Below, in pieces: positions 1-64,000 of a stretch of 64,000 nucleotides of DNA; the stretch's first letter is position 1; every line of letters starts with the position of its first letter. The translations under genes were made by a program, and so were the position numbers. This DNA comes from Paragemmobacter kunshanensis (lineage in GTDB: Bacteria > Pseudomonadota > Alphaproteobacteria > Rhodobacterales > Rhodobacteraceae): assembly GCF_011059185.1 (NCBI RefSeq), contig NZ_JAALFE010000003.1:62001-126000 (forward strand), read 5' to 3'. The notes beneath the pieces are model-generated. The model was not told the DNA's origin. It made no database searches and saw only the letters and a program-made list of their open reading frames with translations.

Positions 1-549
1 ACCGTCACCGCCGTCCTTCGCGTGCTGCTTTCGGAACGCATCCCGGTGGGCGACCTGCGCCGCATCCTCGAAGGCGTGGCCGAACTGGCCCCGCGCAACC
101 TGTCCGCCGCCGACATGGCCGAAAGCCTGCGCCCGATCCTGATCCCGCTCCTGCTGCAGCAGATGGTGCCGATCAACACGCCCCTGCCGCTGATCACGCT
201 CGATCCCGAACTGGAACAGCTCCTGATCCGCGCCCGCCGTCAGGGCGAAGAGGGGCTGATGCTCGACACCGGCCTTGCCGGCACGCTGATCCAGTCGCTG
301 TCCGATGCGCTGGAAAACGCCACGGGCCAGGGCAAGCAGGCGGTGATCATCGTCGCAGGCCAGTTGCGCCGCAGCTTCGCGCAATTCCTGCGCCCGCATC
401 TGCCCGATGCCATCGTCATGGGCATCAACGAACTGCCCGAAAACCGCCGCGTCGAAGTCGTGGCTTCCATCGGTGGCCAGCAGCAGCTGCCCCGCATGGC
501 CAGCCCGCAACCCCAACCGCAACCGCAACCCATGGGGGCTGACAGATGA
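1..549 (+). CDS. flhA: FlhA, C-terminal part (5' end outside window)
   Basis: FlhA is the large membrane protein of the flagellar type III export gate; its cytoplasmic C-terminal domain docks export chaperones and substrates. Only the last 182 codons are here. The frame is already open at base 1, so the membrane-spanning N-terminal half lies upstream. The visible part reads as the end of the FlhA cytoplasmic domain, with the segments RRILEGVAELA, GLAGTLIQSL and QAVIIVAGQLRR typical of the family. The stop overlaps the next start (ATGA, 546-549), so the two genes are probably translationally coupled. The tail has a short Gln-Pro repeat just before the stop. Confidence 0.9.
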   Translation, partial: TVTAVLRVLLSERIPVGDLRRILEGVAELAPRNLSAADMAESLRPILIPLLLQQMVPINTPLPLITLDPELEQLLIRARRQGEEGLMLDTGLAGTLIQSLSDALENATGQGKQAVIIVAGQLRRSFAQFLRPHLPDAIVMGINELPENRRVEVVASIGGQQQLPRMASPQPQPQPQPMGADR

Positions 550-1568
550 CTGCCATCACCGTCCGCGCGCCCGACAGCCACAAGGCGATGGAGGAACTCC
601 GCCGCCGCCTGGGCCCCGATGCGCTGATCCTCTCCACCCGTCATTCCGGCGGCATGGTCGAAGTCACCGCCCTGCCGCCCGACGCGGACCCGCGCGCCAG
701 CGCAGCACCCGCCGCCGCGCCGCAGGATCCCTTCGATGACGGCATCGACGCCGATCCCGAACCCGAAGCCGAACCCGAACCCGAAGATCCCCACGCCTCC
801 ATGGCCAGCTTCGCCGAGGCTCTGCGCGCCGAGGCCGCCCGCGCCGCCGCCCGCCGGGCCGCTGGCGCGGCCGCTGCCCCCGGCCCCTTCCGCGCCAAGC
901 CCCCCCTGCGCACGCCCGACCCGCTGGAGGATCTCTCCCGCCGCCTCTTCCTTCCCGAAAGCCTGGCCGAGGATTGGCCCACCCGCATCCTGATCGCAGG
1001 CCCCCCCGGCGCGGGCAAATCCATGCTCGCCGCCCGCCTGGCCGCCCGGCTGATGCTGGCCGAGGCAGGCATCCGCCCGCAGATCATCGCCCCGGTCCCC
1101 GCGGCCCTGCTGGTCGAGGATCGCCTGCGCGGCTGGTGCCGCCTGATGGGCCTCATGCCCGACCGGCCCACGCTGGCCGCCGCCATGCACCTGCCCGAAC
1201 CGCGCCCCGACGCGCCGCAGATCGTGGACCTGTCCGATATCCCCGACGCCGCCCCCGATCTCGCCGCCCGGCTGATCGAAACCGACGGCGCGGAACTGAT
1301 CCTCTGCCTGCCCGCGGGCCTTCACCCCGCGCGCATCGCGCGCCTCTGCCATGACTGGCAGGCCTTCTCGCCCACCGTCACCCTCACCGGGCTCGATCAG
1401 TGGTGGCCCGAACAGGCCGAACTTTCCGCCATTGCCCAGGCCGGGCTCAGGCTCACGCGCATCGCGGCGGGCACCGGACTGATCAACAGCCTCTCCCGCC
1501 CCGGCGCAGAGGATCTCCGCAACTGGGCCAACGGCTGGTCCCCCGCCTGTCGCGAGGCCGCCGAATGA
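546..1568 (+). CDS. FlhF-like P-loop protein (degenerate SRP-type GTPase)
   Basis: FlhF is an SRP-family GTPase that helps place and number flagella. The first 35 residues match the FlhF N-terminus (EELRRRLGPDALILSTR). An Ala/Pro/Glu-rich linker follows (about 45-115), then a P-loop GPPGAGKS at residues 152-159. Near the C-terminus LTGLDQWW stands where FlhF has the TKLDE guanine-recognition motif, and the ending (SRPGAEDLRNW) resembles the FlhF end. At 340 residues the G domain looks eroded: I do not see the usual DTAGR element. It lies between flhA and fliA, the usual place of flhF, and overlaps flhA by ATGA. GTP hydrolysis is doubtful; an ATP-binding regulator is an alternative. Confidence 0.6.
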   Translation: MTAITVRAPDSHKAMEELRRRLGPDALILSTRHSGGMVEVTALPPDADPRASAAPAAAPQDPFDDGIDADPEPEAEPEPEDPHASMASFAEALRAEAARAAARRAAGAAAAPGPFRAKPPLRTPDPLEDLSRRLFLPESLAEDWPTRILIAGPPGAGKSMLAARLAARLMLAEAGIRPQIIAPVPAALLVEDRLRGWCRLMGLMPDRPTLAAAMHLPEPRPDAPQIVDLSDIPDAAPDLAARLIETDGAELILCLPAGLHPARIARLCHDWQAFSPTVTLTGLDQWWPEQAELSAIAQAGLRLTRIAAGTGLINSLSRPGAEDLRNWANGWSPACREAAE

Positions 1569-1602
1569 TCCGCTTTCCCGAACTTTCACAGAAAGGGCGC
1601 GA

Positions 1603-2322
1603 ATGATGCTCGCCAAACGCTATGCCGAACAGGACGGCCCCTCGCCCGAGAAACTGGTCCGCTCCCACATGGACCTTGTCCGCAAGATCGCCTGGCACCT
1701 GCATGGCCGCGTCGGCCGCATGGCCGAGATCGAGGATATGCTCCAGGTGGGCTATATGGGCCTTGTCGATGCCGCCCAGCGCTATACCCCGCGTCAGGGC
1801 GCAACCTTCGCCGCCTATGCCGCCATCCGCATCCGCGGCTCCATCATCGACTATCTCCGCGCCTCCTCCTCGCTCTGCCGCGCCACCATCGTGATGCAGC
1901 AGAAGATGCGCGCCTCGGTGCTGAAACTGGAACAGCAGCTTCTCCGCGCCCCCGAAAAGGCCGAGATCGCCGCCGACATGGGCATCACCGTGGCCGAGCT
2001 TGAAGACTGGCAAACCCAGTTCGGCGCCAGCCAGATCAAGTCGCTGGACGAGGTCTATTCCGATCACTCCATGCTCTTTTCCGATGCCGGCCGCTCGGTC
2101 GAGGACAAGATGCAGCAGGATCAGATGCGCAAGATGCTCCGCCGCGCCCTGGGCGACCTGCCCGAGCGCGAGGCGCTGGTCCTGCAACTCTATTTCGTGG
2201 AAGAACTGAACGTCTATGAAATCGCCGAAATCCTCGGCGTCACGACGGGCCGTGTCAGCCAGATCAAGAAGGCGGCCGTCGGCCGCCTTCGGGAAAGCAT
2301 CGTCGCGATGGAGGGAGAGTGA
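1603..2322 (+). CDS. fliA: RNA polymerase sigma factor FliA (sigma-28 family)
   Basis: This sigma factor directs transcription of late flagellar genes. The 239 residues show sigma-70 region 2 (DMLQVGYMGLVDAAQRYTP, about 46-64, then IRGSIIDYLR), region 3 in the middle and a region 4 helix-turn-helix near the C-terminus (NVYEIAEILGVTTGRVSQIKK). The length is normal for FliA. Two adjacent ATGs (1603 and 1606) follow a GAAAGGG ribosome site, so the first residue is uncertain by one codon. It closes the flhA/flhF-like/fliA run, with 34 bases between it and the preceding stop, and is convergent with the next gene, with no bases between the two stop codons. Confidence 0.9.
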   Translation: MMLAKRYAEQDGPSPEKLVRSHMDLVRKIAWHLHGRVGRMAEIEDMLQVGYMGLVDAAQRYTPRQGATFAAYAAIRIRGSIIDYLRASSSLCRATIVMQQKMRASVLKLEQQLLRAPEKAEIAADMGITVAELEDWQTQFGASQIKSLDEVYSDHSMLFSDAGRSVEDKMQQDQMRKMLRRALGDLPEREALVLQLYFVEELNVYEIAEILGVTTGRVSQIKKAAVGRLRESIVAMEGE

Positions 2323-3597
2323 TCACCCGAAAACGGGTGTCACCTCCGATCCTGCCGCGATCCGCTTCGACCATTCATGCACATCCTGCCCGATCCGCTC
2401 TGCCAGGTCGGGGATGGCGGCAAAGGCCGCCAGCGCGGAAAAATCGCGCGGCGCGTCATGGCTGACATGGGCCGCATCAAAGCCCGTCCAGACACCATCC
2501 TCGCCCCGCGCCTCGGCCTGATCCGGCGTCCCGCGCACCGCCCATTCGATGCCGTAAAGATTGTAGACGAATTCCCCGGGCGCCGAGGCCGCCTCGCGGT
2601 CATGGATCATGTGCATCCGCACATAATCGAAGGTCGCGTTGCGCGTCCGCTTGATGATCTCGGCCGCCATTTCCGGCCAGCCCTGTTCCAGACCATTGTC
2701 CAGCAGAACCCAGGGCGCATCCGTGCCGCTGATGCGGAAGGCGAATTTCTCCGTCTCGTCATCGCGGGCGATGTCGTGATGCACCTCGCCGATGCGCAGC
2801 CGCGCCATGGTGGAAAACTCCACCGCCTTGGCCGGGGCCGCCGATGCCGGGGCAGGGCTGCCCGCCGGGGCCGGAACCTCCATCCCCTCCTTCGGCAGGT
2901 TGCGGAACCCGTGCGTGTAAAGGATGTCCCGCGCCGGCGGTGTCAGCAGCAGCAACCCGCCCGAAAGATCCGCCAGCCCCGCGATCCGCATCGCCATCGC
3001 CTCGGCCGAGCTTGGCACCCGCCCGGCGGCATAGCGCAAAAGCCCCGTCAGCGCCGCCGAAGCCGCGCCATTGTCCAGCTCCGACACATCCTCGATCAGC
3101 CCCAGCGATTGCCGCGCCAGCGCCCGGATCGTCGATGCCGCCATCCCGATCCCGCGCGACAGGATATCCGCCAGATGCGCAAGCTGGGCCAGCACCTGAT
3201 CCGATAGTTCGCGATGCTGCGGGTCCATCAGGCCCAGCACGCCCAGCAATCGCCCGTCCTGCGATTTCAGCGAAAACCCGGCCCAGAAGGCCAGTTCCGG
3301 CAACCCCGCCGCGCGCATCTGCTGCTGCAGCGATGGCCCGCCCAGCCGGGCCACGGCCTGATCCACCGGCAACAGCGCCTCGGGCAGGTCGCTCACACCC
3401 TTCAGTTCGGGAAAGAAGGCCAGGCGGATCTGCCCGCTCTCGGGGTCTTCCAGCCGGATGCAGGCCCTTGCACAGCCCGAGATGGACAGGGCCAACTCGG
3501 CCACACTGGCAAAGTCGCCCGGTTCCACAAACATGCGTGGCGCACGGGGCGCTTCGCTCTGGATGGGGTTCAATCCGTAAAGATGGGCGACGGCCAT
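2323..3597 (-). CDS. GAF-like domain protein of unknown function
   Basis: The 424-residue protein has an N-terminal half that reads like a GAF sensor domain (about residues 30-165: ASVAELALSISGCARACIRL, LLGVLGLMDPQHRELSD, then a helix). After an Ala/Pro-rich linker near residues 240-260 comes a C-terminal region (FSTMARLRIGEVHHDIARDD to the end) that I do not recognise; it is rich in aromatic and acidic residues and contains YVRMHMIHD and NLYGIEW. No output domain (kinase, GGDEF, HTH) and no membrane segment is visible. The start is supported by a GGAGGCAGGA ribosome site. It sits tail-to-tail with fliA, so a flagellar role is possible but not shown. Confidence 0.55.
   Translation of the reverse strand: MAVAHLYGLNPIQSEAPRAPRMFVEPGDFASVAELALSISGCARACIRLEDPESGQIRLAFFPELKGVSDLPEALLPVDQAVARLGGPSLQQQMRAAGLPELAFWAGFSLKSQDGRLLGVLGLMDPQHRELSDQVLAQLAHLADILSRGIGMAASTIRALARQSLGLIEDVSELDNGAASAALTGLLRYAAGRVPSSAEAMAMRIAGLADLSGGLLLLTPPARDILYTHGFRNLPKEGMEVPAPAGSPAPASAAPAKAVEFSTMARLRIGEVHHDIARDDETEKFAFRISGTDAPWVLLDNGLEQGWPEMAAEIIKRTRNATFDYVRMHMIHDREAASAPGEFVYNLYGIEWAVRGTPDQAEARGEDGVWTGFDAAHVSHDAPRDFSALAAFAAIPDLAERIGQDVHEWSKRIAAGSEVTPVFG
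2324..2339. terminator. Hairpin between convergent fliA and GAF-like gene
   Basis: CACCCG-AAAA-CGGGTG makes a perfect 6-bp stem with a four-base loop exactly at the convergent stop codons. There is no T-run on either side, so it is at most a weak bidirectional terminator or an mRNA-end hairpin. Confidence 0.35.
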
Positions 3598-3664
3598 TCC
3601 TGCCTCCTGCGCGATGATCCGTTATCTTGAACGACGTTCCGCGCGCAGGGTTTAGGGCCACGCC

Positions 3665-3844
3665 TCAGAAGAAAGCCGCCGAAATCAGGGCGGCCCAACC
3701 GGCAGCCCCGCCCAGGACGGCAGGCACCAGCCACCAGCCCTGCGGCATGCGGAATTCCGGCATGACATCACCGCGCGCCGCATAGGAACGCCCGAACATC
3801 GGGTCGATCGCATTCGCATTCAGCTCGTTGATCGCATGGTTCAT
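3665..3844 (-). CDS. Small single-pass membrane protein, 59 residues
   Basis: An intact ORF starts at an ATG at 3844, preceded on the minus strand by AAGGCGG, and stops at 3665. The first 34 residues are polar (MNHAINELNANAIDPMFG...). They are followed by one hydrophobic stretch (WWLVPAVLGGAAGWAALISA) ending with two Phe at the C-terminus. It lies upstream of and in the same direction as the GAF-like gene, 67 bases away, and is divergent from zapE. The clean amphipathic-to-hydrophobic layout and the ribosome site argue that it is real. I do not recognise a family. Confidence 0.5.
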   Translation of the reverse strand: MNHAINELNANAIDPMFGRSYAARGDVMPEFRMPQGWWLVPAVLGGAAGWAALISAAFF

Positions 3845-3966
3845 GTCACACCGCCTTCGCTTCCGGATGACGACGACTCGCCATCCACGTCCCGATCACC
3901 ATAGCCCGGTGCTTTCGATGGGTGGATCTGTCGTCTGGATCGTTGCGATTGCCTTTCGGCAGGAGG

Positions 3967-3982
3967 CCATACGAAGGTATGG
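3967..3982 (+). other. Hairpin in the zapE upstream region
   Basis: CCATAC-GAAG-GTATGG is a perfect 6-bp stem with a GNNG-type tetraloop, 58 bases before the zapE start and directly after an AGGAGG. It may be an mRNA leader structure. The stretch 3845-4039 otherwise shows no gene that I can support. Confidence 0.3.
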
Positions 3983-4039
3983 TCCCGGGATGGGCAAGGG
4001 GATGCTTCCCACGGCAGGTTGGGGGCGGTATACAACGGT

Positions 4040-5128
4040 ATGCGGCAAACATTGACCGAGATCTATGACCAGCGCGTCGCCTCCGGCACGCTCCGCGCCG
4101 ATCCGGCGCAGCACGCCCTGCTGCCCGGCCTCGAATCGCTCCGCCTCTGGCTGGAAGAGAACGCCACCCGCCGCATCGGCCTTTTCGCGGGCCTCTTCGC
4201 AAAGCCCGTCACGCCGCCGAAAGGCTTCTACATCTGGGGCGGTGTCGGGCGCGGCAAGTCCATGCTGATGGACCTTTTTACCGAATCCACCGCGATCACC
4301 GCCAAGCGGCGCGTGCATTTCCACGCCTTCATGCAGGAAATCCACCACGGCATGCACGAGGCCCGCAAGAAAGGGGTCGAGGATCCCCTCGCCCCCGTGG
4401 CCGATGCCATCCTGCAAACCACCCGCCTCCTCGCCTTCGACGAAATGCAGATCACAGACATCACCGATGCCATGGTGGTGGGCCGCCTGTTCGAGAAACT
4501 CCTCGCAGGCGGGGTGGTGATCGTCACCACCTCGAACCGCCCGCCCGAGGATCTGTACAAGAACGGGCTGAATCGCGCGCTCTTCCTGCCCTTCATCGAC
4601 CTGATCCGCGCCCGCCTCACCGTGGCCGAACTCGAAAGCCCGACCGATTACCGCCAGCACCGCCTGCAGGGCGCGCAGGTCTATTTCCACCCCGCGGGCA
4701 AGGTGAAGGGCGAGATTGCCGCGATCTGGGATGCGCTCACCGGCGGCCTGCCTTCCGAACCGCTCCGCCTTTCGGTCAATGGCCGCGTGGTGGAACTGCC
4801 GCAATTCTCCAGCGGCGTCGCGCGGGCCACCTTCTGGGATCTCTGCGCCCGCCCGCTTGGCCCGGCCGATTTCCTCGCCATCGCGCAGGCCGTCCGCGTG
4901 CTGATCCTCGAAGACATCCCCCAGCTTTCGGCCTCGAACTACAACGAGGCAAAGCGCTTCGTCACCCTGATCGACGCCCTCTACGAGGCGCGCGTCCGCC
5001 TGATCTGCTCCGCCGCCGATGAACCCGAACGGCTCTATATCGAAGGGACCGGCGCCTTCGAATTCGAACGCACCGCCTCCCGCCTGCGCGAGATGCAGGA
5101 TGCCGATTGGGGTGGCACCACCGCCTGA
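4040..5128 (+). CDS. zapE: Cell division protein ZapE (AFG1-family ATPase)
   Basis: ZapE/AFG1 proteins are AAA+-like ATPases; bacterial ZapE interacts with FtsZ at the division ring. The 362 residues carry a Walker A motif (GGVGRGKS, about 65-72) and a Walker B motif (LLAFDEMQ, about 131-138). The family segments RVHFHAFMQEIH and LFLPFIDLI are also present, and the length is normal. The frame is open further upstream from a TTG at 4019, but ATG 4040 fits the family N-terminus and follows a G-rich ribosome site. In many relatives malate dehydrogenase follows zapE; here the next gene is an unrelated convergent permease. Confidence 0.9.
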   Translation: MRQTLTEIYDQRVASGTLRADPAQHALLPGLESLRLWLEENATRRIGLFAGLFAKPVTPPKGFYIWGGVGRGKSMLMDLFTESTAITAKRRVHFHAFMQEIHHGMHEARKKGVEDPLAPVADAILQTTRLLAFDEMQITDITDAMVVGRLFEKLLAGGVVIVTTSNRPPEDLYKNGLNRALFLPFIDLIRARLTVAELESPTDYRQHRLQGAQVYFHPAGKVKGEIAAIWDALTGGLPSEPLRLSVNGRVVELPQFSSGVARATFWDLCARPLGPADFLAIAQAVRVLILEDIPQLSASNYNEAKRFVTLIDALYEARVRLICSAADEPERLYIEGTGAFEFERTASRLREMQDADWGGTTA

Positions 5129-5177
5129 CAATCTGGACTCAGGATCGTCATCTTCCTTTAAGGTTAACGCTTTCACC

Positions 5178-5228
5178 GTGCGCTGCGTGCATACGCCTGT
5201 CTGCACTGCACGTCTGCACCGGGCGCTG
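5178..5228 (+). promoter_or_regulatory. TGCAC-rich intergenic element, copy A
   Basis: This 51-base stretch aligns without gaps to the reverse strand of 51198-51248: 34 of 51 positions agree by eye. Shared parts are GCGCTGCGT, then CTGCACTG and CTGCACC at the same offsets. Copy B lies upstream of the alpha-glucosidase gene. Copy A lies between two convergent genes and points rightwards, where no gene starts. GTTAACGC is found just upstream (5163-5170). Confidence 0.4.
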
Positions 5229-5269
5229 CACGCCATTTTCCGGCCAAGCTACGGAAGTTAATGGCAAAA

Positions 5270-6034
5270 CTAGGCCAGAACCTGCCACAAAAGCCGCCCC
5301 GCCATCCCCGTCGACGTCACCACCAGCAGCGGCTTGATCAGCCGCGCGCCCACCCGCATCGCCAGCCGCGCCCCCAGCGAAGCCCCGGCCACCTGCGCCG
5401 CCGCCATCGCCAGCCCTACCGCCCACCACATCGCCCCCGATGGGATGAACACCGCCAAAGACCCGATATTGCTGGCGAAATTCAAAAGCTTCGTATGCGC
5501 CGTGGCCTTCAGCACGCCGAACCCCGCCAGCATCACGAAGGCCAGCATGAAGAACGACCCCGTCCCCGGGCCAAAGAACCCGTCATAGGCCGCAATCAAC
5601 GGCACCGCCGTCACGGCAAAGATCCCCGGCCGGATCCGCTCCACCCGGTCATCGTCGCTCAGCCCCGGTTTGAACGCGAAGAAAAGCGCCACCGCCACAA
5701 GGATCACCGGCATCACGATCCGCAGAAACCCCACCGGCATCAGATGCGCGACCAGCGCCCCCGCCGCCCCGCCGATCGCCGAAATCACGGCCATTCCCAC
5801 CTGATCGCGCAGCCGCACATGCCCCGCCCGCGCATAGGTCGCCGTCGCCGTCGCCGCCCCGAAAGTGCCCTGCAACTTGTTGGTTGCCAAGGCTTCTATC
5901 GGTGAAGCCCCCGCCAGCAGCAGCGCCGGAACCGAGATCAGCCCCCCGCCCCCCGCGATGGAATCCACGAACCCCGCCAGAAAGGCAGCCAGGATCAGCA
6001 GCAGGGCAAGATGGGTTGCAACCTCGAAAACCAT
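5270..6034 (-). CDS. TauE/SafE-family (TSUP) membrane permease
   Basis: This 254-residue integral membrane protein has about eight hydrophobic segments in two repeated halves. The first repeat carries the family signature AGFVDSIAGGGGLISVPALL followed by NKLQGTFGAA, and the second GTGSFFMLAFV with NFASNIGSL. Members export or import sulfite, sulfoacetate or related organosulfur anions; the substrate cannot be read from sequence. The frame is open upstream to 6223, but ATG 6034 has a GAAGGCGG ribosome site and places the first membrane segment correctly. It is convergent with zapE and divergent from the next gene. Confidence 0.85.
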   Translation of the reverse strand: MVFEVATHLALLLILAAFLAGFVDSIAGGGGLISVPALLLAGASPIEALATNKLQGTFGAATATATYARAGHVRLRDQVGMAVISAIGGAAGALVAHLMPVGFLRIVMPVILVAVALFFAFKPGLSDDDRVERIRPGIFAVTAVPLIAAYDGFFGPGTGSFFMLAFVMLAGFGVLKATAHTKLLNFASNIGSLAVFIPSGAMWWAVGLAMAAAQVAGASLGARLAMRVGARLIKPLLVVTSTGMAGRLLWQVLA

Positions 6035-6140
6035 GCCGCCTTCTTCCGCCGCCGCCCGCCCATTGTAAACCCCCGCCCCCGGCTTGCGCCTTTTCCCCCG
6101 GTCGCTAATCTGTCGCCGCGCAGGAACAAGAGGCAGACCC

Positions 6141-6827
6141 GTGTCCAGAACCCTTCTCCTACTCGGCCTTCTTGCCCTGCCCGCGCTGGCCCATGCCGAA
6201 ACGCGCTTCACGCTTGATGGCAACCGGCTGATCTACGACACCGCCCATCCCGTCGATGCCAGCCTGATCGACCCGGCCTCCGGCATGACAGCCGACGACA
6301 CCGTCGGCGACATCGCCTATGAAGACATCGGCGCCCTGCGTTCCATCCTCGAACGGCACGAAGGCCGGCTCGATACGATGCGCCTCACCTCGGATGGTGG
6401 CTATATCGAGGCCGCCTATGAAATGGCTGCAATCATTGAAGATTACGGTCTCAGGACCGAAGTTCACGGCGAATGCGCCAGCGCCTGCGCCATCCTCTTC
6501 GCCGCCGGAACCGAACGCCGCATGAACCGGGGCGGCCGCATCGGCCTTCACCCGTCAAGCTGGGGCGTGGAAAGCATGCGCGCCTATTACGAAGACACGA
6601 AGGACGAGGCAGGCTGGCGCGACGAATTCGCCTTTGCCGAATGGGTCTATGACGAAGGCCAGCGCGACGCGAACAAGCTGATCTCCCACCTGCTGCGCCA
6701 CGGCGTCAGCCCGGATTTCGCGGTCAAGGTCGTCTCGGTCGGCATGGGAACCATGTGGTATCCCACCCGCGCCGAAATGGAAGCCTCTGGCCTCATCACC
6801 GCCACCCCCGCCGCCCCCGCGGATTGA
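6141..6827 (+). CDS. Periplasmic ClpP/crotonase-fold protein (COG3904-like)
   Basis: The 228-residue product starts at a GTG and has a clear signal peptide (MSRTLLLLGLLALPALAHA), so it is exported. The mature part has a ClpP-like core: LTSDGGYIEAAYEMA, then GECASACAILFAAG containing the Ser expected for a ClpP-like nucleophile region, then RIGLHPSSWG with a His. This arrangement is typical of a family annotated as predicted periplasmic proteins related to Clp protease subunits. Whether it is a peptidase is unknown. An ATG at 6084 would put extra basic residues before the signal peptide and was not chosen. Confidence 0.65.
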   Translation: MSRTLLLLGLLALPALAHAETRFTLDGNRLIYDTAHPVDASLIDPASGMTADDTVGDIAYEDIGALRSILERHEGRLDTMRLTSDGGYIEAAYEMAAIIEDYGLRTEVHGECASACAILFAAGTERRMNRGGRIGLHPSSWGVESMRAYYEDTKDEAGWRDEFAFAEWVYDEGQRDANKLISHLLRHGVSPDFAVKVVSVGMGTMWYPTRAEMEASGLITATPAAPAD

Positions 6828-6923
6828 GCGTCCACCCCCTTCACGCTTTCTTCAGGTCGCCGCCGCAATCCTGCCCGCACCTTCGCGACAGGAACGGAAA
6901 TCCTCGCCACCATGCAGCCGCCG

Positions 6924-7400
6924 CTAAAGATCCAGCCGCCGATGCACCCGGCCCACGCGCTGGCCGCTCGCCAGCCGATAATCCGGGTCCGCGCCATGAT
7001 CGCGGAAACCCTGCCGCGCATAAAAGGCCAGACCGGGCCGGTTGTCGGCGCGGATCGTGGCATTGATGACCCGCACCCCCGCCGCCCGCGCCGCCGCGCA
7101 GGTCGCCGCGAACAGCGCCGATCCCGTGCCCTTCGCCTGCAATCCGGGCCTCACGAAGGTGCCCACATCGGCCCATCCCTCGGGCAGGCCGGGCCAGATG
7201 CCCAGCGCCTGAAAGCCGATCACCTCGCCCCCGACCTCGGCCACGAAACAGCAGATCGCGCCCCGCCCGTCGATATAGGCGCGCAGGGCGTCTTCGCTGC
7301 GCTCGGTCTCATAGGCGGTGGTGCCGCCGATGCGGATGATCTCGTTCTGGATCGCGGCCATGGCCGCGACATCCGGCAAAAGGGCGGGCCGGATGATCAC
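6924..7400 (-). CDS. GNAT-family N-acetyltransferase
   Basis: The 158-residue protein has the GNAT fold: an N-terminal RPALLPDVAAMAAIQNE strand-helix, GEVIGFQALG, and an acetyl-CoA-binding loop region around VRPGLQAKGTGSALFAA. INATIRADNRPGLAFYARQGF is the usual C-terminal motif of phosphinothricin-acetyltransferase-like members. The acceptor is unknown. It starts with GTG at 7400 inside the serB stop (GTGA overlap, 7397-7400), so it is coupled to serB in one operon. The 96 bases between it and the upstream + strand gene hold nothing I can identify. Confidence 0.8.
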   Translation of the reverse strand: MIIRPALLPDVAAMAAIQNEIIRIGGTTAYETERSEDALRAYIDGRGAICCFVAEVGGEVIGFQALGIWPGLPEGWADVGTFVRPGLQAKGTGSALFAATCAAARAAGVRVINATIRADNRPGLAFYARQGFRDHGADPDYRLASGQRVGRVHRRLDL

Positions 7401-8272
7401 GCGACAAACTCCTCGCGCCGATATCCCTGGACAAACAGCAGCGCGGTCAGATCGCCATGGTTGATGCGGATATCACATTCCGCCGCCACCACGGGCTTGG
7501 CATGCAGCGCCACGCCCGCCCCCGCCCGCTTCAGCATCCCCAGATCATTGGCGCCATCCCCTACGGCCATGACCGCCGCTTCGGGGATGCTTAACCGTTT
7601 GGTAATATCCACCAGCGCATCCACCTTGGCCTGACGCCCAAGGATCGGCTCCGCCACGGTGCCATCCAGAAGATCACCGTTTGAATTCAACGTGTTGGCC
7701 CGGTTCTCATCAAACCCCAACACCCCCGCAATCCGCGCGGTGAACGCAGTGAACCCCCCCGACACCAGCGCCGCATAGGCCCCGTTCGCCTTCATCGTCG
7801 CCACCAGCGCAGGCCCCCCCGGCATCAGCGTGATCCGGTCGCGGATCACCCTGTCGATCACCGCCACCGGCAGCCCCTTCAACAGCCCCACCCGCTCACG
7901 CAGCGCGCCCTCGAAATCCAGCTCGCCATTCATCGCGGCCCTGGTGATTTCCGCCACCCGCGCGCCCACGCCCGCCTCATCCGCCAATTCGTCGATGCAT
8001 TCCTGCTCGATCATGGTCGAATCCATATCGGCCAGCAGCACCCGCTTCCGCCGCCCCTCCGCCGCCTGCACCACCAGATCGACGCGCAGCCCCTGCAACC
8101 CTTCCCACACCTCCCAGCGGTTCAACGGCATGGTTTCCAAGGGAAATTCCGCCGCCACCCCCGGCTCCAGCCAGACCGCATCCCCCCCGCCCCAGGCATT
8201 CCGCACCGCCTCTACCGTGGCGCGTTCAAGGATGGGGGTCTTGGGGTCGGTCAGCAGGGTCGCGATGAACAT
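7397..8272 (-). CDS. serB: Phosphoserine phosphatase SerB
   Basis: SerB hydrolyses phosphoserine to serine, the last step of serine biosynthesis. The HAD-family nucleophile motif DMDST is at residues 82-86, followed by [18 protein letters not shown] (motif II) and the lysine/GDGAND motifs ([12 protein letters not shown]) follow in order. The 80-residue N-terminal extension has the usual SerB length (291 residues in total). The open frame runs far upstream, antisense to serC; ATG 8272 is the family start. It is divergent from serC across a 150-base region and coupled to the downstream acetyltransferase. Confidence 0.93.
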
Positions 8273-8352
8273 GAGGTTTCCGATAGTGAACAAAGGCGTC
8301 GTTTTCGCCGGACGTTCCGCCGCTTTAGGGCAATTTTCCCGCTTGTGCCACC

Positions 8353-8418
8353 CCGACCGCCCCGCTATCCCCGTCCGTGGGACACCCCTCCCCAACGAGG
8401 GGCTTTTAGCTGGAAGGC
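8353..8418 (+). promoter_or_regulatory. Candidate serC leader RNA (serC motif)
   Basis: The 150 bases between divergent serB and serC hold two nested structures just before serC. GTCC-GTG-GGAC lies near 8374-8384. A perfect 6-bp stem CCCCTC/GAGGGG (8385-8390 with 8397-8402) follows, then CTTTTAG, and the ribosome site GGAAGG lies directly after. A conserved 'serC' RNA motif is known upstream of serC in alphaproteobacteria; position and layout fit, but I cannot run the covariance model. The outer limits given are approximate. Confidence 0.4.
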
Positions 8419-8422
8419 TACC

Positions 8423-9580
8423 ATGACAGACCTGACACCGCCGGCCAAGCGCCCGGCCAATCCGCGCTTCTCCTCTGGCCCCTGCGCCAAGATCCCCGGC
8501 TTTACCCTTGATCACCTCGCCGACGCGCCCCTGGGCCGCTCGCACCGCGCCGCGGTGGGCAAGGCGAAACTGGCCGAAGCCATCGACCTCACCCGCGAAA
8601 TCCTCGGCGTCCCCGCCGATTACCGCATCGGCATCGTCCCCGGCTCCGACACCGGCGCCGTCGAAATGGCGATGTGGACGATGCTCGGCGCGCGCCCCGT
8701 CGAAATGCTGGCATGGGAAAGCTTCGGCGAAGGCTGGGTCACCGATGTTGTGAAACAGCTCAAGCTGGATGCAGTCGTGAAAAAGGCCCCCTACGGCCAG
8801 ATCGTCGACCTTGCGACCGTAAACTTCGACGCTGACGTGGTCTTCACCTGGAACGGCACCACCTCCGGCGTCCGCCTTCCCAATGCCGACGCAATTCCCG
8901 CGACGCGCCAAGGGCTTACCATCTGCGACGCCACCTCGGCCGCCTTCGCGATGGACCTGCCCTGGGACAAGCTCGACGTCACCACCTTCTCCTGGCAAAA
9001 GGTGCTGGGCGGCGAAGGCGCGCATGGCATGCTGATCCTGTCGCCGCGCGCGGTGGAACGGCTGGAAACCTACACCCCCACATGGCCCCTGCCAAAGATC
9101 TTCCGCCTGACGTCGAAGGGCAAGCTGATCGACGGCATCTTCGTGGGCGAAACGATCAACACCCCCTCGATGCTGGCGGTGGAAGATTACCTCGTCGCGC
9201 TGAAATGGGCGAAATCCGTGGGCGGGCTGAAAGGCCTGATCGCGCGGGCCGAAGCCAACGCCCGCACCGTCTGGGATTTCTGCGCCGCCAATCCGTGGGT
9301 CGCGAACCTTGCCGAAGATCCGGCAACCGCCTCCACCACCAGCGTCTGCCTGAAATTCACCGATCCCCGCATCACCGACGGCGCAACCTTCGCGAAGAAT
9401 GTCGCGAAGCGGCTGGAAAAGGCAGGCGTGGCCTATGACGTTGGCGCCTATCGCGACGCCCCCCCCGGCCTGCGCATCTGGTGCGGATCGACCGTGGAAA
9501 CCGCCGATGTCGCTGCCCTGATGCCGTGGATCGCCCACGCGTTCCAGGCCGAAATCGCCGCACTGGCGCAGGCTGCCTGA
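8423..9580 (+). CDS. serC: Phosphoserine aminotransferase SerC
   Basis: SerC is a PLP enzyme that transaminates 3-phosphohydroxypyruvate to phosphoserine. The 385 residues fit the longer alphaproteobacterial class: [15 protein letters not shown] at the start, and [46 protein letters not shown] contains the PLP-binding lysine (SWQK). [11 protein letters not shown] lies near the end. The start at 8423 has GGAAGG upstream; the frame is open from 8345 but that part lies inside the leader. It is followed by serA in the same direction, so the window holds the complete serine pathway. Confidence 0.94.
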
Positions 9581-9587
9581 CCGGGAC

Positions 9588-9638
9588 GGCGGGGTGAACC
9601 CCGCCCTACCCACCCCTTAGGGCGGGGTTCACCCCGCC
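9588..9638. repeat. Nested palindrome between serC and serA
   Basis: Two 21-base arms (9588-9608 and 9618-9638) are perfect reverse complements separated by 9 bases. Each arm is itself nearly palindromic: GGCGGGGT, two bases, ACCCCGCC. The RNA could form one long hairpin or two short ones. It looks like a REP-type dispersed element that could also act as a terminator or mRNA stabiliser between serC and serA. Confidence 0.6.
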
Positions 9639-9671
9639 ACCCCCCCGAACCCTCAAGAAATGGAGCCCCCA

Positions 9672-11267
9672 ATGGCCCCCCGCGTTCTCGTTTCCGACGA
9701 ACTCTCCGAAACCGCCGTCCAGATCTTCCGCGACCGCGGGGTCGAGGTGGACTACATGCCGAAACTCGGCAAGGACAAGGAAAAGCTGGCCGAACTGATA
9801 GGCCTTTATGACGGCCTCGCCATCCGTTCCGCCACCAAGGTCACCGAAAAGCTGCTCGAAGCTGCGACGAACCTGAAAGTCGTGGGCCGCGCCGGCATCG
9901 GTGTGGACAATGTCGATATCCCTGCCGCGTCCAAGAAGGGCGTCATCGTGATGAACACGCCCTTCGGCAACTCCATCACCACTGCCGAACATGCCATCGC
10001 CATGATGTTCTCCATCGCGCGGCAGATCCCCGAAGCCAACGCCTCCACCCATGCGGGCAAGTGGGAAAAGTCGAAATTCATGGGGGTCGAACTTTTCAAC
10101 AAGACCCTTGGCGTCATCGGCGCGGGCAATATCGGCGGCATCGTCTGCGACCGCGCCGTGGGGCTGAAGATGAAGGTCGTGGCCTATGATCCCTTCCTGT
10201 CGGAAGAACGCGCGAAACAACTGGGCGTCACCAAGGTAGACCTCGACGACCTCCTCGCCCGCGCCGATTTCATCACCCTCCACGTGCCGCTCACCGACAA
10301 GACCCGCAACATCCTGTCGCGCGAGAACCTCGCCAAGACGAAGAAAGGCGTCCGCATCATCAACTGCGCCCGTGGCGGCCTGATCGACGAGGCCGCGCTG
10401 AAGGACGCGCTGGATGCAGGCCATGTCGCCGCCGCCGCGCTGGACGTGTTCGAAGTGGAACCCGCCACCGAAAACGTCCTCTTCAACCACCCCAACGTCG
10501 TCTGCACCCCCCATCTCGGCGCCTCCACGACCGAGGCGCAGGAAAACGTGGCGCTGCAAGTGGCCGAACAGATGTCCGACTACCTGCTCACCGGCGCCGT
10601 TCAGAACGCGCTGAACATGCCCAACGTCACGGCGGAAGAGGCGGCAGTGATGGGGCCGTGGGTCAAGCTTGCCCTGCATCTGGGTGCCTTCATCGGCCAG
10701 ATGACCGATGAACCGATCAAGGCCATCAACATCCTCTACGACGGTGCCGTGGCCGACATGAACCTCGCCGCGCTGAACCAGTCGGTGATCGCGGGTGTCC
10801 TCAAGGCGCATAACCCCGACGTCAACCTCGTCTCCGCCCCCGTGGTGGCCAAGGAACGCGGCATCCAGATCTCCACCACCCGTCAGGAAAAGACGGGCGT
10901 CTTCGATGCCTATATCAAGGTCACGATGGTCACCGACAAGCGCGAACGGTCGGTTGCCGGCACCTGCTTCAGCGATGGCAAGCCGCGCTTCATCCAGATC
11001 AAGGGCATCAACATCGACGCCGAAATCGGCCGCCACATGCTCTATACCACGAACGAGGACGTGCCGGGCATCATCGGCCTTCTGGGCATGACGATGGGCA
11101 AGAACAACGTCAACATCGCGAACTTCACCTTGGGCCGCTCCGGCGTGGGTCAGGATGCCATCGCCATCCTCTACCTCGATCAGGCAATCGACCCGAAGGT
11201 GGTGGAAACGCTCGAATCCACCGGCATGTTCCAACAGGTCAAGCCGCTGGAATTCGAGGTGGCCTGA
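9672..11267 (+). CDS. serA: D-3-phosphoglycerate dehydrogenase SerA
   Basis: SerA oxidises 3-phosphoglycerate to 3-phosphohydroxypyruvate, the committed step to serine. The 531-residue protein is the long type. It has a catalytic domain and a Rossmann domain with GAGNIGG at about 150, then the INCARGGLIDE and HLGASTTEAQENVA active-site segments. An intervening domain and a C-terminal ACT domain (about 460-531, MLYTTNEDVPGIIGLLG) follow; the latter is usually the serine-feedback site. ATG 9672 with TGGAG six bases upstream is preferred over the in-frame ATG at 9660. A strong terminator hairpin follows the gene. Confidence 0.95.
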   Translation: MAPRVLVSDELSETAVQIFRDRGVEVDYMPKLGKDKEKLAELIGLYDGLAIRSATKVTEKLLEAATNLKVVGRAGIGVDNVDIPAASKKGVIVMNTPFGNSITTAEHAIAMMFSIARQIPEANASTHAGKWEKSKFMGVELFNKTLGVIGAGNIGGIVCDRAVGLKMKVVAYDPFLSEERAKQLGVTKVDLDDLLARADFITLHVPLTDKTRNILSRENLAKTKKGVRIINCARGGLIDEAALKDALDAGHVAAAALDVFEVEPATENVLFNHPNVVCTPHLGASTTEAQENVALQVAEQMSDYLLTGAVQNALNMPNVTAEEAAVMGPWVKLALHLGAFIGQMTDEPIKAINILYDGAVADMNLAALNQSVIAGVLKAHNPDVNLVSAPVVAKERGIQISTTRQEKTGVFDAYIKVTMVTDKRERSVAGTCFSDGKPRFIQIKGINIDAEIGRHMLYTTNEDVPGIIGLLGMTMGKNNVNIANFTLGRSGVGQDAIAILYLDQAIDPKVVETLESTGMFQQVKPLEFEVA

Positions 11268-11276
11268 CAAAACAGC

Positions 11277-11308
11277 GATGAAGGGGCGATCCGCCTTGCC
11301 CCTTCATC
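11277..11308 (+). terminator. Terminator hairpin after serA
   Basis: GATGAAGGGGC (11277-11287) pairs perfectly with GCCCCTTCATC (11298-11308) across a 10-base loop, nine bases after the serA stop, and is followed by TGTTCCC. The T-run is weak but the 11-bp stem is strong. Confidence 0.6.
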
Positions 11309-11333
11309 TGTTCCCAAATATCCCACGGGGGCG

Positions 11334-11374
11334 CCAGAGGTTCGCCACTGGTTCAAGAACCACTGGCGCCGGGG
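11334..11374 (+). other. Alternative hairpins upstream of metallophosphoesterase gene
   Basis: GGCGCCAG and CTGGCGCC form outer arms. Inside them CGCCACTGGTTC and GAACCACTGGCG pair with a single C-C mismatch around a two-base loop. The two pairings share bases and cannot both form, so this is either a second hairpin or a switch-like leader. Confidence 0.3.
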
Positions 11375-11419
11375 ATGTGAACCCCCCGGCGCTTTCCACC
11401 GGGAAAACGGACAGGCACG

Positions 11420-12154
11420 ATGCGCAGCTACGCCATAGGTGACATTCACGGCCATCTCGATCTGCTCCTGCACGCCCATGACCTCATCGCCCAGGACCGC
11501 CGCCAGACCGGCGATCACGATGCCCCGGTCATCCATCTGGGCGATTACGTGGATCGCGGCCCCGACTGCCGCGGTGTGGTCGAACACCTTGCCCAGGGCA
11601 CCGCGCGGGGCGAGAACTGGATCACCCTCAAGGGCAATCACGACCGCATGTTCACCCGCTTCCTGCGGGATCCGGCCGAGGCCGAGCCCGGCCTGCGCGC
11701 GGATCTGTCATGGCTGCATCCGCGTCTGGGCGGGGCGGCGACGCTGGCCTCCTATGGCGTGCCCAATGCGATGGATCGCCCCATCGCCCCGGTCCATGCC
11801 GAGGCCGTGGAGGCCGTTCCCGACAGCCACCGCATCTTCCTGGAAAGCCGCCCGACATGGCATGTCCGCGGCGACTGCGTCTTTGTCCATGCGGGCATCC
11901 GGCCGGGCATCCCGATGGCCGAACAGGCGGAAACCGATCTGGTCTGGATCCGCGCGGGCTTTCTGGAAGACAACCGCGATCACGGCTTCCTCGTCGTGCA
12001 TGGCCATACCGCGCTGGATCGCGCCACCCATTACGGCAATCGCGTGAACATCGACAGTTCGGCGGCCTATGGCGGCCCGCTGACCGCCGTCGTCATCGAA
12101 GGGCGCAGCGTGCATCACCTGACGGATGCAGGCCGCATCCCGCTTCAGCCCTGA
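11420..12154 (+). CDS. Metallophosphoesterase (PPP-family, serine/threonine phosphatase-like)
   Basis: The 244 residues carry the full two-metal phosphoesterase motif set: GDIHGH (7-12), GDYVDRG (41-47), GNHD (72-75), and the later FVHAGIRPG and VVHGHTALD histidines. This matches bacterial PPP-family protein phosphatases or diadenosine-tetraphosphatase-like enzymes; the substrate cannot be told apart from sequence. It is a single gene after the serA terminator. Its 3' end overlaps a convergent small membrane protein gene by 10 bases. Confidence 0.85.
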   Translation: MRSYAIGDIHGHLDLLLHAHDLIAQDRRQTGDHDAPVIHLGDYVDRGPDCRGVVEHLAQGTARGENWITLKGNHDRMFTRFLRDPAEAEPGLRADLSWLHPRLGGAATLASYGVPNAMDRPIAPVHAEAVEAVPDSHRIFLESRPTWHVRGDCVFVHAGIRPGIPMAEQAETDLVWIRAGFLEDNRDHGFLVVHGHTALDRATHYGNRVNIDSSAAYGGPLTAVVIEGRSVHHLTDAGRIPLQP

Positions 12155-12351
12155 TCCCGGCGCAGCAAGGCCCTAGCCGACAGGACCAGCGTCACCCCGA
12201 AGAACAGCGCCGCAATCCCCACCACCTCAACCAGGCCCGGCCCGTTTGGCACCCCGCGCAGCGCGAACAGAAGGCCGATCATGGCCAGCCCGAAGATCGA
12301 GAAGATCAGGCGAAACAGATGCTCTCCGCGGGTCGGGCCATATTTGTTCAT
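12145..12351 (-). CDS. Small two-pass membrane protein, 68 residues
   Basis: Starting at ATG 12351 the product has a polar N-terminus ([15 protein letters not shown]). Two hydrophobic segments ([17 protein letters not shown] and [19 protein letters not shown]) follow, with a basic tail (RALLRRDQG). The longer open frame to 12498 is rejected because it would add a non-hydrophobic, Arg-rich extension. The 3' end overlaps the phosphoesterase gene, which is convergent. No family is recognised; it is probably an inner-membrane protein. Confidence 0.55.
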
Positions 12352-12442
12352 GCCCCGGCACATAGCGCGCCCCGCCCTTTCGGGAAGGGGTGACAAACCC
12401 GCCCCGTTCCGCTTTGATGCCGCCATCAGAAGGTGCCCCAGA

Positions 12443-13006
12443 ATGATCCGTGACAATCGCCTTGCCCATGCCCTTACCCTTCTGATCCTTCTTCTCACGG
12501 CCTACTGGCTCTGGCATGTCGGGCGCGTGCCGATCTGCGAATGCGGCTATGTGAAGCTCTGGCACGGCCAGACCGTCAGTTCCGAGAATTCGCAGCACCT
12601 GACCGATTGGTATACCCCCTCGCACCTCATCCACGGCCTTCTGTTCTACGGCCTTCTCCACCTCACCGCCCGCCGCCTCTCCTTCGCATGGCGCCTCACC
12701 ATCGCCACCCTCATCGAAAGCGCGTGGGAGATCGTGGAGAATTCCGAAGCCGTCATCGAACGCTACCGCTCCGTCACCATCTCGCTTGATTACTACGGCG
12801 ACAGCGTCATCAACTCGGTCGCCGATATCGTGGCGATGATCGCGGGTTTCTTCCTTGCCCGCATCCTGCCCGTCTGGGCCTCGGTCGCGATCATCGTCTT
12901 CTTCGAGGCGCTGACGACATGGCTCATACGTGACGGGCTTGCCCTCAATATCCTGATGCTGCTCTGGCCGCTGGATGCGGTGAAGGTCTGGCAGGCTGGG
13001 GGCTGA
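12443..13006 (+). CDS. UPF0314 / DUF2585 membrane protein
   Basis: The 187-residue protein has about four hydrophobic segments and the conserved core of this uncharacterised alphaproteobacterial family: [38 protein letters not shown] and [14 protein letters not shown]. The start at 12443 has AGAAGGTG upstream. The many conserved charged and His residues facing the membrane suggest an enzyme or metal/heme role, but none is established. It is a single gene, convergent with the following MFS gene (five bases between them). Confidence 0.85.
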
Positions 13007-13011
13007 TCGCC

Positions 13012-14130
13012 TCAGCCGCGCGCCACCTCGGCATTGATCCGCCGCAGCAGGAAAAGCGCCGCGCCACAGGTGGCCAGCGTCAGCCCGGCCATGATCTGGA
13101 AGAACCCCCGTTCCCCCATCCCCTCGACCAGCCAGCCAAGGATCACGGGCGAGGATATCCCCCCCACCAGCCCCGCCGCGATGATCGTGGGCGTCACGCG
13201 CGGGTCATCCCCCATCACCCGCGAGGCGGTCACGAAAAAGCCGGGGAAGAACAGCCCCGCAAAGGCCCCCATCGCCATGAAGAAGGGCACCGCCGGCAGG
13301 ATCACCGCCCCAAGGGCGCAAACCGCCGCCCCCGTCATCGCGCCCGCATAGATGGTAAAGGGCGGCACCAGATGCGCGACAAAGACCAGCGCCGTCCGCG
13401 CGATCAGGAAGGCCACGAAGAACCCCGAAAGCGCCCGCGCCGCCGTCTCCTCGCTTGCCCCCGCCGTGATCAGCGCGGTGGGGCCAAGCCCGATCAGGCA
13501 GGCCTCCACCCCGATGCAGACCACGCCAAAGCACAACAGCCTCCCCCGGAAGCGATAGGGTTTCGTGGCCACGCCCGCTGCCGCCTCCTCGACCCGGTCT
13601 CCCGTGCCCGCCACCAGCCAGATCAGCGCGCACAGGCCCGCCACAACGGCAAAGGCCAGCTGCGGGTTGGATCCGATCGCCACGAAACCCAGCGGCGCGG
13701 CAATCGCCCCAACGGCGAACATGGCGTTCAGAAGGCTCACCATCGACGGCCCCTTGGCACCGAAGGCCCGCAGCACACGTGGATTGAACACCACCGTCGA
13801 AATGCCATAGCCCATCCCGAAGATCACCGATCCCGCCAGCGTCGGCCACCAGCCGATGCCTGCCGCGATGATCCCCGATCCCGCGACCATCACCCCCAGC
13901 GCATGGCGCGGCGTCACCTGCCGCCCCCGGAAGAACATCAGCGCAACCCCGGTCGCCGACCCGATCCACAGCGCCGATACCAGCCACCCGGCCTGACCCA
14001 CCGTCAGCCCGAATTCCCGCGCAAAGGCGGGAAGGGCAGGGCCATAGAGCGATTGCCCCGCCCCCATGATCGCAAAGGTCAGGATACCGGCGATCAACAG
14101 CGCGGCATGGGTGCGGATGAGCGAAGACAA
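13012..14130 (-). CDS. Major facilitator superfamily transporter
   Basis: The 372-residue protein is made of about twelve hydrophobic segments with MFS-type loop motifs (WIGSATGVALMFFRGRQVTPRH between segments 2 and 3). There is no cytoplasmic or periplasmic extra domain. The substrate is unknown; the small size and the Gly/Ala-rich first helix (GILTFAIMGAGQSLYGPALPAFARE) fit drug/metabolite exporters. The only upstream start in frame is TTG at 14130 just after a stop; no good ribosome site is visible, so the start is uncertain. It is divergent from the thiolase gene. Confidence 0.75.
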   Translation of the reverse strand: MSSLIRTHAALLIAGILTFAIMGAGQSLYGPALPAFAREFGLTVGQAGWLVSALWIGSATGVALMFFRGRQVTPRHALGVMVAGSGIIAAGIGWWPTLAGSVIFGMGYGISTVVFNPRVLRAFGAKGPSMVSLLNAMFAVGAIAAPLGFVAIGSNPQLAFAVVAGLCALIWLVAGTGDRVEEAAAGVATKPYRFRGRLLCFGVVCIGVEACLIGLGPTALITAGASEETAARALSGFFVAFLIARTALVFVAHLVPPFTIYAGAMTGAAVCALGAVILPAVPFFMAMGAFAGLFFPGFFVTASRVMGDDPRVTPTIIAAGLVGGISSPVILGWLVEGMGERGFFQIMAGLTLATCGAALFLLRRINAEVARG

Positions 14131-14285
14131 AGGGGAATCTCATGCAAAGGAATTCGGCGCAGATGTCCCCCGCCGGCCCGGAACTGTCAATCGCAACCGC
14201 GACAGCCTGGCGCAACGCCACGTCATCGCTGCATCCCTGCGCAAGCCGTGCCATCCTGCGCCATATCACAGGGCAGGGGGCAGAC

Positions 14286-15446
14286 ATGACCGACATCTAC
14301 ATCCTTTCCGGCGCGCGCACCGCCATTGGCACCTTCGGCGGATCGCTGGCGGGCATCGCGCCCATCGACCTTGCCACCACCGCCGGCCGCGCCGCCATCG
14401 CCCGCGCAGGGATCGACCCCGCCACCATCGGCACAACCGTCTTCGGCCATGTGATCAACACCGAACCGCGCGACATGTATCTCTCGCGCGTCGCCGCCAT
14501 GCAGGCGGGCGTGCCGCAGGGAACGCCCGCGATGAACGTCAACCGCCTCTGCGGTTCCGGGCTTCAGGCCATCGTCTCGGGCGCGCAGGCGCTGATGCTC
14601 GGCGATGCCGAACTCGCGCTTGTGGGCGGGGCGGAATGCATGTCCCGCTCCCCCCATATCCTGCCCGCCGCTCGCTTTGGGATGAAGATGGGCGACACCC
14701 GCGCGGTCGACATGATGACCGGCGCGCTGACCTGCCCCTTCGGCACCGGCCATATGGGCGTCACGGCGGAGAACGTCGCAGCCCGGCATGGCATCAGCCG
14801 CGCCGATCAGGACGCCTTCGCGCTTGAAAGCCAGACCCGCGCCGCCCGCGCATTGGCCGAAGGCTGGTTCACCGCCGAGATCACGCCGGTCGAGGTTCCC
14901 TCGCGCAAGGGCCCCGTCACCTTCGACCGCGACGAACACCCCAAGGCCAGCTCGCTCGACGCGCTTTCCGGCCTGAAACCCGTCTTCCAGAAGGATGGCA
15001 CCGTGACCGCAGGCAATGCCTCCGGCATCAATGACGGTGCCGCCGCGCTGATCCTGTCGAAAGGCCGCCGCGACGGCGTCCGCGCCCGGATCATGGGCTA
15101 TGCCGTGGCGGGTGTGGACCCATCGGTGATGGGCCTTGGCCCCATCCCCGCCACGCAGGCCCTCTGCGCCAAACTCGGCATGACCCCGCAGGATTTCGAC
15201 CTTGTCGAAAGCAACGAGGCTTTCGCCGCGCAGGCCATCGCCGTCTCCCGCGCCCTGAACCTCGATCCCGCCAAGGTGAACCCGGCAGGCGGGGCCATCG
15301 CGCTGGGTCATCCCGTCGGGGCGACAGGGGCGATCCTTGCCGTGAAGGCGCTGCACGCGCTGGAACGCACCGGGCAGGGGACCGCGCTTCTGACCATGTG
15401 CATTGGCGGCGGTCAGGGCATCTCGGTCGCCATCGAACGGGTCTAG
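14286..15446 (+). CDS. Acetyl-CoA C-acetyltransferase (thiolase)
   Basis: Thiolases condense or cleave acetoacetyl-CoA or 3-ketoacyl-CoA. The 386 residues contain the acyl-accepting Cys in NRLCGSG (C89), the NEAFAAQ motif, the catalytic His in ALGHPVGATG (H342) and the second Cys in TMCIGGGQG (C372), all in normal order. It resembles PhaA/AtoB-type biosynthetic thiolases. There is no phaB or beta-oxidation partner next to it, so the pathway cannot be fixed. The open frame extends to 14142, but ATG 14286 matches the family N-terminus (MTDIYILSGARTAIG). Confidence 0.9.
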   Translation: MTDIYILSGARTAIGTFGGSLAGIAPIDLATTAGRAAIARAGIDPATIGTTVFGHVINTEPRDMYLSRVAAMQAGVPQGTPAMNVNRLCGSGLQAIVSGAQALMLGDAELALVGGAECMSRSPHILPAARFGMKMGDTRAVDMMTGALTCPFGTGHMGVTAENVAARHGISRADQDAFALESQTRAARALAEGWFTAEITPVEVPSRKGPVTFDRDEHPKASSLDALSGLKPVFQKDGTVTAGNASGINDGAAALILSKGRRDGVRARIMGYAVAGVDPSVMGLGPIPATQALCAKLGMTPQDFDLVESNEAFAAQAIAVSRALNLDPAKVNPAGGAIALGHPVGATGAILAVKALHALERTGQGTALLTMCIGGGQGISVAIERV

Positions 15447-15492
15447 CCCCTGCCGTTGCCGCGTCTTTCGCCGCGGCGAATGAATATCGAAA

Positions 15493-15578
15493 CCCCGTCC
15501 CGGGCCTGACCCGGGACCTCCACCTCGCCCCGCGCTCCCCTGCATGGCATGAGGCCCCGGGTCAGGCCCGGGGCGGGG
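15493..15578. repeat. Inverted repeat with 28-base arms (dispersed-type palindrome)
   Basis: Arms 15493-15520 and 15551-15578 are reverse complements with two mismatches, flanking 30 bases. The core GGGCCTGACCCGGG and its partner are the kind of CCCGGG-bounded palindrome scattered through intergenic regions of alphaproteobacteria. It lies between convergent thiolase and pbpC genes and probably ends both transcripts. Confidence 0.55.
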
Positions 15579-15582
15579 TCCC

Positions 15583-17625
15583 TCATCTCAACCTTACCCG
15601 CGCCCGGGCGCTGCGCCCCTCGGCGTCGATCACCGACAGCGTCGTGAACCCTGCCCCCATCAGCGGCAACACCACCTCGCGCGCGCGCTCTCCCGTCACC
15701 ATCGGCGCGCCATCGGCCAGCCATGTGAAGGGCGCACGCCCCCCCTCCACCCGCACCATCACGCCGTCCGGCAGGCGCTCCACCTCGGCCCCGTCGGGCG
15801 GAAAGGCCACGGCGGGCGCATCGCGCCCCACCTCGAACACCGCGCCGCGCGCCCTGAACCGTTGCAGCGGCGCGGGCAATTGCGCATTGGCCACCAGCAG
15901 GGTTTCCGGCGGGGCAGGGGGCTGCGGGTCAAGCGCGGGTTTCAGCCGCGCAAAGGCCTGAAACAGCACCGGCGCGGCAAGGTCAGCGCCAAAGACGCCC
16001 GGCACGGGCGTCCCATCCGCCCGTCCCAGCCAGACGCCCACCACATGCCGCCCGTCAAACCCGATCGCCCAGGCGTCGCGATGGCCATAGCTGGTGCCGG
16101 TCTTGTAGGCCAACCGGTTCTCCGGCGCGCCCGGCGGCGGGGCCAGCCCCGCCAGAATATCCCCCACCTGCCACGCGGCCGCCCGTGACACGACCCGCGC
16201 GCCTTCCTCCGACACACCGTCCTCACGCCACCGCAAGGGCAAGGCCACGCCACCCCGCGCCAGCCCCGCGTAAAGCTGCACCATGTCCTGCAACGTGACC
16301 CCGATCCCGCCAAGCGAGATCGCAAGCCCCGCCTCCCCCGGCGGCAGGCGATATCCCACGCCCGCCTTGTCCAGCGCCACCAGCAGGCGGGCAGGCCCCA
16401 TCGCCTCGGTCAGTTCCACCACCGGAATGTTCAGCGACATCTGCAACGCATCCCGCACCCGAACCGTGCCGCGATAGACCCTGTCGAAATTCTGCGGCGC
16501 ATAGCTTCCGAACCGCGTCGGGCGGTCCTCGATCATCGTTTCGGGATGGGCCAGCCCTTCGTCGAAGGCCAGCGCATAGACCAGCGGTTTCAGCACCGAT
16601 CCCGGCGACCGCAGCGCCTGCGTCATGTCGACAAACCCCTGCCGCGCATCCGCCCGGAACGCCGCCGACCCGACCGAGGCCAGTATCTCCCCCGTCGCAT
16701 GATCCGCCACGACCATGGCAACCTGCAGCCGCTCGCCCTGATGCTGCACCGTTTCGGCGGCCAGTTGCTCCAGCGCGACCTGAACCCGCAGGTCGATGGT
16801 CAGCCGATGCACGCGCGCCATCGGCTCTGCCACCCGCGCCCTGTCTGCCAGATGCGGCGCGATGGCGGGCACGGCACGCCGCGCCACGGGCACCACCTCG
16901 CGCTCTGCCGCCTCGGCCTGATCCGCCGCAATGATCCCCTTGCCCACCGCCCGCGCCAGCACCCGCGCCCGCGCATCCGCCGCTCGCCCGGCATGCCGAT
17001 CCGGCCTGCGGCTTTCCGGGCTTTGCGGAATGGCCACCAGCAGCGCCGCCTCGGCGGGCGTCAACCGCCATGGCTCCTTCCCGAAATAGGCCAGCGTCGC
17101 GGCCCGCACCCCTTCGATATTCCCGCCATAGGGCGCAAGCAGCAGGTAAAGCCCCAGTATCTGATCCTTGGTCAGCCGTCGTTCCAGCGCCAGCGCCACC
17201 CGCATCTGCCTGAGCTTGCCTTCGATCCGGCCCGTTCCGCTTTCCTCCAGCAGCCGCGCCACCTGCATGGTCAGGGTCGATCCGCCCGATACCACCCCGC
17301 CATTCCACACCGCCTGCGCCACTGCCCGCGCCAGCGCCCGCGGATCCACCCCCCCATGATCGCGGAAACGTCCGTCCTCATAGGCGATCAGCATCTCGAG
17401 AAAGACAGGGTCCACCTCATCCGGCGCGACGGCCAGCCGCCAGCGTCCATCCGCCACCGTATAGGCACGCAGCAGGCTTCCCGCGCGATCCTCGACCAGA
17501 ACCGAGGTGTCCGGCACCAGCGGGGGCAGCACCGTCCGCGCCACCCAATCGTCGAACCCGTCACGCGCAAGGGCGGCAAGCCACAGGCCCGCCGCCAGCG
17601 CAAGGACGCCCCGAGCCCGGATCAC
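15583..17625 (-). CDS. pbpC: Penicillin-binding protein 1C (glycosyltransferase/transpeptidase)
   Basis: PbpC is a bifunctional peptidoglycan synthase of the inner membrane. The 680 residues show an N-terminal hydrophobic anchor (about 5-22). The GT51 motif EDGRFRDHGGVDP follows (83-95). A transpeptidase domain has S343 in SVLK, MSLN, and K508 in YKTGTSYG, with a C-terminal PbpC-specific domain (about 590-680). The start is GTG 17625 overlapping the stop of the alpha-2-macroglobulin gene (GTGA, 17622-17625). Together they form the usual pbpC/yfhM operon, thought to repair the wall and trap invading proteases. Confidence 0.93.
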   Translation of the reverse strand: MIRARGVLALAAGLWLAALARDGFDDWVARTVLPPLVPDTSVLVEDRAGSLLRAYTVADGRWRLAVAPDEVDPVFLEMLIAYEDGRFRDHGGVDPRALARAVAQAVWNGGVVSGGSTLTMQVARLLEESGTGRIEGKLRQMRVALALERRLTKDQILGLYLLLAPYGGNIEGVRAATLAYFGKEPWRLTPAEAALLVAIPQSPESRRPDRHAGRAADARARVLARAVGKGIIAADQAEAAEREVVPVARRAVPAIAPHLADRARVAEPMARVHRLTIDLRVQVALEQLAAETVQHQGERLQVAMVVADHATGEILASVGSAAFRADARQGFVDMTQALRSPGSVLKPLVYALAFDEGLAHPETMIEDRPTRFGSYAPQNFDRVYRGTVRVRDALQMSLNIPVVELTEAMGPARLLVALDKAGVGYRLPPGEAGLAISLGGIGVTLQDMVQLYAGLARGGVALPLRWREDGVSEEGARVVSRAAAWQVGDILAGLAPPPGAPENRLAYKTGTSYGHRDAWAIGFDGRHVVGVWLGRADGTPVPGVFGADLAAPVLFQAFARLKPALDPQPPAPPETLLVANAQLPAPLQRFRARGAVFEVGRDAPAVAFPPDGAEVERLPDGVMVRVEGGRAPFTWLADGAPMVTGERAREVVLPLMGAGFTTLSVIDAEGRSARARVRLR

Positions 17626-20600
17626 TCCGTCACACTCACCTGGCCTGCTGCCCCCACCGCGCGGAAATCGGGGCGGTACATGTCTTCGACCGAGGCCGCC
17701 GGATGCCGGAACACCCCCGGCGATACCGCCCTCACCACATAGCCCAACCGGAAGGGCGCATTGTCCATCCGGTCAACAGCGGCGAGGAAGCGGTCCTGCC
17801 TATATTCGGCATGGGTCACGAAATCCATCAGCCCAAGCCCCGCCAAAGCGGGCACCGCGCCCCCTGTCATCAGGTTCGGATTGTCGATCTCGAACCCGGC
17901 AGGCAGCGGGTCGGCCACCATCAGCCGCGCCTCGCCCCTGCCGAACGGGATCACCTCCAGCACGGCGATCATCCGCGTCCCGACCTTCACGGTTGCGGGG
18001 TCCATCGGCGTTCCGTCCAGGGCGAAATAGCTGCGGTTGATCGCATAGCCATTGCCCGATGCCGCCTCATCCCCTTCCGGCACGCCAAAGGTGGTGACAG
18101 TCAGTATCGTATCCGCCCCGCCATTTGCCACGGTCACAGGGGCGGCCCCCAGCGAACGCATCTCCACCAGCGGCCCTTCGGCGGGTTGCCCGTCGATCGA
18201 TACCCCAGAAACCTCCGGCCGGTCGATCAGCGCATTCGCCGCCAGCAGCGCCCAGGTGCTTTCCTGCGTCGAAAGCAGCCCCGACGTGGCGATCCGGTTG
18301 GTCAGCGCCTCACGGTCCACCGCGTTCGACCCCGCCTCGACTGCCAGCGTCAGCACGGCCGCCGCGTCGCGATAGCCCGTTCCGTAATCCGCGCGGAACA
18401 GTTGCTCCGTCTCCTGCGCGCCTGCATCCAGCGCCGCCCCGGCCCGCGCGAACATCGCATCGGCCCGCGTCTGCTCGCCATAGGCCGCCAGGGCCGCGCC
18501 AAGCTGCGCCATCGCGGTTGGCGTCGCAAAGGCATCGCCCTTCACATCGGCATAGTAGCGCAGATCGCCGATTGCCGCCGCGCCCTCCCGCGCCAGCACC
18601 ATCAGCGCATAGGCCAGCGCCTCGCCGCCAAAGTCGAAATCGGGGGCAAAGTTCACCTGGTTGCGCAGATTGTCCAGCGCCATGCGAAAGCCCGCATCCG
18701 GCACGACGAAGCCGCGCGCCTTCGCACGCGACAGGAAGTCGGTCACATAGGCATCCAGCCACAGATCCCCCGACCCCGGCGACCAGAGACCAAATCCCCC
18801 CTCAGCGCCCTGATTGGTCAGGATCTCTGCAATCGCCTCCTGCACCCGGCCTTGCACATTCTCGGCCCAGGGAAGCGACATCGCCCGCGCCACCTCGTCG
18901 AAGTAAAGCAGCGGCATGGCCTTCGATGTCATCTGTTCCGTGCAGCCATAGGGATAGCGGTCCAGCGACGCCAGAAGCCCCGGCGCATTCAGCCGCGCAA
19001 GCGGCCCGATTGCCAAGGTCGCCCGCGCACCCGGCAGATACCCCGCCAGCACCGCATCGTCGAAGGCGAAGCTTTGCCCCGCTGCCAGATCGAAACGCGA
19101 TACCCGCACGACTTCGGGATCGTTGCGCTGCACCGGCAGCGACAGCACCTTCTCCAGCACCTTCCCGTCCGGCGTGGTCAGCGACACCGCGATCTCCTGC
19201 ACGCCCTCGTCACCCGCCGTCACCGGAACCGCGATCACCTGCTTGCCCTTCTCGGCCAGATCGACCGTCGCCGGAGCATCGCCCACTGTCACCCCGCGCC
19301 CCTCGACGGCCAATTGCATGGTCCCGAAGGGCCCGGTTGCATGGACAATCTCCAGCAGCACCCGGCTTTCATCCCCCGGCGCCATGAAGCGCGGCAGCGA
19401 TGCCGTGACGACCACCGGATCGCGCACCAGCACATCCGCGCTCGCCTGTCCGACGCCGGTCTTCGACCAGGCCACTGCCATCACCTTCACCGTTCCGTTG
19501 AAGGCAGGCAGCGTGAACTCTGTCCGCGCAAGGCCATCGGTGCCCACCTCGACCGGTCCGGTAAAATAGGCCACCAACTCCTCCGTGGGCGGGGGGGCCT
19601 GCAACCGCGCCTGCGCGCCTGCATCGCCACCGGATCGCACCACGCCTTCGGCGCCGTTCATCCCGTCGATCAGTCGGCCGTAGATATCGCGGATGCCGAC
19701 GCCCAGCTTGCGCTGCCCGAAGTAATGGGCCTGCGGATCAGGCGCGGTGAAGCCCGTCAGGTTCAATATCCCCTGATCCACGGCGGCAATCGTCACATAG
19801 GCCGCCTCACCCTCGGTCAGGCCATCCACCTTCACCGCCACCGGCAATACCCCGCGCGGATCGACTTCTGCCGGAACGTCCACTGTCGCGGTCAAGGCCC
19901 GCGCGCCGGGGTCCACGCCTGCATGGGCCAATCCCAGCGCCCGCGCCGGATTGCGCCCCGCCGCCACATCCATCGGCCGCAGCACCTGCGCGGTCACATA
20001 GACGCCCGCGCCCCAGTCATCCGTCACGGGCAGTTCGATGCTGTTCTCGCCTTCCGCAACATCCACCGCCTGCATCGCGATCAGACGGTTCGACAGCACC
20101 ATCACCACCGCCTTGCCCGCGAAACGCGGCACCAGCCGCAGCCTGGCCACATCCCCCGCCACATAGGCCGCCTTGTCCAGCGAAAGCTCCAGCATGTCCG
20201 GCGTCGCCGCCGCATCCGCCGCGGCAAACCAGCCCGCGCTGAACGGAACAGAGGTCACCGCCACCCCGTCCGCCTGCGAGACGGTCAGCACATATTCGCC
20301 CCACTTCACCGGCACCGCGATCTCGGTCGCGCCATCAAGCGCAACCTCGCCCTCGGCCACCCTCTCGCGCCGCGTGACGGGTTCCCACATCCAGTTGCCG
20401 TAGGACTGATACCACTGATAGGTCGTCTCGATCCGCACCAGTTCCCAGCGCGCCGCCATAGCGATGGCCGTGCCATCCACCCCGACCCCCGCCAGCGAGA
20501 ACCGCGCCTCGGCATTCTCGGCCACCACGCCGTCGAACATGGGCCGCACGCCGATCATCGGCCCGCTTGCAGCCAAAGGCACCGTCGATACCCGCTCCAC

Positions 20601-23027
20601 GGGCCGTCCCGATCCTTCGGCCACCCGGACGGCAACCCGCGCCTCCAGTGGCATGCCGGGATCGCCGACGTCGGGCAGAACGACCGGCACCGTCGCCAGA
20701 CCCGCCGCATCCGTCCGCGCCGGATCGAAACCCTGCATCACGGCGCTGAATGGCGCGTCATGCGGACCAAAGCGGTAACCGTCCCATCCCGGCAGGCCAG
20801 CCGCTGCGCGCAGCAGCACTTCGCCTTCCACCGCCAGATCTGCCCCCGGCGCGCCGAACAGATAGCGCGCCGTCACCCCGATCTCTGCCACCTCGCCGGG
20901 CCGCAGCCCTTCGGGCAGGGCGACGTCGAAATCGATCCGCTCCGGCAGGAAATCCTCGACAAGAAAGGTGGTGGATGTCAGCGGGGGCGCATCGGCATCG
21001 GCCAGCACCTCCATCCGCCAGACGCCCCGCGGCGCACCGGCAAGGATGGGCTGCGAGATCGCATAGCCGCCGCCCCAATCGTTCACCACCTGCCGCGCAT
21101 GTTCCACGCCATCGGGGCGCTTCACCACCACCGTCAAGGGCAGCCCGTCAATCGCCGCTGCCCCGGAATCCCGTGCGAGTGCCGTGGCATGGACCGTCTC
21201 CCCCGCCCGATAGGCGCCGCGATCCGTGGACAGGAACACATCGACCGGCGGCGCGGCCTCACGCCCCTCTACCCCGCGATCCGACAGGTCGAATTCGGGA
21301 TCGTTCAGCGACAGGAAGGCCACATCCGCCTCGCCCTCGCGCGCCACGATCAGCGCGGGCGCCGCCGCCCCCACGCCCTTGGTCAGCCCCGCGTCGAACC
21401 GCGCGTAGCCCTGATCATCCGTGGCGGCCTTGCCCAGCACCTCGTTCCCGTTCGACAGAAGCTCGACCGAAACCCCTGCCTTGGCCTCGGCCGTTCCCAG
21501 CGACCGGACAAAGACATGCAGCCCGTCCACCCCGCTCAGCGTCGTCAGCGCAAGGTCCGATACCGTGAACCACTGCCACCCTGCTGGAACCTGCCAGGCC
21601 TCCTTGCCCGGGATCGCGGCGCGCAGCGCATAGACCCCTGCCCCTTGCCCCGCCAGCGCCTCTGCCATGGGCAGCCGCGTGGTGATGTCGCGGTTCACCT
21701 CCATCCCCACATCGGCCGTCCCGCGCCAGACTTCCGTGCCGGTCTGGGCGCTGAAATCATACTCCTGCCATTCCGCCATCGGGGCCGACAGATAGCCGTT
21801 CTGGAAGGCCCGGATCAGGTTCCTGTCCGTCACCCGATACAGCACAAGATCCAGCGCCTCGGTATTCACCGTCTCCACCGGCAGCGCCGGATCGCCCGTT
21901 CTCGGCAGCACATAGGCCCGCCCGGGGAACCGCACCCCGGCAGACCGGTCGCGGATGTATTGCGTGATGTCGACCGAGGCCGCCAGTTCCTGCCCATCCG
22001 CCGCAGGCAACCCCTCGCGGAAGGTCACCGTGGCGCGTTGCCCATGGGTCAGCCCTTCCACGCAGATATCGCGATACTGCGCGCTGACCGTCAGGCCCGG
22101 CTCATCCAGTTGCACAAAGCTGGCATAATCCACCCCCTTCGCCACCAGATCTTCGGAGAAGGTCGCACAGATGCGCGGCCGCGCGCTGTCGCTTTCCACC
22201 CTGTTTTCCACGATGCGAAAGCCGTATTTCCCCGCCATGTCGGCCAGAAGCGCCGCCGTGTCATCCCGCGTCTGCAGCGCTTGCGCCAGACGCAGCGCCT
22301 TGACCGTATCGCCTCCGCGTCCCAGCCGCTCCAGCACAAGGCCCATCGTCACCAGAACCGTATGCCGCTCTGCCGCGCCGTCGGCCCTCAGATAGCCGTT
22401 CACCGCCGCCTGAAGGGCACGTTCGCGCTGCGCCTGCTGATCCGGCCCCTGCATTTCGCCCGCAGCGAAAAGCAGCCTTGCATAATCCGCCCAGTCTCCC
22501 GCCGCATCCGAAAGCGTGACCGCCCCCCCCGCATACCAGGCGGCCGAAACGGCATCCCCCTGCATCTCGGCATCCCGCGCGGCGGCCTGCAATTCCGCCA
22601 GCGTCCAGCCGCCCGCCATATGCTCCTTGGCCAGGCCCTGCGCCTGTGCCGTCACCGCCGAAAACTCCCAGTCCTGCACGAAGGTCAGCTCGCCCCGGCG
22701 GATGGCAGCCCGCGCGCCCGCATCTGCCGCCGCCGTCCGTACCAGGGCCGAAACAGCCCCCGCATAGGGCGTCCCCTCGCCCGGCCCCGCCTTCATGAAG
22801 CACGATCCGTTCCGGCTGTTGAAGGTCAGCGCCTCGCAGCCGTCATTGGCCAGACAGGCGCGCTCGCAGGCTTCCAGCGTGGTGTCGAAGGCTGATGCGA
22901 AATCCCCGCCTGGAAGATCCATGTCCTGCATCATCACCAGACGCTTGGCGGGAACCAGTTCCTGCGCCGCAAGCGGCAGCGCATGCCCCGCGACCAGAAG
23001 GGAAATCAGAAGGGCGAAAAGGCGCAT
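17622..23027 (-). CDS. yfhM: Bacterial alpha-2-macroglobulin with N-terminal PAN/Apple-like domain
   Basis: These large periplasmic proteins trap proteases through a reactive thioester. The 1801-residue product starts with a signal peptide (MRLFALLISLLVAGHALPLA) without a lipobox, so it is probably soluble in the periplasm. Next comes a short Cys-rich PAN/Apple-like module (about 28-98, Cys at 54, 58, 64 and 76). A series of macroglobulin domains follows. The thioester site GCTEQ (C1362) lies in an alpha/alpha thioester domain, with a receptor-binding-like end. The start at 23027 is preferred to the upstream in-frame codon because it gives a signal peptide. It is coupled to pbpC by GTGA. Confidence 0.92.
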   Translation of the reverse strand: MRLFALLISLLVAGHALPLAAQELVPAKRLVMMQDMDLPGGDFASAFDTTLEACERACLANDGCEALTFNSRNGSCFMKAGPGEGTPYAGAVSALVRTAAADAGARAAIRRGELTFVQDWEFSAVTAQAQGLAKEHMAGGWTLAELQAAARDAEMQGDAVSAAWYAGGAVTLSDAAGDWADYARLLFAAGEMQGPDQQAQRERALQAAVNGYLRADGAAERHTVLVTMGLVLERLGRGGDTVKALRLAQALQTRDDTAALLADMAGKYGFRIVENRVESDSARPRICATFSEDLVAKGVDYASFVQLDEPGLTVSAQYRDICVEGLTHGQRATVTFREGLPAADGQELAASVDITQYIRDRSAGVRFPGRAYVLPRTGDPALPVETVNTEALDLVLYRVTDRNLIRAFQNGYLSAPMAEWQEYDFSAQTGTEVWRGTADVGMEVNRDITTRLPMAEALAGQGAGVYALRAAIPGKEAWQVPAGWQWFTVSDLALTTLSGVDGLHVFVRSLGTAEAKAGVSVELLSNGNEVLGKAATDDQGYARFDAGLTKGVGAAAPALIVAREGEADVAFLSLNDPEFDLSDRGVEGREAAPPVDVFLSTDRGAYRAGETVHATALARDSGAAAIDGLPLTVVVKRPDGVEHARQVVNDWGGGYAISQPILAGAPRGVWRMEVLADADAPPLTSTTFLVEDFLPERIDFDVALPEGLRPGEVAEIGVTARYLFGAPGADLAVEGEVLLRAAAGLPGWDGYRFGPHDAPFSAVMQGFDPARTDAAGLATVPVVLPDVGDPGMPLEARVAVRVAEGSGRPVERVSTVPLAASGPMIGVRPMFDGVVAENAEARFSLAGVGVDGTAIAMAARWELVRIETTYQWYQSYGNWMWEPVTRRERVAEGEVALDGATEIAVPVKWGEYVLTVSQADGVAVTSVPFSAGWFAAADAAATPDMLELSLDKAAYVAGDVARLRLVPRFAGKAVVMVLSNRLIAMQAVDVAEGENSIELPVTDDWGAGVYVTAQVLRPMDVAAGRNPARALGLAHAGVDPGARALTATVDVPAEVDPRGVLPVAVKVDGLTEGEAAYVTIAAVDQGILNLTGFTAPDPQAHYFGQRKLGVGIRDIYGRLIDGMNGAEGVVRSGGDAGAQARLQAPPPTEELVAYFTGPVEVGTDGLARTEFTLPAFNGTVKVMAVAWSKTGVGQASADVLVRDPVVVTASLPRFMAPGDESRVLLEIVHATGPFGTMQLAVEGRGVTVGDAPATVDLAEKGKQVIAVPVTAGDEGVQEIAVSLTTPDGKVLEKVLSLPVQRNDPEVVRVSRFDLAAGQSFAFDDAVLAGYLPGARATLAIGPLARLNAPGLLASLDRYPYGCTEQMTSKAMPLLYFDEVARAMSLPWAENVQGRVQEAIAEILTNQGAEGGFGLWSPGSGDLWLDAYVTDFLSRAKARGFVVPDAGFRMALDNLRNQVNFAPDFDFGGEALAYALMVLAREGAAAIGDLRYYADVKGDAFATPTAMAQLGAALAAYGEQTRADAMFARAGAALDAGAQETEQLFRADYGTGYRDAAAVLTLAVEAGSNAVDREALTNRIATSGLLSTQESTWALLAANALIDRPEVSGVSIDGQPAEGPLVEMRSLGAAPVTVANGGADTILTVTTFGVPEGDEAASGNGYAINRSYFALDGTPMDPATVKVGTRMIAVLEVIPFGRGEARLMVADPLPAGFEIDNPNLMTGGAVPALAGLGLMDFVTHAEYRQDRFLAAVDRMDNAPFRLGYVVRAVSPGVFRHPAASVEDMYRPDFRAVGAAGQVSVTE

Positions 23028-23174
23028 GTGGATACCATGACTGAAGCTATCTGCCCGAGTCTGACATGCGCCCGCCCCGTCTTGCAATGAGTCGTCAATT
23101 CCGATCCGCGTTTACCCCCGATTCACCGACCTCTCCGATGCTGGGAAGCGCATCAGCGGGGAATCGGTTTTCGC

Positions 23175-25724
23175 ATGACACTTTCGGCAGAACGTCTGGC
23201 ACAGGAACGGCGCGCGCGGCTTGCGGCGGAACGGCATCTGGAATGGAAAAGCCGGGAACTTGCCGCCGCCAACGAAAAGCTGGCGCTTCAGGCGCGAGCC
23301 CTTTCCGAACGCGTGGTGGAGGAGCGTCAGTCCGCCCGCGCCGCCCGATCCGAAGCGGATCGCCTGAAAGGCCAGAACGAACGCTATCTCGGCGATCTGG
23401 ATCGGGCGCATACGGCGGCCGTCATGGCCGAACGGCGGTTGCGCACCTCGATCGACGTGATCCGCGACGGTTTTGCCGTTTTCGATGGCGATGACCGCCT
23501 GCTTCTTGCCAACCACTCGTTCCAGCATCCCTTTCCGGCCGGCAGCGTTACCCCCGGCATGCCCTACCGCGACCTGCTTCAGGCCATTTCCCCCCTTCTG
23601 ATCCTGGATCAGGAACCCGAGGACTGGATCACCGCCATGTGTGCCCGTATCGCGCAGGACCAGATCCCCCCGGTCGAGATTGCGCTGCGAACTGGCCGAT
23701 GGATCCGCCTGGAAGACAGCCGCGCCCGCGACGGTGACAGGGTCTGCCTCGCCATCGACATCACCGCCGAGATGCGCCTGCGCGCCGCGATCGAGGCGAT
23801 CCCCGATGGTTTTGTCATTTTCGACAGCCATGACAGGCTGATGATGTGCAACCAGCGCTACCGCGATCTCTATGCCCTGCCACCCGACATGATCCGCCGC
23901 GACACCCGGTTCGAGGATCTGCTGCGCCACAGCCTTGCCCTTGGCCTTCACGCCGATGCCGCAGGCCGCGAAGAGGCATGGCTTGCCGAACGCCTTGCCG
24001 ATTACCGGGCCGCTTCGGGCGCGGTCGAACAGCGCTTTGCCGATGGGCGCTGGATCCTTGCGCAGGATCAGGCCACGCCCGATGGCGGGCGCGTCGGCCT
24101 GCGCTCGGACATCACGGCGGAACGACGGGCGCAGGAAACCCTGCGCGCGGCCAGCATCGCGGCTGAGGCGGCCAATCGCGCCAAATCGGCCTTCCTCGCC
24201 AACATGAGCCATGAGATCCGCACCCCCATGAACGGCGTCGTCGGCATGGCCGAACTGCTGTGCGGAACCGACCTGACCGAAGAACAGCGCCTGTTTGCCG
24301 AAACCATCCGCTCTTCCGGCGAGGCGCTCTTGACCATCATCAATGATGTCCTCGACTATTCAAAGATCGAGGCGGGGCATCTTGTCCTGCATCCCGAACC
24401 CTTCGATCTGGAACGCCTGATCCATGAAACCGCGATCCTGCTGCAGCCTCAGGCCCGGGCCGGCGGGATCGAACTGCTCACGGATTACGACATGTTCCTT
24501 CCCACCCGCTTTGTCGGCGATCCTGGCCGCCTGCGGCAGGTGCTGACCAATCTCATGGGAAATGCGGTAAAGTTCACGAAGGCGGGTCAGGTTCTTGTCC
24601 GCGTCGTGGGGGCCGATCTCGGGCCGGAAACCGCCCGCCTGCACATCACCGTCGAAGATACCGGCATCGGCATCGCCGCCGATCAGCTTGACCGCATATT
24701 CGGCGAATTCACCCAGGTCGATGATGCCAGCAACCGGCGCTACGAAGGCACCGGCCTTGGCCTGGCCATCACCCGCCGCCTGATCGAACGGATGGAAGGG
24801 GAAATCTGGGTCGACAGTACCCTCGGGCAGGGCTCCTGCTTCGGTTTCGCGGTCACGCTGCCTGTCGCCGAAGAGGTGCCGCCCGCCCGCATGCCCACCA
24901 GCCTGCACCGCCTGCTGATCTGCGCGGGTAACCCCACGAACCGCACGATCCTTGAACGCCAGCTTGCCCCCTTCGGGGTTGAGCTTACGGCCTGCCGCAG
25001 CGTCGAAGAAGCGGTTCATCAGGCCCGGGCGGGCCAGCATGACGCGGTCCTCGCCGATCATGGCCCCGACGGGATCGACGGTCTGGCCCTGTGCCGCCAG
25101 ATCGCTGCTCAGGGGGCGTCCCTGCCGGTCATCCTCATGGTCGCGCCTGACAGCCTGCCCGCCGCCGAAGCCGCCCGCGCCGAGGGAACTGTTCAGGAAG
25201 TTCTCGTCAAGCCCGTCCTTCGCGCCGATCTTTACCGGGCGTTGACGCGGCAGACCGGCGGCAGCCTGCCCCTTGTCGCCGCCGCGACGCCCGAAATGCG
25301 GCCCATGCGCGTGCTGGCCGCCGAAGACAACAAGACCAACCAGCTTGTCCTGGCAAAGATGGTGCGCGAACTCGATCTTGACCTGCGCTTTGCCGATAAC
25401 GGGCGGCAGGCCGTCCAGCTTTGGCAGGATTTCCGCCCGGACCTTGTCTTCATGGATATCTCCATGCCGGAACTTGACGGCTGTTCCGCCGCGCGCGAAA
25501 TCCGCACGGCCGAGGCAGGCCGTGCCCATGTCCCCATCATCGCCCTGACGGCCCATGCGATGGAGGAAGACAGTCAGGGCATCCTCGCCGCCGGGATCGA
25601 CCGGCATCTGACAAAACCCCTCCGCAAGACAGAGATTCTGGGCGTCCTGCTGGAATTCTGCCCGCCTGATGCCCTGCTCGGAGCCGCATCCGACCAGGCC
25701 CCCGCGCAAAGCAGCGCGGCCTGA
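23175..25724 (+). CDS. Hybrid sensor histidine kinase with two PAS and two receiver domains
   Basis: The 849-residue protein has no membrane segment. It begins with a coiled coil (about 1-95), then two PAS-like domains (about 96-195 and 205-305; DGFAVFDGDDRLLLAN and DGFVIFDSHDRLMMCN). A HisKA domain with H346 in SHEIRTPMNG and an HATPase domain (NAVKFT, DTGIGI, GTGLGLAI) follow. The first receiver-like domain has lost the N-terminal acidic pair (LLICAGNPTN) but keeps an Asp (VLADHGPDG). The second is canonical (AAEDN, D761 in FMDISMPELDG, ALTAHA, KP). It is likely cytoplasmic and senses an internal or redox cue. No Hpt or response-regulator gene is adjacent, and no strong ribosome site is seen. 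Confidence 0.88.
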   Translation: MTLSAERLAQERRARLAAERHLEWKSRELAAANEKLALQARALSERVVEERQSARAARSEADRLKGQNERYLGDLDRAHTAAVMAERRLRTSIDVIRDGFAVFDGDDRLLLANHSFQHPFPAGSVTPGMPYRDLLQAISPLLILDQEPEDWITAMCARIAQDQIPPVEIALRTGRWIRLEDSRARDGDRVCLAIDITAEMRLRAAIEAIPDGFVIFDSHDRLMMCNQRYRDLYALPPDMIRRDTRFEDLLRHSLALGLHADAAGREEAWLAERLADYRAASGAVEQRFADGRWILAQDQATPDGGRVGLRSDITAERRAQETLRAASIAAEAANRAKSAFLANMSHEIRTPMNGVVGMAELLCGTDLTEEQRLFAETIRSSGEALLTIINDVLDYSKIEAGHLVLHPEPFDLERLIHETAILLQPQARAGGIELLTDYDMFLPTRFVGDPGRLRQVLTNLMGNAVKFTKAGQVLVRVVGADLGPETARLHITVEDTGIGIAADQLDRIFGEFTQVDDASNRRYEGTGLGLAITRRLIERMEGEIWVDSTLGQGSCFGFAVTLPVAEEVPPARMPTSLHRLLICAGNPTNRTILERQLAPFGVELTACRSVEEAVHQARAGQHDAVLADHGPDGIDGLALCRQIAAQGASLPVILMVAPDSLPAAEAARAEGTVQEVLVKPVLRADLYRALTRQTGGSLPLVAAATPEMRPMRVLAAEDNKTNQLVLAKMVRELDLDLRFADNGRQAVQLWQDFRPDLVFMDISMPELDGCSAAREIRTAEAGRAHVPIIALTAHAMEEDSQGILAAGIDRHLTKPLRKTEILGVLLEFCPPDALLGAASDQAPAQSSAA

Positions 25725-25733
25725 GACCTGCCG

Positions 25734-26528
25734 TCAGGCCGCGTCTTCCGCCACCCTGTCGCGCTGGAAGACCAGCCGGCGCGCATCCGAAAGATCCGGG
25801 CAAAAGCCGTAGCCGCCCAGATCGAAGCCACGCAGATCGGCCGGATCGGTCAGGCGGTGTTCTGCGATGAACCGCGCCATCGCCCCGCGTGCCTTCTTCG
25901 CGAAGAAGGAGACGATCTTCGCATCGCCCCCCCGCCCCTCCAGAAAGACGGGGGTGATCACCGGCAGCTTCAGCGCCTTCTGATCGACCGCGCCGAAATA
26001 TTCCTGCGACGCGCAATTCACCAGCGCCGTCGCCCCTACCGCCTTTGCGTCGCCATTCAGCGCCCGCGCCAGCCGGTTGCCCCACCAGGCGTAGAGATCC
26101 GCACCCCGCGGATTGGCCAGCCTGCTGCCCATCTCAAGCCGGTAGGGCTGGATCAGGTCCAGCGGTCGCAACAGCCCGTACAGCCCGGACAGGATCCGCA
26201 GATGCCCCTGCGCCCAACGCAGCGCATCCGCATCCAGCGTCTTCGCCTCCAGCCCGGCATAGGTATCGCCGTCAAAGCAGAAGGCCGCCGCCTTCAGCCG
26301 CGCCGCATCGGGCCGTGCGGAAAAGGCGCGGAAGCGTTCCACGTTCAGCCGCGCCAGCGGTTCCGAAATCCCCATCAGCCTTTGCAGATCCTCGACCCCC
26401 AGCCCGCGCGCGATGCGCGCCAGCCGTGCCGCATCGGCGGCAAAGAGGGGCTGGCTTGGTTCCAGCCCGGCAGGCAGCGCCGCCGCCGCCTCATCCAGTC
26501 GCTTGGCAGGGGAAATCACACACAGCAT
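25734..26528 (-). CDS. yaaA: Peroxide stress protein YaaA (UPF0246)
   Basis: YaaA lowers free iron and limits DNA damage under hydrogen peroxide; structurally it is a DNA-binding fold. The 264 residues match the family closely: MLCVISPAKRLD at the start, AAFCFDGDTYAGL, LRILSGLYGLLRPLDLIQPYRLEMG, ALVNCASQEYF and ISFFAK-like VSFFAKKARG. The start has GGAGACAAAG upstream. It lies 46 bases behind recQ on the same strand, so the two may be cotranscribed, which fits a DNA-protection theme. Confidence 0.92.
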   Translation of the reverse strand: MLCVISPAKRLDEAAAALPAGLEPSQPLFAADAARLARIARGLGVEDLQRLMGISEPLARLNVERFRAFSARPDAARLKAAAFCFDGDTYAGLEAKTLDADALRWAQGHLRILSGLYGLLRPLDLIQPYRLEMGSRLANPRGADLYAWWGNRLARALNGDAKAVGATALVNCASQEYFGAVDQKALKLPVITPVFLEGRGGDAKIVSFFAKKARGAMARFIAEHRLTDPADLRGFDLGGYGFCPDLSDARRLVFQRDRVAEDAA

Positions 26529-26574
26529 CTTTGTCTCCTCTCGCCGCCCGCCCGCAAGCCGGACCTAGCCCGAC

Positions 26575-28617
26575 TCACGCCTCGCGCAAGACCTCAAGGA
26601 AGGCCTGGCCGAACCGCTCCACCTTCTGCTCTCCCATGCCCTGGATCCGCTCCAGTTCGGCCAGCGAACCGGGCCGCCGCTCCGCGATCAGCCGCAGGGT
26701 CGAATGCGTCACCGACAGGTATTTTCCCGTCCCGTCCTCGCCCCGCGACAGCGCCAGTTGCACATCGGCCAGCCGGTCGAAGACCGGCCCCGCCGCGCGC
26801 CCGGCCAGCCGCATCCGCTGCGGGTGCAGCACCTCTGCCGCGCCGCAGATCACCGAAAGGAACTCGGCCCCATAGCTTTCCAGCTTCTTCGCCCCCACCC
26901 CGGTAATCCCGGCCATCGCGTCCATCGTCGCAGGCCGCTTCTCGGCCATCTCGATCAGGGTCCGGTCCGGGAATACCACATAGGCCGGCACACCCTGTGC
27001 CTCGGCCAGCGCCCGCCGCTTGGCCTTCAGCGCCGAAAGCAGCGGCGCGTCCTCATCCGATACCAGCGCCTTCACCGCAACACTGGGCCGGGCCGCATCA
27101 ATCGTATCCTTGCGCAGGGTGATCGACGCCTCGCCCCGCAGGATGGGCCGCGCCTCTTCGGTCATCCGCAGCGCGCCATGCCGCTCGGGATCGGGGCGCA
27201 CCAGATCGCGCCCCATCATCTGCCGGAACACCGCCCCCCAGGCAGCCTTGGTCAGGTCGCGCCCCACCGCGAATGTGGGCAGCGCGTCATGCCCCTTCTC
27301 GCGCACCTTGGGCGTGGCGGATCCGGTCAGGATGTCGATCAGATGCCCGGCGCCGAACCATTCCCCCGTCCGCAGTATCGCCGACAGCGCCTTGCGCACG
27401 GCTTCTGTCGCATCAAACAATTCTGCGGGCCGGTCGCACAGATCGCAATTCCCGCAAGGTTCGGCGCGCTCGCCGAAATAGCCCAGCAGCACCTGCCTTC
27501 GGCAGGCCGCAGCCTCGGCCAGCCCCAGAAGCGCGTTCAGCCGCGCATGATCCGCGGCCTTCCGATCCGGCGGGGCAAGGCCCTCGTCGATCTGTGTGCG
27601 CCGCAGGCGGATATCGTCGGGCCCATAGAGCGTCATGGTTTCCGCCGCCGCCCCGTCACGGCCCGCGCGGCCGATCTCCTGATAATACCCCTCGATCGAC
27701 TTCGGCAGATCGGCATGGGCTACCCAGCGGATATCCGGCTTGTCGATCCCCATGCCGAAGGCGATGGTCGCCACCACGATCAGCCCATCCTCGCGCTGAA
27801 AGCGGATCTCTACCTGCCGCCGCTCCTCGGCCTCCATACCGCCGTGATAGTGGCAGGCCGAATGTCCCGCCTCGCGCAGCGCCTGTGCCAGCGTTTCGGT
27901 CTTGGCCCGCGTCGCGCAATAGACAATCCCCGATTGCCCCTGCCGCGCGGCGGCAAAGCGCAGGATCTGCGTCCTCGGATTGTCCTTCACGGCAAAGGCC
28001 AGATGGATGTTGGGCCTGTCGAACCCCCGCAGAAAGGTGGCCGGCTTTGCCCCGTCGAACAGGCGATTGACGATCTCGCCCCGCGTCTCTTCATCCGCCG
28101 TCGCGGTAAAGGCGGCCAGCGGCACATCCAGCGCGCGCCGCAATTCGCCGATCTTCAGGTAATCGGGCCGGAAATCATGCCCCCACTGGCTGACACAATG
28201 CGCCTCGTCCACGGCGATCAGCCTGGTGCCGATCCGCCGCAGCATCGGCAATGTCGCGCCAGAGGCAAGCCGCTCGGGCGCCATGTAAAGCAGCTTCAGC
28301 CGTCCCGCGTCCAGCGCGGCAAAGACCTCTTCCGTCTCGGCTTCGGTATTGCCAGAGGTCAGCGCCCCCGCCTCCACCCCGGCGGCGCGCAGGCCGCGCA
28401 CCTGATCCCGCATCAGGGCGATCAGGGGCGAAATCACAACGGTCACACCCTCACGGCACAGCGCGGGCAACTGGAAGCACAGCGATTTTCCCCCGCCCGT
28501 CGGCATGATGGCCAGCGTGTTCCGCCCCGCCAGCACCGCATCCACGATCTCGGCCTGACCCGGGCGAAAGCCGGGAAAGCCAAAGACGGAACGAAGCAGC
28601 GTTTCGGGATCAGACAT
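26575..28617 (-). CDS. recQ: ATP-dependent DNA helicase RecQ
   Basis: RecQ is a 3'-5' helicase of recombinational repair. The 680-residue product has Walker A MPTGGGKS (38-45), DEAH (137-140) with VDEAHCVSQWGHDFR, and helicase motifs IVYCATR and QEIGRAGRDG. An RQC zinc site (CRRQVLLGYFGE...CGNCDLC) and a C-terminal HRDC domain follow. ATG 28617 gives the usual N-terminus. The longer frame starting at 28674 would read through an intergenic hairpin and is not favoured. It lies downstream of yggT and upstream of yaaA on the minus strand. Confidence 0.94.
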   Translation of the reverse strand: MSDPETLLRSVFGFPGFRPGQAEIVDAVLAGRNTLAIMPTGGGKSLCFQLPALCREGVTVVISPLIALMRDQVRGLRAAGVEAGALTSGNTEAETEEVFAALDAGRLKLLYMAPERLASGATLPMLRRIGTRLIAVDEAHCVSQWGHDFRPDYLKIGELRRALDVPLAAFTATADEETRGEIVNRLFDGAKPATFLRGFDRPNIHLAFAVKDNPRTQILRFAAARQGQSGIVYCATRAKTETLAQALREAGHSACHYHGGMEAEERRQVEIRFQREDGLIVVATIAFGMGIDKPDIRWVAHADLPKSIEGYYQEIGRAGRDGAAAETMTLYGPDDIRLRRTQIDEGLAPPDRKAADHARLNALLGLAEAAACRRQVLLGYFGERAEPCGNCDLCDRPAELFDATEAVRKALSAILRTGEWFGAGHLIDILTGSATPKVREKGHDALPTFAVGRDLTKAAWGAVFRQMMGRDLVRPDPERHGALRMTEEARPILRGEASITLRKDTIDAARPSVAVKALVSDEDAPLLSALKAKRRALAEAQGVPAYVVFPDRTLIEMAEKRPATMDAMAGITGVGAKKLESYGAEFLSVICGAAEVLHPQRMRLAGRAAGPVFDRLADVQLALSRGEDGTGKYLSVTHSTLRLIAERRPGSLAELERIQGMGEQKVERFGQAFLEVLREA

Positions 28618-28649
28618 CACAGGCGGATCAGGGGACCGGACAGGAAATC

Positions 28650-28672
28650 GACCGGGATCAGTCTGCCCGGTC
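28650..28672 (-). terminator. Hairpin between yggT and recQ
   Basis: GACCGGG (28650-28656) and CCCGGTC (28666-28672) form a perfect 7-bp stem with a nine-base loop in the 77-base gap downstream of yggT. No T-run follows on the minus strand, so it may only attenuate or stabilise the transcript. Confidence 0.35.
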
Positions 28673-28694
28673 AAAGGTTAAGGTTTCGCAAGGC

Positions 28695-28982
28695 TCAGTA
28701 GAAGGCGGCGGCGTTGTTGATCAGCACGATCCTGATCGCATAGACGCCCAGCAGCACCACCAGGGGCGCAAGGTCGATGCCGCCCAGATTGGGCAGGACG
28801 GACCGCACCCGCGAATAGATCGGTTCCAGCAGGCGGCTCAACCCGTCCCAGATCTGGGCCACAAGGGGCTGGCGCAGGTTCAGAACCTGAAAATTGATCA
28901 GCCAGCTCATGATGATATGGGCCAGGATGATCCATTGGGCGATATCCAGGATCAAAAGCAGGATTTGCAGGATCGAGGTCAT
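28695..28982 (-). CDS. YggT-family membrane protein
   Basis: The 95-residue protein has two hydrophobic halves of the YggT repeat: ILQILLLILDIAQWIILAHI followed by MSWL, and LGGIDLAPLVVLLGVYAIRI. LRQPLVAQIWDGLSRLLEPIY lies between them, which is the family's conserved loop. YggT proteins are small inner-membrane proteins linked to osmotic or division-site functions; the role is not settled. ATG 28982 is used; the much longer antisense-derived frame upstream is not credible. Confidence 0.88.
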   Translation of the reverse strand: MTSILQILLLILDIAQWIILAHIIMSWLINFQVLNLRQPLVAQIWDGLSRLLEPIYSRVRSVLPNLGGIDLAPLVVLLGVYAIRIVLINNAAAFY

Positions 28983-29120
28983 TCTTGGGCCTCCGCATAC
29001 TAGGGATTGTGTGCAGAGGTAGCGGTTGAACACCAAAAGGGCAACGCCCTTCCGCAGCGTCGCGCCTTGACCTCGGGTCCGGGAAGGGGCAACCCGGCCC
29101 GGCCCTGACAGGAGTCGCCG

Positions 29121-29651
29121 ATGTATCCCTTCCTTCGCATGGCCAAAGAGTTGTGGAAGTTCCGCAAGGCTCCTCCGCTTTCCCTGTTGGGCAGCCATGT
29201 CAGCACGCATCTCTGCTGGCCCTGGGATCTCGACCCTTGGGTCGAATTGAACAATGGCCGTACGCTGACGCTCTATGATCTGGGTCGCATCCCGCTTGGC
29301 GTCCGCACCGGGCTCAAGTCTGTGCTGCTGGCGCGGGGCTGGGGCCTGACGGTGGCTGGCAATACGGTCCGCTATCGCCGCCGCGTCCGCGCCTTTGAAC
29401 GGGTCACGATGCACAGCCGCTGCATCGGATGGGATCACCGGTTCCTCTACATCGAACAATCCATGTGGAAGGGCGATGAATGCACCAGCCACATGATCCT
29501 CCGCTCGGCCGTCACCTCGCGCGCGGGAATCGTGCCCCCGGCCCAGGTGCTGGCCGCGCTGGGCCAACCGGATGAGAGCCCGCCTCTCCCTGAATTCGTC
29601 CGGAACTGGATTGCCGCCGAAGACACCCGCCCCTGGCCGCCTCAGATCTGA
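29121..29651 (+). CDS. Thioesterase-like hotdog-fold protein
   Basis: The 176-residue protein resembles the THEM6/4HBT-type hotdog family. Its parts are an N-terminal WPWDLDPWVELNNGRTLTLYDLGR, a long helix, the strand GLTVAGNTVRYRRRVRAFE, and HSRCIGWDHRFLYIEQSMWKGDECTSHMILRSAV. The NNGR and DLGR segments stand where acyl-CoA thioesterases have their active-site loop. The substrate is unknown, probably an acyl thioester. It has its own upstream region (28983-29120), divergent from yggT, and is followed 72 bases later by a transporter gene. Confidence 0.7.
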   Translation: MYPFLRMAKELWKFRKAPPLSLLGSHVSTHLCWPWDLDPWVELNNGRTLTLYDLGRIPLGVRTGLKSVLLARGWGLTVAGNTVRYRRRVRAFERVTMHSRCIGWDHRFLYIEQSMWKGDECTSHMILRSAVTSRAGIVPPAQVLAALGQPDESPPLPEFVRNWIAAEDTRPWPPQI

Positions 29652-29723
29652 ATCGCGCCGCTTGCGCCGGGGCCGGTTTCGCGATTCACTCAGCGCCAAA
29701 GGCCGATGGGGCAGGGGGCAGGG

Positions 29724-31094
29724 ATGGCGACCGAAGTCAGCGCGAAAAAGCGCATCTGGGGCTGGTTCTTCTTCGACTGGGCCAGCCAGCCCTACAACAC
29801 CCTGTTGCTCACCTTCATCTTCGGCCCCTACTTCGCCGAGATCGCCCGGGGCTACTATATGTCCGAAGGGCTGGATGCCGATGCGGCAGGGGCTGCCGCG
29901 CAGGCCTATTGGGGCGCGGGTCTTGCCATATCCTCGGTCATCATCGCCTTTCTGGCCCCCCTCCTCGGCGCCATTGCCGACAGCACCGGTCGGCGGCTGA
30001 TCTGGGTCTGGTTCTTCTCGCTGTTCTACATCATCGGCTCCTACGGGCTGTGGTATATCGCGCCGGGGGGCGACAACCTGTTCTGGGCGGTTCTGCTGTT
30101 CGGCCTGGGTTTCATCGGGATGGAATTCGCCACCATCTTCACCAACGCGCTCATGCCCAGCCTGACCGACCATGACGAACTCGGCGCGGTCAGCGGCACG
30201 GGCTTTGCCTTCGGTTACCTGGGCGGCGTTCTGGCGCTGGCGCTGATGCTGGCGTTCTTTGCCGAAAACAGCGCCACCGGGAAAACCCTGATCGGCCTTG
30301 ATCCCATCTTCGGCCTTGATCCCGAGGCGCGCGAAGGCACGCGCGCCGTGGGGCCCTTCACGGCGCTCTGGTATGTGGTCTTCATGCTGCCCTTCTTCCT
30401 CTGGGTCACCGAACCGCGCACCGAAAGGCGGCCGCTGCATCTGGGGAACGCCTTTGCCAGCCTGCGCGATCTGATCGCCTCGCTGCGCTATCGCGGCAGC
30501 CTGTCGGCCTATCTCGCCTCCTCGCTCTTCTACCGCGATGCTCTGAACGCGCTTTACGGCTTCGGCGGGGTCTATGCCTCAGGCGTCCTGGGATGGGAAA
30601 TCACCCAGATCGGCGTCTTCGGCGTGGTGGGGGCGGTCACGGCCATGGTGGCAAGCTGGATCGGCGGAAAGGCCGACCGCCGCTTCGGCCCGAAGCCGGT
30701 GATCGCCTTCTGCATCCTTGTCCTGATCGTCGTCTGCATCATCATCGTCGGCATGACCCGCGAAAGCCTGTGGGGCCTGCCCTTCGATCCGGCGGGGTCC
30801 ACCTCCGATACCATCTTCTTCATCTGCGGGGCCTTCATCGGCGCCGCCGGCGGCGCGCTTCAGGCCGCCAGCCGCACGCTGATGGTGCGCCACACCACCC
30901 CCGACCGCGCGACCGAGGCCTTCGGCCTTTATGCCCTGTCCGGCAAGGTGGCCAGCTTCATCTCGCCCGCCCTGATCGCCCTGGTCACCGCGGCAAGCGG
31001 ATCGCAGCGCATCGGCATTTCGCCGCTGATCGGGATGTTCCTCATCGGTCTTGTTCTGCTATTCTTCGTCCGCGCAAGGGGCGAACAAGCATGA
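29724..31094 (+). CDS. UMF1-type MFS transporter (Atg22-like)
   Basis: The 456-residue protein has about twelve hydrophobic segments and the UMF1/Atg22 hallmark near the N-terminus: WGWFFFDWASQPYNTLLLTF. The typical PLLGAIADSTGRRL loop follows, and IGAAGGALQAASRTLMVR near segment 10. Yeast Atg22 exports amino acids from the vacuole; bacterial members are uncharacterised. ATG 29724 follows GCAGGGGGC and is preferred to the in-frame ATG at 29706. The stop overlaps the mepA start (ATGA, 31091-31094), so the two are coupled. Confidence 0.85.
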   Translation: MATEVSAKKRIWGWFFFDWASQPYNTLLLTFIFGPYFAEIARGYYMSEGLDADAAGAAAQAYWGAGLAISSVIIAFLAPLLGAIADSTGRRLIWVWFFSLFYIIGSYGLWYIAPGGDNLFWAVLLFGLGFIGMEFATIFTNALMPSLTDHDELGAVSGTGFAFGYLGGVLALALMLAFFAENSATGKTLIGLDPIFGLDPEAREGTRAVGPFTALWYVVFMLPFFLWVTEPRTERRPLHLGNAFASLRDLIASLRYRGSLSAYLASSLFYRDALNALYGFGGVYASGVLGWEITQIGVFGVVGAVTAMVASWIGGKADRRFGPKPVIAFCILVLIVVCIIIVGMTRESLWGLPFDPAGSTSDTIFFICGAFIGAAGGALQAASRTLMVRHTTPDRATEAFGLYALSGKVASFISPALIALVTAASGSQRIGISPLIGMFLIGLVLLFFVRARGEQA

Positions 31095-31981
31095 TGTTGA
31101 AATTCCTGTCCGGTCTGGCCCTCTCGCTGCTGCTCTGCCTGCCTGCGGCTGCGGAAACCAAGGCGAACCGGCTTTTCGGTGCCGCCGAAACCCCGACGGA
31201 TGCCCGCCCCATGCCCTATGGCAGCTATGCCAAGGGCTGCGCCGATGGCCTTGTCGCCCTGCCCGAATCCGGCCCCACATGGCAGGCCATGCGCCTGTCG
31301 CGCAACCGCAACTGGGGCCATCCCGAAACCATCGCCTTCCTGGTCGACCTCAGCCAGACCGCCCGCCAGATCGGCTGGGCCGGTCTTTACATCGGCGATA
31401 TCAGCCAGCCGCGCGGCGGCCCGATGACCAGCGGACATGCCAGCCACCAGATCGGGCTGGATGCCGATATCTGGATGCTGCCGCCCCGCCGTCTCGATCT
31501 TTCGCGGCAGGAGAGGGAAGAGATCTCCTCGATCCCCGTCCGCTCTGCCGATCAGCGCAGCGTCACCGCGAACTGGACCCCGGCGCATCACGCCCTGCTG
31601 AAGGCCGCCGCCTCCGATCCGCGGATCGACCGCATCTTCGTTGCCGCCGCCGTCAAGATCGAGATGTGCAGAACCGCCACCCGCGCCGATCGCAAATGGT
31701 TGCAGAAGATCCGCCCCATCCAGGGCCATGACACCCATTTCCATGTCCGCCTGAAATGCCCACGCGGCGCGCGTCACTGCGAAACCCAGAAACCCACGGT
31801 CGCCGACCTGTCCAATGGCGGCGATGGCTGCGATGAAACCCTGATGTGGTGGGTCTCTGACGAATATCTCAACCCGAAGCCCGATCCGAACGCCCAGCCC
31901 GCCCCCCGCCAGCGCGGCGCGCGCGACTACACCCTTGCAGATCTGCCCAAGCAATGCCGAAACGTCCTCTCCTCGCGCTGA
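31091..31981 (+). CDS. mepA: Penicillin-insensitive murein endopeptidase MepA
   Basis: MepA is a periplasmic zinc peptidase that cuts D-Ala-mDAP cross-links in peptidoglycan. The 296-residue product has a signal peptide (LSGLALSLLLCLPAAAETKA). Its LAS-family metal ligands are in SGHASHQIGLDADIWM and in GHDTHFHVRLKCP; the family Cys residues (KGCADG, RHCETQ, GDGCDE, QCRN) are kept. It is coupled to the upstream transporter by ATGA, with a second in-frame ATG directly after the first. Its last 28 bases overlap the next gene. Confidence 0.92.
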   Translation: MMLKFLSGLALSLLLCLPAAAETKANRLFGAAETPTDARPMPYGSYAKGCADGLVALPESGPTWQAMRLSRNRNWGHPETIAFLVDLSQTARQIGWAGLYIGDISQPRGGPMTSGHASHQIGLDADIWMLPPRRLDLSRQEREEISSIPVRSADQRSVTANWTPAHHALLKAAASDPRIDRIFVAAAVKIEMCRTATRADRKWLQKIRPIQGHDTHFHVRLKCPRGARHCETQKPTVADLSNGGDGCDETLMWWVSDEYLNPKPDPNAQPAPRQRGARDYTLADLPKQCRNVLSSR

Positions 31982-32850
31982 TGGCGGGGGCATTTCTGGT
32001 TCTTGGCCTTGAAGGCAGCGCCAGCCAGCCTTATTCCGAAGGCTTCGTCGGGGCCTTTGCGCTGCAATCTGACCACGAACTCTTCGGCGGCCTTTCCTCG
32101 ATCGAGATGTCGGAGGACGGTCTCTCCTTCCTGGCCATCACCGACCGCGGCGCCTGGCTGCGCGGCACCCTCACCCGCGGCCCGCAGGATCAGATCACCG
32201 ATGCCACGCTGACCGAACCCCGCCTGCTGCGCGGCCGCTTCGAGGCCCCGCTCGAAGCGGGCCGCAACGATTCCGAAGGTCTGGCCGTGGCACCCGATGG
32301 TTCGGTCTATATCTCGTTCGAGAATGTCGCCCGCGTGCTGCGCTATCCCACCATCGACGGCCCGGCGCAGAACCTGATCACGCCACGCGAGTTCGCCAGC
32401 CTGCAAAGGAATTCCGCGCTCGAGGCGCTGGCCGTCTCGGCCGATGGCACGCTCTATACCATACCGGAACGATCCGGCCAGTTGACCCGCCCCTTCCCGG
32501 TCTGGCGCTATCGGGATGGCAAGTGGGATCAACCCTTCGGGCTGCGTCGGGATGGCGGCTATCTGGTTGTTGGTGCCGATTTCGGCCCCGACGGGCGGCT
32601 TTATGTCCTCGAACGCGAATTCCACGGCATCGCCGGCTTCTCCAGTCGCCTGCGCAGCTTTGCCGTCGGCGAAGACAGCCTGACCGACGAACGCACGGAA
32701 CTGGAATCCGGAACCGGGCAGCATGACAATCTGGAAGGCGTCTCGATCTGGCGCGATGCGGGCGGCAGTCTGCGGGCGACGATGATCTCGGACGACAACT
32801 TCAATTTCTTCCAGACCACGGAAATCGTCGAGTACCGCCTGTCCCCCTGA
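31954..32850 (+). CDS. Exported esterase-like / phytase-like beta-propeller protein
   Basis: The 298-residue protein has a signal peptide (LLALMAGAFLVLGLEGSAS). Repeats of the phytase-like/SdiA-regulated propeller type follow: LSSIEMSEDGLSFLAITDRGAW, NDSEGLAVAPDGSVYISFEN, LEALAVSADGTLYTIPE and VGADFGPDGRLYVLERE. It belongs to the family annotated as 'esterase-like activity of phytase'. Actual phosphatase activity is unproven. It starts inside the mepA 3' end (28-base overlap), completing a three-gene unit with the UMF1 transporter and mepA. Confidence 0.75.
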   Translation: MPKRPLLALMAGAFLVLGLEGSASQPYSEGFVGAFALQSDHELFGGLSSIEMSEDGLSFLAITDRGAWLRGTLTRGPQDQITDATLTEPRLLRGRFEAPLEAGRNDSEGLAVAPDGSVYISFENVARVLRYPTIDGPAQNLITPREFASLQRNSALEALAVSADGTLYTIPERSGQLTRPFPVWRYRDGKWDQPFGLRRDGGYLVVGADFGPDGRLYVLEREFHGIAGFSSRLRSFAVGEDSLTDERTELESGTGQHDNLEGVSIWRDAGGSLRATMISDDNFNFFQTTEIVEYRLSP

Positions 32851-32879
32851 TCCGGGCCGCCCGCTGACCCAGCGAAAGA

Positions 32880-32908
32880 TTGACATCCCACCGCCCTGCG
32901 CGTAGGTC
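32880..32908 (+). promoter_or_regulatory. Possible promoter and hairpin leader of the VUT transporter gene
   Basis: A perfect -35 hexamer TTGACA (32880-32885) is followed after 17 bases by a poor -10 (TAGGTC). Downstream, CCCCG-AAGAA-CGGGG forms a 5-bp hairpin in the leader. The leader does not show a preQ1 riboswitch pattern that I can recognise. Confidence 0.3.
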
Positions 32909-32973
32909 CGCCGCGTTCCCCGAAGAACGGGGGGCCAAGTCTCCGCGACCTTGTCAAAACGGAAAGTTCAGAC

Positions 32974-33597
32974 ATGACCCGCATCTCGCTATATGGCGTC
33001 TTCGCTATGGCCATCGTCGTTGTGGCCTCCAACATCCTTGTCCAGCACCCGATCGGCACATGGCTGACATGGGGTGCCTTCACCTATCCGCTCGCCTTTC
33101 TGGTTTCCGATGTGGTGAACCGTCTCGAAGGCCCCGCTGCCGCGCGCCGCGTGGTCTATGCGGGCTTTGCGACCGGCCTGATCTGCTCGGTCATCGGCAC
33201 GCAGATCATGGGCGAATTCGGCCCGTTGGTCACCCTGCGCGTCGCCATCGGCTCGGGCATCGCCTTCCTTGTCGCCCAGTTGACGGATGTGCAGATCTTC
33301 GATCGCCTGCGCCAGCAGGCCTGGTGGAAGGCGCCCTTCCTCTCCACGCTGATCGGCTCCACCATCGACACGCTGATCTTCTTCACCATCGCCTTCTCGG
33401 CCGGTCTTGCCTTCCTTGAACCCGGAAACGATGTCTCTTGGGCGGCAGAACCCATGGCACTTCTCGGGTTCGGTCCCATGGTGCCATTCTGGGTTTCCCT
33501 TGGTTTCGCCGACCTTCTTGTGAAGATCGCCGTCGATGTGATCGCTTTGTTGCCTTTCCGTCTTGCGATCCATCGCTTTGCAGCAAAGGTTGCGTGA
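32974..33597 (+). CDS. VUT-family transporter (queuosine precursor transporter-like, YhhQ)
   Basis: The 207 residues form five or six membrane segments. The family marks TYPLAFLVSDVVNRLEGPAAARRVVYAGF and VAQLTDVQIFDRLRQQAWWKAPFLSTLIGSTIDTLIFF are present. YhhQ of E. coli takes up queuosine precursors (preQ0/preQ1) for tRNA modification, and that role is the likely one here. It has its own 123-base upstream region. Downstream is the leader-like region before arfB; trhO, another tRNA-modification gene, lies 3.6 kb further on. Confidence 0.82.
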   Translation: MTRISLYGVFAMAIVVVASNILVQHPIGTWLTWGAFTYPLAFLVSDVVNRLEGPAAARRVVYAGFATGLICSVIGTQIMGEFGPLVTLRVAIGSGIAFLVAQLTDVQIFDRLRQQAWWKAPFLSTLIGSTIDTLIFFTIAFSAGLAFLEPGNDVSWAAEPMALLGFGPMVPFWVSLGFADLLVKIAVDVIALLPFRLAIHRFAAKVA

Positions 33598-33667
33598 AAA
33601 CTGTTGACGAACACAAAATCTGTGTCACCCTCCCCTTATCTGCAACCCATTGAAAGGAGGTGATCCA

Positions 33668-33724
33668 GTGTCTAGAGCTACATTGGAGATAGGTGTCGGG
33701 ACAGTCAGGAGGCGTGTTTTCTGA
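33668..33724 (+). CDS. Very short ORF (18 codons) with a perfect Shine-Dalgarno
   Basis: GAAAGGAGGTGATCC (33653-33667 region) is complementary over 15 bases to the expected 3' end of 16S rRNA. Seven bases after GGAGG comes GTG, opening an 18-codon ORF (MSRATLEIGVGTVRRRVF) that ends at TGA 33722-33724. The stop lies in the 5' arm of a 7-bp hairpin. A terminator follows before arfB. It could be a leader peptide, a small protein, or the ribosome-binding part of a small RNA. I do not recognise the peptide. Confidence 0.45.
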   Translation: MSRATLEIGVGTVRRRVF

Positions 33725-33738
33725 GGGCAGCCCCTCAG
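33721..33738 (+). other. Hairpin overlapping the stop of the 18-codon ORF
   Basis: CTGAGGG-CAGC-CCCTCAG is a perfect 7-bp stem. A ribosome on the short ORF would cover its 5' arm, so its folding could depend on translation. Confidence 0.4.
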
Positions 33739-33795
33739 CCAGACAGACCACCTGATTGGGCTTGAAACCTAACTGGCCCATCTCCTTGGATCTCG

Positions 33796-33824
33796 GAAAG
33801 GGTCGCCTGATGGGCGACCCTTTC
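33796..33824 (+). terminator. Strong terminator hairpin 30 bases before arfB
   Basis: GAAAGGGTCGCC (33796-33807) pairs perfectly with GGCGACCCTTTC (33813-33824) around TGATG, then TCTTGT. The 12-bp stem would end the short upstream transcript or act as an attenuator in front of arfB. Confidence 0.65.
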
Positions 33825-33854
33825 TCTTGTCAAAGACCCTTCCCCCGCCAGGCC

Positions 33855-34280
33855 ATGCTGCGCATCAACGATCATCTGACCATCGCCGATTGGGAACTGT
33901 CCGAACAGTTCATCCGCGCCTCGGGGCCGGGCGGGCAGAATGTGAACAAGGTCTCTACCGCCGTCGAATTGCGGTTCGAGGCCGAGCGTTCGCCCCATCT
34001 ACCCGCCCCCGTCAAGGCGCGGCTCAAGCGGCTTGCCGGCCGCCGCTGGACGCTGGAAGGCGCCATCGTCCTGCAGGTGGACGAAACCCGCAGCCAGGCC
34101 CGCAACCGCGAGATTGCCCGCGAACGAATGGCCGACCTCATCCGTCAGGCCCTCGTGGTGCCCAAGCGGCGCATCGCCACGAAACCCACACTGGGCAGCC
34201 AGCGCCGCCGCCTTGCCGCCAAGGCCGTCAGGGGCACGGTCAAATCCCTTCGCGGCAGGGTCGAGGATGCGGATGACTGA
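33855..34280 (+). CDS. arfB: Alternative ribosome-rescue peptidyl-tRNA hydrolase ArfB
   Basis: ArfB (YaeJ) releases peptides from ribosomes stalled at the end of non-stop mRNA. The 141 residues have the GGQ catalytic motif (SGPGGQNVNKVST, G26-Q28). The family continuation (VELRFEAERS) and the long basic C-terminal tail that inserts into the empty mRNA channel (PKRRIATKPTLGSQRRRLAAKAVRG) are also present. ATG 33855 fits the family start; the open frame further up crosses the terminator. It overlaps the next gene by 8 bases. Confidence 0.92.
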   Translation: MLRINDHLTIADWELSEQFIRASGPGGQNVNKVSTAVELRFEAERSPHLPAPVKARLKRLAGRRWTLEGAIVLQVDETRSQARNREIARERMADLIRQALVVPKRRIATKPTLGSQRRRLAAKAVRGTVKSLRGRVEDADD

Positions 34281-35205
34281 TCCCCGCGCCGCCGAGGCAG
34301 CCTCCCTTTGGCAGGGTTCGGTCCGCCGCCTGATCGTCGCGCGCGAAAATGCCGTCCATGAAATGATCCTGCCCGATGGCAGCCGTGCCGCGCTGCGCCT
34401 GCATCGGGCGGGCTATCAGGATGCGGCTGCAATCCGCTCCGAACTTTGGTGGTGCGGCGAACTGGCGGCCATGGGCCTGCCCGTTCCCCCACCCCTGCCG
34501 CTGCCCGATGGCGCCCTGCTTGCCACCCTGCCGGACGGGCGCCACGCCTCGGCGCTGCGCTGGCTGGATGGCATCCCCATCGGTGCGGCCGGTCAACCCT
34601 TTCCTCATCCCGTCGCGCGACAGATCGAACTGCACCACAGCCTTGGCGGCCTCTTGCGGAAACTCCATGACGCCAGCGATGCCCTGCCGACGCGTCCGGG
34701 CGGCTTCACCCGGCCCCGATGGGATATCGACGGGCTGGTCGGCGAGGCCCCGCTCTGGGGCCGTTTCTGGGAACATCCCGCCGCGTCGTATGCACAATTG
34801 TCTGCACTGGCCGCTGCACGGGCTGCTGTCCGCGGGTTCCTGACCCGCCATGCCGAAAGCGGCGGTGACTTTGGACTGATCCATGCCGATGTCCTGCGCG
34901 AGAATATCCTTCTTTCGGATCAAGGTCTCGCGCTCATCGACTTTGATGACAGTGGTTTCGGCTTCCGCCTTTACGACCTTGGAACCGTGCTGTCGCAGAA
35001 CCAGTACGAACCCGCCCGCGATGATCTGCGTGACGCACTGATGGCGGGATACGGGGTGCAAGATATTGAAACGATAGAGATATTCACCCTCTCGCGCGTT
35101 CTGGCCTCGGTCGGCTGGACGATCCCGCGCCTGGCGCCCGACGATCCGATCCACGCCCGCCATCTTGCCCGCGCTGATCTGGTGATCCGTCGCGTGCTTG
35201 GCTAG
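34273..35205 (+). CDS. APH-fold phosphotransferase (SrkA/homoserine-kinase-like)
   Basis: The 310-residue protein has the aminoglycoside-phosphotransferase kinase core. It has HADVLRENILL (catalytic loop, H204 onward) and ALIDFDDSGFGFRLYDLGTVL with the metal-binding Asp. The N-terminal lobe is LHRAGYQDAAAIRSELWW. It resembles stress-response kinase SrkA and choline/homoserine-kinase-like enzymes; the substrate is unknown and resistance is not implied. Starts at 34267 and 34273 are both possible; either overlaps arfB, so the two are coupled. It ends four bases into the 3' end of the convergent pncB. Confidence 0.75.
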   Translation: MTDPRAAEAASLWQGSVRRLIVARENAVHEMILPDGSRAALRLHRAGYQDAAAIRSELWWCGELAAMGLPVPPPLPLPDGALLATLPDGRHASALRWLDGIPIGAAGQPFPHPVARQIELHHSLGGLLRKLHDASDALPTRPGGFTRPRWDIDGLVGEAPLWGRFWEHPAASYAQLSALAAARAAVRGFLTRHAESGGDFGLIHADVLRENILLSDQGLALIDFDDSGFGFRLYDLGTVLSQNQYEPARDDLRDALMAGYGVQDIETIEIFTLSRVLASVGWTIPRLAPDDPIHARHLARADLVIRRVLG

Positions 35206-36491
35206 ACCGTCACTTCCAGCGCGGCCTGATCGCCCACGCCGAACACCCGCTTGTAACGCTCGATCTCCTCCGCCGGCCCCATCGCCTTGTTGGGGTTGTC
35301 CGACAATTTCACCGTCGGCCGCCCATTCGCCGACACCGCCTTGCAGACAAGGCTGAACGGTGCGAGGCGGTCATCCTCCAAGCCTCGGAAATCATTGGTC
35401 AACATCGTGCCCCAGCCGAAGGATACCTTGACCCTTCCATGAAACTGCCGATGCAGTTCCTCGATCTTCTCCACGTCCAGCCCATCTGAGAAGATCACAA
35501 GCTTCTGAGTCGGATCCTCGCCCCGCGCCCTCCACCAGCGGATCGCGGTTTCCGCCCCCTTGGCGGGATCGCCGGAATCGATCCTGATTCCCGTCCATGT
35601 CGTCAGCCAGTCCGGCGCATTTCGCAGAAAACCCTCGGTGCCATAGGTATCGGGCAGGATGATCCTCAGATTGCCGTCATGCTCCTCATGCCAATCTGCC
35701 AGAACCTGATAGGGTGCCTGAGCAAGCTCGTCATCGCTTGTGGCCAGCGCCGAATAGACCATCGGCAATTCGTGCGCATTTGTCCCGATCGCCTCGATGT
35801 CGCGACGCATCGCGATCCGGCAATTCGACGTTCCGATGAATTTCGAACCCAGCCCTTCCTGCATGGCCTGAACACACCAGTCTTGCCACAGGAAGGAATG
35901 CCGGCGTCGCGTGCCAAAGTCTGCAATCTTGAGCGTTTCCAACGCCTTCAGTCGCTCGATCTTCTCCCACAGACGGGTCATCGCCCGTGCATACAGGACT
36001 TGAAGCTCGAACTTCCCCATGCCCTTCAGAACCGCGCGCGATCGCAGTTCCATCAGCACGGCAAGGGCCGGAATTTCCCACATCATGACTTCGGGCCATT
36101 TGCCTTCGAAGGTCAGTTCATATTGCCCATCGCGCCGCTCCAGATGATAGGGCGGCAGGCGCATGGCTTCGAACCATTCCATGAAATCAGAACGGAACAT
36201 CTGGCGTTTGCCATAGAACATGTTTCCGCGCAGCCAGGTGCTTTCGCCGCGCGACAGTGACAGGGATCGCACATGATCAAGCTGTTCGCGCAATTCGCCT
36301 TCATCTATCAGATCGGCCAAACGCACCGAACTGCTTCGATTGATCAGTGAGAAGACGACTGTCGTCTCCGGCTTGTTGCGGAAAATCGACTGGCACATCA
36401 GCAGCTTGTAGAAGTCCGTATCGATCAGTGACCGGACGATCGGATCGATCTTCCAGTTGTGGTTGTGCACCCGGGTGGCGATATCGACCAC
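35202..36491 (-). CDS. pncB: Nicotinate phosphoribosyltransferase PncB
   Basis: PncB makes nicotinate mononucleotide from nicotinate, PRPP and ATP in NAD salvage. The 429 residues match the family throughout: SLIDTDFYKLLMCQ at the start and VVFSLINRS. DFGTRRRHSFLWQDW (substrate-binding segment), FIGTSNCRIAMR and GIRIDSGDPAKGAE follow, with KVSFGWGTMLTNDF. Length is normal. It lies directly downstream of pncA (one base apart), which supplies nicotinate, so the pair is an NAD-recycling operon. Confidence 0.95.
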   Translation of the reverse strand: MVDIATRVHNHNWKIDPIVRSLIDTDFYKLLMCQSIFRNKPETTVVFSLINRSSSVRLADLIDEGELREQLDHVRSLSLSRGESTWLRGNMFYGKRQMFRSDFMEWFEAMRLPPYHLERRDGQYELTFEGKWPEVMMWEIPALAVLMELRSRAVLKGMGKFELQVLYARAMTRLWEKIERLKALETLKIADFGTRRRHSFLWQDWCVQAMQEGLGSKFIGTSNCRIAMRRDIEAIGTNAHELPMVYSALATSDDELAQAPYQVLADWHEEHDGNLRIILPDTYGTEGFLRNAPDWLTTWTGIRIDSGDPAKGAETAIRWWRARGEDPTQKLVIFSDGLDVEKIEELHRQFHGRVKVSFGWGTMLTNDFRGLEDDRLAPFSLVCKAVSANGRPTVKLSDNPNKAMGPAEEIERYKRVFGVGDQAALEVTV

Positions 36492-36492
36492 G

Positions 36493-37101
36493 TCATTCCT
36501 CCAGCGCGACGCCAGCTGCGCGCATCTCGTCCATCATCCGCGCCATTGATCCGCCAAGATCGATGCCCCTGCAGGCCCCCAGCAAGACCCGTGCCCTGAG
36601 GCCGAGCCTTGCCGCATCCAGCGCCGAATAGGCGACGCAATAATCGGTGGCGAGGCCCACGAAAGTGACTGCCGTCACCCCGCGCGCGCCCAGATAACCA
36701 ATAAGCCCGGTCGTCGTGCTGCGGTCATTCTCGAAAAAGGCGGAATAGCTGTCGATGCCGGCACGGAATCCCTTGCGGATGATCAGCTGCGCCGGATCGG
36801 TGCGAAGATCGGGGTGAAATTCAGCGCCCGCTGTCCCTTGGATGCAATGATCAGGCCAAAGTGTCTGAGGGCCGTAAGACATCGTTAGCGCCTCGAAGGG
36901 CGCCTTGCCGGGATGGTTTGACGCGAAAGAGGAATGGTCCGCCGGATGCCAGTCCTGCGTCAGGATGACGGTCGCAAACTCATCCATCAACCCATTGACT
37001 CTTTTTATGATTTCGTCTCCACCAGCCACCGCCAGCGCACCGCCGGGGCAGAAATCATTCTGGATGTCGATGACGATCAGGGCTTCGTTGACAGGGCGCA
37101 T
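36493..37101 (-). CDS. pncA: Nicotinamidase PncA
   Basis: PncA deamidates nicotinamide to nicotinate. The 202 residues contain the catalytic Asp (IDIQNDFCPGG, D12). The metal-ligand segment LTQDWHPADHSSF, WPDHCIQG, RKGFRAGIDSYSAFF and the nucleophile Cys in ATDYCVAYSALDA (C155) follow. ATG 37101 has GAGG six bases upstream; a GTG at 37113 is a less likely start. It is transcribed with pncB and divergent from trhO. Confidence 0.94.
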   Translation of the reverse strand: MRPVNEALIVIDIQNDFCPGGALAVAGGDEIIKRVNGLMDEFATVILTQDWHPADHSSFASNHPGKAPFEALTMSYGPQTLWPDHCIQGTAGAEFHPDLRTDPAQLIIRKGFRAGIDSYSAFFENDRSTTTGLIGYLGARGVTAVTFVGLATDYCVAYSALDAARLGLRARVLLGACRGIDLGGSMARMMDEMRAAGVALEE

Positions 37102-37204
37102 CGCGGGCCTCACGGAAGGGTGAATGTCCCTGCCTAGGAAACCCCCGCCCCTGCGTCAATGGGAACGGCTTGAAATCGCAGGGAAAGGGGTGCATCCCCG
37201 GCGA

Positions 37205-38107
37205 ATGCTGACAGTTGCCGCGCTCTATCACTTCACCCGTTTTCCCGACCCCGCCGCCCTGCGCGGACCGCTTGTCGATCTTTGCGCATCGCAGGGGGTG
37301 AAGGGCTCGCTCCTCTTGGCCAGGGAAGGGATCAACGGCACAATCGCAGGCCCCCGCCCCGGGATCGACGCCGTCCTCGCCCATATCCGCGCGCTGCCGG
37401 GCTGTGCGGACCTGGACTGGAAGGAAAGCCCCGCCGCGACGATGCCCTTCGGCAAGATGAAGGTGAAACTGAAGCGCGAGATCGTCACCATGGGCCAGCC
37501 CGACGTGGACCCGAAGGCCCGCGTGGGCCATTACGTCACGCCTTCGGATTGGAATGCGCTCATCTCTTCCCCCGATGTTGCGGTGATCGACACGCGCAAT
37601 GATTACGAAGTTTCGATCGGCACGTTCGCCGGGGCGGTGGACCCCGGCACCCGCAGCTTCAGCCAATTCCCGGCTTGGTGGGATGCGAACAAGGAACGCT
37701 TTCACAACAAGCGGATAGCCATGTTCTGCACTGGCGGAATCCGTTGCGAGAAGTCGACGAACTGGCTTTTGCAGCAGGGCGTGACCGAGGTCTTCCACCT
37801 GAAGGGTGGTATCCTGAAATACCTTGAAGAGGTGCCGCAGGACCGGTCGCTCTGGCAGGGCGAATGCTTTGTGTTCGACCAGCGTGTGTCGGTCGGGCAC
37901 GGCCTCGTGCCCGGCAACCTATCGTCTTGCGGGGCCTGCCGCCGCCCGGTCACCCCCGAAGGCCGCGCCGACCCCACCTATGAGGAAGGTGTCTGCTGCC
38001 CGGCCTGCAAGGATGAATATGCGCCCGAAGATCGCGCCCGCTTCCGCGAACGCCAGCGCCAGATGAAACTGGCCGAGGCGCGGGGTGAGCCGCACCTCGG
38101 CGCGTGA
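37205..38107 (+). CDS. trhO: tRNA uridine-34 hydroxylase TrhO (rhodanese domain)
   Basis: TrhO (YceA) makes 5-hydroxyuridine at the tRNA wobble position. The 300 residues begin with the family N-terminal domain ([13 protein letters not shown]). [10 protein letters not shown] and a rhodanese domain with the active-site loop [10 protein letters not shown] (C175) follow. The end is a Cys-rich zinc-ribbon-like part ([10 protein letters not shown] and GVCCPAC). The frame is open from 37124, but the family start is ATG 37205. It is convergent with the ABC ATPase gene (two bases apart). Confidence 0.9.
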
Positions 38108-38109
38108 AG

Positions 38110-39165
38110 TCAGCGCAGGCGTTTTCCCGATTCATCGAAGAAAAGCGCGTTCTCCGCATCGAAGGCGACGCCGACCTGCGCGCCCATGGATGGAATGACA
38201 TCGCCCTTCGCTTCGATCACAAGTTTCTCGCCGCTGGGCGCTGTGACGTGAATGAAGCTGACACCTCCAAGCGCTTCGGTCATTTCCACGCGATGCGTAT
38301 AGCCATCGGTGATCCGCAAATGTTGCGGACGAAGTCCGGTCTCCACCGTTGCTCCGGTGCCCGGCAAGGCGATCTGCGTCTGCAAGCTGGCGGACAGGCC
38401 CGGAACGGAAACCTGACCGGCCGCATCCACCCTCCCCGCAAGAAAGTTCATCGCGGGGCTGCCAATGAAACCGGCAACAAAGCGATTGTCGGGATCGTGG
38501 TAAAGCTCAAGCGGCTTGCCGACCTGTTCTACCCGCCCCTTGCGCAGAACTACGATCTTGTCGGCCAGTGTCATCGCTTCGACCTGATCATGGGTCACAT
38601 AGATCATCGTCGCTCCGATCTCGCGGTGCAGTCGCGCGATCTCCACTCGCATTTCGACGCGCAACTCGGCATCGAGATTGGACAGTGGTTCATCAAAGAG
38701 AAACACCTCCGGCCCGCGCACGATGGCGCGGCCAATGGCGACCCGCTGGCGCTGTCCACCGGAAAGCGCCTTGGGTTTGCGCGACAGAAGTTCATCAAGC
38801 TTCAGGATGCGCGCAGCCTCCTTTACCTTTGCGTCGATCTGCGCCTTGGGATGGCCTGTCATCTTCAGGCCAAAGCCCATGTTCTCGGCCACCGTCATAT
38901 GCGGATAAAGGGCATAGGTCTGAAAGACCATCGCCACCCCGCGTTCGGATGGATCGGCGTTTGTCACATCGCGGCTGCCAATCCGGATCGCGCCGCCCGA
39001 GGTTTCCTCCAGGCCTGCAACCATTCGCAGAAGCGTGGATTTTCCACAGCCGGACGGTCCTACAAACACGCAGAACTCGCCATCCTCGATGGTCAGGTCC
39101 ACGCCATGAATGACCTGCGCCTCCCCAAACCGCTTCACCACCTTTTGCAGCGTCACCCCTGACAT
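38110..39165 (-). CDS. Sugar ABC transporter ATP-binding protein (MalK/UgpC type)
   Basis: This is the cytoplasmic ATPase that powers a sugar importer, most likely the two permeases encoded at 41416-43165. The 351 residues have Walker A GPSGCGKS (36-43), Q-loop FQTYALYPHMT, signature LSGGQRQR and Walker B VFLFDEPLSNLD. A C-terminal OB/TOBE regulatory domain (about 240-351) follows. The start has a strong AGGGAGG site. It lies 17 bases downstream of the IclR-type regulator on the same strand, separate from the rest of the transporter operon. Confidence 0.92.
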   Translation of the reverse strand: MSGVTLQKVVKRFGEAQVIHGVDLTIEDGEFCVFVGPSGCGKSTLLRMVAGLEETSGGAIRIGSRDVTNADPSERGVAMVFQTYALYPHMTVAENMGFGLKMTGHPKAQIDAKVKEAARILKLDELLSRKPKALSGGQRQRVAIGRAIVRGPEVFLFDEPLSNLDAELRVEMRVEIARLHREIGATMIYVTHDQVEAMTLADKIVVLRKGRVEQVGKPLELYHDPDNRFVAGFIGSPAMNFLAGRVDAAGQVSVPGLSASLQTQIALPGTGATVETGLRPQHLRITDGYTHRVEMTEALGGVSFIHVTAPSGEKLVIEAKGDVIPSMGAQVGVAFDAENALFFDESGKRLR

Positions 39166-39182
39166 GTGATCCCCTCCCTGTC

Positions 39183-39965
39183 CTATGCCTGTTCCGGAAA
39201 GCGCCAGCTTTCCGCCTCGGCGGCGATGCGCGCCGCCGTGTCCTTGATGCGACCGGCCCGTGATTCGAGTTCGGCAAGCGACGTACGCGCCGTGGTCGAG
39301 GTGACCGAAAGCGCCCCGATCACCCGGTCGGTGCGGGTGAGAATCGGAACCGCACAACAGATGATTCCCGGTTCATGCTCTTCCCTGTCAAAGGCGTGGC
39401 CACGGTCGCGAATCGCCAGAAGCTCTGCCTTCAGCTTTTCCGGTGTATCGAGAGTGTGGCCTGTGAAGCGGTGAAAGCTCTGCCTCTGTATAGCCCGTTC
39501 CAGGGCGTCATCCGGCAGGTAGGCCAGCATCGCCTTGCCGACGCCCGTGCAATAGGCGGGGCCAACCTTTCCCGCCTGCGAGAACATTTCGACGGGCCTT
39601 GATGCGTTGCGCTTGTCGACATACAGGACCTGCCCGTTATCCATCTGCGCGAGGTGGATGGTTTCGCCGGTTTCCCGTGCAAGATCATCAAGGTAGGGCC
39701 GTGCAATGGGGGCAAGGGAAGATGTCGCCCATGCCGCATGCGCCAGCCGGACAAGGCGCACGCCAAGTGCGTAGGTTTGCCGGTCCGGATCATAAGACAG
39801 CATCCCCTGATGGGTCAGGGTCTGGATCAGACGGTACAGCGTTGCCTTGGGATAATCGGCGGTTGCCAGGAGATCGGTAAAGCGGACGGGCTTGCCGACG
39901 GCTGCCACCATGTCCAGCACATCAAGTGCCTTGCCCACCGTCCCGTCACCTTGTTCCGCCGACAT
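39183..39965 (-). CDS. IclR-family transcriptional regulator
   Basis: The 260 residues have an N-terminal winged helix-turn-helix (GKALDVLDMVAAVGKPVRFTDLLATADYPKATLYRLIQTL). The IclR effector-binding domain follows (HLAQMDNGQVLYVDKRN, CTGVGKAMLAYLPDD, CCAVPILTRTDRVIGALSV). It is divergent from the galactoside operon and probably controls it, binding the operator-like site at 40031-40054. The effector is likely a sugar or sugar-acid intermediate. ATG 39965 is chosen for its AAGGTGG; ATG 39995 lacks a ribosome site. Confidence 0.87.
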   Translation of the reverse strand: MSAEQGDGTVGKALDVLDMVAAVGKPVRFTDLLATADYPKATLYRLIQTLTHQGMLSYDPDRQTYALGVRLVRLAHAAWATSSLAPIARPYLDDLARETGETIHLAQMDNGQVLYVDKRNASRPVEMFSQAGKVGPAYCTGVGKAMLAYLPDDALERAIQRQSFHRFTGHTLDTPEKLKAELLAIRDRGHAFDREEHEPGIICCAVPILTRTDRVIGALSVTSTTARTSLAELESRAGRIKDTAARIAAEAESWRFPEQA

Positions 39966-39985
39966 GAAGCCACCTTGCGTTTCTG

Positions 39986-40014
39986 TTGACAGCATAAAGG
40001 ATAGGTCGCATAGT
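39986..40014 (+). promoter_or_regulatory. Promoter of the galactoside operon
   Basis: TTGACA (39986-39991), 17 bases, then CATAGT (40009-40014, four of six matches to TATAAT). It is placed 54 bases before the binding-protein start and just upstream of an operator-like inverted repeat. Confidence 0.5.
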
Positions 40015-40030
40015 TTTCAATATTCAAGAC

Positions 40031-40054
40031 TTAGTTTCACATAATGGAACCTAA
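40031..40054 (+). promoter_or_regulatory. Operator-like inverted repeat, probable IclR-regulator site
   Basis: TTAGTTTC and GGAACCTAA flank ACATAAT. The TAGTTTC/GGAACCTA arms are an imperfect palindrome of the size bound by IclR-family proteins. It lies about 16 bases downstream of the -10 hexamer, where a bound repressor would block transcription. Confidence 0.4.
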
Positions 40055-40067
40055 AGGGAGGAAACCG

Positions 40068-41312
40068 ATGGTCCGTTACGCAAGGGGCGCGATGGCGCTT
40101 ACGGCGGCTTTGCTGTTGTCGACGGCGGCTGTGGCGCAAGACAAGCGCATCCTGAAATACAATGCCGACTACGATCCGATTCCGCTGGCCGCGATGGAGG
40201 CGCTGATCGCTGACTTCGAAGCTGCGAATCCGGATGTCGATGTTCAGCTGAACAACTTCGATCACGAAGGCTACAAGACCGCGATCCGGAACTTCCTGAC
40301 TGCCGACGCGCCGGATCTGGCCAACTGGTATGCCGGGAACCGCATGGCGCCCTTTGTCAATGCGGGCCAGTTCATGGATGTGACGGATGTCTGGGAAGCC
40401 AACGGGCTGAACGAGGCGCTGGCTTCGGCCAAGGCGTCGATGACGATCGATGGAAAGCAGTGGGGCGTTCCCTACACCTACTATCAGTGGGGCATCTACT
40501 TCAACCGCGACGCCTACAAGGCCGCCGGGCTCGAGGCGCCGGATGGGGGCGTGACCTGGGAGCAGTTCCTTGCAAACTGCGAGGCGTTCAAGGCCGCCGG
40601 GATCGACTGTCTGACCACCGGCTCCAAGGCGCTGTGGCCGGTTGCGGGCATCTTCGATTATCTGTCGCTGCGGACCAATGGCTATGAGTGGCACATGGAC
40701 CTGACAGCAGGGAAGGTTGCCTGGACGGATGACTCGGTGAAGAAGGTCTTTGCCGAATTCGCCAAGCTTCAGCCCTATGTCACCGCGAACCATGCGGCCA
40801 TTGATTGGCAGGATGCGGCGGCCCTTCTGGTGCAGGGCAAGGCTGCGAACTACGTCATGGGCAATTTCGCCGTGGGGACCTTCAAGGAAGGCGGCATGAC
40901 GAATGACAACCTCGGCTTCATGGTATTCCCGGAAATCACCCCGGGTATCCCGCGTGCAGAAGAGGCGCCGACCGATACCATCCATATCCCCGCCGGGGCT
41001 CAGAATGTGGATGATGCGAAGAAGTTCCTTGCCTTCGTCGCTTCGGCAGACGCCCAGACCAAGCTGAACGCCGCGCTTGGCCAGTTGCCGACGAACAAGA
41101 ATTCGACCGTGGCTGCCGATGATCCCTTCATCTCGGCCGGGTTCGAATCGTTGTCTTCGGCCTATGCCCTGGCGCAGTTCTTCGATCGCGACGCGCCGGC
41201 GGAAATGGCCAAGGCGGGCATGGAAGGGTTCCAGGAATTCATGGTGAAGCCCGAGAACCTGGATGCGATCCTGGAGCGGCTCGAGTCCGTTCGTCAGCGG
41301 GTCTATCAGTAA
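40068..41312 (+). CDS. Sugar ABC transporter substrate-binding protein
   Basis: A periplasmic binding protein of the oligosaccharide class (414 residues). The signal peptide is RGAMALTAALLLSTAAVAQ. Family segments are GYKTAIRNFLTADAPDLANWYAGNR, PYTYYQWGIYFNRDAYKAAGL, TTGSKALWPVAGIFDYL and PTDTIHIPAGAQNVDDAKKFLAF. ATG 40068 has AGGGAGG seven bases upstream. It heads an operon with two permeases and two glycosidases, so galactosides (alpha- and beta-linked) are the likely ligands. Confidence 0.92.
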   Translation: MVRYARGAMALTAALLLSTAAVAQDKRILKYNADYDPIPLAAMEALIADFEAANPDVDVQLNNFDHEGYKTAIRNFLTADAPDLANWYAGNRMAPFVNAGQFMDVTDVWEANGLNEALASAKASMTIDGKQWGVPYTYYQWGIYFNRDAYKAAGLEAPDGGVTWEQFLANCEAFKAAGIDCLTTGSKALWPVAGIFDYLSLRTNGYEWHMDLTAGKVAWTDDSVKKVFAEFAKLQPYVTANHAAIDWQDAAALLVQGKAANYVMGNFAVGTFKEGGMTNDNLGFMVFPEITPGIPRAEEAPTDTIHIPAGAQNVDDAKKFLAFVASADAQTKLNAALGQLPTNKNSTVAADDPFISAGFESLSSAYALAQFFDRDAPAEMAKAGMEGFQEFMVKPENLDAILERLESVRQRVYQ

Positions 41313-41321
41313 GGCTCCCAG

Positions 41322-41350
41322 CGGGCGCGTGTCACGGTGATGCGCGCCCG
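41322..41350 (+). terminator. Hairpin after the binding-protein gene (1)
   Basis: CGGGCGCG (41322-41329) pairs perfectly with CGCGCCCG (41343-41350), followed by TTAAC. Such stems after binding-protein genes protect the upstream mRNA and lower permease expression. Confidence 0.5.
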
Positions 41351-41360
41351 TTAACTTCAA

Positions 41361-41389
41361 CCCCGGGGTCGCTTTTCTGCACCTCGGGG
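41361..41389 (+). terminator. Hairpin after the binding-protein gene (2)
   Basis: CCCCGGGGT (41361-41369) pairs with ACCTCGGGG (41381-41389) with one G-T wobble around a loop containing TTTT; GCCTTTCGCCCC follows. It lies 26 bases before the first permease gene, making a tandem pair with the preceding hairpin. Confidence 0.4.
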
Positions 41390-41415
41390 CCTTTCGCCCC
41401 TGCTTCGAGGTAGCC

Positions 41416-42318
41416 ATGGCATCGCGGTCCCTCAATCAGCGCAGTCTTGCGCCCTGGCTTTTTCTTGCGCCCGGTCTGGCGATGTTCATCGTCTATGTGA
41501 TCTGGCCAATTGGCGAGAGCCTGCTTCTGTCGCTTTATGACTGGGACGGGCTGTACAATCGCGAGGGCGAGTTTACCGGGAGGTTCGTCGGTCTTGCGAA
41601 CTTCGAGGAACTCTGGAGCGATCCGGCCTTCGTGACCTCTCTGGTCAACAACGTGATCTGGCTGGCGCTCTATCTGCTGGCGGTGCCTGCCGGGCTTTTG
41701 ATCGCGGTGTTCCTGAACCAGAGTGTGCGCGGCATCAGGCTTTACAAGTCCTTGTTTTTCTTTCCTTTTGTGATTTCCCAGGTGGTGGTCGGCCTGATCT
41801 TTTCCTGGTTCTACGCGCCGAATTTCGGGCTGTTCTACATGATCATCGAATGGGTGACAGGGCAGGGTGTCGCCATTCTGGCCGAAGAGAAATACGTCAC
41901 CTACGGCATCATCGCGGCGGGGCTCTGGCCGCAGATCGCCTATGTGATGATCCTGTACCTGACCGGCCTGAACAACGTGGCCCCCGACCAGGTAGAGGCG
42001 GCGCGGCTGGATGGTGCGAAAGGCTGGCGGATGCTGTGGTATGTGATCCTGCCGCAACTGCGCCCGGCAACCTTTATCGCCGTGGTCGTCACGGTGATCG
42101 GTGCACTGCGTTCCTTCGATCTTGTGTCGATCATGACGACGGGCGGGCCGTTCGGATCGTCGCGGGTGCTTTCCTTCTACATGTATGAGCAGGCCCTGTC
42201 GGAATACGGCTATCGCATGGGCTATGGCGCGGCCATCGCAGTGGTCCTGTTCGGCATCATGATGATCTTCATTTCGGGCTTCATCTGGAAGATGTGGCGC
42301 GACGAGACGGAGCGGTAG
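41416..42318 (+). CDS. Sugar ABC transporter permease (MalF/UgpA type)
   Basis: This 300-residue inner-membrane subunit has six hydrophobic segments. The EAA loop contacting the ATPase reads DQVEAARLDGAKGWRMLWYVILPQLRP. The N-terminus (LAPWLFLAPGLAMFIVYVIWPIGESLLLSLYDW) is typical of the first permease of CUT1 sugar importers. A GAGG lies upstream of ATG 41416. It is one base apart from the second permease and works with the ATPase at 38110-39165. Confidence 0.92.
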   Translation: MASRSLNQRSLAPWLFLAPGLAMFIVYVIWPIGESLLLSLYDWDGLYNREGEFTGRFVGLANFEELWSDPAFVTSLVNNVIWLALYLLAVPAGLLIAVFLNQSVRGIRLYKSLFFFPFVISQVVVGLIFSWFYAPNFGLFYMIIEWVTGQGVAILAEEKYVTYGIIAAGLWPQIAYVMILYLTGLNNVAPDQVEAARLDGAKGWRMLWYVILPQLRPATFIAVVVTVIGALRSFDLVSIMTTGGPFGSSRVLSFYMYEQALSEYGYRMGYGAAIAVVLFGIMMIFISGFIWKMWRDETER

Positions 42319-42319
42319 G

Positions 42320-43165
42320 ATGTTTCCCAGACCCATCGAACAGACCGCGCCCGCCATCCAGTGGATGTACAAGATCGCACTGCCCGCCGCGCTGATCCTG
42401 TGGCTGCTGCCGTTGATCGGGGTGGCCGTAACCTCGGTTCGTCCAGCCTCGGATCTGGCGCAGGGCAACTATTTCGGGATCCCATCCTACCTCGCCTTCG
42501 AGAATTACGCCGACGTGTTCCGCAATACGCCCATGGGGCGTTACATACTGAACAGCTTCATCGTGACCATTCCCACAGTGATCGGTGCGGTGGCGCTGTC
42601 GCTGATGACGGGCTTCGCGCTGGCGGTCTACAATTTCCGCGGCAACCTGATCCTGTTCTTCATGTTCGTGGCCGGGAACTTCGTGCCTTTCCAGATCCTG
42701 ATGGTTCCGGTGCGCGACCTGACGCTGAACCTGGGCATGTACAACAGCTATCACGGGTTGGCCCTTTTCCACATCGCATTCCAGACAGGGTTCTGCACGT
42801 TGTTCATGCGGAACTTTATCAAGGCGCTTCCTTACGAACTTATTGAGGCGGCGCGCGTCGAGGGCGTGGCAGAGTGGCGTATATTCTGGTTCATTGTGCT
42901 TCCGCTGATGCGGCCTGCGATCGCGGCGCTGTCGGTGCTTGTCTTCACCTTCATCTGGAATGATTTCTTCTGGGCGACGGTGCTGACGTCGAGCCCGGAG
43001 GCGCAACCGATCACGGCGGGGCTGTCTTCGCTGAACGGGCAGTGGGTTTCGGCATGGCATCTGGTATCCGCCGGGTCCATACTCGCCGCCTTGCCGCCGG
43101 TGCTGATGTTCTTCCTGATGCAGAAGCATTTCATCGCGGGCCTGACGCTGGGGGCGGTCAAGTGA
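42320..43165 (+). CDS. Sugar ABC transporter permease (MalG/UgpE type)
   Basis: The second CUT1 permease, 281 residues with six membrane segments. It has the EAA loop YELIEAARVEGVAEWRIFWFIVLPLMRPAI and the C-terminal MQKHFIAGLTLGAVK typical of MalG-type subunits. It forms a heterodimer with the preceding permease. The stop overlaps the GTG start of the alpha-galactosidase gene (GTGA, 43162-43165), tying transport to hydrolysis. Confidence 0.92.
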   Translation: MFPRPIEQTAPAIQWMYKIALPAALILWLLPLIGVAVTSVRPASDLAQGNYFGIPSYLAFENYADVFRNTPMGRYILNSFIVTIPTVIGAVALSLMTGFALAVYNFRGNLILFFMFVAGNFVPFQILMVPVRDLTLNLGMYNSYHGLALFHIAFQTGFCTLFMRNFIKALPYELIEAARVEGVAEWRIFWFIVLPLMRPAIAALSVLVFTFIWNDFFWATVLTSSPEAQPITAGLSSLNGQWVSAWHLVSAGSILAALPPVLMFFLMQKHFIAGLTLGAVK

Positions 43166-45240
43166 CGGAATTCAGGCTGGATGCCGGAATGGGGGATCGC
43201 GCGCAGACTATCGCGCTGACGACGTCGGGCGGTATCCCCGAGGTGATCTGGTGGGGCGGCGCGCTGGCCGAAGACGAAGACCTGGCACAACTTGCCGCCG
43301 CTTCGCGGCAGGATCTGACGGGGGGCATGCTGGATGCCTTGCCGGCCTTGTCGCTGTGCCCAGAGCCGGGGCGGGCCTTCCAGGGGCAGCCCGGGTTGGT
43401 GCTTGCCGCTGCGGATGGCACGCCATTGCTGCCCCGGTTCTCGTTTGAACGTGTCGAGGAAGGGGATGGCCTTCTGCGCCTGATCAGCGTGGCGGATGGG
43501 TTGCGTCTGACCCATGAACTGCGCGCCTACCCGACCGGGGTCATCGGGTTGACGACGCTTCTCGATGCGCGCCAGCCGGTGCGGTTGCACTGGATGGCGG
43601 CACCTGTGCTTCCTGCCCCGCAAAGTGGGGAAATCGTGGATGTCCACGGCAAGTGGACGCGCGAGTTCCATCTGAACCGCGTTCCCTGGTCGCCCGGGAT
43701 CCGCTTGCGCGAGGCGCGGACCGGGCGGTCCGGGCATGAACATCCGCCCTTCGCGATCTTTCCCGCAGATGGCACGACCAACAGGCAGGGCCAAGCCTGG
43801 GCGTTGCACTATGGCTGGTCCGGCGGGCACAGGATGGTGGCAGAGGAACTGCCCGATGGCAGGCGGCAGGTGCAGTTCGGCCATGCCTGGGGGGCCGAGA
43901 CGTTACCGGCACGGCATTTCCGCACGGCAGAGTTGCTGGCGGTCTGGTCGGGGGTGGGATTGAACGGCATCGGCGCGGCCTTTCAGCATGACATCCGCGA
44001 CCGGGTGGTGACATGGCCTGATCCTGCGCGCCCCCGCCCGGTGCATTACAACTGCTGGGAGGCTGTCTATTTCGATCACGATCTTGCGGATCTGTGCGAA
44101 ATCGCCGACCGGGCAGCGGATCTGGGGGCTGAACGGTTCGTTCTGGACGATGGCTGGTTCGGACGGCGGGATGATGACACCAGCAGCCTGGGTGACTGGA
44201 CGGTCGACAGGCGGAAGTGGCCTGATGGCCTGCATCCGTTGATTGCGCATGTCCATGATTTGGGCATGCGTTTCGGCCTGTGGTTCGAGCCCGAGATGGT
44301 GAACCCCGACAGCGATCTCATGCGCGCCCATCCCGACTGGATGCTGGGCCCCGCGGATCAGGTTGCCGGGCGCAACCAGATGGTGCTGGATCTCGCCCGG
44401 CCAGAGGTGCGCGAATACCTTTTCCATGCCGTGTCGGAGATCCTTGCGGAATATCCGATCGACTACATCAAGTGGGATCACAACCGTCTTTTGCCCGTGG
44501 TCGATGCGGCACAGACGCGGGGCATTCATGAATTGCTCGGTGCGCTGCGAAAGGCACATCCGGGGGTGGAAATCGAAAGCTGTGCAAGTGGTGGTGGACG
44601 GATTGATGCGGGTATCCTTGCCCATACGCATCGTGTCTGGCTGTCGGATTCCAACGATGCGCTGGAACGGTTGCGGATGCAGCATGACGCAGCGCTTTTC
44701 CTGCCTGCAGCGATCACGGGCAGCCATGTCGGACCGCGGAAGTCGCATACGTCGGGGCGGGTCTTGGCGATGTCCTTCCGTGCCTGGGTTGCGGCCCAGC
44801 GGCATTTCGGGTTCGAGATGGATTTGCGGGAACTGACGCAGGAAGAGGCGGCGGTGCTGAAATCGGTCACCGCCTGGTGGAAGGCCAATCGCATCTGGAT
44901 GATGGGTGGCACGATCCACCGCATCGACAGCGACGACACCGCCGTAGTGGCCGAGGTTCAGGTCGCCGCCGATGGCGGGCGCTTTGTCCTTTTCGCGGGG
45001 CAGACAGAGACGAGCGTGCAGATCCTGCCGCGCCCCCTGCGCCTTGCCGGGCTTCAGCCTGAGGCCCGCTATCGCTTGCGTTTGATCAACCCCGAGGATG
45101 CGCCGCGCCAATCCCGTGGGCCGAACGCCCTGAAATCAGGGGAGTTGACCTTGACGGGGGGCGCGCTCATGCAGCGGGGGGTGTTGTTGCCGGTGGCTTG
45201 GCCTGAAACGATCTGGGTCGTGGAGGGAGAGCGTGTCTGA
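43162..45240 (+). CDS. Alpha-galactosidase, glycoside hydrolase family 36
   Basis: GH36 enzymes release terminal alpha-galactose from melibiose/raffinose-type sugars. The 692 residues have an N-terminal beta-sandwich and a central barrel (CWEAVYFDHD, FVLDDGWFGRRDDD, GLWFEPEMVNPDSDL). The nucleophile is D439 in YIKWDHNR and the acid/base D496 in WLSDSND. A C-terminal beta domain follows. No signal peptide is seen, so it acts in the cytoplasm on imported sugar. The true start is GTG 43162 overlapping the permease stop; the frame open from 43042 lies inside the permease gene. Confidence 0.92.
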   Translation: MTEFRLDAGMGDRAQTIALTTSGGIPEVIWWGGALAEDEDLAQLAAASRQDLTGGMLDALPALSLCPEPGRAFQGQPGLVLAAADGTPLLPRFSFERVEEGDGLLRLISVADGLRLTHELRAYPTGVIGLTTLLDARQPVRLHWMAAPVLPAPQSGEIVDVHGKWTREFHLNRVPWSPGIRLREARTGRSGHEHPPFAIFPADGTTNRQGQAWALHYGWSGGHRMVAEELPDGRRQVQFGHAWGAETLPARHFRTAELLAVWSGVGLNGIGAAFQHDIRDRVVTWPDPARPRPVHYNCWEAVYFDHDLADLCEIADRAADLGAERFVLDDGWFGRRDDDTSSLGDWTVDRRKWPDGLHPLIAHVHDLGMRFGLWFEPEMVNPDSDLMRAHPDWMLGPADQVAGRNQMVLDLARPEVREYLFHAVSEILAEYPIDYIKWDHNRLLPVVDAAQTRGIHELLGALRKAHPGVEIESCASGGGRIDAGILAHTHRVWLSDSNDALERLRMQHDAALFLPAAITGSHVGPRKSHTSGRVLAMSFRAWVAAQRHFGFEMDLRELTQEEAAVLKSVTAWWKANRIWMMGGTIHRIDSDDTAVVAEVQVAADGGRFVLFAGQTETSVQILPRPLRLAGLQPEARYRLRLINPEDAPRQSRGPNALKSGELTLTGGALMQRGVLLPVAWPETIWVVEGERV

Positions 45241-45276
45241 CGAAGCGGGTTGGGGCGCCACGGGAAGGGCTGGCCG

Positions 45277-46173
45277 ATGAAAGCGGAATGGATAGCGGTG
45301 GACTGGGGCACCACGAACCTGCGCGCCTTCGCCATCGGGCGTGAGGGGATCTTGACGCAGGCGGTTTCCGAAGACGGGATGGGACGTCTGGACCGCGACG
45401 GGTTCGAGCCTGCGCTGTTGCGCCTGATCTCGCCATGGCTGGCCGAGGGAACGGTGACCGATGTGGTGGCCTGCGGGATGGTGGGCAGCCGTCAGGGTTG
45501 GCACGAGGCGCCCTATCGCGCGGTGCCTTGCACGCCGCTGGATGCGGAGTCGCTCGTGACCGCGCCGACGCGCGATCCGCGCATCCGGGTGCGGCTGGTG
45601 CCGGGGTTGAAGCAGACCTCGCCCGCCGATGTGATGCGCGGGGAAGAAACGCAGATTGCAGGCGCGCTGGCCCTGCTGCCGGGGTTCGACGGGGTGATCT
45701 GCCTGCCCGGAACCCACAGCAAATGGGCGCATCTGAGCGCGGGGGAAGTGGTCAGTTTCCAGACCTTCATGACGGGCGAGATGTTCGCGCTTTTGTCGCA
45801 GGCGTCGGTGTTGCGGCACGGGATGCAGGGGGATGGCTGGGACGACGCGGCCTTCGATGCCGGTGTTTCGGATGCCTTGGCGCGGCCAGAGCGGATTGGC
45901 GCGCGGCTGTTCGGCATAAGGGCCGAGGGGTTGATTGCAGGGCTGTCGGCGGCGGCGGCGCGGGCGCGGCTGTCGGGGCTGCTGATCGGGATGGAACTGG
46001 CGGCGGCGCGGCCCTATTGGCTGGGTCAGGCGGTGGTGATCGTGGGTTCGGACGGGATTTCAGCGTCCTATGCGCGGGCGCTGAAGGGATTGGGCGTCGA
46101 GGCGCGGCTGGTCCGGGGCGGCGATGCCGTGCTGGCGGGGCTGGCGGCGACGCGGGCGAAGGTGGTGGCATGA
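45277..46173 (+). CDS. dgoK: 2-dehydro-3-deoxygalactonokinase DgoK
   Basis: DgoK phosphorylates 2-keto-3-deoxygalactonate to its 6-phosphate in the De Ley-Doudoroff pathway. The 298 residues have the ASKHA-type start [11 protein letters not shown], the family motif [17 protein letters not shown], and [23 protein letters not shown], the adenosine part [15 protein letters not shown] and [11 protein letters not shown] follow. A GGGAAGGG lies upstream. It overlaps dgoA by ATGA (46170-46173). Confidence 0.92.
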
Positions 46174-46778
46174 CGGGGCGGAAGATCATCGCGATCCTGC
46201 GGGGCATCACGCCGGATGAGGCGGTGCCGGTGGCCGAAGCGCTGGTGAAGGCGGGGATCACGTCGATCGAGGTGCCGCTGAACAGCCCGCATCCGGTGAC
46301 GTCGATTGCCGCGATGGTCAAGGCGCTGGGGGAACATGCGCTGATCGGGGCGGGGACGGTGCTGACCGTGCAGGATGTGGCCGAGGTGGCGGATGCCGGC
46401 GGGCGGCTGATCGTGTCACCCAATTGCGACCCGGAGGTGATTGCCGCGACCAAGGCGCGTGGGTTGCAGAGCTGGCCGGGGGTGATGACGCCCACGGAAT
46501 GCTTTGCCGCGCTGAAGGCCGGGGCGGATGGGTTGAAGATTTTCCCGGCCAGCCTGATCGGGCCGGACGGGGTGAAGGCCATGCGGGCGGTGTTGCCCAA
46601 GGGCTGTCAGGTCTATGCCGTGGGCGGTGCGGGGCCGGAGAATTTCGGTCAGTGGATCAAGGCCGGGGCGGATGGGTTCGGGATCGGCACGGCGCTTTAC
46701 ACGCCGGGGCTTTCGGTGGCCGGGGTGGCCGAGCGGGCAGCGCGGATCGTGGCGGCCTATGACGGGGCGCGGGGATGA
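46170..46778 (+). CDS. dgoA: 2-dehydro-3-deoxy-6-phosphogalactonate aldolase DgoA
   Basis: This class I aldolase splits KDPGal into pyruvate and glyceraldehyde-3-phosphate. The 202 residues follow the KDPG/KDPGal family: [14 protein letters not shown]34 in [26 protein letters not shown], and the Schiff-base Lys K123 in LKIFPAS. The ending is [28 protein letters not shown], where the KDPGal-type spacing favours galactonate over gluconate. Position after dgoK supports this. It overlaps the lactonase start by ATGA (46775-46778). Confidence 0.92.
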
Positions 46779-47632
46779 TCTTCGACAATCGGGTTTGCGA
46801 ACTGGGCGAGGGCGCCTTTTGGCACCCATTGCGGCGGCAGTTCTTCTGGTTTGATATCCTTGGGAAAAAGCTGCACTCGGTGGAGGATGGCGAGGCGCGG
46901 ACGTGGTCCTTCGTGGAGCTTGTTTCGGCCGCCGGATGGGTGAGCCGGGATGTGCTGCTGATCGCAGGGGAGCGGGATCTGTTCCTGTTCGATCTGGAAA
47001 CCGAGGAAATCGAGACGGTAGCAGAGTTGGAGGCCGATGATCCCGGCACGCGGTCGAATGATGGGCGGGCGGACAGGCAGGGCGGGTTCTGGATCGGGAC
47101 GATGGGCAAGCGCGGGGGCAACGATCCCGGGCGCGGGTCGATCTGGCGCTGGTACCGGGGCGAGATGCGGCGGATGTTCACCGGCCTGACCATCCCGAAT
47201 TCGATCTGCTTCGCGCCGGATGGGACGCGGGCCTATTTTTCGGACACGGTGACGCAGCGGATTCAGAGGGTTGCCTTGGATGGCGAAGGCTGGCCTGTGG
47301 GTGAGCCGGAAGTGTTCGTCGATCTGTCGGCTGACGGGCTGTATCCCGATGGCGCGGTGGTGGATGCCGAAGGCAATGTCTGGAACGCGCAATGGGGCGC
47401 TGGGCGGGTGGCCTGTTACGCCCCGGATGGGCGGTTCCTGAAGGCGGTGGCGATGGGTGCATCGCAGACGTCCTGTCCCGCCTTCGGGGGGGAGGGGCTG
47501 GCCACGCTGTTCTGCACGACCGCCCATGAGGGCATGGATGCCACCGCCCGCGCAGCCGATCCCGAAGCCGGAAAGACCTTTGCAGTTCAAGGCGTTGGCC
47601 GGGGACTGCCCGAACCACAGGTGATCTTGTGA
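46775..47632 (+). CDS. SMP-30/gluconolactonase-family sugar lactonase
   Basis: A six-bladed propeller lactonase of 285 residues. Metal ligands are expected at E12 (GEGAFW), in [14 protein letters not shown] and in [25 protein letters not shown]. In this operon the likely substrate is galactono-1,4-lactone (or 1,5-lactone), whose hydrolysis gives galactonate for the Dgo steps; arabinonolactone is an alternative. It is coupled on both sides: ATGA with dgoA and GTGA with the GH42 gene. Confidence 0.88.
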
Positions 47633-49530
47633 AACGCACGCTTGGCGTCTGCTACTATCCCGAACACTGGCCCGAGGCGAAATGGGCCGAAGATGCCGCG
47701 CGCATGGCGGCGCTTGGTCTGACATGGGTTCGCATCGGCGAATTCGCATGGAGCCGGATGGAGCCGGAACCGGGGCGGTTCGACTGGGATTGGCTGGACC
47801 GGGCCATTGCCGTGCTGGGTGGGGCGGGGCTGAAGGTGGTGCTGGGGACGCCGACGGCGACGCCGCCGCGTTGGATGCTGGAGAAGCATCCCGACATGCT
47901 GGCGGTGGATGCGCAAGGCAGGCCGCGGGGGTTCGGGTCGCGGCGGCATTACTGTTTTTCGCATCGGGGATACCGGCAGGAATCGGCCCGGATCGTCACG
48001 GAACTGGCGCGGCGCTATGGGCGGAACCCGCATGTGGCGGCGTGGCAGACGGATAATGAATATGGCTGCCATGACACGGTGTTGAGCTATTCGGACGCCG
48101 CGCGCGATGCCTTCCGCGAATGGCTGGCGCAGCGGTATCAGAGCCCGCAGGCGCTGAACCGGGCGTGGGGCAATGTGTTCTGGTCGATGGAGTATTCATC
48201 CTTCGACGAGATCGGCCTGCCGAACCTGACCGTGACAGAGGCGAACCCGTCGCATGTCATGGCGTTCCGGCGCTTCGCGAGTGACGAGGTGGCGGCCTAT
48301 AACCGCATCCAGACCGAGATCATCCGCAAGCATTCGGACGCGCCGATTGCCCATAACTATATGGGACGCATCACGGAATTCGACCATTTCGCGGTGGGGG
48401 CGGACTTGGACATCGCGTCGTGGGATGCCTACCCCTTGGGGTTCCTGTCGGACCGGCTGGAGGTGACGGCGGAACACAAGCGGCGCTTCGTGCGGCAGGG
48501 GGACCCGGATTTTCAGGCGTTCCACCATGACCTTTACCGCGCCGTGGGGCGGGGGCGGTGGTGGATCATGGAGCAGCAGCCGGGGCCGGTGAACTGGGCG
48601 CCGTGGAATGCCGATCCGCTGCCGGGAATGGCGCGGCTTTGGGCGTGGGAAGCGTTCGCGCATGGGGCGGAGGCGGTGTGCTATTTCCGCTGGCGGCAGG
48701 CGCCGTTCGCGCAGGAGCAGATGCATGCGGGGTTGTTGCGGCCGGATTCGGCGCCCGCGCAAGCCTTTGAAGAGGCGGGGAAAGTCGCGCAGGAACTGGC
48801 CGCGATGCCCGAGGTCGGGACGGCGCGGGCGGATGTGGCGGTGGTCTTTGACTATGCAAGCGCATGGGCGTGGCAGACGCAGCCGCAGGGGCGGGATTTC
48901 GACTATTTCCGGCTGGTCTTTGCCTTCTACCGAGGGCTGCGGCGGCTGGGTCTGAACGTGGATATTCTGCCGCCGGATGTGGCGGACCTGTCGGCTTACA
49001 AGCTGGTGCTGGCGCCGGGGGTGGCGACGTTGTCGGAGGCTTTCCTTGGGGCGTTGAAGGCGCATCAGGGGGCGGCGCTGATCGGGCCGCGCAGCAACGC
49101 AAAGACGGTGGAGTTTGCGACGCCCGTCCCGCTGCCGCCCAATCTGCCGGGGCTGGAGGCCGTGGTGGCGCGGGTCGAAAGCCTGCCGCCGGATGTTCCC
49201 GTGCCGCTGGAGGCGGGGGGTAACCTGTTGCATTGGCGCGAGAAAATGGACGGCACCGCCGAGGTGGTGGAGCGGGCGACGGATGGTTGGCCTGCGCTGC
49301 TGCGGGCGGGGGGCGTGCATTATCTGGCGGGCTGGCCGGATGAGGTGGCGCTGGACCGGATGCTTTCCGCACTGTGTGCCGCGCAGGGGATTTCGGTCGA
49401 GGTGCTGCCCGAAGGGTTGCGGCGGCGGGATACCGACACGCACCGATTCTGGTTCAACTACAACCCCGTTCCGGTGGAATGGGGCGGGGTGGTGATCCCC
49501 CCCGCCGGGGTGTGGTGGGAGGCGCTTTAG
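47629..49530 (+). CDS. Beta-galactosidase, glycoside hydrolase family 42
   Basis: GH42 enzymes cleave beta-galactosides, often from plant oligosaccharides. The 633 residues show LGVCYYPEHWPEAKW, WVRIGEFAWSRMEPEPG, TPPRWMLEKHP, the acid/base E144 in WQTDNEYGC and the nucleophile E315 in WWIMEQQPGPVNW. The trimerisation and C-terminal beta domains come after. No signal peptide is seen, so it works inside the cell after import. The start is GTG 47629 in a GTGA overlap. It ends the operon and is convergent with the alpha-glucosidase gene (4-base overlap). Confidence 0.93.
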   Translation: MKRTLGVCYYPEHWPEAKWAEDAARMAALGLTWVRIGEFAWSRMEPEPGRFDWDWLDRAIAVLGGAGLKVVLGTPTATPPRWMLEKHPDMLAVDAQGRPRGFGSRRHYCFSHRGYRQESARIVTELARRYGRNPHVAAWQTDNEYGCHDTVLSYSDAARDAFREWLAQRYQSPQALNRAWGNVFWSMEYSSFDEIGLPNLTVTEANPSHVMAFRRFASDEVAAYNRIQTEIIRKHSDAPIAHNYMGRITEFDHFAVGADLDIASWDAYPLGFLSDRLEVTAEHKRRFVRQGDPDFQAFHHDLYRAVGRGRWWIMEQQPGPVNWAPWNADPLPGMARLWAWEAFAHGAEAVCYFRWRQAPFAQEQMHAGLLRPDSAPAQAFEEAGKVAQELAAMPEVGTARADVAVVFDYASAWAWQTQPQGRDFDYFRLVFAFYRGLRRLGLNVDILPPDVADLSAYKLVLAPGVATLSEAFLGALKAHQGAALIGPRSNAKTVEFATPVPLPPNLPGLEAVVARVESLPPDVPVPLEAGGNLLHWREKMDGTAEVVERATDGWPALLRAGGVHYLAGWPDEVALDRMLSALCAAQGISVEVLPEGLRRRDTDTHRFWFNYNPVPVEWGGVVIPPAGVWWEAL

Positions 49531-51134
49531 GGCGTCCCGACCGCGCCGGAGGTGGTGGCGAAGGCCACGCCGTTGGGGCCGAGGGTCAGGGTTTCACCGT
49601 CGAGCGCCGCACCGATCGAAGGGCCTGTCAGGGATGACAGGCCCTTGATCCTTATGCTGTTTTCCGAAGGTGAGAGGTTAAAGATGCAGGCCAGGCTGTC
49701 GCCACGGGTGAAGCCGAGGACGGGATGGGCCAAGTCGAGGAAGCGGGTGCGGCCGGTGCGGAGTTCGGGGCGTTCGCTGCGGAATCGAAGCATTCGCTTG
49801 TAGTGGTTCAGGACCGAGTCCGGGTCCGCCGCCTGTGCCGCCACGTTGCGGGCGCGTTGCGGTGCCTTGACGGGAAGCCACGGCTTACCCGTCGAAAAGC
49901 CGCCGTTTTCGGTCCCGTCCCATACCATCGGGGTGCGGGTGTTGTCGCGCCCCACGGGTTCGGGCCAGAAGGCGATGCCTTGGGGATCGGTCAGTTCGTC
50001 AAAGCTGAGGTCGGTGTTGGTCTGGCCGAGTTCTTCGCCTTGCCACAGGCAGATGGAGCCTTCGAAGGACAGGATCAGCGCGGCGGCCTGTTTGGCCAGC
50101 GCGTCGGCCGTGGTGCCATGCGCCGCCCAGCGGGTGACGTGGCGCGGGACGTCGTGGTTGGAGAAGGCCCACATCGGCCAGCCGTTGGGGGCGCCTGTGA
50201 AGAAATCCTCGATCTTCTGGCGGAAGGTGGCGGGGGTGTAGTCATTCCCCATCATCTCGAAGCTGTAGCACTGGTGCAGGCGTTTCGGGCCTGTGTATTC
50301 GCCCATCAGGCGGATGGCGTGGTGGCTGTCGCCCACTTCGCCCACCGAGGCGCGGGCGTCATAGCTGTCGAGCAGGCTGCGGATGCGTTCCATCCAGCCT
50401 GTCGTTTCGGGGCGGTTCTTGTCGAACAGGTGATACTGCATCTCGTACGGGTTGCCGTCGGGGCGTGATTTTTCGCGGAAGTCGGCAGGATTGTCGCGGA
50501 GTTGGGGGTCGTGGAAGAAATAGTTGGCGGTGTCGAAGCGGAAGCCGTCCACGCCGCGGTCGAGCCAGAAGCGCATGTTGGCGAGGTGCCAGTCCTGCAC
50601 GGCGGGGTTGTGGAAGTTGAAGTCGGGCTGTTCTGACAGGAAGTTGTGAAGATAGTACTGCTTGCGCCGTGCGTCCCATGTCCATGCGCTGCCGCCGAAG
50701 ACGGAGAGCCAGTTGGTGGGGGGCGTGCCGTCCTTCTTCGGGTCGGCCCAGACGAACCAGTCGGCCCGCGGATTGTGGCGGCTGGCGCGGCTTTCGGCGA
50801 AGAAGGGGTGCCGGTCGGAGCAATGGCTAAGCACTTGGTCGATAATGATTTTCAGGCCGAGTGAATGGGCGCGTTCGATGAGGGCGTCGAAGTCCTGCAG
50901 GGTGCCGAAGGTAGGGTCGATATCGGTGTAATCGCTGACATCATAGCCCATGTCGCGCATGGGCGAGGTGAAGATCGGAGAGAGCCAGACGGCATCGACG
51001 CCGAGGTCTGCGATATGGGGAAGGCGGGCGGTGATGCCCGGAATATCGCCTATTCCGTCGCCGTTTGTATCCTGAAAACTGCGGGGATAGACCTGGTAGG
51101 TAACCGCCCCTTTCCACCATTCCTGCGATGACAT
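49527..51134 (-). CDS. aglA: Alpha-glucosidase, glycoside hydrolase family 13
   Basis: The 535 residues are a cytoplasmic GH13 enzyme of the oligo-1,6-glucosidase/alpha-glucosidase type. It starts WWKGAVTYQVYPRSFQDTNGDGIGD and has GVDAVWLSPIF. The nucleophile Asp is in GVDGFRFDTANYF, the acid/base Glu in ASVGEVGD, and FSNHDVPRHV carries the transition-state Asp. ATG 51134 has AAAGGG upstream; GTG 51140 is less likely. It points towards the galactoside operon. The copy B intergenic element lies 64-114 bases before its start. Confidence 0.88.
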   Translation of the reverse strand: MSSQEWWKGAVTYQVYPRSFQDTNGDGIGDIPGITARLPHIADLGVDAVWLSPIFTSPMRDMGYDVSDYTDIDPTFGTLQDFDALIERAHSLGLKIIIDQVLSHCSDRHPFFAESRASRHNPRADWFVWADPKKDGTPPTNWLSVFGGSAWTWDARRKQYYLHNFLSEQPDFNFHNPAVQDWHLANMRFWLDRGVDGFRFDTANYFFHDPQLRDNPADFREKSRPDGNPYEMQYHLFDKNRPETTGWMERIRSLLDSYDARASVGEVGDSHHAIRLMGEYTGPKRLHQCYSFEMMGNDYTPATFRQKIEDFFTGAPNGWPMWAFSNHDVPRHVTRWAAHGTTADALAKQAAALILSFEGSICLWQGEELGQTNTDLSFDELTDPQGIAFWPEPVGRDNTRTPMVWDGTENGGFSTGKPWLPVKAPQRARNVAAQAADPDSVLNHYKRMLRFRSERPELRTGRTRFLDLAHPVLGFTRGDSLACIFNLSPSENSIRIKGLSSLTGPSIGAALDGETLTLGPNGVAFATTSGAVGTP

Positions 51135-51197
51135 CTGCACCCTTTCCTGCCTGCTTCGGGCAGCCTAGCGGGGTTCGTTTGCCGGAAACAAGCTGTT

Positions 51198-51248
51198 CAG
51201 CATGCGGTGCAGTGCGTCAGTGCAGCAGGCCGTGCATACGCAGCGCGC
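51198..51248 (-). promoter_or_regulatory. TGCAC-rich intergenic element, copy B (upstream of alpha-glucosidase gene)
   Basis: Read on the minus strand it contains GCGCTGCGTATGCAC, six bases, CTGCACTG, then CTGCACC, matching copy A (5178-5228) at equal offsets. TTAACGCC lies just upstream. Its position before the start codon suits a regulator site or promoter part. Confidence 0.4.
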
Positions 51249-51321
51249 GCCTGATGAGGAATTGGGCAGGTTGGCGTTAAGGTTTTGGTGAGGGCGGGTG
51301 GGGATGCCCCCCTCTCCCTGA

Positions 51322-51351
51322 CCCTCTCCCCCCGTTCCGGGAGGGAGAGGG
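51322..51351. repeat. REP-like palindrome of CCCTCTCCC type
   Basis: CCCTCTCCC (51322-51330) and GGGAGAGGG (51343-51351) form a 9-bp stem with a 12-base loop, preceded by CCCTCTCCCTGA-type sequence. This style of C-rich palindrome recurs as a dispersed intergenic element in many proteobacteria. Confidence 0.45.
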
Positions 51352-51694
51352 AAGCGCTTCGTTCCCGAGGGGGCGCGCGGGGTGGTGGGCCTTGCAGGGG
51401 GTATTTGGGCCAAGGTGAAGGGGTGGGGGGCGGCGCGGGGTGTCGGGTGGCGCGATTGGGGAGGGAGAGGGAAGCGCTTCGGTCCTGGGGGGGGGCGCGG
51501 GGTGGCGGGCTGTGCAGGGGGTATTTGGGCCAAGGTGAAGGGGTGGGGGTGGGGCGGGGTGTCGGGTGGCGCGATTGGGGGAGGGAGAGGGAGGCGCTTC
51601 GGTCCGGGGGGCGCGCGGGGTGGCGGGCCGTGCAGGGGGTATTTGGGCCAAGGTGAAGGGGCGGGGGCGGCGCGGGGTGTCGGGTGGCGCGATT
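51341..51694. repeat. Three-copy tandem repeat, about 120 bp per unit
   Basis: GAGGGAGAGGGA begins each unit at 51341, 51461 and 51581. Each unit also holds GCGCTTCG, GGGCGCG-type tract, TATTTGGGCCAAGGTGAAG and GGTGTCGGGTGGCGCGATTG. Copies differ by single bases and by the length of G-runs, so they are recent but not identical. The third unit ends at GCGATTG before unique sequence. Confidence 0.85.
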
Positions 51695-51768
51695 GTCTGC
51701 ATCACAAATCTGCATTTGACCTTGCCGGGGGAGGGGAAGAGAAGGTTCGGGAAAGATCGAGGTTTTCC

Positions 51769-53013
51769 ATGACGCGCAGCGCTGCCCCCCTGATGACCCC
51801 TGTCCTGATCGCAGGATGCGTCGTGCTGATGCTGGGCTTTGCCATCCGGGCCAGTTTCGGGGTGTTCCAGATCCCGATTGCCGAGGAATTCGGCTGGGCG
51901 CGGGCGGAGTTTTCGCTGGCCATCGCGATCCAGAACCTGGCCTGGGGGATCGGGCAGCCGCTGTTCGGGGCGGTGGCGGAACGGTTCGGGGACAGGAAGG
52001 CCATTGTCGCAGGCGCGCTGATGTATGCGGCGGGGCTGGTGCTTTCGGGCTGGGCCGTGACGCCGGGGCAGATGCAGATGCTGGAGATCCTGGTGGGGTT
52101 CGGCATCGCGGGAACGGGGTTCGGGGTGGTGCTGGCCATCGTGGGCCGGGCGGCGAGTGCGGAGAACCGGTCGATGGCGCTGGGCATTGCCACGGCGGCG
52201 GGATCGGCGGGGCAGGTGATCGGGGCGCCGATGGCCGAGTTCCTGCTGCAATCCTTCAGTTGGCAGGAAGTGTTCGTGATCTTTGCCGTGGTGATCCTGT
52301 CCTCGCTGTTTGCGCTGCCTTTCATCCGGTCGCCCAAGGTGGCGACGAAGGCGGAATTGGAGGAAAGCATGGGGGTGGTGCTGAAGCGCGCCTTCAGGGA
52401 CCCGTCCTATACGCTGATCTTTCTGGGGTTCTTTTCCTGCGGCTATCAGCTGGCCTTCATCACCGCGCATTTCCCGGCCTTTGTGACCGAGCTTTGCGGG
52501 CCGATTGATCCCGGCAGCATGATTGCGGGGATGGGGATCGGGACGACATCGGCGCTGGGGGCGGTGTCGATTGCGGTGATCGGGCTGTTCAATATCGTGG
52601 GCACGATCCTTGCCGGGTGGCTGGGCAAGAAATACACCAAGAAATACCTGCTGGCGGGGATCTATACCGGGCGGACCATCGCGGCGGCGGTCTTCATCCT
52701 GCTGCCCGTCACGCCGGAATCGGTGCTGGTCTTTTCGGCGGTGATGGGGGCCTTGTGGCTGGCCACGGTGCCGCTGACGAGCGGGCTGGTCGCGCATCTT
52801 TACGGCTTGCGCTATATGGGCACGCTTTATGGCGTGGTGTTCCTGAGCCACCAGATCGGCGGGTTCCTGGGCGTGTGGCTGGGGGGCATGATGTATGACA
52901 TGACCGGGGGCTATACGCTGGTCTGGTGGATCGGGGTGGGGGTCGGGGCGTTTTCGGCCATCGTCCATCTGCCGGTGCGCGAGAAGCAGGGGCCGGTGGC
53001 GGCGGCGGCCTGA
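51769..53013 (+). CDS. MFS transporter (monocarboxylate/oxalate-formate type)
   Basis: The 414-residue protein has twelve hydrophobic segments. RASFGVFQIPIAEEFGWARAEFSLAIAIQNLAWGIGQP near the start and GLRYMGTLYGVVFLSHQIGGFLGVWLGG near the end are typical of the OFA/MCT-like branch that carries small organic acids. A cytoplasmic loop lies between segments 6 and 7. The substrate is unknown; neighbours suggest sugar-derived acids. ATG 51769 is used. It is convergent with the aldolase-dehydrogenase gene, 27 bases apart. Confidence 0.85.
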   Translation: MTRSAAPLMTPVLIAGCVVLMLGFAIRASFGVFQIPIAEEFGWARAEFSLAIAIQNLAWGIGQPLFGAVAERFGDRKAIVAGALMYAAGLVLSGWAVTPGQMQMLEILVGFGIAGTGFGVVLAIVGRAASAENRSMALGIATAAGSAGQVIGAPMAEFLLQSFSWQEVFVIFAVVILSSLFALPFIRSPKVATKAELEESMGVVLKRAFRDPSYTLIFLGFFSCGYQLAFITAHFPAFVTELCGPIDPGSMIAGMGIGTTSALGAVSIAVIGLFNIVGTILAGWLGKKYTKKYLLAGIYTGRTIAAAVFILLPVTPESVLVFSAVMGALWLATVPLTSGLVAHLYGLRYMGTLYGVVFLSHQIGGFLGVWLGGMMYDMTGGYTLVWWIGVGVGAFSAIVHLPVREKQGPVAAAA

Positions 53014-53040
53014 GCCCCCCCCCGGGAGGGGAGGGCGGGA

Positions 53041-55101
53041 TCAGCGCAAAGCGGCCTCGATATTGCCGCCATCCACTGTCATGACATGGCCGGTCGTGCG
53101 TTCGGCGCGGGCGAGCATGACGAAAGCCTCGGCGACGTGGCGGGCCTCTACCTCGGCCCTGAGCAGATTGCCCGCCATATAGGTGGCCTCGTCCAGGCCG
53201 CGGGCGGTGGAGCGGGCCTTGATCATGTCTGAGGAGAGCAGGCCTGAACGGATGCGATCCGCGTTGATGCCGTTGACGCGGATGCCTTCGGCCCCGAGTT
53301 CCAGCGCAAGCTGGCGCAAAAGGAAGAAGGTCGTGGCCTTGGGCAGGCCGTAGGCGGCAAAGCCGCGGCCCGGGTTCACGGCCTGTTTCGAGACGTTGAA
53401 GAGGATCTGGCCGGGTTCGGCCCCCCTGGTGCCGCGCGCGGCCTGCTGGGCGCGGAAATGGGCGATGGCGGCCTGGGAGAAGGCCAGATGGGCGAAGAAG
53501 TTCAGCTCGAAGCTGGAGCGGAGCGTGTCGTCGGGCAGGGTGGCGATGTCGCCGGTCACGGCGGCGCCTGCGTTGGAAAGCAGGATGTCGATGCCGCCGA
53601 AGCGGGCGACGCAGGCGGCGACGGCGGCCTCGGCCGCGCCGGGGGCGGTGATGTCGCAACCATGGCCCGCGTGATCGCGGCCAAGCGAGGCTGTGGCGTG
53701 ATCCAGCGCCTCGCCCGGGCGATCCACGAGGAAGAGGCTGGCCCCCTGGGCGGCGAAGGCGCGGGCGGAGGCAAGGCCGATAGCCCCGGCGCCACCTGTC
53801 ACCAGAACGATGCGGCCTTGCAGGGGGGCGGGTTTGCCGCTGCCGAGCTTGGCCTGTTCGAGCGACCAGTATTCCATGTCGAACAGGTCTTGCGCGCCGA
53901 TGGGGAAGAAGCCGCCCACCGCTTCGCCATCGGCGCGGACGCGGGCGGATTGGCAGCCGATATCGGCGGCGATGCGGGCGGCGGCGGCGGTGGCGCCGAT
54001 GCCGGCGATGCCCGCGCCTTCGAGCCAGACAAGGCCGGGCATGGGGGCGAGCATGGTTTTCGGCTCAGCCGCGCGGGGGGCGTGGCGTTCGAAATAGGCG
54101 CGGTAGCGGGTGGCGTAGTCCTGCACGGCGGCGCGCATCGCTTCGGCCGATTGGGCGGCGCGGCGCAGGAGCAGCGGTTCGGCCTTGGTGCGGATCACGT
54201 GATCGGGGGTGGCGACGCCGCGGGTGGCGAGGGTTTCCAGATCGGGGCGGGCGCAGAAGGCGCGGTCGGCCTCGGCCGTGCGGAGGTCGATCAGGGGAAG
54301 GGGGGCGTTGTCGGGCAGGGCCGAGGCGAGCGCGCCGCGCAGGGCGGAGAGGAGGGGGGCGCTGGCTGAGGCGGGCAGGGCGGCGGCGGGGACGAGCGGG
54401 GCGGGGCGGCGGTCGGCCAGCCAGGCGGCGACAAGGCCGGTATGGGCGAGGATGCGGTCATAGCTGGCGCGGGCATCGGGGCCCCAGGCGAAATGGCCGT
54501 GATTGACCAGAAGCAGACCTTCGGCTTCGGGATTTTCGTCATAGGCGCGGGCGGCGGCCTTGGCCAGGGCAAAGCCCGGCATGACATAGGGAACGAGAGT
54601 GAGCCGGTCGCCAAAGAGTTCGCGGGTGACGGCGGCGACTTCGGGCAGGTTGGCGAGGGTGAGGAAGGCCGTGGCATGGGTGTGATCCACGACCTTGTGC
54701 GGGATCCAGGCATGCAGCAGGGTTTCCACGGATGGGTTGGGGGCCTGGGGATCGAGGAGGTTCAGGCGCTGGACATTGACCATCGCCTCGTCCGAGAGGG
54801 CGGGCAGGTCGCGCAGGCGCATCAGGGGTTCCATCCGGACGGCGGGCAGGCCGCGGGCCTCGATCGTTTCGAGATCCCAGCCGGAGCCCTTGATGTGCAG
54901 CACATCGACCACCGCGCCGAAGACATCCGTGGCGGTGGATTTGAGCGAGGTGTTGCCGCCGCCATGCATGACCAGATCGGGATCGCGCCCGATGAGGCGC
55001 GAGGTATAGACCCGCAGCGCCAGATCGCGGGCCCGAGTCTCTGGCCCGGCGGCGGCGAGGAGGGCCTCGGCTTCGGCATCGTTCCAGAGATTGGTGATCA
55101 T
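53041..55101 (-). CDS. Class II aldolase fused to short-chain dehydrogenase
   Basis: The 686-residue protein joins two enzymes. Residues 1 to about 400 are a class II (zinc) aldolase with VMHGGGNTSLK, metal histidines in DHTHATAFL (about 139-143) and LLLVNHGHFAWG. From about 425 comes an SDR domain with the NAD motif TGGAGAIG and an active-site YGLPK. Fusions of this kind are known for rhamnulose-1-phosphate (DHAP plus lactaldehyde, then oxidation). Here no rhamnose isomerase or kinase is present, and mtnK/mtnA are in the same regulon. I infer cleavage of 5-methylthioribulose-1-phosphate or 5-deoxyribulose-1-phosphate to DHAP and an aldehyde that the SDR part oxidises or reduces. ATG 55101 with AGGAG six bases upstream is preferred. 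Confidence 0.85.
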   Translation of the reverse strand: MITNLWNDAEAEALLAAAGPETRARDLALRVYTSRLIGRDPDLVMHGGGNTSLKSTATDVFGAVVDVLHIKGSGWDLETIEARGLPAVRMEPLMRLRDLPALSDEAMVNVQRLNLLDPQAPNPSVETLLHAWIPHKVVDHTHATAFLTLANLPEVAAVTRELFGDRLTLVPYVMPGFALAKAAARAYDENPEAEGLLLVNHGHFAWGPDARASYDRILAHTGLVAAWLADRRPAPLVPAAALPASASAPLLSALRGALASALPDNAPLPLIDLRTAEADRAFCARPDLETLATRGVATPDHVIRTKAEPLLLRRAAQSAEAMRAAVQDYATRYRAYFERHAPRAAEPKTMLAPMPGLVWLEGAGIAGIGATAAAARIAADIGCQSARVRADGEAVGGFFPIGAQDLFDMEYWSLEQAKLGSGKPAPLQGRIVLVTGGAGAIGLASARAFAAQGASLFLVDRPGEALDHATASLGRDHAGHGCDITAPGAAEAAVAACVARFGGIDILLSNAGAAVTGDIATLPDDTLRSSFELNFFAHLAFSQAAIAHFRAQQAARGTRGAEPGQILFNVSKQAVNPGRGFAAYGLPKATTFFLLRQLALELGAEGIRVNGINADRIRSGLLSSDMIKARSTARGLDEATYMAGNLLRAEVEARHVAEAFVMLARAERTTGHVMTVDGGNIEAALR

Positions 55102-55169
55102 GGGCATCTCCTGCTAAGGCTGGGCGGCGGGCGGTGACGGGCGCGCTGCGCACTTGGAATTTCTACTTT

Positions 55170-55188
55170 TGTCAGATACTATTGTCAA
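55170..55188. promoter_or_regulatory. Operator-like site 1 of the SorC regulon
   Basis: TGTCAGATACTATTGTCAA lies between the divergent aldolase and regulator genes. It matches 58602-58620 at 15 of 19 positions (consensus TGTCARAYRCTATTGWCAA) and is followed by more GTCAAA half-sites. It is the likely binding site of the SorC-type regulator, covering both start regions. Confidence 0.6.
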
Positions 55189-55209
55189 AGGTCAAAAAGT
55201 GGGGTGGGG

Positions 55210-56177
55210 ATGGCGGTGACGACACGGCGGCGCAATCTGGCGCAGGTCAGCGGCGAGAATGCCGTGATCCAGGTGGCGTGGATGTATTACCAGGATGGCC
55301 GGAACCAGCAGGAGATCGCCGAGACGCTGGGGATTTCGCGGGCGACGGTGGTGAATTACCTGCAGGAGGCGCGGGAGAAGGGGTTGATCCGCATCACCCT
55401 GGCCGCGCCGGCCTTCACGACGCATCGGCTGGCGCTGGAACTGACGGAAAGGTTCGGGCTGCGGGGGGCCTATGTCATCCCCGATGAGGGCACGGAGGCG
55501 GAAGAGGGGTTCCTGCGCGTGGTGCGGGGGGCGGCGAACTGGCTGCCTGACCTGATCGCCCCGGGCGACCGGCTGGGCGTGGCCTGGGGGCGGACGGTCT
55601 ATGAACTGGCCGAGATGGTGGAGCCGATGCCGGTGGAGGATCTGACGATCCTGCAACTGGTGGGGTCGATGGCGACGCCCTATGGCTTTACCGCCGAAGC
55701 CTGTTCGACGCGGCTGGCGCAGCGGCTGCGGGCGCGCTGTCTGAACCTGCATGCCCCCGCCATCGTGAGCCGGGCCGCGCTGGCCGAGGAGTTGCGCGAG
55801 GAGCCCATCCTGAAGGCGCAGCTTGATCAGCTGGAGACGGTGAACAAGCTGCTGTTCTCGGTCGGGACGGCGACATCGGACAGCCATATCGTGCTGAGCG
55901 GTCTGGCCACGCGCGCGGATCTGGATTGGTATGTGGCGCAGGGCGCGGTGGGGGTGATCTGCGGGCGGTTCATTGATGCCGAGGGGCGGCAACTGCCCGG
56001 CCCGATGGAGGACCGGATGATCGGCGTGCCCCTGCCCCGGCTGGTGGGGCTGGAGATGGGCATCCTGATCACGCCGGGGATGGACAAGGTCGCCGCCACG
56101 CGGGCGGCGATCCGGGGTGGTTATGTCACGCATCTGGTGACCGGCACGACCGTGGCCGAGGCGCTGCTGGCCGCGCC

Positions 56178-56181
<4 letters not shown>
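55210..56181 (+). CDS. SorC-family sugar-binding transcriptional regulator
   Basis: The 323 residues have an N-terminal helix-turn-helix ([35 protein letters not shown], about 28-62). The SorC/DeoR-type sugar-phosphate-binding domain follows ([62 protein letters not shown]). The effector is probably the phosphorylated sugar made by MtnK/MtnA. ATG 55210 follows a G-rich ribosome site; GTG 55204 is possible. It is divergent from the aldolase gene and convergent with mtnA, with stop codons overlapping. Confidence 0.9.
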
Positions 56182-57277
<1,096 letters not shown>

Positions 57278-57281
<4 letters not shown>

Positions 57282-58543
57282 AGGTGGGTCTCCTTGTCCA
57301 TGCGGCGGGCCATGGCGGTGACGGTGCCGATCCCGCGGATCGAGCCCGCGCCCAGCATGAGTTGGCGGCCCATGGCCAGCGCGCGCGCCTCGCAGGCGGC
57401 GCGGCGGCCTTCATCCGCAATCCGTTCGAAATCGGCATTGTGGGCGAGGCCGAGGATGCGGCGGTGCATCTCGATCCCGCAGAAGCCGAGCATGTCCTGC
57501 CAGATCCGGCCGAGCAGATCGTCAAGCGCCTGTTCGGCGGCGAGGGCGTGGCCCTGATCTTCGTAGAGGCTGGCCTGATAGAGGATGCCGCGGCGTTCCG
57601 TGCGCCAGAGGTGGCTGAATTCGGTGGTGAAGCTTTGCCAGAGGGTTTCGACGATGCCGAGGAGCCAGTCCTGGTGATCGGCGCGCTGGCCGGGGGCGGA
57701 TTCGTGGCCCGGCTGGCTGAAATGGGCCATGAGGAAGTTGGCAATCAGCATCCCGATATCAAAGCCGAAGGGGCCGTAGGTGGCGAATTCCGGGTCGATC
57801 ACCCGGGTTTCGGTATCGGTCACCATGATGGAGCCGGTGTGCAGATCGCCGTGCAGCAGGGTTTCGGCCCGGCTGGTGAAGGCCAGTTTCAGATGCTGGG
57901 CCGCGACCTTGAGCGAGAGATCGCCGCGCAGGCGGGCCACGATGCCATCAAGCCCCGGCGTGTGCCGGTTCAGGGGGGCGGCGAAATAGGGATCGGAGAA
58001 GACGAGGTTTTCGGTGATGTCGCAGAGTTCGACATTGGCTGCAAAGAGCGCCAGATCGGCCTTGCGGGCGGGGGCTGGCATGGAAAGATCGGAGCCGCGG
58101 AACAGGGTGCGGGCGCAGAATTCGCCCAGCCTTTCGCCAAGCCCCGCGACGCGCCGCCCGGCGATCAGGGCCTGACGCAGGATCACATGGGGGGTCAGGA
58201 ATTCCATCACGACGATGGCCTGACCCTCGTCGAAATGCCAGACGGCGGGGACGGAGCCGGGATCGCGCGCCTCTTGCCGGATCAGGGCGTTGTATTCGAA
58301 GAAGGCGCGGCGCAGCGGCAGGGGCCAGCTTTCGCCCACCAGCCGGACATAGGGCAGGGCCTGCTTGACCACCGCCTGCCCGGCGCTGCCCGTGACGATG
58401 AAGACGAGGTTGAGGTTGCCATCGCCAACCTCTTTCACCTGCCAGGTTTCTGGGGGGCCGACCCTTTCGCGCAGGATCGCGAGCCCGCCCAGGCGCCTGG
58501 GCAGGCTTTCGGGTGACAATGCAAGATAGCCCTCTGCGGACAT
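57278..58543 (-). CDS. mtnK: 5-methylthioribose kinase MtnK
   Basis: MtnK phosphorylates free 5-methylthioribose (in some species also 5-deoxyribose) at C1. The 421 residues show the family N-terminus ([27 protein letters not shown]). [13 protein letters not shown], the catalytic loop [15 protein letters not shown] and the metal-binding [23 protein letters not shown] follow, all specific for MtnK within the APH superfamily. GGAGG lies eight bases before ATG 58543. It is divergent from the ABC importer across a 120-base region carrying operator 2. No nucleosidase or phosphorylase (mtnN/mtnP) is nearby, so the sugar is probably imported free. Confidence 0.92.
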
Positions 58544-58601
58544 GCGGCATTCCTCCCGTTTCCGCCTTCCTCAGGTGCAGCATTTCCAAAATTCCAGCAT
58601 A

Positions 58602-58620
58602 TGTCAAACGCTATTGACAA
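58602..58620. promoter_or_regulatory. Operator-like site 2 of the SorC regulon
   Basis: TGTCAAACGCTATTGACAA contains a perfect inverted repeat TGTCAA-N6-TTGACA. Its two TTGACA arms are placed as the -35 elements of divergent promoters towards mtnK and towards the ABC genes. It shares 15 of 19 bases with site 1 (55170-55188), so a bound regulator would block both directions. Confidence 0.65.
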
Positions 58621-58641
58621 TTGATGAAGTGAAGGTAGCGT
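58614..58641 (+). promoter_or_regulatory. Promoter of the ABC importer operon
   Basis: TTGACA (58614-58619), 16 bases, then TAGCGT (58636-58641, three of six matches). The -35 is one arm of operator 2; the start codon is 23 bases after the -10. Confidence 0.4.
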
Positions 58642-58663
58642 TGGCGTCAGGGAGAGAGACCGC

Positions 58664-60178
58664 ATGACATCGCAGGCCATCACCATACGTGGGCTGACCA
58701 AGGCCTTTGGCCGCAACGCGGTGTTGCGTGGCGTGGATCTGGATCTGCCCGCGGGGCAGGTGACGGTGCTGATGGGGGCCAACGGGGCGGGGAAATCCAC
58801 GCTGGTCAAGGTGCTGTGCGGGGTGCATGCGGCGGATGCGGGCGAGATCCGGCTGGATGGGCGGGCCTTTGCCCCGGCGGGGCCTGCGGCGGCGCTGCGG
58901 TCGGGCGTGGTGACGGTGCATCAGAACATCAATGATGGCGTGGTGCCGGATCTGGATGTGGCCTCGAACCTGCTGCTGGATTCGCTGGCCGAAGGGGGCG
59001 GGCTGTTCCTGAACCGGCGGCGGATGCGGGCCGAGGCGGGGAAGATCGCCGCGGCGATCGGGCTGGAGCTGGACATGGCGCGCCCGGTGGCGGGGCTGTC
59101 GCTGGCCGACCGGCAGCTTGTGGCGATTGCCCGGGCGATGGCGCATCGGCCGCGGCTTCTGATCCTGGATGAACCGACGTCATCGCTTTCGCTGACCGAG
59201 GCGCAGCGGTTGTTTGCGCTGATCGACAGGCTGCGGGGCGAGGGGGTGGCGATTCTTTATATCTCGCACCGCATGTCGGATATCCGGCGGCTGGCGGACC
59301 GGATCGTTTCCATGCGCGACGGGCAGGTTTCGGGCCTGTTCGAGACGGTGCCGCTGGATTATTCGGGCGCGGTGCGGGCCATGCTGGGGCATGAGATCAC
59401 CGAGGTGGATATCGCGATCCCGGTGCCGGGGGCGGTGATGCTGGAGGCGCGGGGGCTGCGGTTGAAGCCCGAGGCGCGGGCCTTTGACCTGACCCTCCGG
59501 CGGAATGAGGTGGTGGCGATCACCGGGCTGGTGGGATCGGGCAAGTCGGCGCTGGCGGCGGCGCTGTTCGGGCTGGAGGCGCCGGTGGCGGGGGAGATGC
59601 GGCTGGACGGGCGGGACTATCGCCCGCGCCGCCCGGCCGAGGCGGTGGCGGAAGGGGTGTTCCTGGCGGCGAAGGACCGGCTGATCAATGCGGTGGTGCC
59701 CGGCTTTGACATCCAGCAGAACCTGACGCTGCCCTTCACGCCGCGCCATGCCGGGCCTCTGGGCCTGATCCGGCGGGCGGCAGAGCGGGCGGCGGCAGAG
59801 CGGGCCATCGCGGCGATGGGAGTGGTCTGTCAGGGGCCGCGGGACGGGATCCTGACGCTGTCGGGGGGCAATCAGCAGAAGGTGGTCGTCGGGCGCTGGA
59901 TGGCCGAGGCGAGCCGGTTGCTGATCCTGGACGAGCCGTTTCAGGGCGTGGACATCCAGGCCCGGCGCGATATCGGGCGGCGCATCCGCGACAGCGCGGC
60001 CGAGCGCGCCACGCTGGTCCTGTGTGCCGAGATCGACGAGGCGCTGGAAGTGGCGGACCGCATCCTTGTGATGAGCGAGCATACGCTGGTGGGGGACCAC
60101 CGGAACGAGAATATCGACCTTGCCCGCCTGATGACGGAAGTCTCGGGCGCGGCCGACCGGACGAAGGAACCCGCATGA
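58664..60178 (+). CDS. Ribose-type ABC importer, double ATP-binding protein
   Basis: The 504-residue protein has two fused ATPase domains, as in RbsA. Domain 1 has Walker A MGANGAGKST and Walker B LLILDEPTSSLSLTE, but its signature is degenerate (LSLADRQ). Domain 2 has GLVGSGKSALAAALF and the normal signature LSGGNQQKVVVGRW with LLILDEPFQGVD. It energises uptake of a monosaccharide, here probably a 5-modified ribose. AGGGAGAG lies upstream. The stop overlaps the permease start (ATGA, 60175-60178). Confidence 0.92.
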   Translation: MTSQAITIRGLTKAFGRNAVLRGVDLDLPAGQVTVLMGANGAGKSTLVKVLCGVHAADAGEIRLDGRAFAPAGPAAALRSGVVTVHQNINDGVVPDLDVASNLLLDSLAEGGGLFLNRRRMRAEAGKIAAAIGLELDMARPVAGLSLADRQLVAIARAMAHRPRLLILDEPTSSLSLTEAQRLFALIDRLRGEGVAILYISHRMSDIRRLADRIVSMRDGQVSGLFETVPLDYSGAVRAMLGHEITEVDIAIPVPGAVMLEARGLRLKPEARAFDLTLRRNEVVAITGLVGSGKSALAAALFGLEAPVAGEMRLDGRDYRPRRPAEAVAEGVFLAAKDRLINAVVPGFDIQQNLTLPFTPRHAGPLGLIRRAAERAAAERAIAAMGVVCQGPRDGILTLSGGNQQKVVVGRWMAEASRLLILDEPFQGVDIQARRDIGRRIRDSAAERATLVLCAEIDEALEVADRILVMSEHTLVGDHRNENIDLARLMTEVSGAADRTKEPA

Positions 60179-61188
60179 AATCCCTTTCCCTGACCGAACT
60201 GGCGATCCGCTACGGCTTTCTTCTGCTGATGGCTGGGCTGATCGTGGTGTTTTCGGTCCTGCGCCCGGCCTTCCTTTCGCCGCAGAGCGGGGTGTTCATC
60301 CTGCAATCGGTGGCGATCACGGGGATTCTGGCGCTGGGGGTGACGGCCACGCTGGTGGTGGACGGGTTCGACCTGTCGATCGGGGCGGTGGCGACATCGG
60401 CGATGATGCTGTCGGCCTATGTGATGGTGATCTGGGAGATGGGCGCGGTGCCCGCCGTGCTGCTGTGCCTGGGGATGGGCGCGCTGGTGGGGCTGGTGAA
60501 CGGGTTGCTGATCGTGAAGATGCGGGTGCCGGACCTGCTGGCCACGCTGGGGATGATGTTCCTGCTGGTGGGGTTGCAGCGCATTCCGACGCAGGGCAAT
60601 TCCATCTCGACCGGGATGATGCTGCCGGGCGGGCAGGCCGCCGAGGGCAGTTTCGCGCCGGAATTCCTGATGCTGGGGCGGCATCGGATCGACTTCATCC
60701 TGCCGGATCTGGTGCCGCTTTCGGTGGTGGTGCTGATCGTGATCGCGCTTCTGACATGGGCCTTCCTGGAACTGACGCGGCATGGCCGGGTGATGTATGC
60801 GATCGGATCGAATGCGCAGGCGGCGGGGCTGGCGGGGATCAATGTCGCGGGATACCGGATACTCGCCTATGTGATTTCGGGGGTCATGGCCTCGATCGGG
60901 GGGATCCTGCTGGCGGCGCGGCTGGGGCGGGGGGATGTCGCCTCGGGGAACAACCTGCTGCTGGATTCGGTGGCGGCGGCGCTGATCGGCTTTGCCGTGC
61001 TGGGCGCGGCCAAGCCCAATGCCTTTGGCACGGCCATCGGGGCGCTGTTCGTGGGGATCCTGCTGCAGGGTCTGACCATGCTGAACGCGCCTTACTACAC
61101 GCAGGATTTCATCAAGGGTGCCGTGCTGGTCGTGGCGCTTGTCTTCACCTTTGCCCTGTCCGGCCGTGTCGGCCGGGCGCGGCGCTGA
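60175..61188 (+). CDS. Ribose-type ABC importer permease
   Basis: An RbsC-like inner-membrane subunit of 337 residues with about nine hydrophobic segments. It has the family motifs LALGVTATLVVDGFDLSIGAVA, GALVGLVNGLLIVKMRVPDLLATLGMMFLLVGLQ, AIGSNAQAAGLAGINVAGYRILAYVISG and GFAVLGAAKPNAFGTAIGALFVGIL. It is coupled to the ATPase gene by ATGA and followed 70 bases later by the binding-protein gene. Confidence 0.92.
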   Translation: MKSLSLTELAIRYGFLLLMAGLIVVFSVLRPAFLSPQSGVFILQSVAITGILALGVTATLVVDGFDLSIGAVATSAMMLSAYVMVIWEMGAVPAVLLCLGMGALVGLVNGLLIVKMRVPDLLATLGMMFLLVGLQRIPTQGNSISTGMMLPGGQAAEGSFAPEFLMLGRHRIDFILPDLVPLSVVVLIVIALLTWAFLELTRHGRVMYAIGSNAQAAGLAGINVAGYRILAYVISGVMASIGGILLAARLGRGDVASGNNLLLDSVAAALIGFAVLGAAKPNAFGTAIGALFVGILLQGLTMLNAPYYTQDFIKGAVLVVALVFTFALSGRVGRARR

Positions 61189-61258
61189 GCCTGCCGGAAA
61201 GGCTGCCGGAAGAAGCGGCCCGCCGGTCACTGACATTCACGGAGAATGGGAGGAACCA

Positions 61259-62296
61259 ATGATCTCCAGACGGATTTTCGCAGCACTCGTTTCCGGCGTC
61301 GCGCTGGTGCCTGGCCTTGCGCTGGCGCAGGATGCGCCCGCGCCCTTTGACAATCCCGGCGATGTGAACATCGCGCTGGTGCGCTATCTTTCGACCGGCG
61401 ACTTCTTCCAGGCCTATCTTTCGGGCGTGGAGAAGCAGGCGGCGGCGCTGGGCGTGAACCTGCAGGTCTTTGACAGCCGTCAGGATGCGGCGCTGCAGGC
61501 GGATATGGTGGATCAGGCCATCGCGCTGGGCGTGGACGGGATCATCATCCAGCACGGGCTGACCGAATCCATGAAGGAGGCCGCGCAGCGGGCCGTGGAT
61601 GCGGGGATCAAGGTCGTGGCCTTTGACGTGAACGTGGAGAATGCCGCCATTCCGCAGGTGGAACAGTCCGACGCCGCGCTGGCGCAACTGGCGCTGGATC
61701 AGGCGATTGCCGACAATGGTGCGGAATGGGTGGCGGGCTTCGTGCATGTTGCGGGGATCGCGCCGCTGGATCGCCGCGCCGCCGTCTGGGAAGAGGTGAA
61801 GGCCGCCAATCCCGGGATCAACGAAGTGGCGATGTTCGGCACGCTGGACAACCCCATCGCGAATTCGGTCGCCAATCAGGCGCGTTCGGTGCTGTCGGCC
61901 AATCCGAACATCCAGGTGATGTTCGCGCCCTATGACGAATTCGCCAAGGGCGTGAAGATCGCCGTGGACGAGGCGGGCATGTCGGGGCAGGTGTCGATCT
62001 ATTCGGCCGATATCTCGACCGCCGATATCCAGCTGATGCGCGAGGAAGGATCGGCCTGGAAGGCCACGGCGGCCACCAACCCGGCCGTGGTGGGCGAGGT
62101 TTCGGTGCGGTCGCTGGCGCTGCTGCTGGCGGGCGAGAATCCGGGGGCGAGCGTGATCGTGCCGCCGACGCTGATCACCCAGGCGATGCTGAACGAGCTG
62201 GACATCAAGAACATGGAAGAGCTGGGCGCGAAGCTGCCCGCCTTTGCCCATGCCGATGTGGCGATGGCGCCGTGGATGACGCTGCCGCCCCGCTGA
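61259..62296 (+). CDS. Ribose-type periplasmic sugar-binding protein
   Basis: The 345 residues begin with a signal peptide (RRIFAALVSGVALVPGLALAQ). The type I periplasmic-binding fold follows: NIALVRYLSTGDFFQAYLSGVEKQAAALG, VDQAIALGVDGIIIQHGLTESM, GIKVVAFDVNVEN and PNIQVMFAPYDEFAKGVKIAVDEAG. It supplies ligand to the preceding ATPase/permease. The ligand is likely the sugar fed to MtnK; ordinary ribose cannot be excluded. GGGAGG lies upstream of ATG 61259. Confidence 0.92.
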   Translation: MISRRIFAALVSGVALVPGLALAQDAPAPFDNPGDVNIALVRYLSTGDFFQAYLSGVEKQAAALGVNLQVFDSRQDAALQADMVDQAIALGVDGIIIQHGLTESMKEAAQRAVDAGIKVVAFDVNVENAAIPQVEQSDAALAQLALDQAIADNGAEWVAGFVHVAGIAPLDRRAAVWEEVKAANPGINEVAMFGTLDNPIANSVANQARSVLSANPNIQVMFAPYDEFAKGVKIAVDEAGMSGQVSIYSADISTADIQLMREEGSAWKATAATNPAVVGEVSVRSLALLLAGENPGASVIVPPTLITQAMLNELDIKNMEELGAKLPAFAHADVAMAPWMTLPPR

Positions 62297-62358
62297 GGAT
62301 GCACCAACCGGGCGGGCCGTCGCAGGCCCGCCCCCTGCCCGCACAGGAGAGAGAGCCC

Positions 62359-63288
62359 TTGCGCAACGAGAAGACCACCGAAGAGATCGCGCGCGGCATC
62401 CGTGCCCGCGTCTTCGAACATACGATCCGCAACAATGGTGGATATCTGAGCCAGGCCTGTTCGGCGGCGGAGCAGTTGGCCTTTCTGTATAACGAGGGGC
62501 TGAACCTTGGCCCGTCGACCATGCCGATGGTGCCGCCGCCCTTTGGCGGCGTGCCCTCGGCGGACAATCCGGATTATGTGACGGGCGCGGGCTATAACGG
62601 GCCCTTCGATGCCGTGCATGACCGGCTGTTCATCGCGCCCGCGCATTACGCGCTGGTCGCCTATGCCTGCCTGATCGAGGTGGGGCGCATGGCGCCCGAG
62701 GGGCTTGGGATGTTCAACCGCGACGGATCGTCGGTCGAGATGATCGGGGCCGAGCATTCTCCGGGGATGGAGGTGCATAACGGCACGCTGGGGATCGGGC
62801 TTTCGACGGCGGCGGGGCTGGCCTGGGGGCGCAAGCGGATGGGCCATAGCGGGCAGGTCTGCGTGTTCATGTCGGATGGCGAGGTGCAGGAGGGCCAGAC
62901 ATGGGAGGCCGTGCAGGCCGCCGCGCATCACGGGATCGACAATCTGTGGGCGATCATGGACGTGAACCGCCAGCAATGCGACGGCGCGATGGACGAGGTG
63001 ATGACGGTGGGCGACATCGCCACGAAGTTCCGCGATTTCGGCGCGGTGGTGGCCGAATGCGATGCGCATGACCTGAAGGCGATGCGCGCGGCGCGGGCGA
63101 CGCCGCATCCGGGGCGGCCGCTGATCGTGCTGGCCCATTCGCGCCCGACGCAGGGGATGGAAAGCCTGATGAGCCGCTTCCCGCGCCTGCATTACGTGCG
63201 TTTCAAATCCGAGGAGGAGCGCGCGCGGATGAATATCGAGATCGCCGCCGAGCTTGGCGTGGCGCCCGTTGCCCTGGAGGCCCATTGA
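62359..63288 (+). CDS. Transketolase-like protein, N-terminal (ThDP pyrophosphate) subunit
   Basis: The 309-residue protein is the N-terminal half of a split transketolase. It has NNGGYLSQACSAAEQLAFLY and APAHYALVAYACLIEVGRM where transketolase has the SKGHA segment. GAEHSPGMEVHNGTLGIGLSTAAGLAWGRKR and the ThDP/metal motif MSDGEVQEGQTWEA (Ser replaces the usual Gly of GDGE) follow. A TTG start at 62359 after AGGAGAGAG is proposed; ATG 62299 is an alternative. It overlaps the C-terminal subunit by one base. Split pairs of this sort serve special sugar pathways, such as apulose-4-phosphate transketolase (AptA/AptB); the substrate here is unknown. Confidence 0.85.
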   Translation: MRNEKTTEEIARGIRARVFEHTIRNNGGYLSQACSAAEQLAFLYNEGLNLGPSTMPMVPPPFGGVPSADNPDYVTGAGYNGPFDAVHDRLFIAPAHYALVAYACLIEVGRMAPEGLGMFNRDGSSVEMIGAEHSPGMEVHNGTLGIGLSTAAGLAWGRKRMGHSGQVCVFMSDGEVQEGQTWEAVQAAAHHGIDNLWAIMDVNRQQCDGAMDEVMTVGDIATKFRDFGAVVAECDAHDLKAMRAARATPHPGRPLIVLAHSRPTQGMESLMSRFPRLHYVRFKSEEERARMNIEIAAELGVAPVALEAH

Positions 63289-64000
63289 TGGAGATGGTCA
63301 ACCGGCCCTATGCGGCCGCCTTTGAAGCCTATGCCGTGCAGCATCCCGAGGTTCTGTGCCTGTCGGCGGACCTGACGTCGAGCTGCGAGATCGACGGGTT
63401 CCGCGACCGGCATCCGGATCAGTTCCTGTCGCTGGGGATGGCCGAGCAGAACATGCTGTCTTTCGCGGGCGGCCTTGGCCTTGCCGGGTTCCGGCCCTTT
63501 CTGCATTCCTTCGGGGTATTCCTCTATCGGCGGCCCTATGACCAGCTGATGGCCTCGGTCGCCTATCCGCGGCGGAAGGTGCGGCTGATGGGGTTCCTGC
63601 CCGGGGTCACGACGCCGGGGGGCATGACGCATCAGGCGATCGAGGATATCTCGGTCATGCGGACGATCCCGAACATGACGGTGCTTGAGGCGGGGGATGC
63701 GACCGAGGTGGAAAGCATCGTGGCCGAGGCCGACCGGGTGGATGGCCCGGTCTATTGCCGCATCCTGCGCGGGGCGGTGCCGCGGCTGTTCGATACGCCG
63801 ATCCGCATCGGGCAGATGCGGGTGCTGGCCGAGGGCGAGGATGTGCTGGTGGTGACCGCCGGGATCACCACGGAAGAGGCGATCCGCGCGCGGGGGGCGC
63901 TGGCGCGAGCGGGGGTTTCGGTGCGGCATCTGCATCTGAACACGTTGAAGCCCTTTGACGCGGCGCAGATCGTGGACCATGCCGCCAGCGTGCGCCATGG
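63288..64000 (+). CDS. Transketolase-like protein, C-terminal subunit (3' end outside window)
   Basis: The visible 237 codons carry the ThDP pyrimidine-binding domain: LCLSADLTSSCEIDGFRDRHPDQFLSLGMAEQNMLSFAGGLGL with the catalytic Glu in MAEQNM. HSFGVFLYRRPYDQL, GMTHQAIEDISVMRTIPNMTV and the start of the C-terminal domain (LVVTAGITTEEAI) follow. It pairs with the preceding subunit to give one active enzyme. The frame is open to base 64000, so the end and any further genes of the operon are unseen. Confidence 0.85.
   Translation, partial: MEMVNRPYAAAFEAYAVQHPEVLCLSADLTSSCEIDGFRDRHPDQFLSLGMAEQNMLSFAGGLGLAGFRPFLHSFGVFLYRRPYDQLMASVAYPRRKVRLMGFLPGVTTPGGMTHQAIEDISVMRTIPNMTVLEAGDATEVESIVAEADRVDGPVYCRILRGAVPRLFDTPIRIGQMRVLAEGEDVLVVTAGITTEEAIRARGALARAGVSVRHLHLNTLKPFDAAQIVDHAASVRH

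What the first reader, a model, noticed from the sequence alone, without database searches (positions are those of the whole stretch)
53041..64000. Import-coupled 5-modified-ribose (methylthioribose/5-deoxyribose) catabolic locus
MtnK, MtnA and a class II aldolase are exactly the three steps of the 'DHAP shunt' known from Rhodospirillum rubrum and some E. coli, where 5-methylthioribose or 5-deoxyribose ends as DHAP plus a two-carbon aldehyde. Here they share a locus with a ribose-type ABC importer, a SorC-type regulator, a fused aldehyde/alcohol dehydrogenase and a split transketolase, and no nucleosidase or phosphorylase is present. This suggests use of an external 5-modified ribose as a carbon source, not just internal salvage. 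The gene calls are firm; the joint pathway and substrate are inference.
Basis: partly seen in the sequence, partly recalled or inferred. Interest (0 to 1): 0.85.

Follow-up and report, generated by a model that had tools for sequence, protein, structure and literature searches.

The report
Methylthioribose import and two-exit breakdown locus
A group of co-regulated bacterial genes appears to import methylthioribose, a sulfur-containing sugar by-product of methionine metabolism, and to break it down by two routes, one of which pairs a RuBisCO-like enzyme with an unusual two-part transketolase.

Summary
In detail: MtnK, MtnA, a class II aldolase, a ribose-type ABC importer, a SorC/DeoR-type regulator and a split transketolase lie at 53041-64000. 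The "dehydrogenase" is the C-terminal SDR domain of the aldolase protein. The importer's binding protein is closest in sequence and fold to the solved 5-methylthioribose (MTR) binding protein 4ry8. In the genome an MTA phosphorylase was found but no MtnN nucleosidase and no MtnD, so MtnK most plausibly serves imported MTR.

In 80 related loci RLP and split transketolase go together (transketolase in 80 of 80 genomes; MtnA in 79 of 80). The same palindromic operator precedes mtnK/ABC, the aldolase, and most transketolase-RLP units that stand alone. The RLP is nearest to the clade holding 3QFW, whose partner gene is the methylthioxylulose-5-phosphate methylsulfurylase cupin; here the split transketolase replaces the cupin.

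Proposal: methylthioribulose-1-phosphate leaves either by aldolase (DHAP plus methylthioacetaldehyde) or by RLP then transketolase (GAP plus an activated methylthio-C2 unit). The transketolase reaction is inferred; no enzyme was assayed.

The parts
53041..55107 (-). bifunctional class II aldolase / short-chain dehydrogenase (proposed 5-methylthioribulose-1-phosphate aldolase fused to an aldehyde-oxidising SDR)
   Evidence: detected in 52 of 80 related loci, partial copies at contig or flank ends included; own operator upstream
55170..55187 (-). palindrome-like operator in the aldolase/regulator intergenic region
   Evidence: pattern defined after inspection; aldolase-upstream sites in 41 of 46 loci (80-set plus window) at p<0.01
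55204..56181 (+). SorC/DeoR-type regulator, 36% identical over 322 aa to E. coli YjhU (MtnR)
   Evidence: MtnR role from PMC12632272 (passages read)
56178..57281 (-). MtnA, 5-methylthioribose-1-phosphate isomerase; the only IF-2B family match in the genome
57278..58543 (-). MtnK, 5-methylthioribose kinase
58602..58619 (.). operator TGTCAA-N6-TTGACA in the divergent mtnK / ABC promoter region
   Evidence: perfect 12 of 12 consensus positions in 55 of 62 regions compared (80-set plus window)
58664..60178 (+). ABC importer ATPase (AraG/ribose/LsrA type, CUT2)
60175..61188 (+). ABC importer permease
61259..62296 (+). periplasmic binding protein, closest to the 5-methylthioribose binding protein 4ry8
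62353..63288 (+). split transketolase, N-terminal (ThDP-binding) subunit; TTG start at 62353 inferred
63285..64000 (+). split transketolase, C-terminal subunit; continues beyond the window to position 64289. Directly after it, outside the window (64286-65404 if the window were extended; G000:C41:126286-127404, + strand), comes the RuBisCO-like protein gene, proposed 5-methylthioribulose-1-phosphate 1,3-isomerase, overlapping this gene by 4 bases
   Evidence: transketolase; RLP:

Best explanation
The locus is a regulated system for taking up and breaking down external 5-methylthioribose (MTR; perhaps also 5-deoxyribose). The ABC importer brings MTR in, MtnK makes MTR-1-phosphate and MtnA makes 5-methylthioribulose-1-phosphate. 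That intermediate has two exits. (1) The aldolase-SDR fusion cleaves it to DHAP and 2-(methylthio)acetaldehyde; the SDR domain probably oxidises the aldehyde, as its relatives are thought to do with lactaldehyde (recalled). (2) The RuBisCO-like protein flips the molecule by 1,3-isomerisation to 1-methylthioxylulose-5-phosphate. The split transketolase then cleaves it between C2 and C3, giving glyceraldehyde-3-phosphate and a methylthio-two-carbon unit on thiamine diphosphate, in place of the methylsulfurylase cupin of the MTA-isoprenoid shunt. A SorC/DeoR-type regulator controls the units through one palindromic operator. Shown here: the genes, their linkage, their homologies, the shared site, the swap of partners. 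Inferred: every reaction, the regulator-site pairing, and most of all the transketolase step and the fate of the two-carbon unit.
For: Gene identities. Binding protein: best PDB match by sequence and fold is the 5-methylthioribose binding protein 4ry8. Genome: one MtnA, one RLP, no ARD/MtnD, MtnP but no MtnN among four PNP_UDP_1 proteins. Linkage in 80 RLP loci: transketolase N 75 and C 76, MtnA 68, MtnK 63, binding protein 63, aldolase 52. At genome level transketolase N is in 80 of 80 (75 in the locus, 5 elsewhere) and MtnA in 79 of 80. The upstream module varies: a PNP-type gene at 5 loci and an amidohydrolase at 4, three of the PNP loci without MtnK in the genome. RLP clade: 38% identical to 3QFW, grouped with the clade containing it, apart from MtnW. 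In 13 of 14 loci of the 3QFW group a cupin lies next to the RLP; it is of the Rru_A2000 family (3jzv, E 2.5e-52). The cupin is missing from 28 of the 29 transketolase-type genomes searched, with one weak hit. The 14 cupin-type genomes carry no close transketolase C orthologue: best 43% in one, 38% or less in the others, against 58% in the two transketolase-type genomes of the same search. Transketolase: ThDP and phosphate residues kept, but H26, H100 and D469 replaced in 14 of 14 sequences and H461 not retained (H461 corresponds to Leu). Operator upstream of transketolase units that stand alone in 17 of 22 at p<0.01 (the other 5 at p 0.015-0.045), and of operonic ones in 4 of 36.
Against: No activity was measured. 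The RLP is only about 36-38% identical to the cupin-partnered clade, so its reaction could have changed. No NCBIfam RLP or transketolase model is reached. Nothing at the locus shows what accepts or discharges the two-carbon unit. Both an aldolase and the RLP-transketolase pair at one locus look redundant. Some relatives carry other lower modules (LsrF- and epimerase-like genes in L032, Ald2-like in L038 and L040; LsrF-like in L069 and L072, Ald2-like in L067 and L122), so the route after MtnA is not fixed. L109's genome (a 2.3-Mb MAG) lacks both MtnA and MtnK. L112 and L117 carry a PfkB-type kinase, another class II aldolase and another ABC importer beside the transketolase-RLP genes, with MtnK and MtnA elsewhere in the genome. 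The MtnA of L087 and L113 is only 44-48% identical.
Confidence: 0.62

Rival explanations
1. Plain transport-coupled DHAP shunt: MTR or 5-deoxyribose goes through MtnK, MtnA and aldolase only; the transketolase and RLP genes serve a neighbouring, unrelated pathway.
For: MtnK, MtnA, aldolase and importer without RLP-transketolase in the 20-kb region fetched occur in relatives such as L032 and L039 (the rest of those genomes was not searched for them). DHAP shunt clusters with putative sugar transporters are published (PMC6079011, passages).
Against: Transketolase N is in 80 of 80 RLP genomes and MtnA in 79 of 80. The shared operator precedes most stand-alone transketolase units. The RLP groups with the clade partnered with the methylsulfurylase cupin.
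Confidence: 0.17
2. The RLP makes DXP or a methylthio-analogue for isoprenoid synthesis and the split protein acts as a DXP-synthase-like enzyme, so the locus mainly feeds the MEP pathway.
For: The C subunit matches dxs models (TIGR00204, 117.1 bits for the window part, 150.5 bits for the full L034 subunit, both under the 465.95 cut-off). Position H100 is hydrophobic in both Dxs (V) and this family (M). 1,3-isomerisation of 5-deoxyribulose-1-phosphate would give DXP (chemistry).
Against: The linked ABC importer and SorC-type regulator fit catabolism. The genome has eight other Transket_pyr proteins, which were not assigned one by one; a separate Dxs is likely but not shown. The phosphate residues R358 (K in 1 of 14), S385 and R520 of transketolase are kept, where E. 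coli Dxs has K, G and R.
Confidence: 0.08
3. The substrate is another ribose-like sugar (ribose, apiose, AI-2) and MtnK, MtnA and RLP are recruited paralogues with changed specificity.
For: Split transketolases act on other sugars: sulfofructose in SqwGH (PMC11659671, passages) and apulose-4-phosphate in ApsAB (recalled). Some relatives at this locus carry an LsrF-like thiolase.
Against: MtnK and MtnA are far over their equivalog cut-offs. The binding protein is closest to the MTR binding protein. OiaX, LsrA and RbsB models are not reached. MtnA is the only IF-2B family match in the genome.
Confidence: 0.1

Closest known systems
DHAP shunt (MtnK-MtnA-Ald2; drdK-drdI-drdA) of R. rubrum, B. thuringiensis and some E. 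coli
   Same: Kinase, isomerase and class II aldolase; DeoR/SorC-type regulator (36% identical to YjhU/MtnR); transporter genes in some clusters and a putative permease in the E. coli operon (PMC6079011, PMC12632272; passages).
   Different: The aldolase is a RhaD-type fusion with an SDR; the importer is a CUT2 ABC system with an MTR-type binding protein; an RLP and split transketolase are added, apparently in the same regulon.
MTA-isoprenoid shunt (MtnP-MtnA-DeepYkr RLP-cupin methylsulfurylase) of R. rubrum and R. palustris
   Same: MtnA and an RLP that groups with the cupin-partnered clade and shares the conserved positions listed; MtnP elsewhere in the genome.
   Different: No cupin; a split transketolase takes its place; MtnK and an importer allow external MTR.
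Predicted MTR uptake and salvage mtnXYZ / mtnKABCDE of gammaproteobacteria (PMC4239095, passage)
   Same: Uptake of methylthioribose linked to MtnK and MtnA.
   Different: No mtnBCD route: the own genome has no ARD family match; different lower pathway and regulator.
Sulfo-transketolase pathway (split transketolase SqwGH on sulfoquinovose-derived sugars)
   Same: A two-subunit transketolase handling a sulfur-bearing sugar, with altered sugar-binding residues (PMC11659671, passages).
   Different: Sulfonate, not thioether; the two-carbon unit moved there is sulfur-free; no RLP is part of it in the passages read.

Membership tests
[quoted passage not shown]
   TIGR01767 473.8 bits over 275
DHAP shunt | MtnA isomerase | tested here: met
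   TIGR00512 423 bits over 279
DHAP shunt | class II aldolase acting on the 1-phosphate ketose | tested here: inconclusive
   Class II aldolase domain present but in an SDR fusion. Ald2-like (FucA-family) genes stand beside the regulator in L038 and L040, where the fusion was not found. Activity not testable.
DHAP shunt | products DHAP plus a two-carbon aldehyde | not testable with these tools
   needs an enzyme assay
MTA-isoprenoid shunt | RLP of the methylthioribulose-1-phosphate 1,3-isomerase (DeepYkr) clade | tested here: inconclusive
   Groups with the cupin-partnered clade containing 3QFW, joint branch SH-aLRT 98 in a quick tree with a long-branch warning; 38% identity to 3QFW. That 3QFW is R. 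palustris RLP1 is recalled, supported by the cupin adjacency.
MTA-isoprenoid shunt | cupin methylsulfurylase | tested here: not met
   no match in the own genome nor in 27 of the 28 other transketolase-type genomes searched, one weak hit (E 3.2e-5, 34% over about 70 residues)
Canonical methionine salvage | acireductone dioxygenase MtnD | tested here: not met
   no ARD match in the own genome
MtnW (YkrW) RLP enolase | score over the MtnW model and the Lys of the FGK motif | tested here: not met
   TIGR03332 121.4 bits, cut-off 513.6, and NF007095 167.8 bits, cut-off 409; Asn (N87) where 4nas has Lys; the catalytic role of that Lys is recalled
OiaX (isoapionate) RLP | score over NF042437 | tested here: not met
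   78.9 bits, cut-off 700
Transketolase | ThDP/Mg-binding and catalytic residues | tested here: met
   H66, G114, D155, E160, N185, E411, H473 (E. coli TktA numbering) kept in 14 of 14 sequences compared
Transketolase | hydroxyl-recognising residues H26, H100, H461, D469 | tested here: not met
   Y, M and G replace H26, H100 and D469 in 14 of 14; H461 falls in a gap and corresponds to Leu against 6yaj; H261 also falls in a gap and is undecided; roles of these residues recalled
5-methylthioribose binding protein | best match to a structure solved as a 5-methylthioribose binding protein | tested here: met
5-methylthioribose binding protein | binds MTR | not testable with these tools
   needs ITC or thermal shift

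The most novel reading that the evidence does not exclude
The RLP and the split transketolase form a new salvage route in which the thiamine enzyme cleaves 1-methylthioxylulose-5-phosphate and then eliminates methanethiol from the bound two-carbon unit, as sulfoacetaldehyde acetyltransferase eliminates sulfite (recalled). The products would be glyceraldehyde-3-phosphate, methanethiol and an acetyl unit. This would be an oxygen- and glutathione-independent way to split MTR completely into usable carbon and sulfur, and to my knowledge the first pathway built on a RuBisCO-like protein and a transketolase.
Probability: 0.25. Interest if true: 0.87.

Novelty: new variant of a known kind. Interest (0 to 1): 0.72.

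Why it matters
It gives a concrete, testable function to a RuBisCO-like clade and a split transketolase for which no NCBIfam model is reached. It links them to uptake of an external sulfur sugar in many Rhodobacterales and Hyphomicrobiales. It also shows two unrelated enzymes, cupin and transketolase, alternating as partners of related RLPs, which suggests two chemical answers to the same problem: what to do with methylthioxylulose-5-phosphate. If right, these bacteria can use methylthioribose released by others, with consequences for organic sulfur and methanethiol cycling.

Tried and rejected
Rejected: (a) RLP as MtnW enolase or OiaX: below cut-offs, and N87 where MtnW (4nas) has Lys. (b) Split transketolase as the housekeeping transketolase: it is one of nine Transket_pyr matches in the genome, and the other genomes searched also carry long-frame paralogues. 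(c) L-rhamnose use: the aldolase is under the TIGR02632 cut-off and the locus has MtnK/MtnA, with no rhamnose isomerase or kinase seen. (d) Apiose use through ApsAB/OiaX: OiaX model not reached; ApsAB sequences were not at hand, so this is weak.

Led nowhere: a single-sequence fold of the binding protein (mean pLDDT 40.6), replaced by an alignment-based model (87.6). Sigma-70 and terminator scans gave nothing above shuffles. Clustering of other neighbours gave no further consistent partner apart from the PNP and deaminase-type genes; several of its clusters look like antisense ORFs. Papers: none tying an RLP to a transketolase in MTA/MTR metabolism was found in the searches (open-access library only; listings, of which I read passages of some). 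Of the papers cited only passages found by search terms were read, none whole.

Limits: the 80 loci are the best 80 of 278 relatives, all or nearly all alphaproteobacterial by their titles, so they are not independent. The 10-kb flank cuts the aldolase in the window-type layout, and several contigs are short. The operator pattern was defined after inspecting; the weight matrix was built from the mtnK/ABC regions, not from the regions tested, and its shuffles are block shuffles. The tree used RLPs of 31 of the 80 loci, and L090 and L094, whose transketolase lies elsewhere in the genome, were labelled as transketolase type. Only 29 transketolase-type genomes were searched for the cupin. The transketolase residue check used 13 of the loci plus the window. 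Cupin-type and transketolase-type RLPs are about 36% identical on average.


Full report
WHAT IS THERE. MtnK (57278-58543, -) and MtnA (56178-57281, -) are far above their curated equivalog cut-offs. The aldolase at 53041-55107 (-) is a fusion of a class II aldolase domain (residues 34-221) and an SDR domain (about 429-682). It belongs to the PRK08324 group and passes NF006192, but not the rhamnulose-1-phosphate aldolase model TIGR02632. The importer is a CUT2-type ATPase, permease and binding protein (58664-62296, +). The transketolase is split into an N subunit (about 62353-63288) and a C subunit (63285 onward). The regulator at 55204-56181 (+) is of the Sugar-bind (SorC/DeoR) type and is 36% identical over 322 residues to E. 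coli YjhU, which was recently renamed MtnR as repressor of the E. coli DHAP shunt (PMC12632272, passages).

The window is contig C41:62001-126000 of its genome. The next gene, C41:126286-127404, starts 4 bases before the end of the transketolase C gene and encodes a RuBisCO-like protein of 372 residues. It is the only RuBisCO_large family match in the genome. The next gene after it lies on the other strand and looks unrelated (by eye). The right arm is thus ABC-ABC-ABC-transketolase N-transketolase C-RLP, with the transketolase and RLP genes overlapping end to start.

CONSERVATION. MtnK matches were found in 21 of 120 genomes of the family drawn; 19 are long, the own genome included, and two are short fragments. 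Of the 18 other regions fetched (some cut by contig ends), 7 have transketolase N, C and RLP, 12 have the binding protein at 74-94% identity and one at 40%, and 9 have the aldolase fusion. A scan with the RLP alignment found 278 relatives, of which the best 80 loci were kept; five of the 18 family regions come from the same contigs as five of these. Within the 80 loci transketolase N is in 75, C in 76, MtnA in 68, MtnK in 63, the binding protein in 63 and the aldolase in 52, partial copies included. The arrangement varies: the transketolase-RLP genes follow the binding protein in some genomes and stand as a separate unit in others. All five genomes without transketolase N in the locus have it elsewhere, at 72-95% identity. 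Of the 15 loci without MtnA in the ORF map, 14 genomes have it elsewhere; the miss is a 2.3-Mb MAG. Of the 17 loci without MtnK, 8 genomes have it elsewhere and 9 do not. Three of those nine (L087, L106, L113) carry a PNP-type gene near the RLP, and L087 and L113 also an amidohydrolase. Overall PNP was clustered at five loci and the amidohydrolase at four; the L087 copies are a PNP over its cut-off and an amidohydrolase of the deaminase superfamily under all cut-offs. The upstream route thus varies while MtnA, RLP and transketolase stay.

REGULATION. A palindrome WGTCAA-N6-TTGACW sits between mtnK and the ABC genes; the best match is perfect in 55 of 62 regions (80-set plus window; 62 of 74 with the overlapping family set). 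A matrix built from those regions, used on other promoters, finds the site at p<0.01 upstream of 17 of 22 stand-alone transketolase units and of only 4 of 36 transketolase genes that follow the binding protein in an operon, and upstream of 41 of 46 aldolase genes. The other five stand-alone units score p 0.015-0.045 and look like variants of the site. In the 64-kb window a relaxed form of the pattern occurs at two places only, 58602-58619 and 55170-55187, with none in 100 shuffles; that pattern was written after looking at the sequences. So the transketolase-RLP unit appears to belong to the MTR regulon. That the neighbouring regulator binds this site is inferred.

WHICH RLP. No NCBIfam RLP model is reached (MtnW 121 of 514 bits; OiaX 79 of 700). 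The best PDB match is 3QFW (E 2.9e-66). A search with 3QFW found 47 of 385 genomes of the class with some match. The 14 best (52-62% identity) are the group of 3QFW. In 13 of 14 such loci a cupin lies next to the RLP, the exception ending at a contig end. That cupin is of the Rru_A2000 family (3jzv, E 2.5e-52). In R. palustris the neighbouring loci RPA2169 (rlp1) and RPA2170 (cupin) were assigned by mutants, metabolites and, for the RLP, assays as the 5-methylthioribulose-1-phosphate 1,3-isomerase and the methylthioxylulose-5-phosphate methylsulfurylase (PMC5893883, passages). That Rru_A2000 is the R. rubrum enzyme of that activity, and that 3QFW is RLP1, I recall. In a quick tree of 56 rows (RLPs of 31 of the 80 loci, the window, L172, L173, 13 cupin-type rows, 3QFW, 4NAS and seven others) the cupin-partnered RLPs, 3QFW among them, form one group (SH-aLRT 99), all 34 transketolase-type rows lie on its other side, and together they form a group apart from MtnW and other forms (98); the program warns of long branches. 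Two RLPs from other families (L172, L173) lie beside transketolase C genes of 58% identity, L172 also beside an N gene of 55%. Positions conserved in both groups include K136, K161, D163, H164, N82, N87, H252 and parts of the GGRF, GGM and GG stretches. The cupin is missing from 28 of 29 transketolase-type genomes searched, with one weak hit. The 14 cupin-type genomes have only distant transketolase C relatives, 43% in one and 38% or less in the others. The two partners therefore alternate in what was searched.

WHAT THE TRANSKETOLASE MAY DO. Aligned with E. coli TktA, the window protein and 13 relatives keep H66, G114, D155, E160, N185, D381, S385, E411, F434, F437, H473 and R520 in all 14, and R358 in 13 (K in one). 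In all 14, H26 is Tyr, H100 is Met and D469 is Gly. H461 and H261 fall in gaps there; H461 corresponds to Leu in the alignment with the split transketolase 6yaj, H261 stays undecided. Dxs has Phe and Val at the H26 and H100 positions. From established transketolase work (recalled), H100 contacts the C1 hydroxyl of the donor and D469 the hydroxyl beside the carbonyl of the acceptor, while R358, S385 and R520 hold the phosphate. A donor with a phosphate but without a C1 hydroxyl, such as 1-methylthio- or 1-deoxyxylulose-5-phosphate, would fit. This is the product expected of the RLP. Cleavage would give GAP and a methylthio-two-carbon unit on thiamine diphosphate. Whether that unit is transferred, released as methylthioacetaldehyde, or loses methanethiol to become an acetyl unit is open. 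A split transketolase that works on another sulfur sugar is known (SqwGH, PMC11659671, passages).

COMPARISON AND NOVELTY. Transport-linked clusters were already noted in 2018, with the suggestion that exogenous 5-deoxyribose may be salvaged (PMC6079011, passages). The E. coli shunt supports growth on external 5-deoxyribose, and on 5'-deoxyadenosine and MTA (PMC10986504, passages), and its operon includes a putative permease (PMC12632272, passages). Uptake of MTR by mtnXYZ was predicted for gammaproteobacteria (PMC4239095, passage). The conserved, apparently co-regulated RLP plus split transketolase in place of the cupin was not found in print in the searches, which cover only an open-access library. 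I rate the whole as a new variant of a known kind. The step from MTR to methylthioribulose-1-phosphate is well supported (about 0.85), the RLP as 1,3-isomerase fairly (about 0.75), and the transketolase on its product moderately (about 0.6); all are inferences from sequence and context.

Noticed in passing
L032:3396-5432, L030:4389-5977: Relatives of the locus carry an LsrF-type thiolase (L032 copy 507 bits, cut-off 297), a ribulose-phosphate-3-epimerase-like gene and, in L032, a FucU-like gene (both under cut-off) beside the binding protein; the L030 copies were assigned by eye. P-HPD, the LsrF substrate, is 5-deoxyribulose-1-phosphate oxidised at C4 (recalled chemistry), so this may be a third lower route.
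   Followed up: partly
L112:11131-13434, L117:11129-13438, L106:3556-5874: A BisC-family S/N-oxide reductase (L112 scored, 848 bits, under the 1017.55 cut-off; the other two by eye) near transketolase-RLP genes; it could mean that a sulfoxide of MTR or MTA is used.
   Followed up: partly
18 of the 80 loci L043-L122: FucU/RbsD-like genes at the locus, fitting import of a free sugar that interconverts between anomers.
   Followed up: no
L038:6578-7234, L040:12704-13399: Ald2/FucA-like single-domain class II aldolases beside the regulator in regions where the SDR fusion was not found; L067 has both kinds.
   Followed up: partly
L113:8308-10647: A second, AceE/transketolase-like ThDP protein of 779 aa directly after the RLP, under all cut-offs.
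   Followed up: no
window 51200-51700: Several repeated near-identical short GC-rich stretches between an alpha-glucosidase-like gene and an MFS gene, seen by eye as repeated peptide units in several frames.
   Followed up: no
L025:17789-18987, L040:15138-16738, L052:8521-9522: DhaK/DhaL-like (dihydroxyacetone kinase type) genes near the locus in some relatives (assignment by eye).
   Followed up: no
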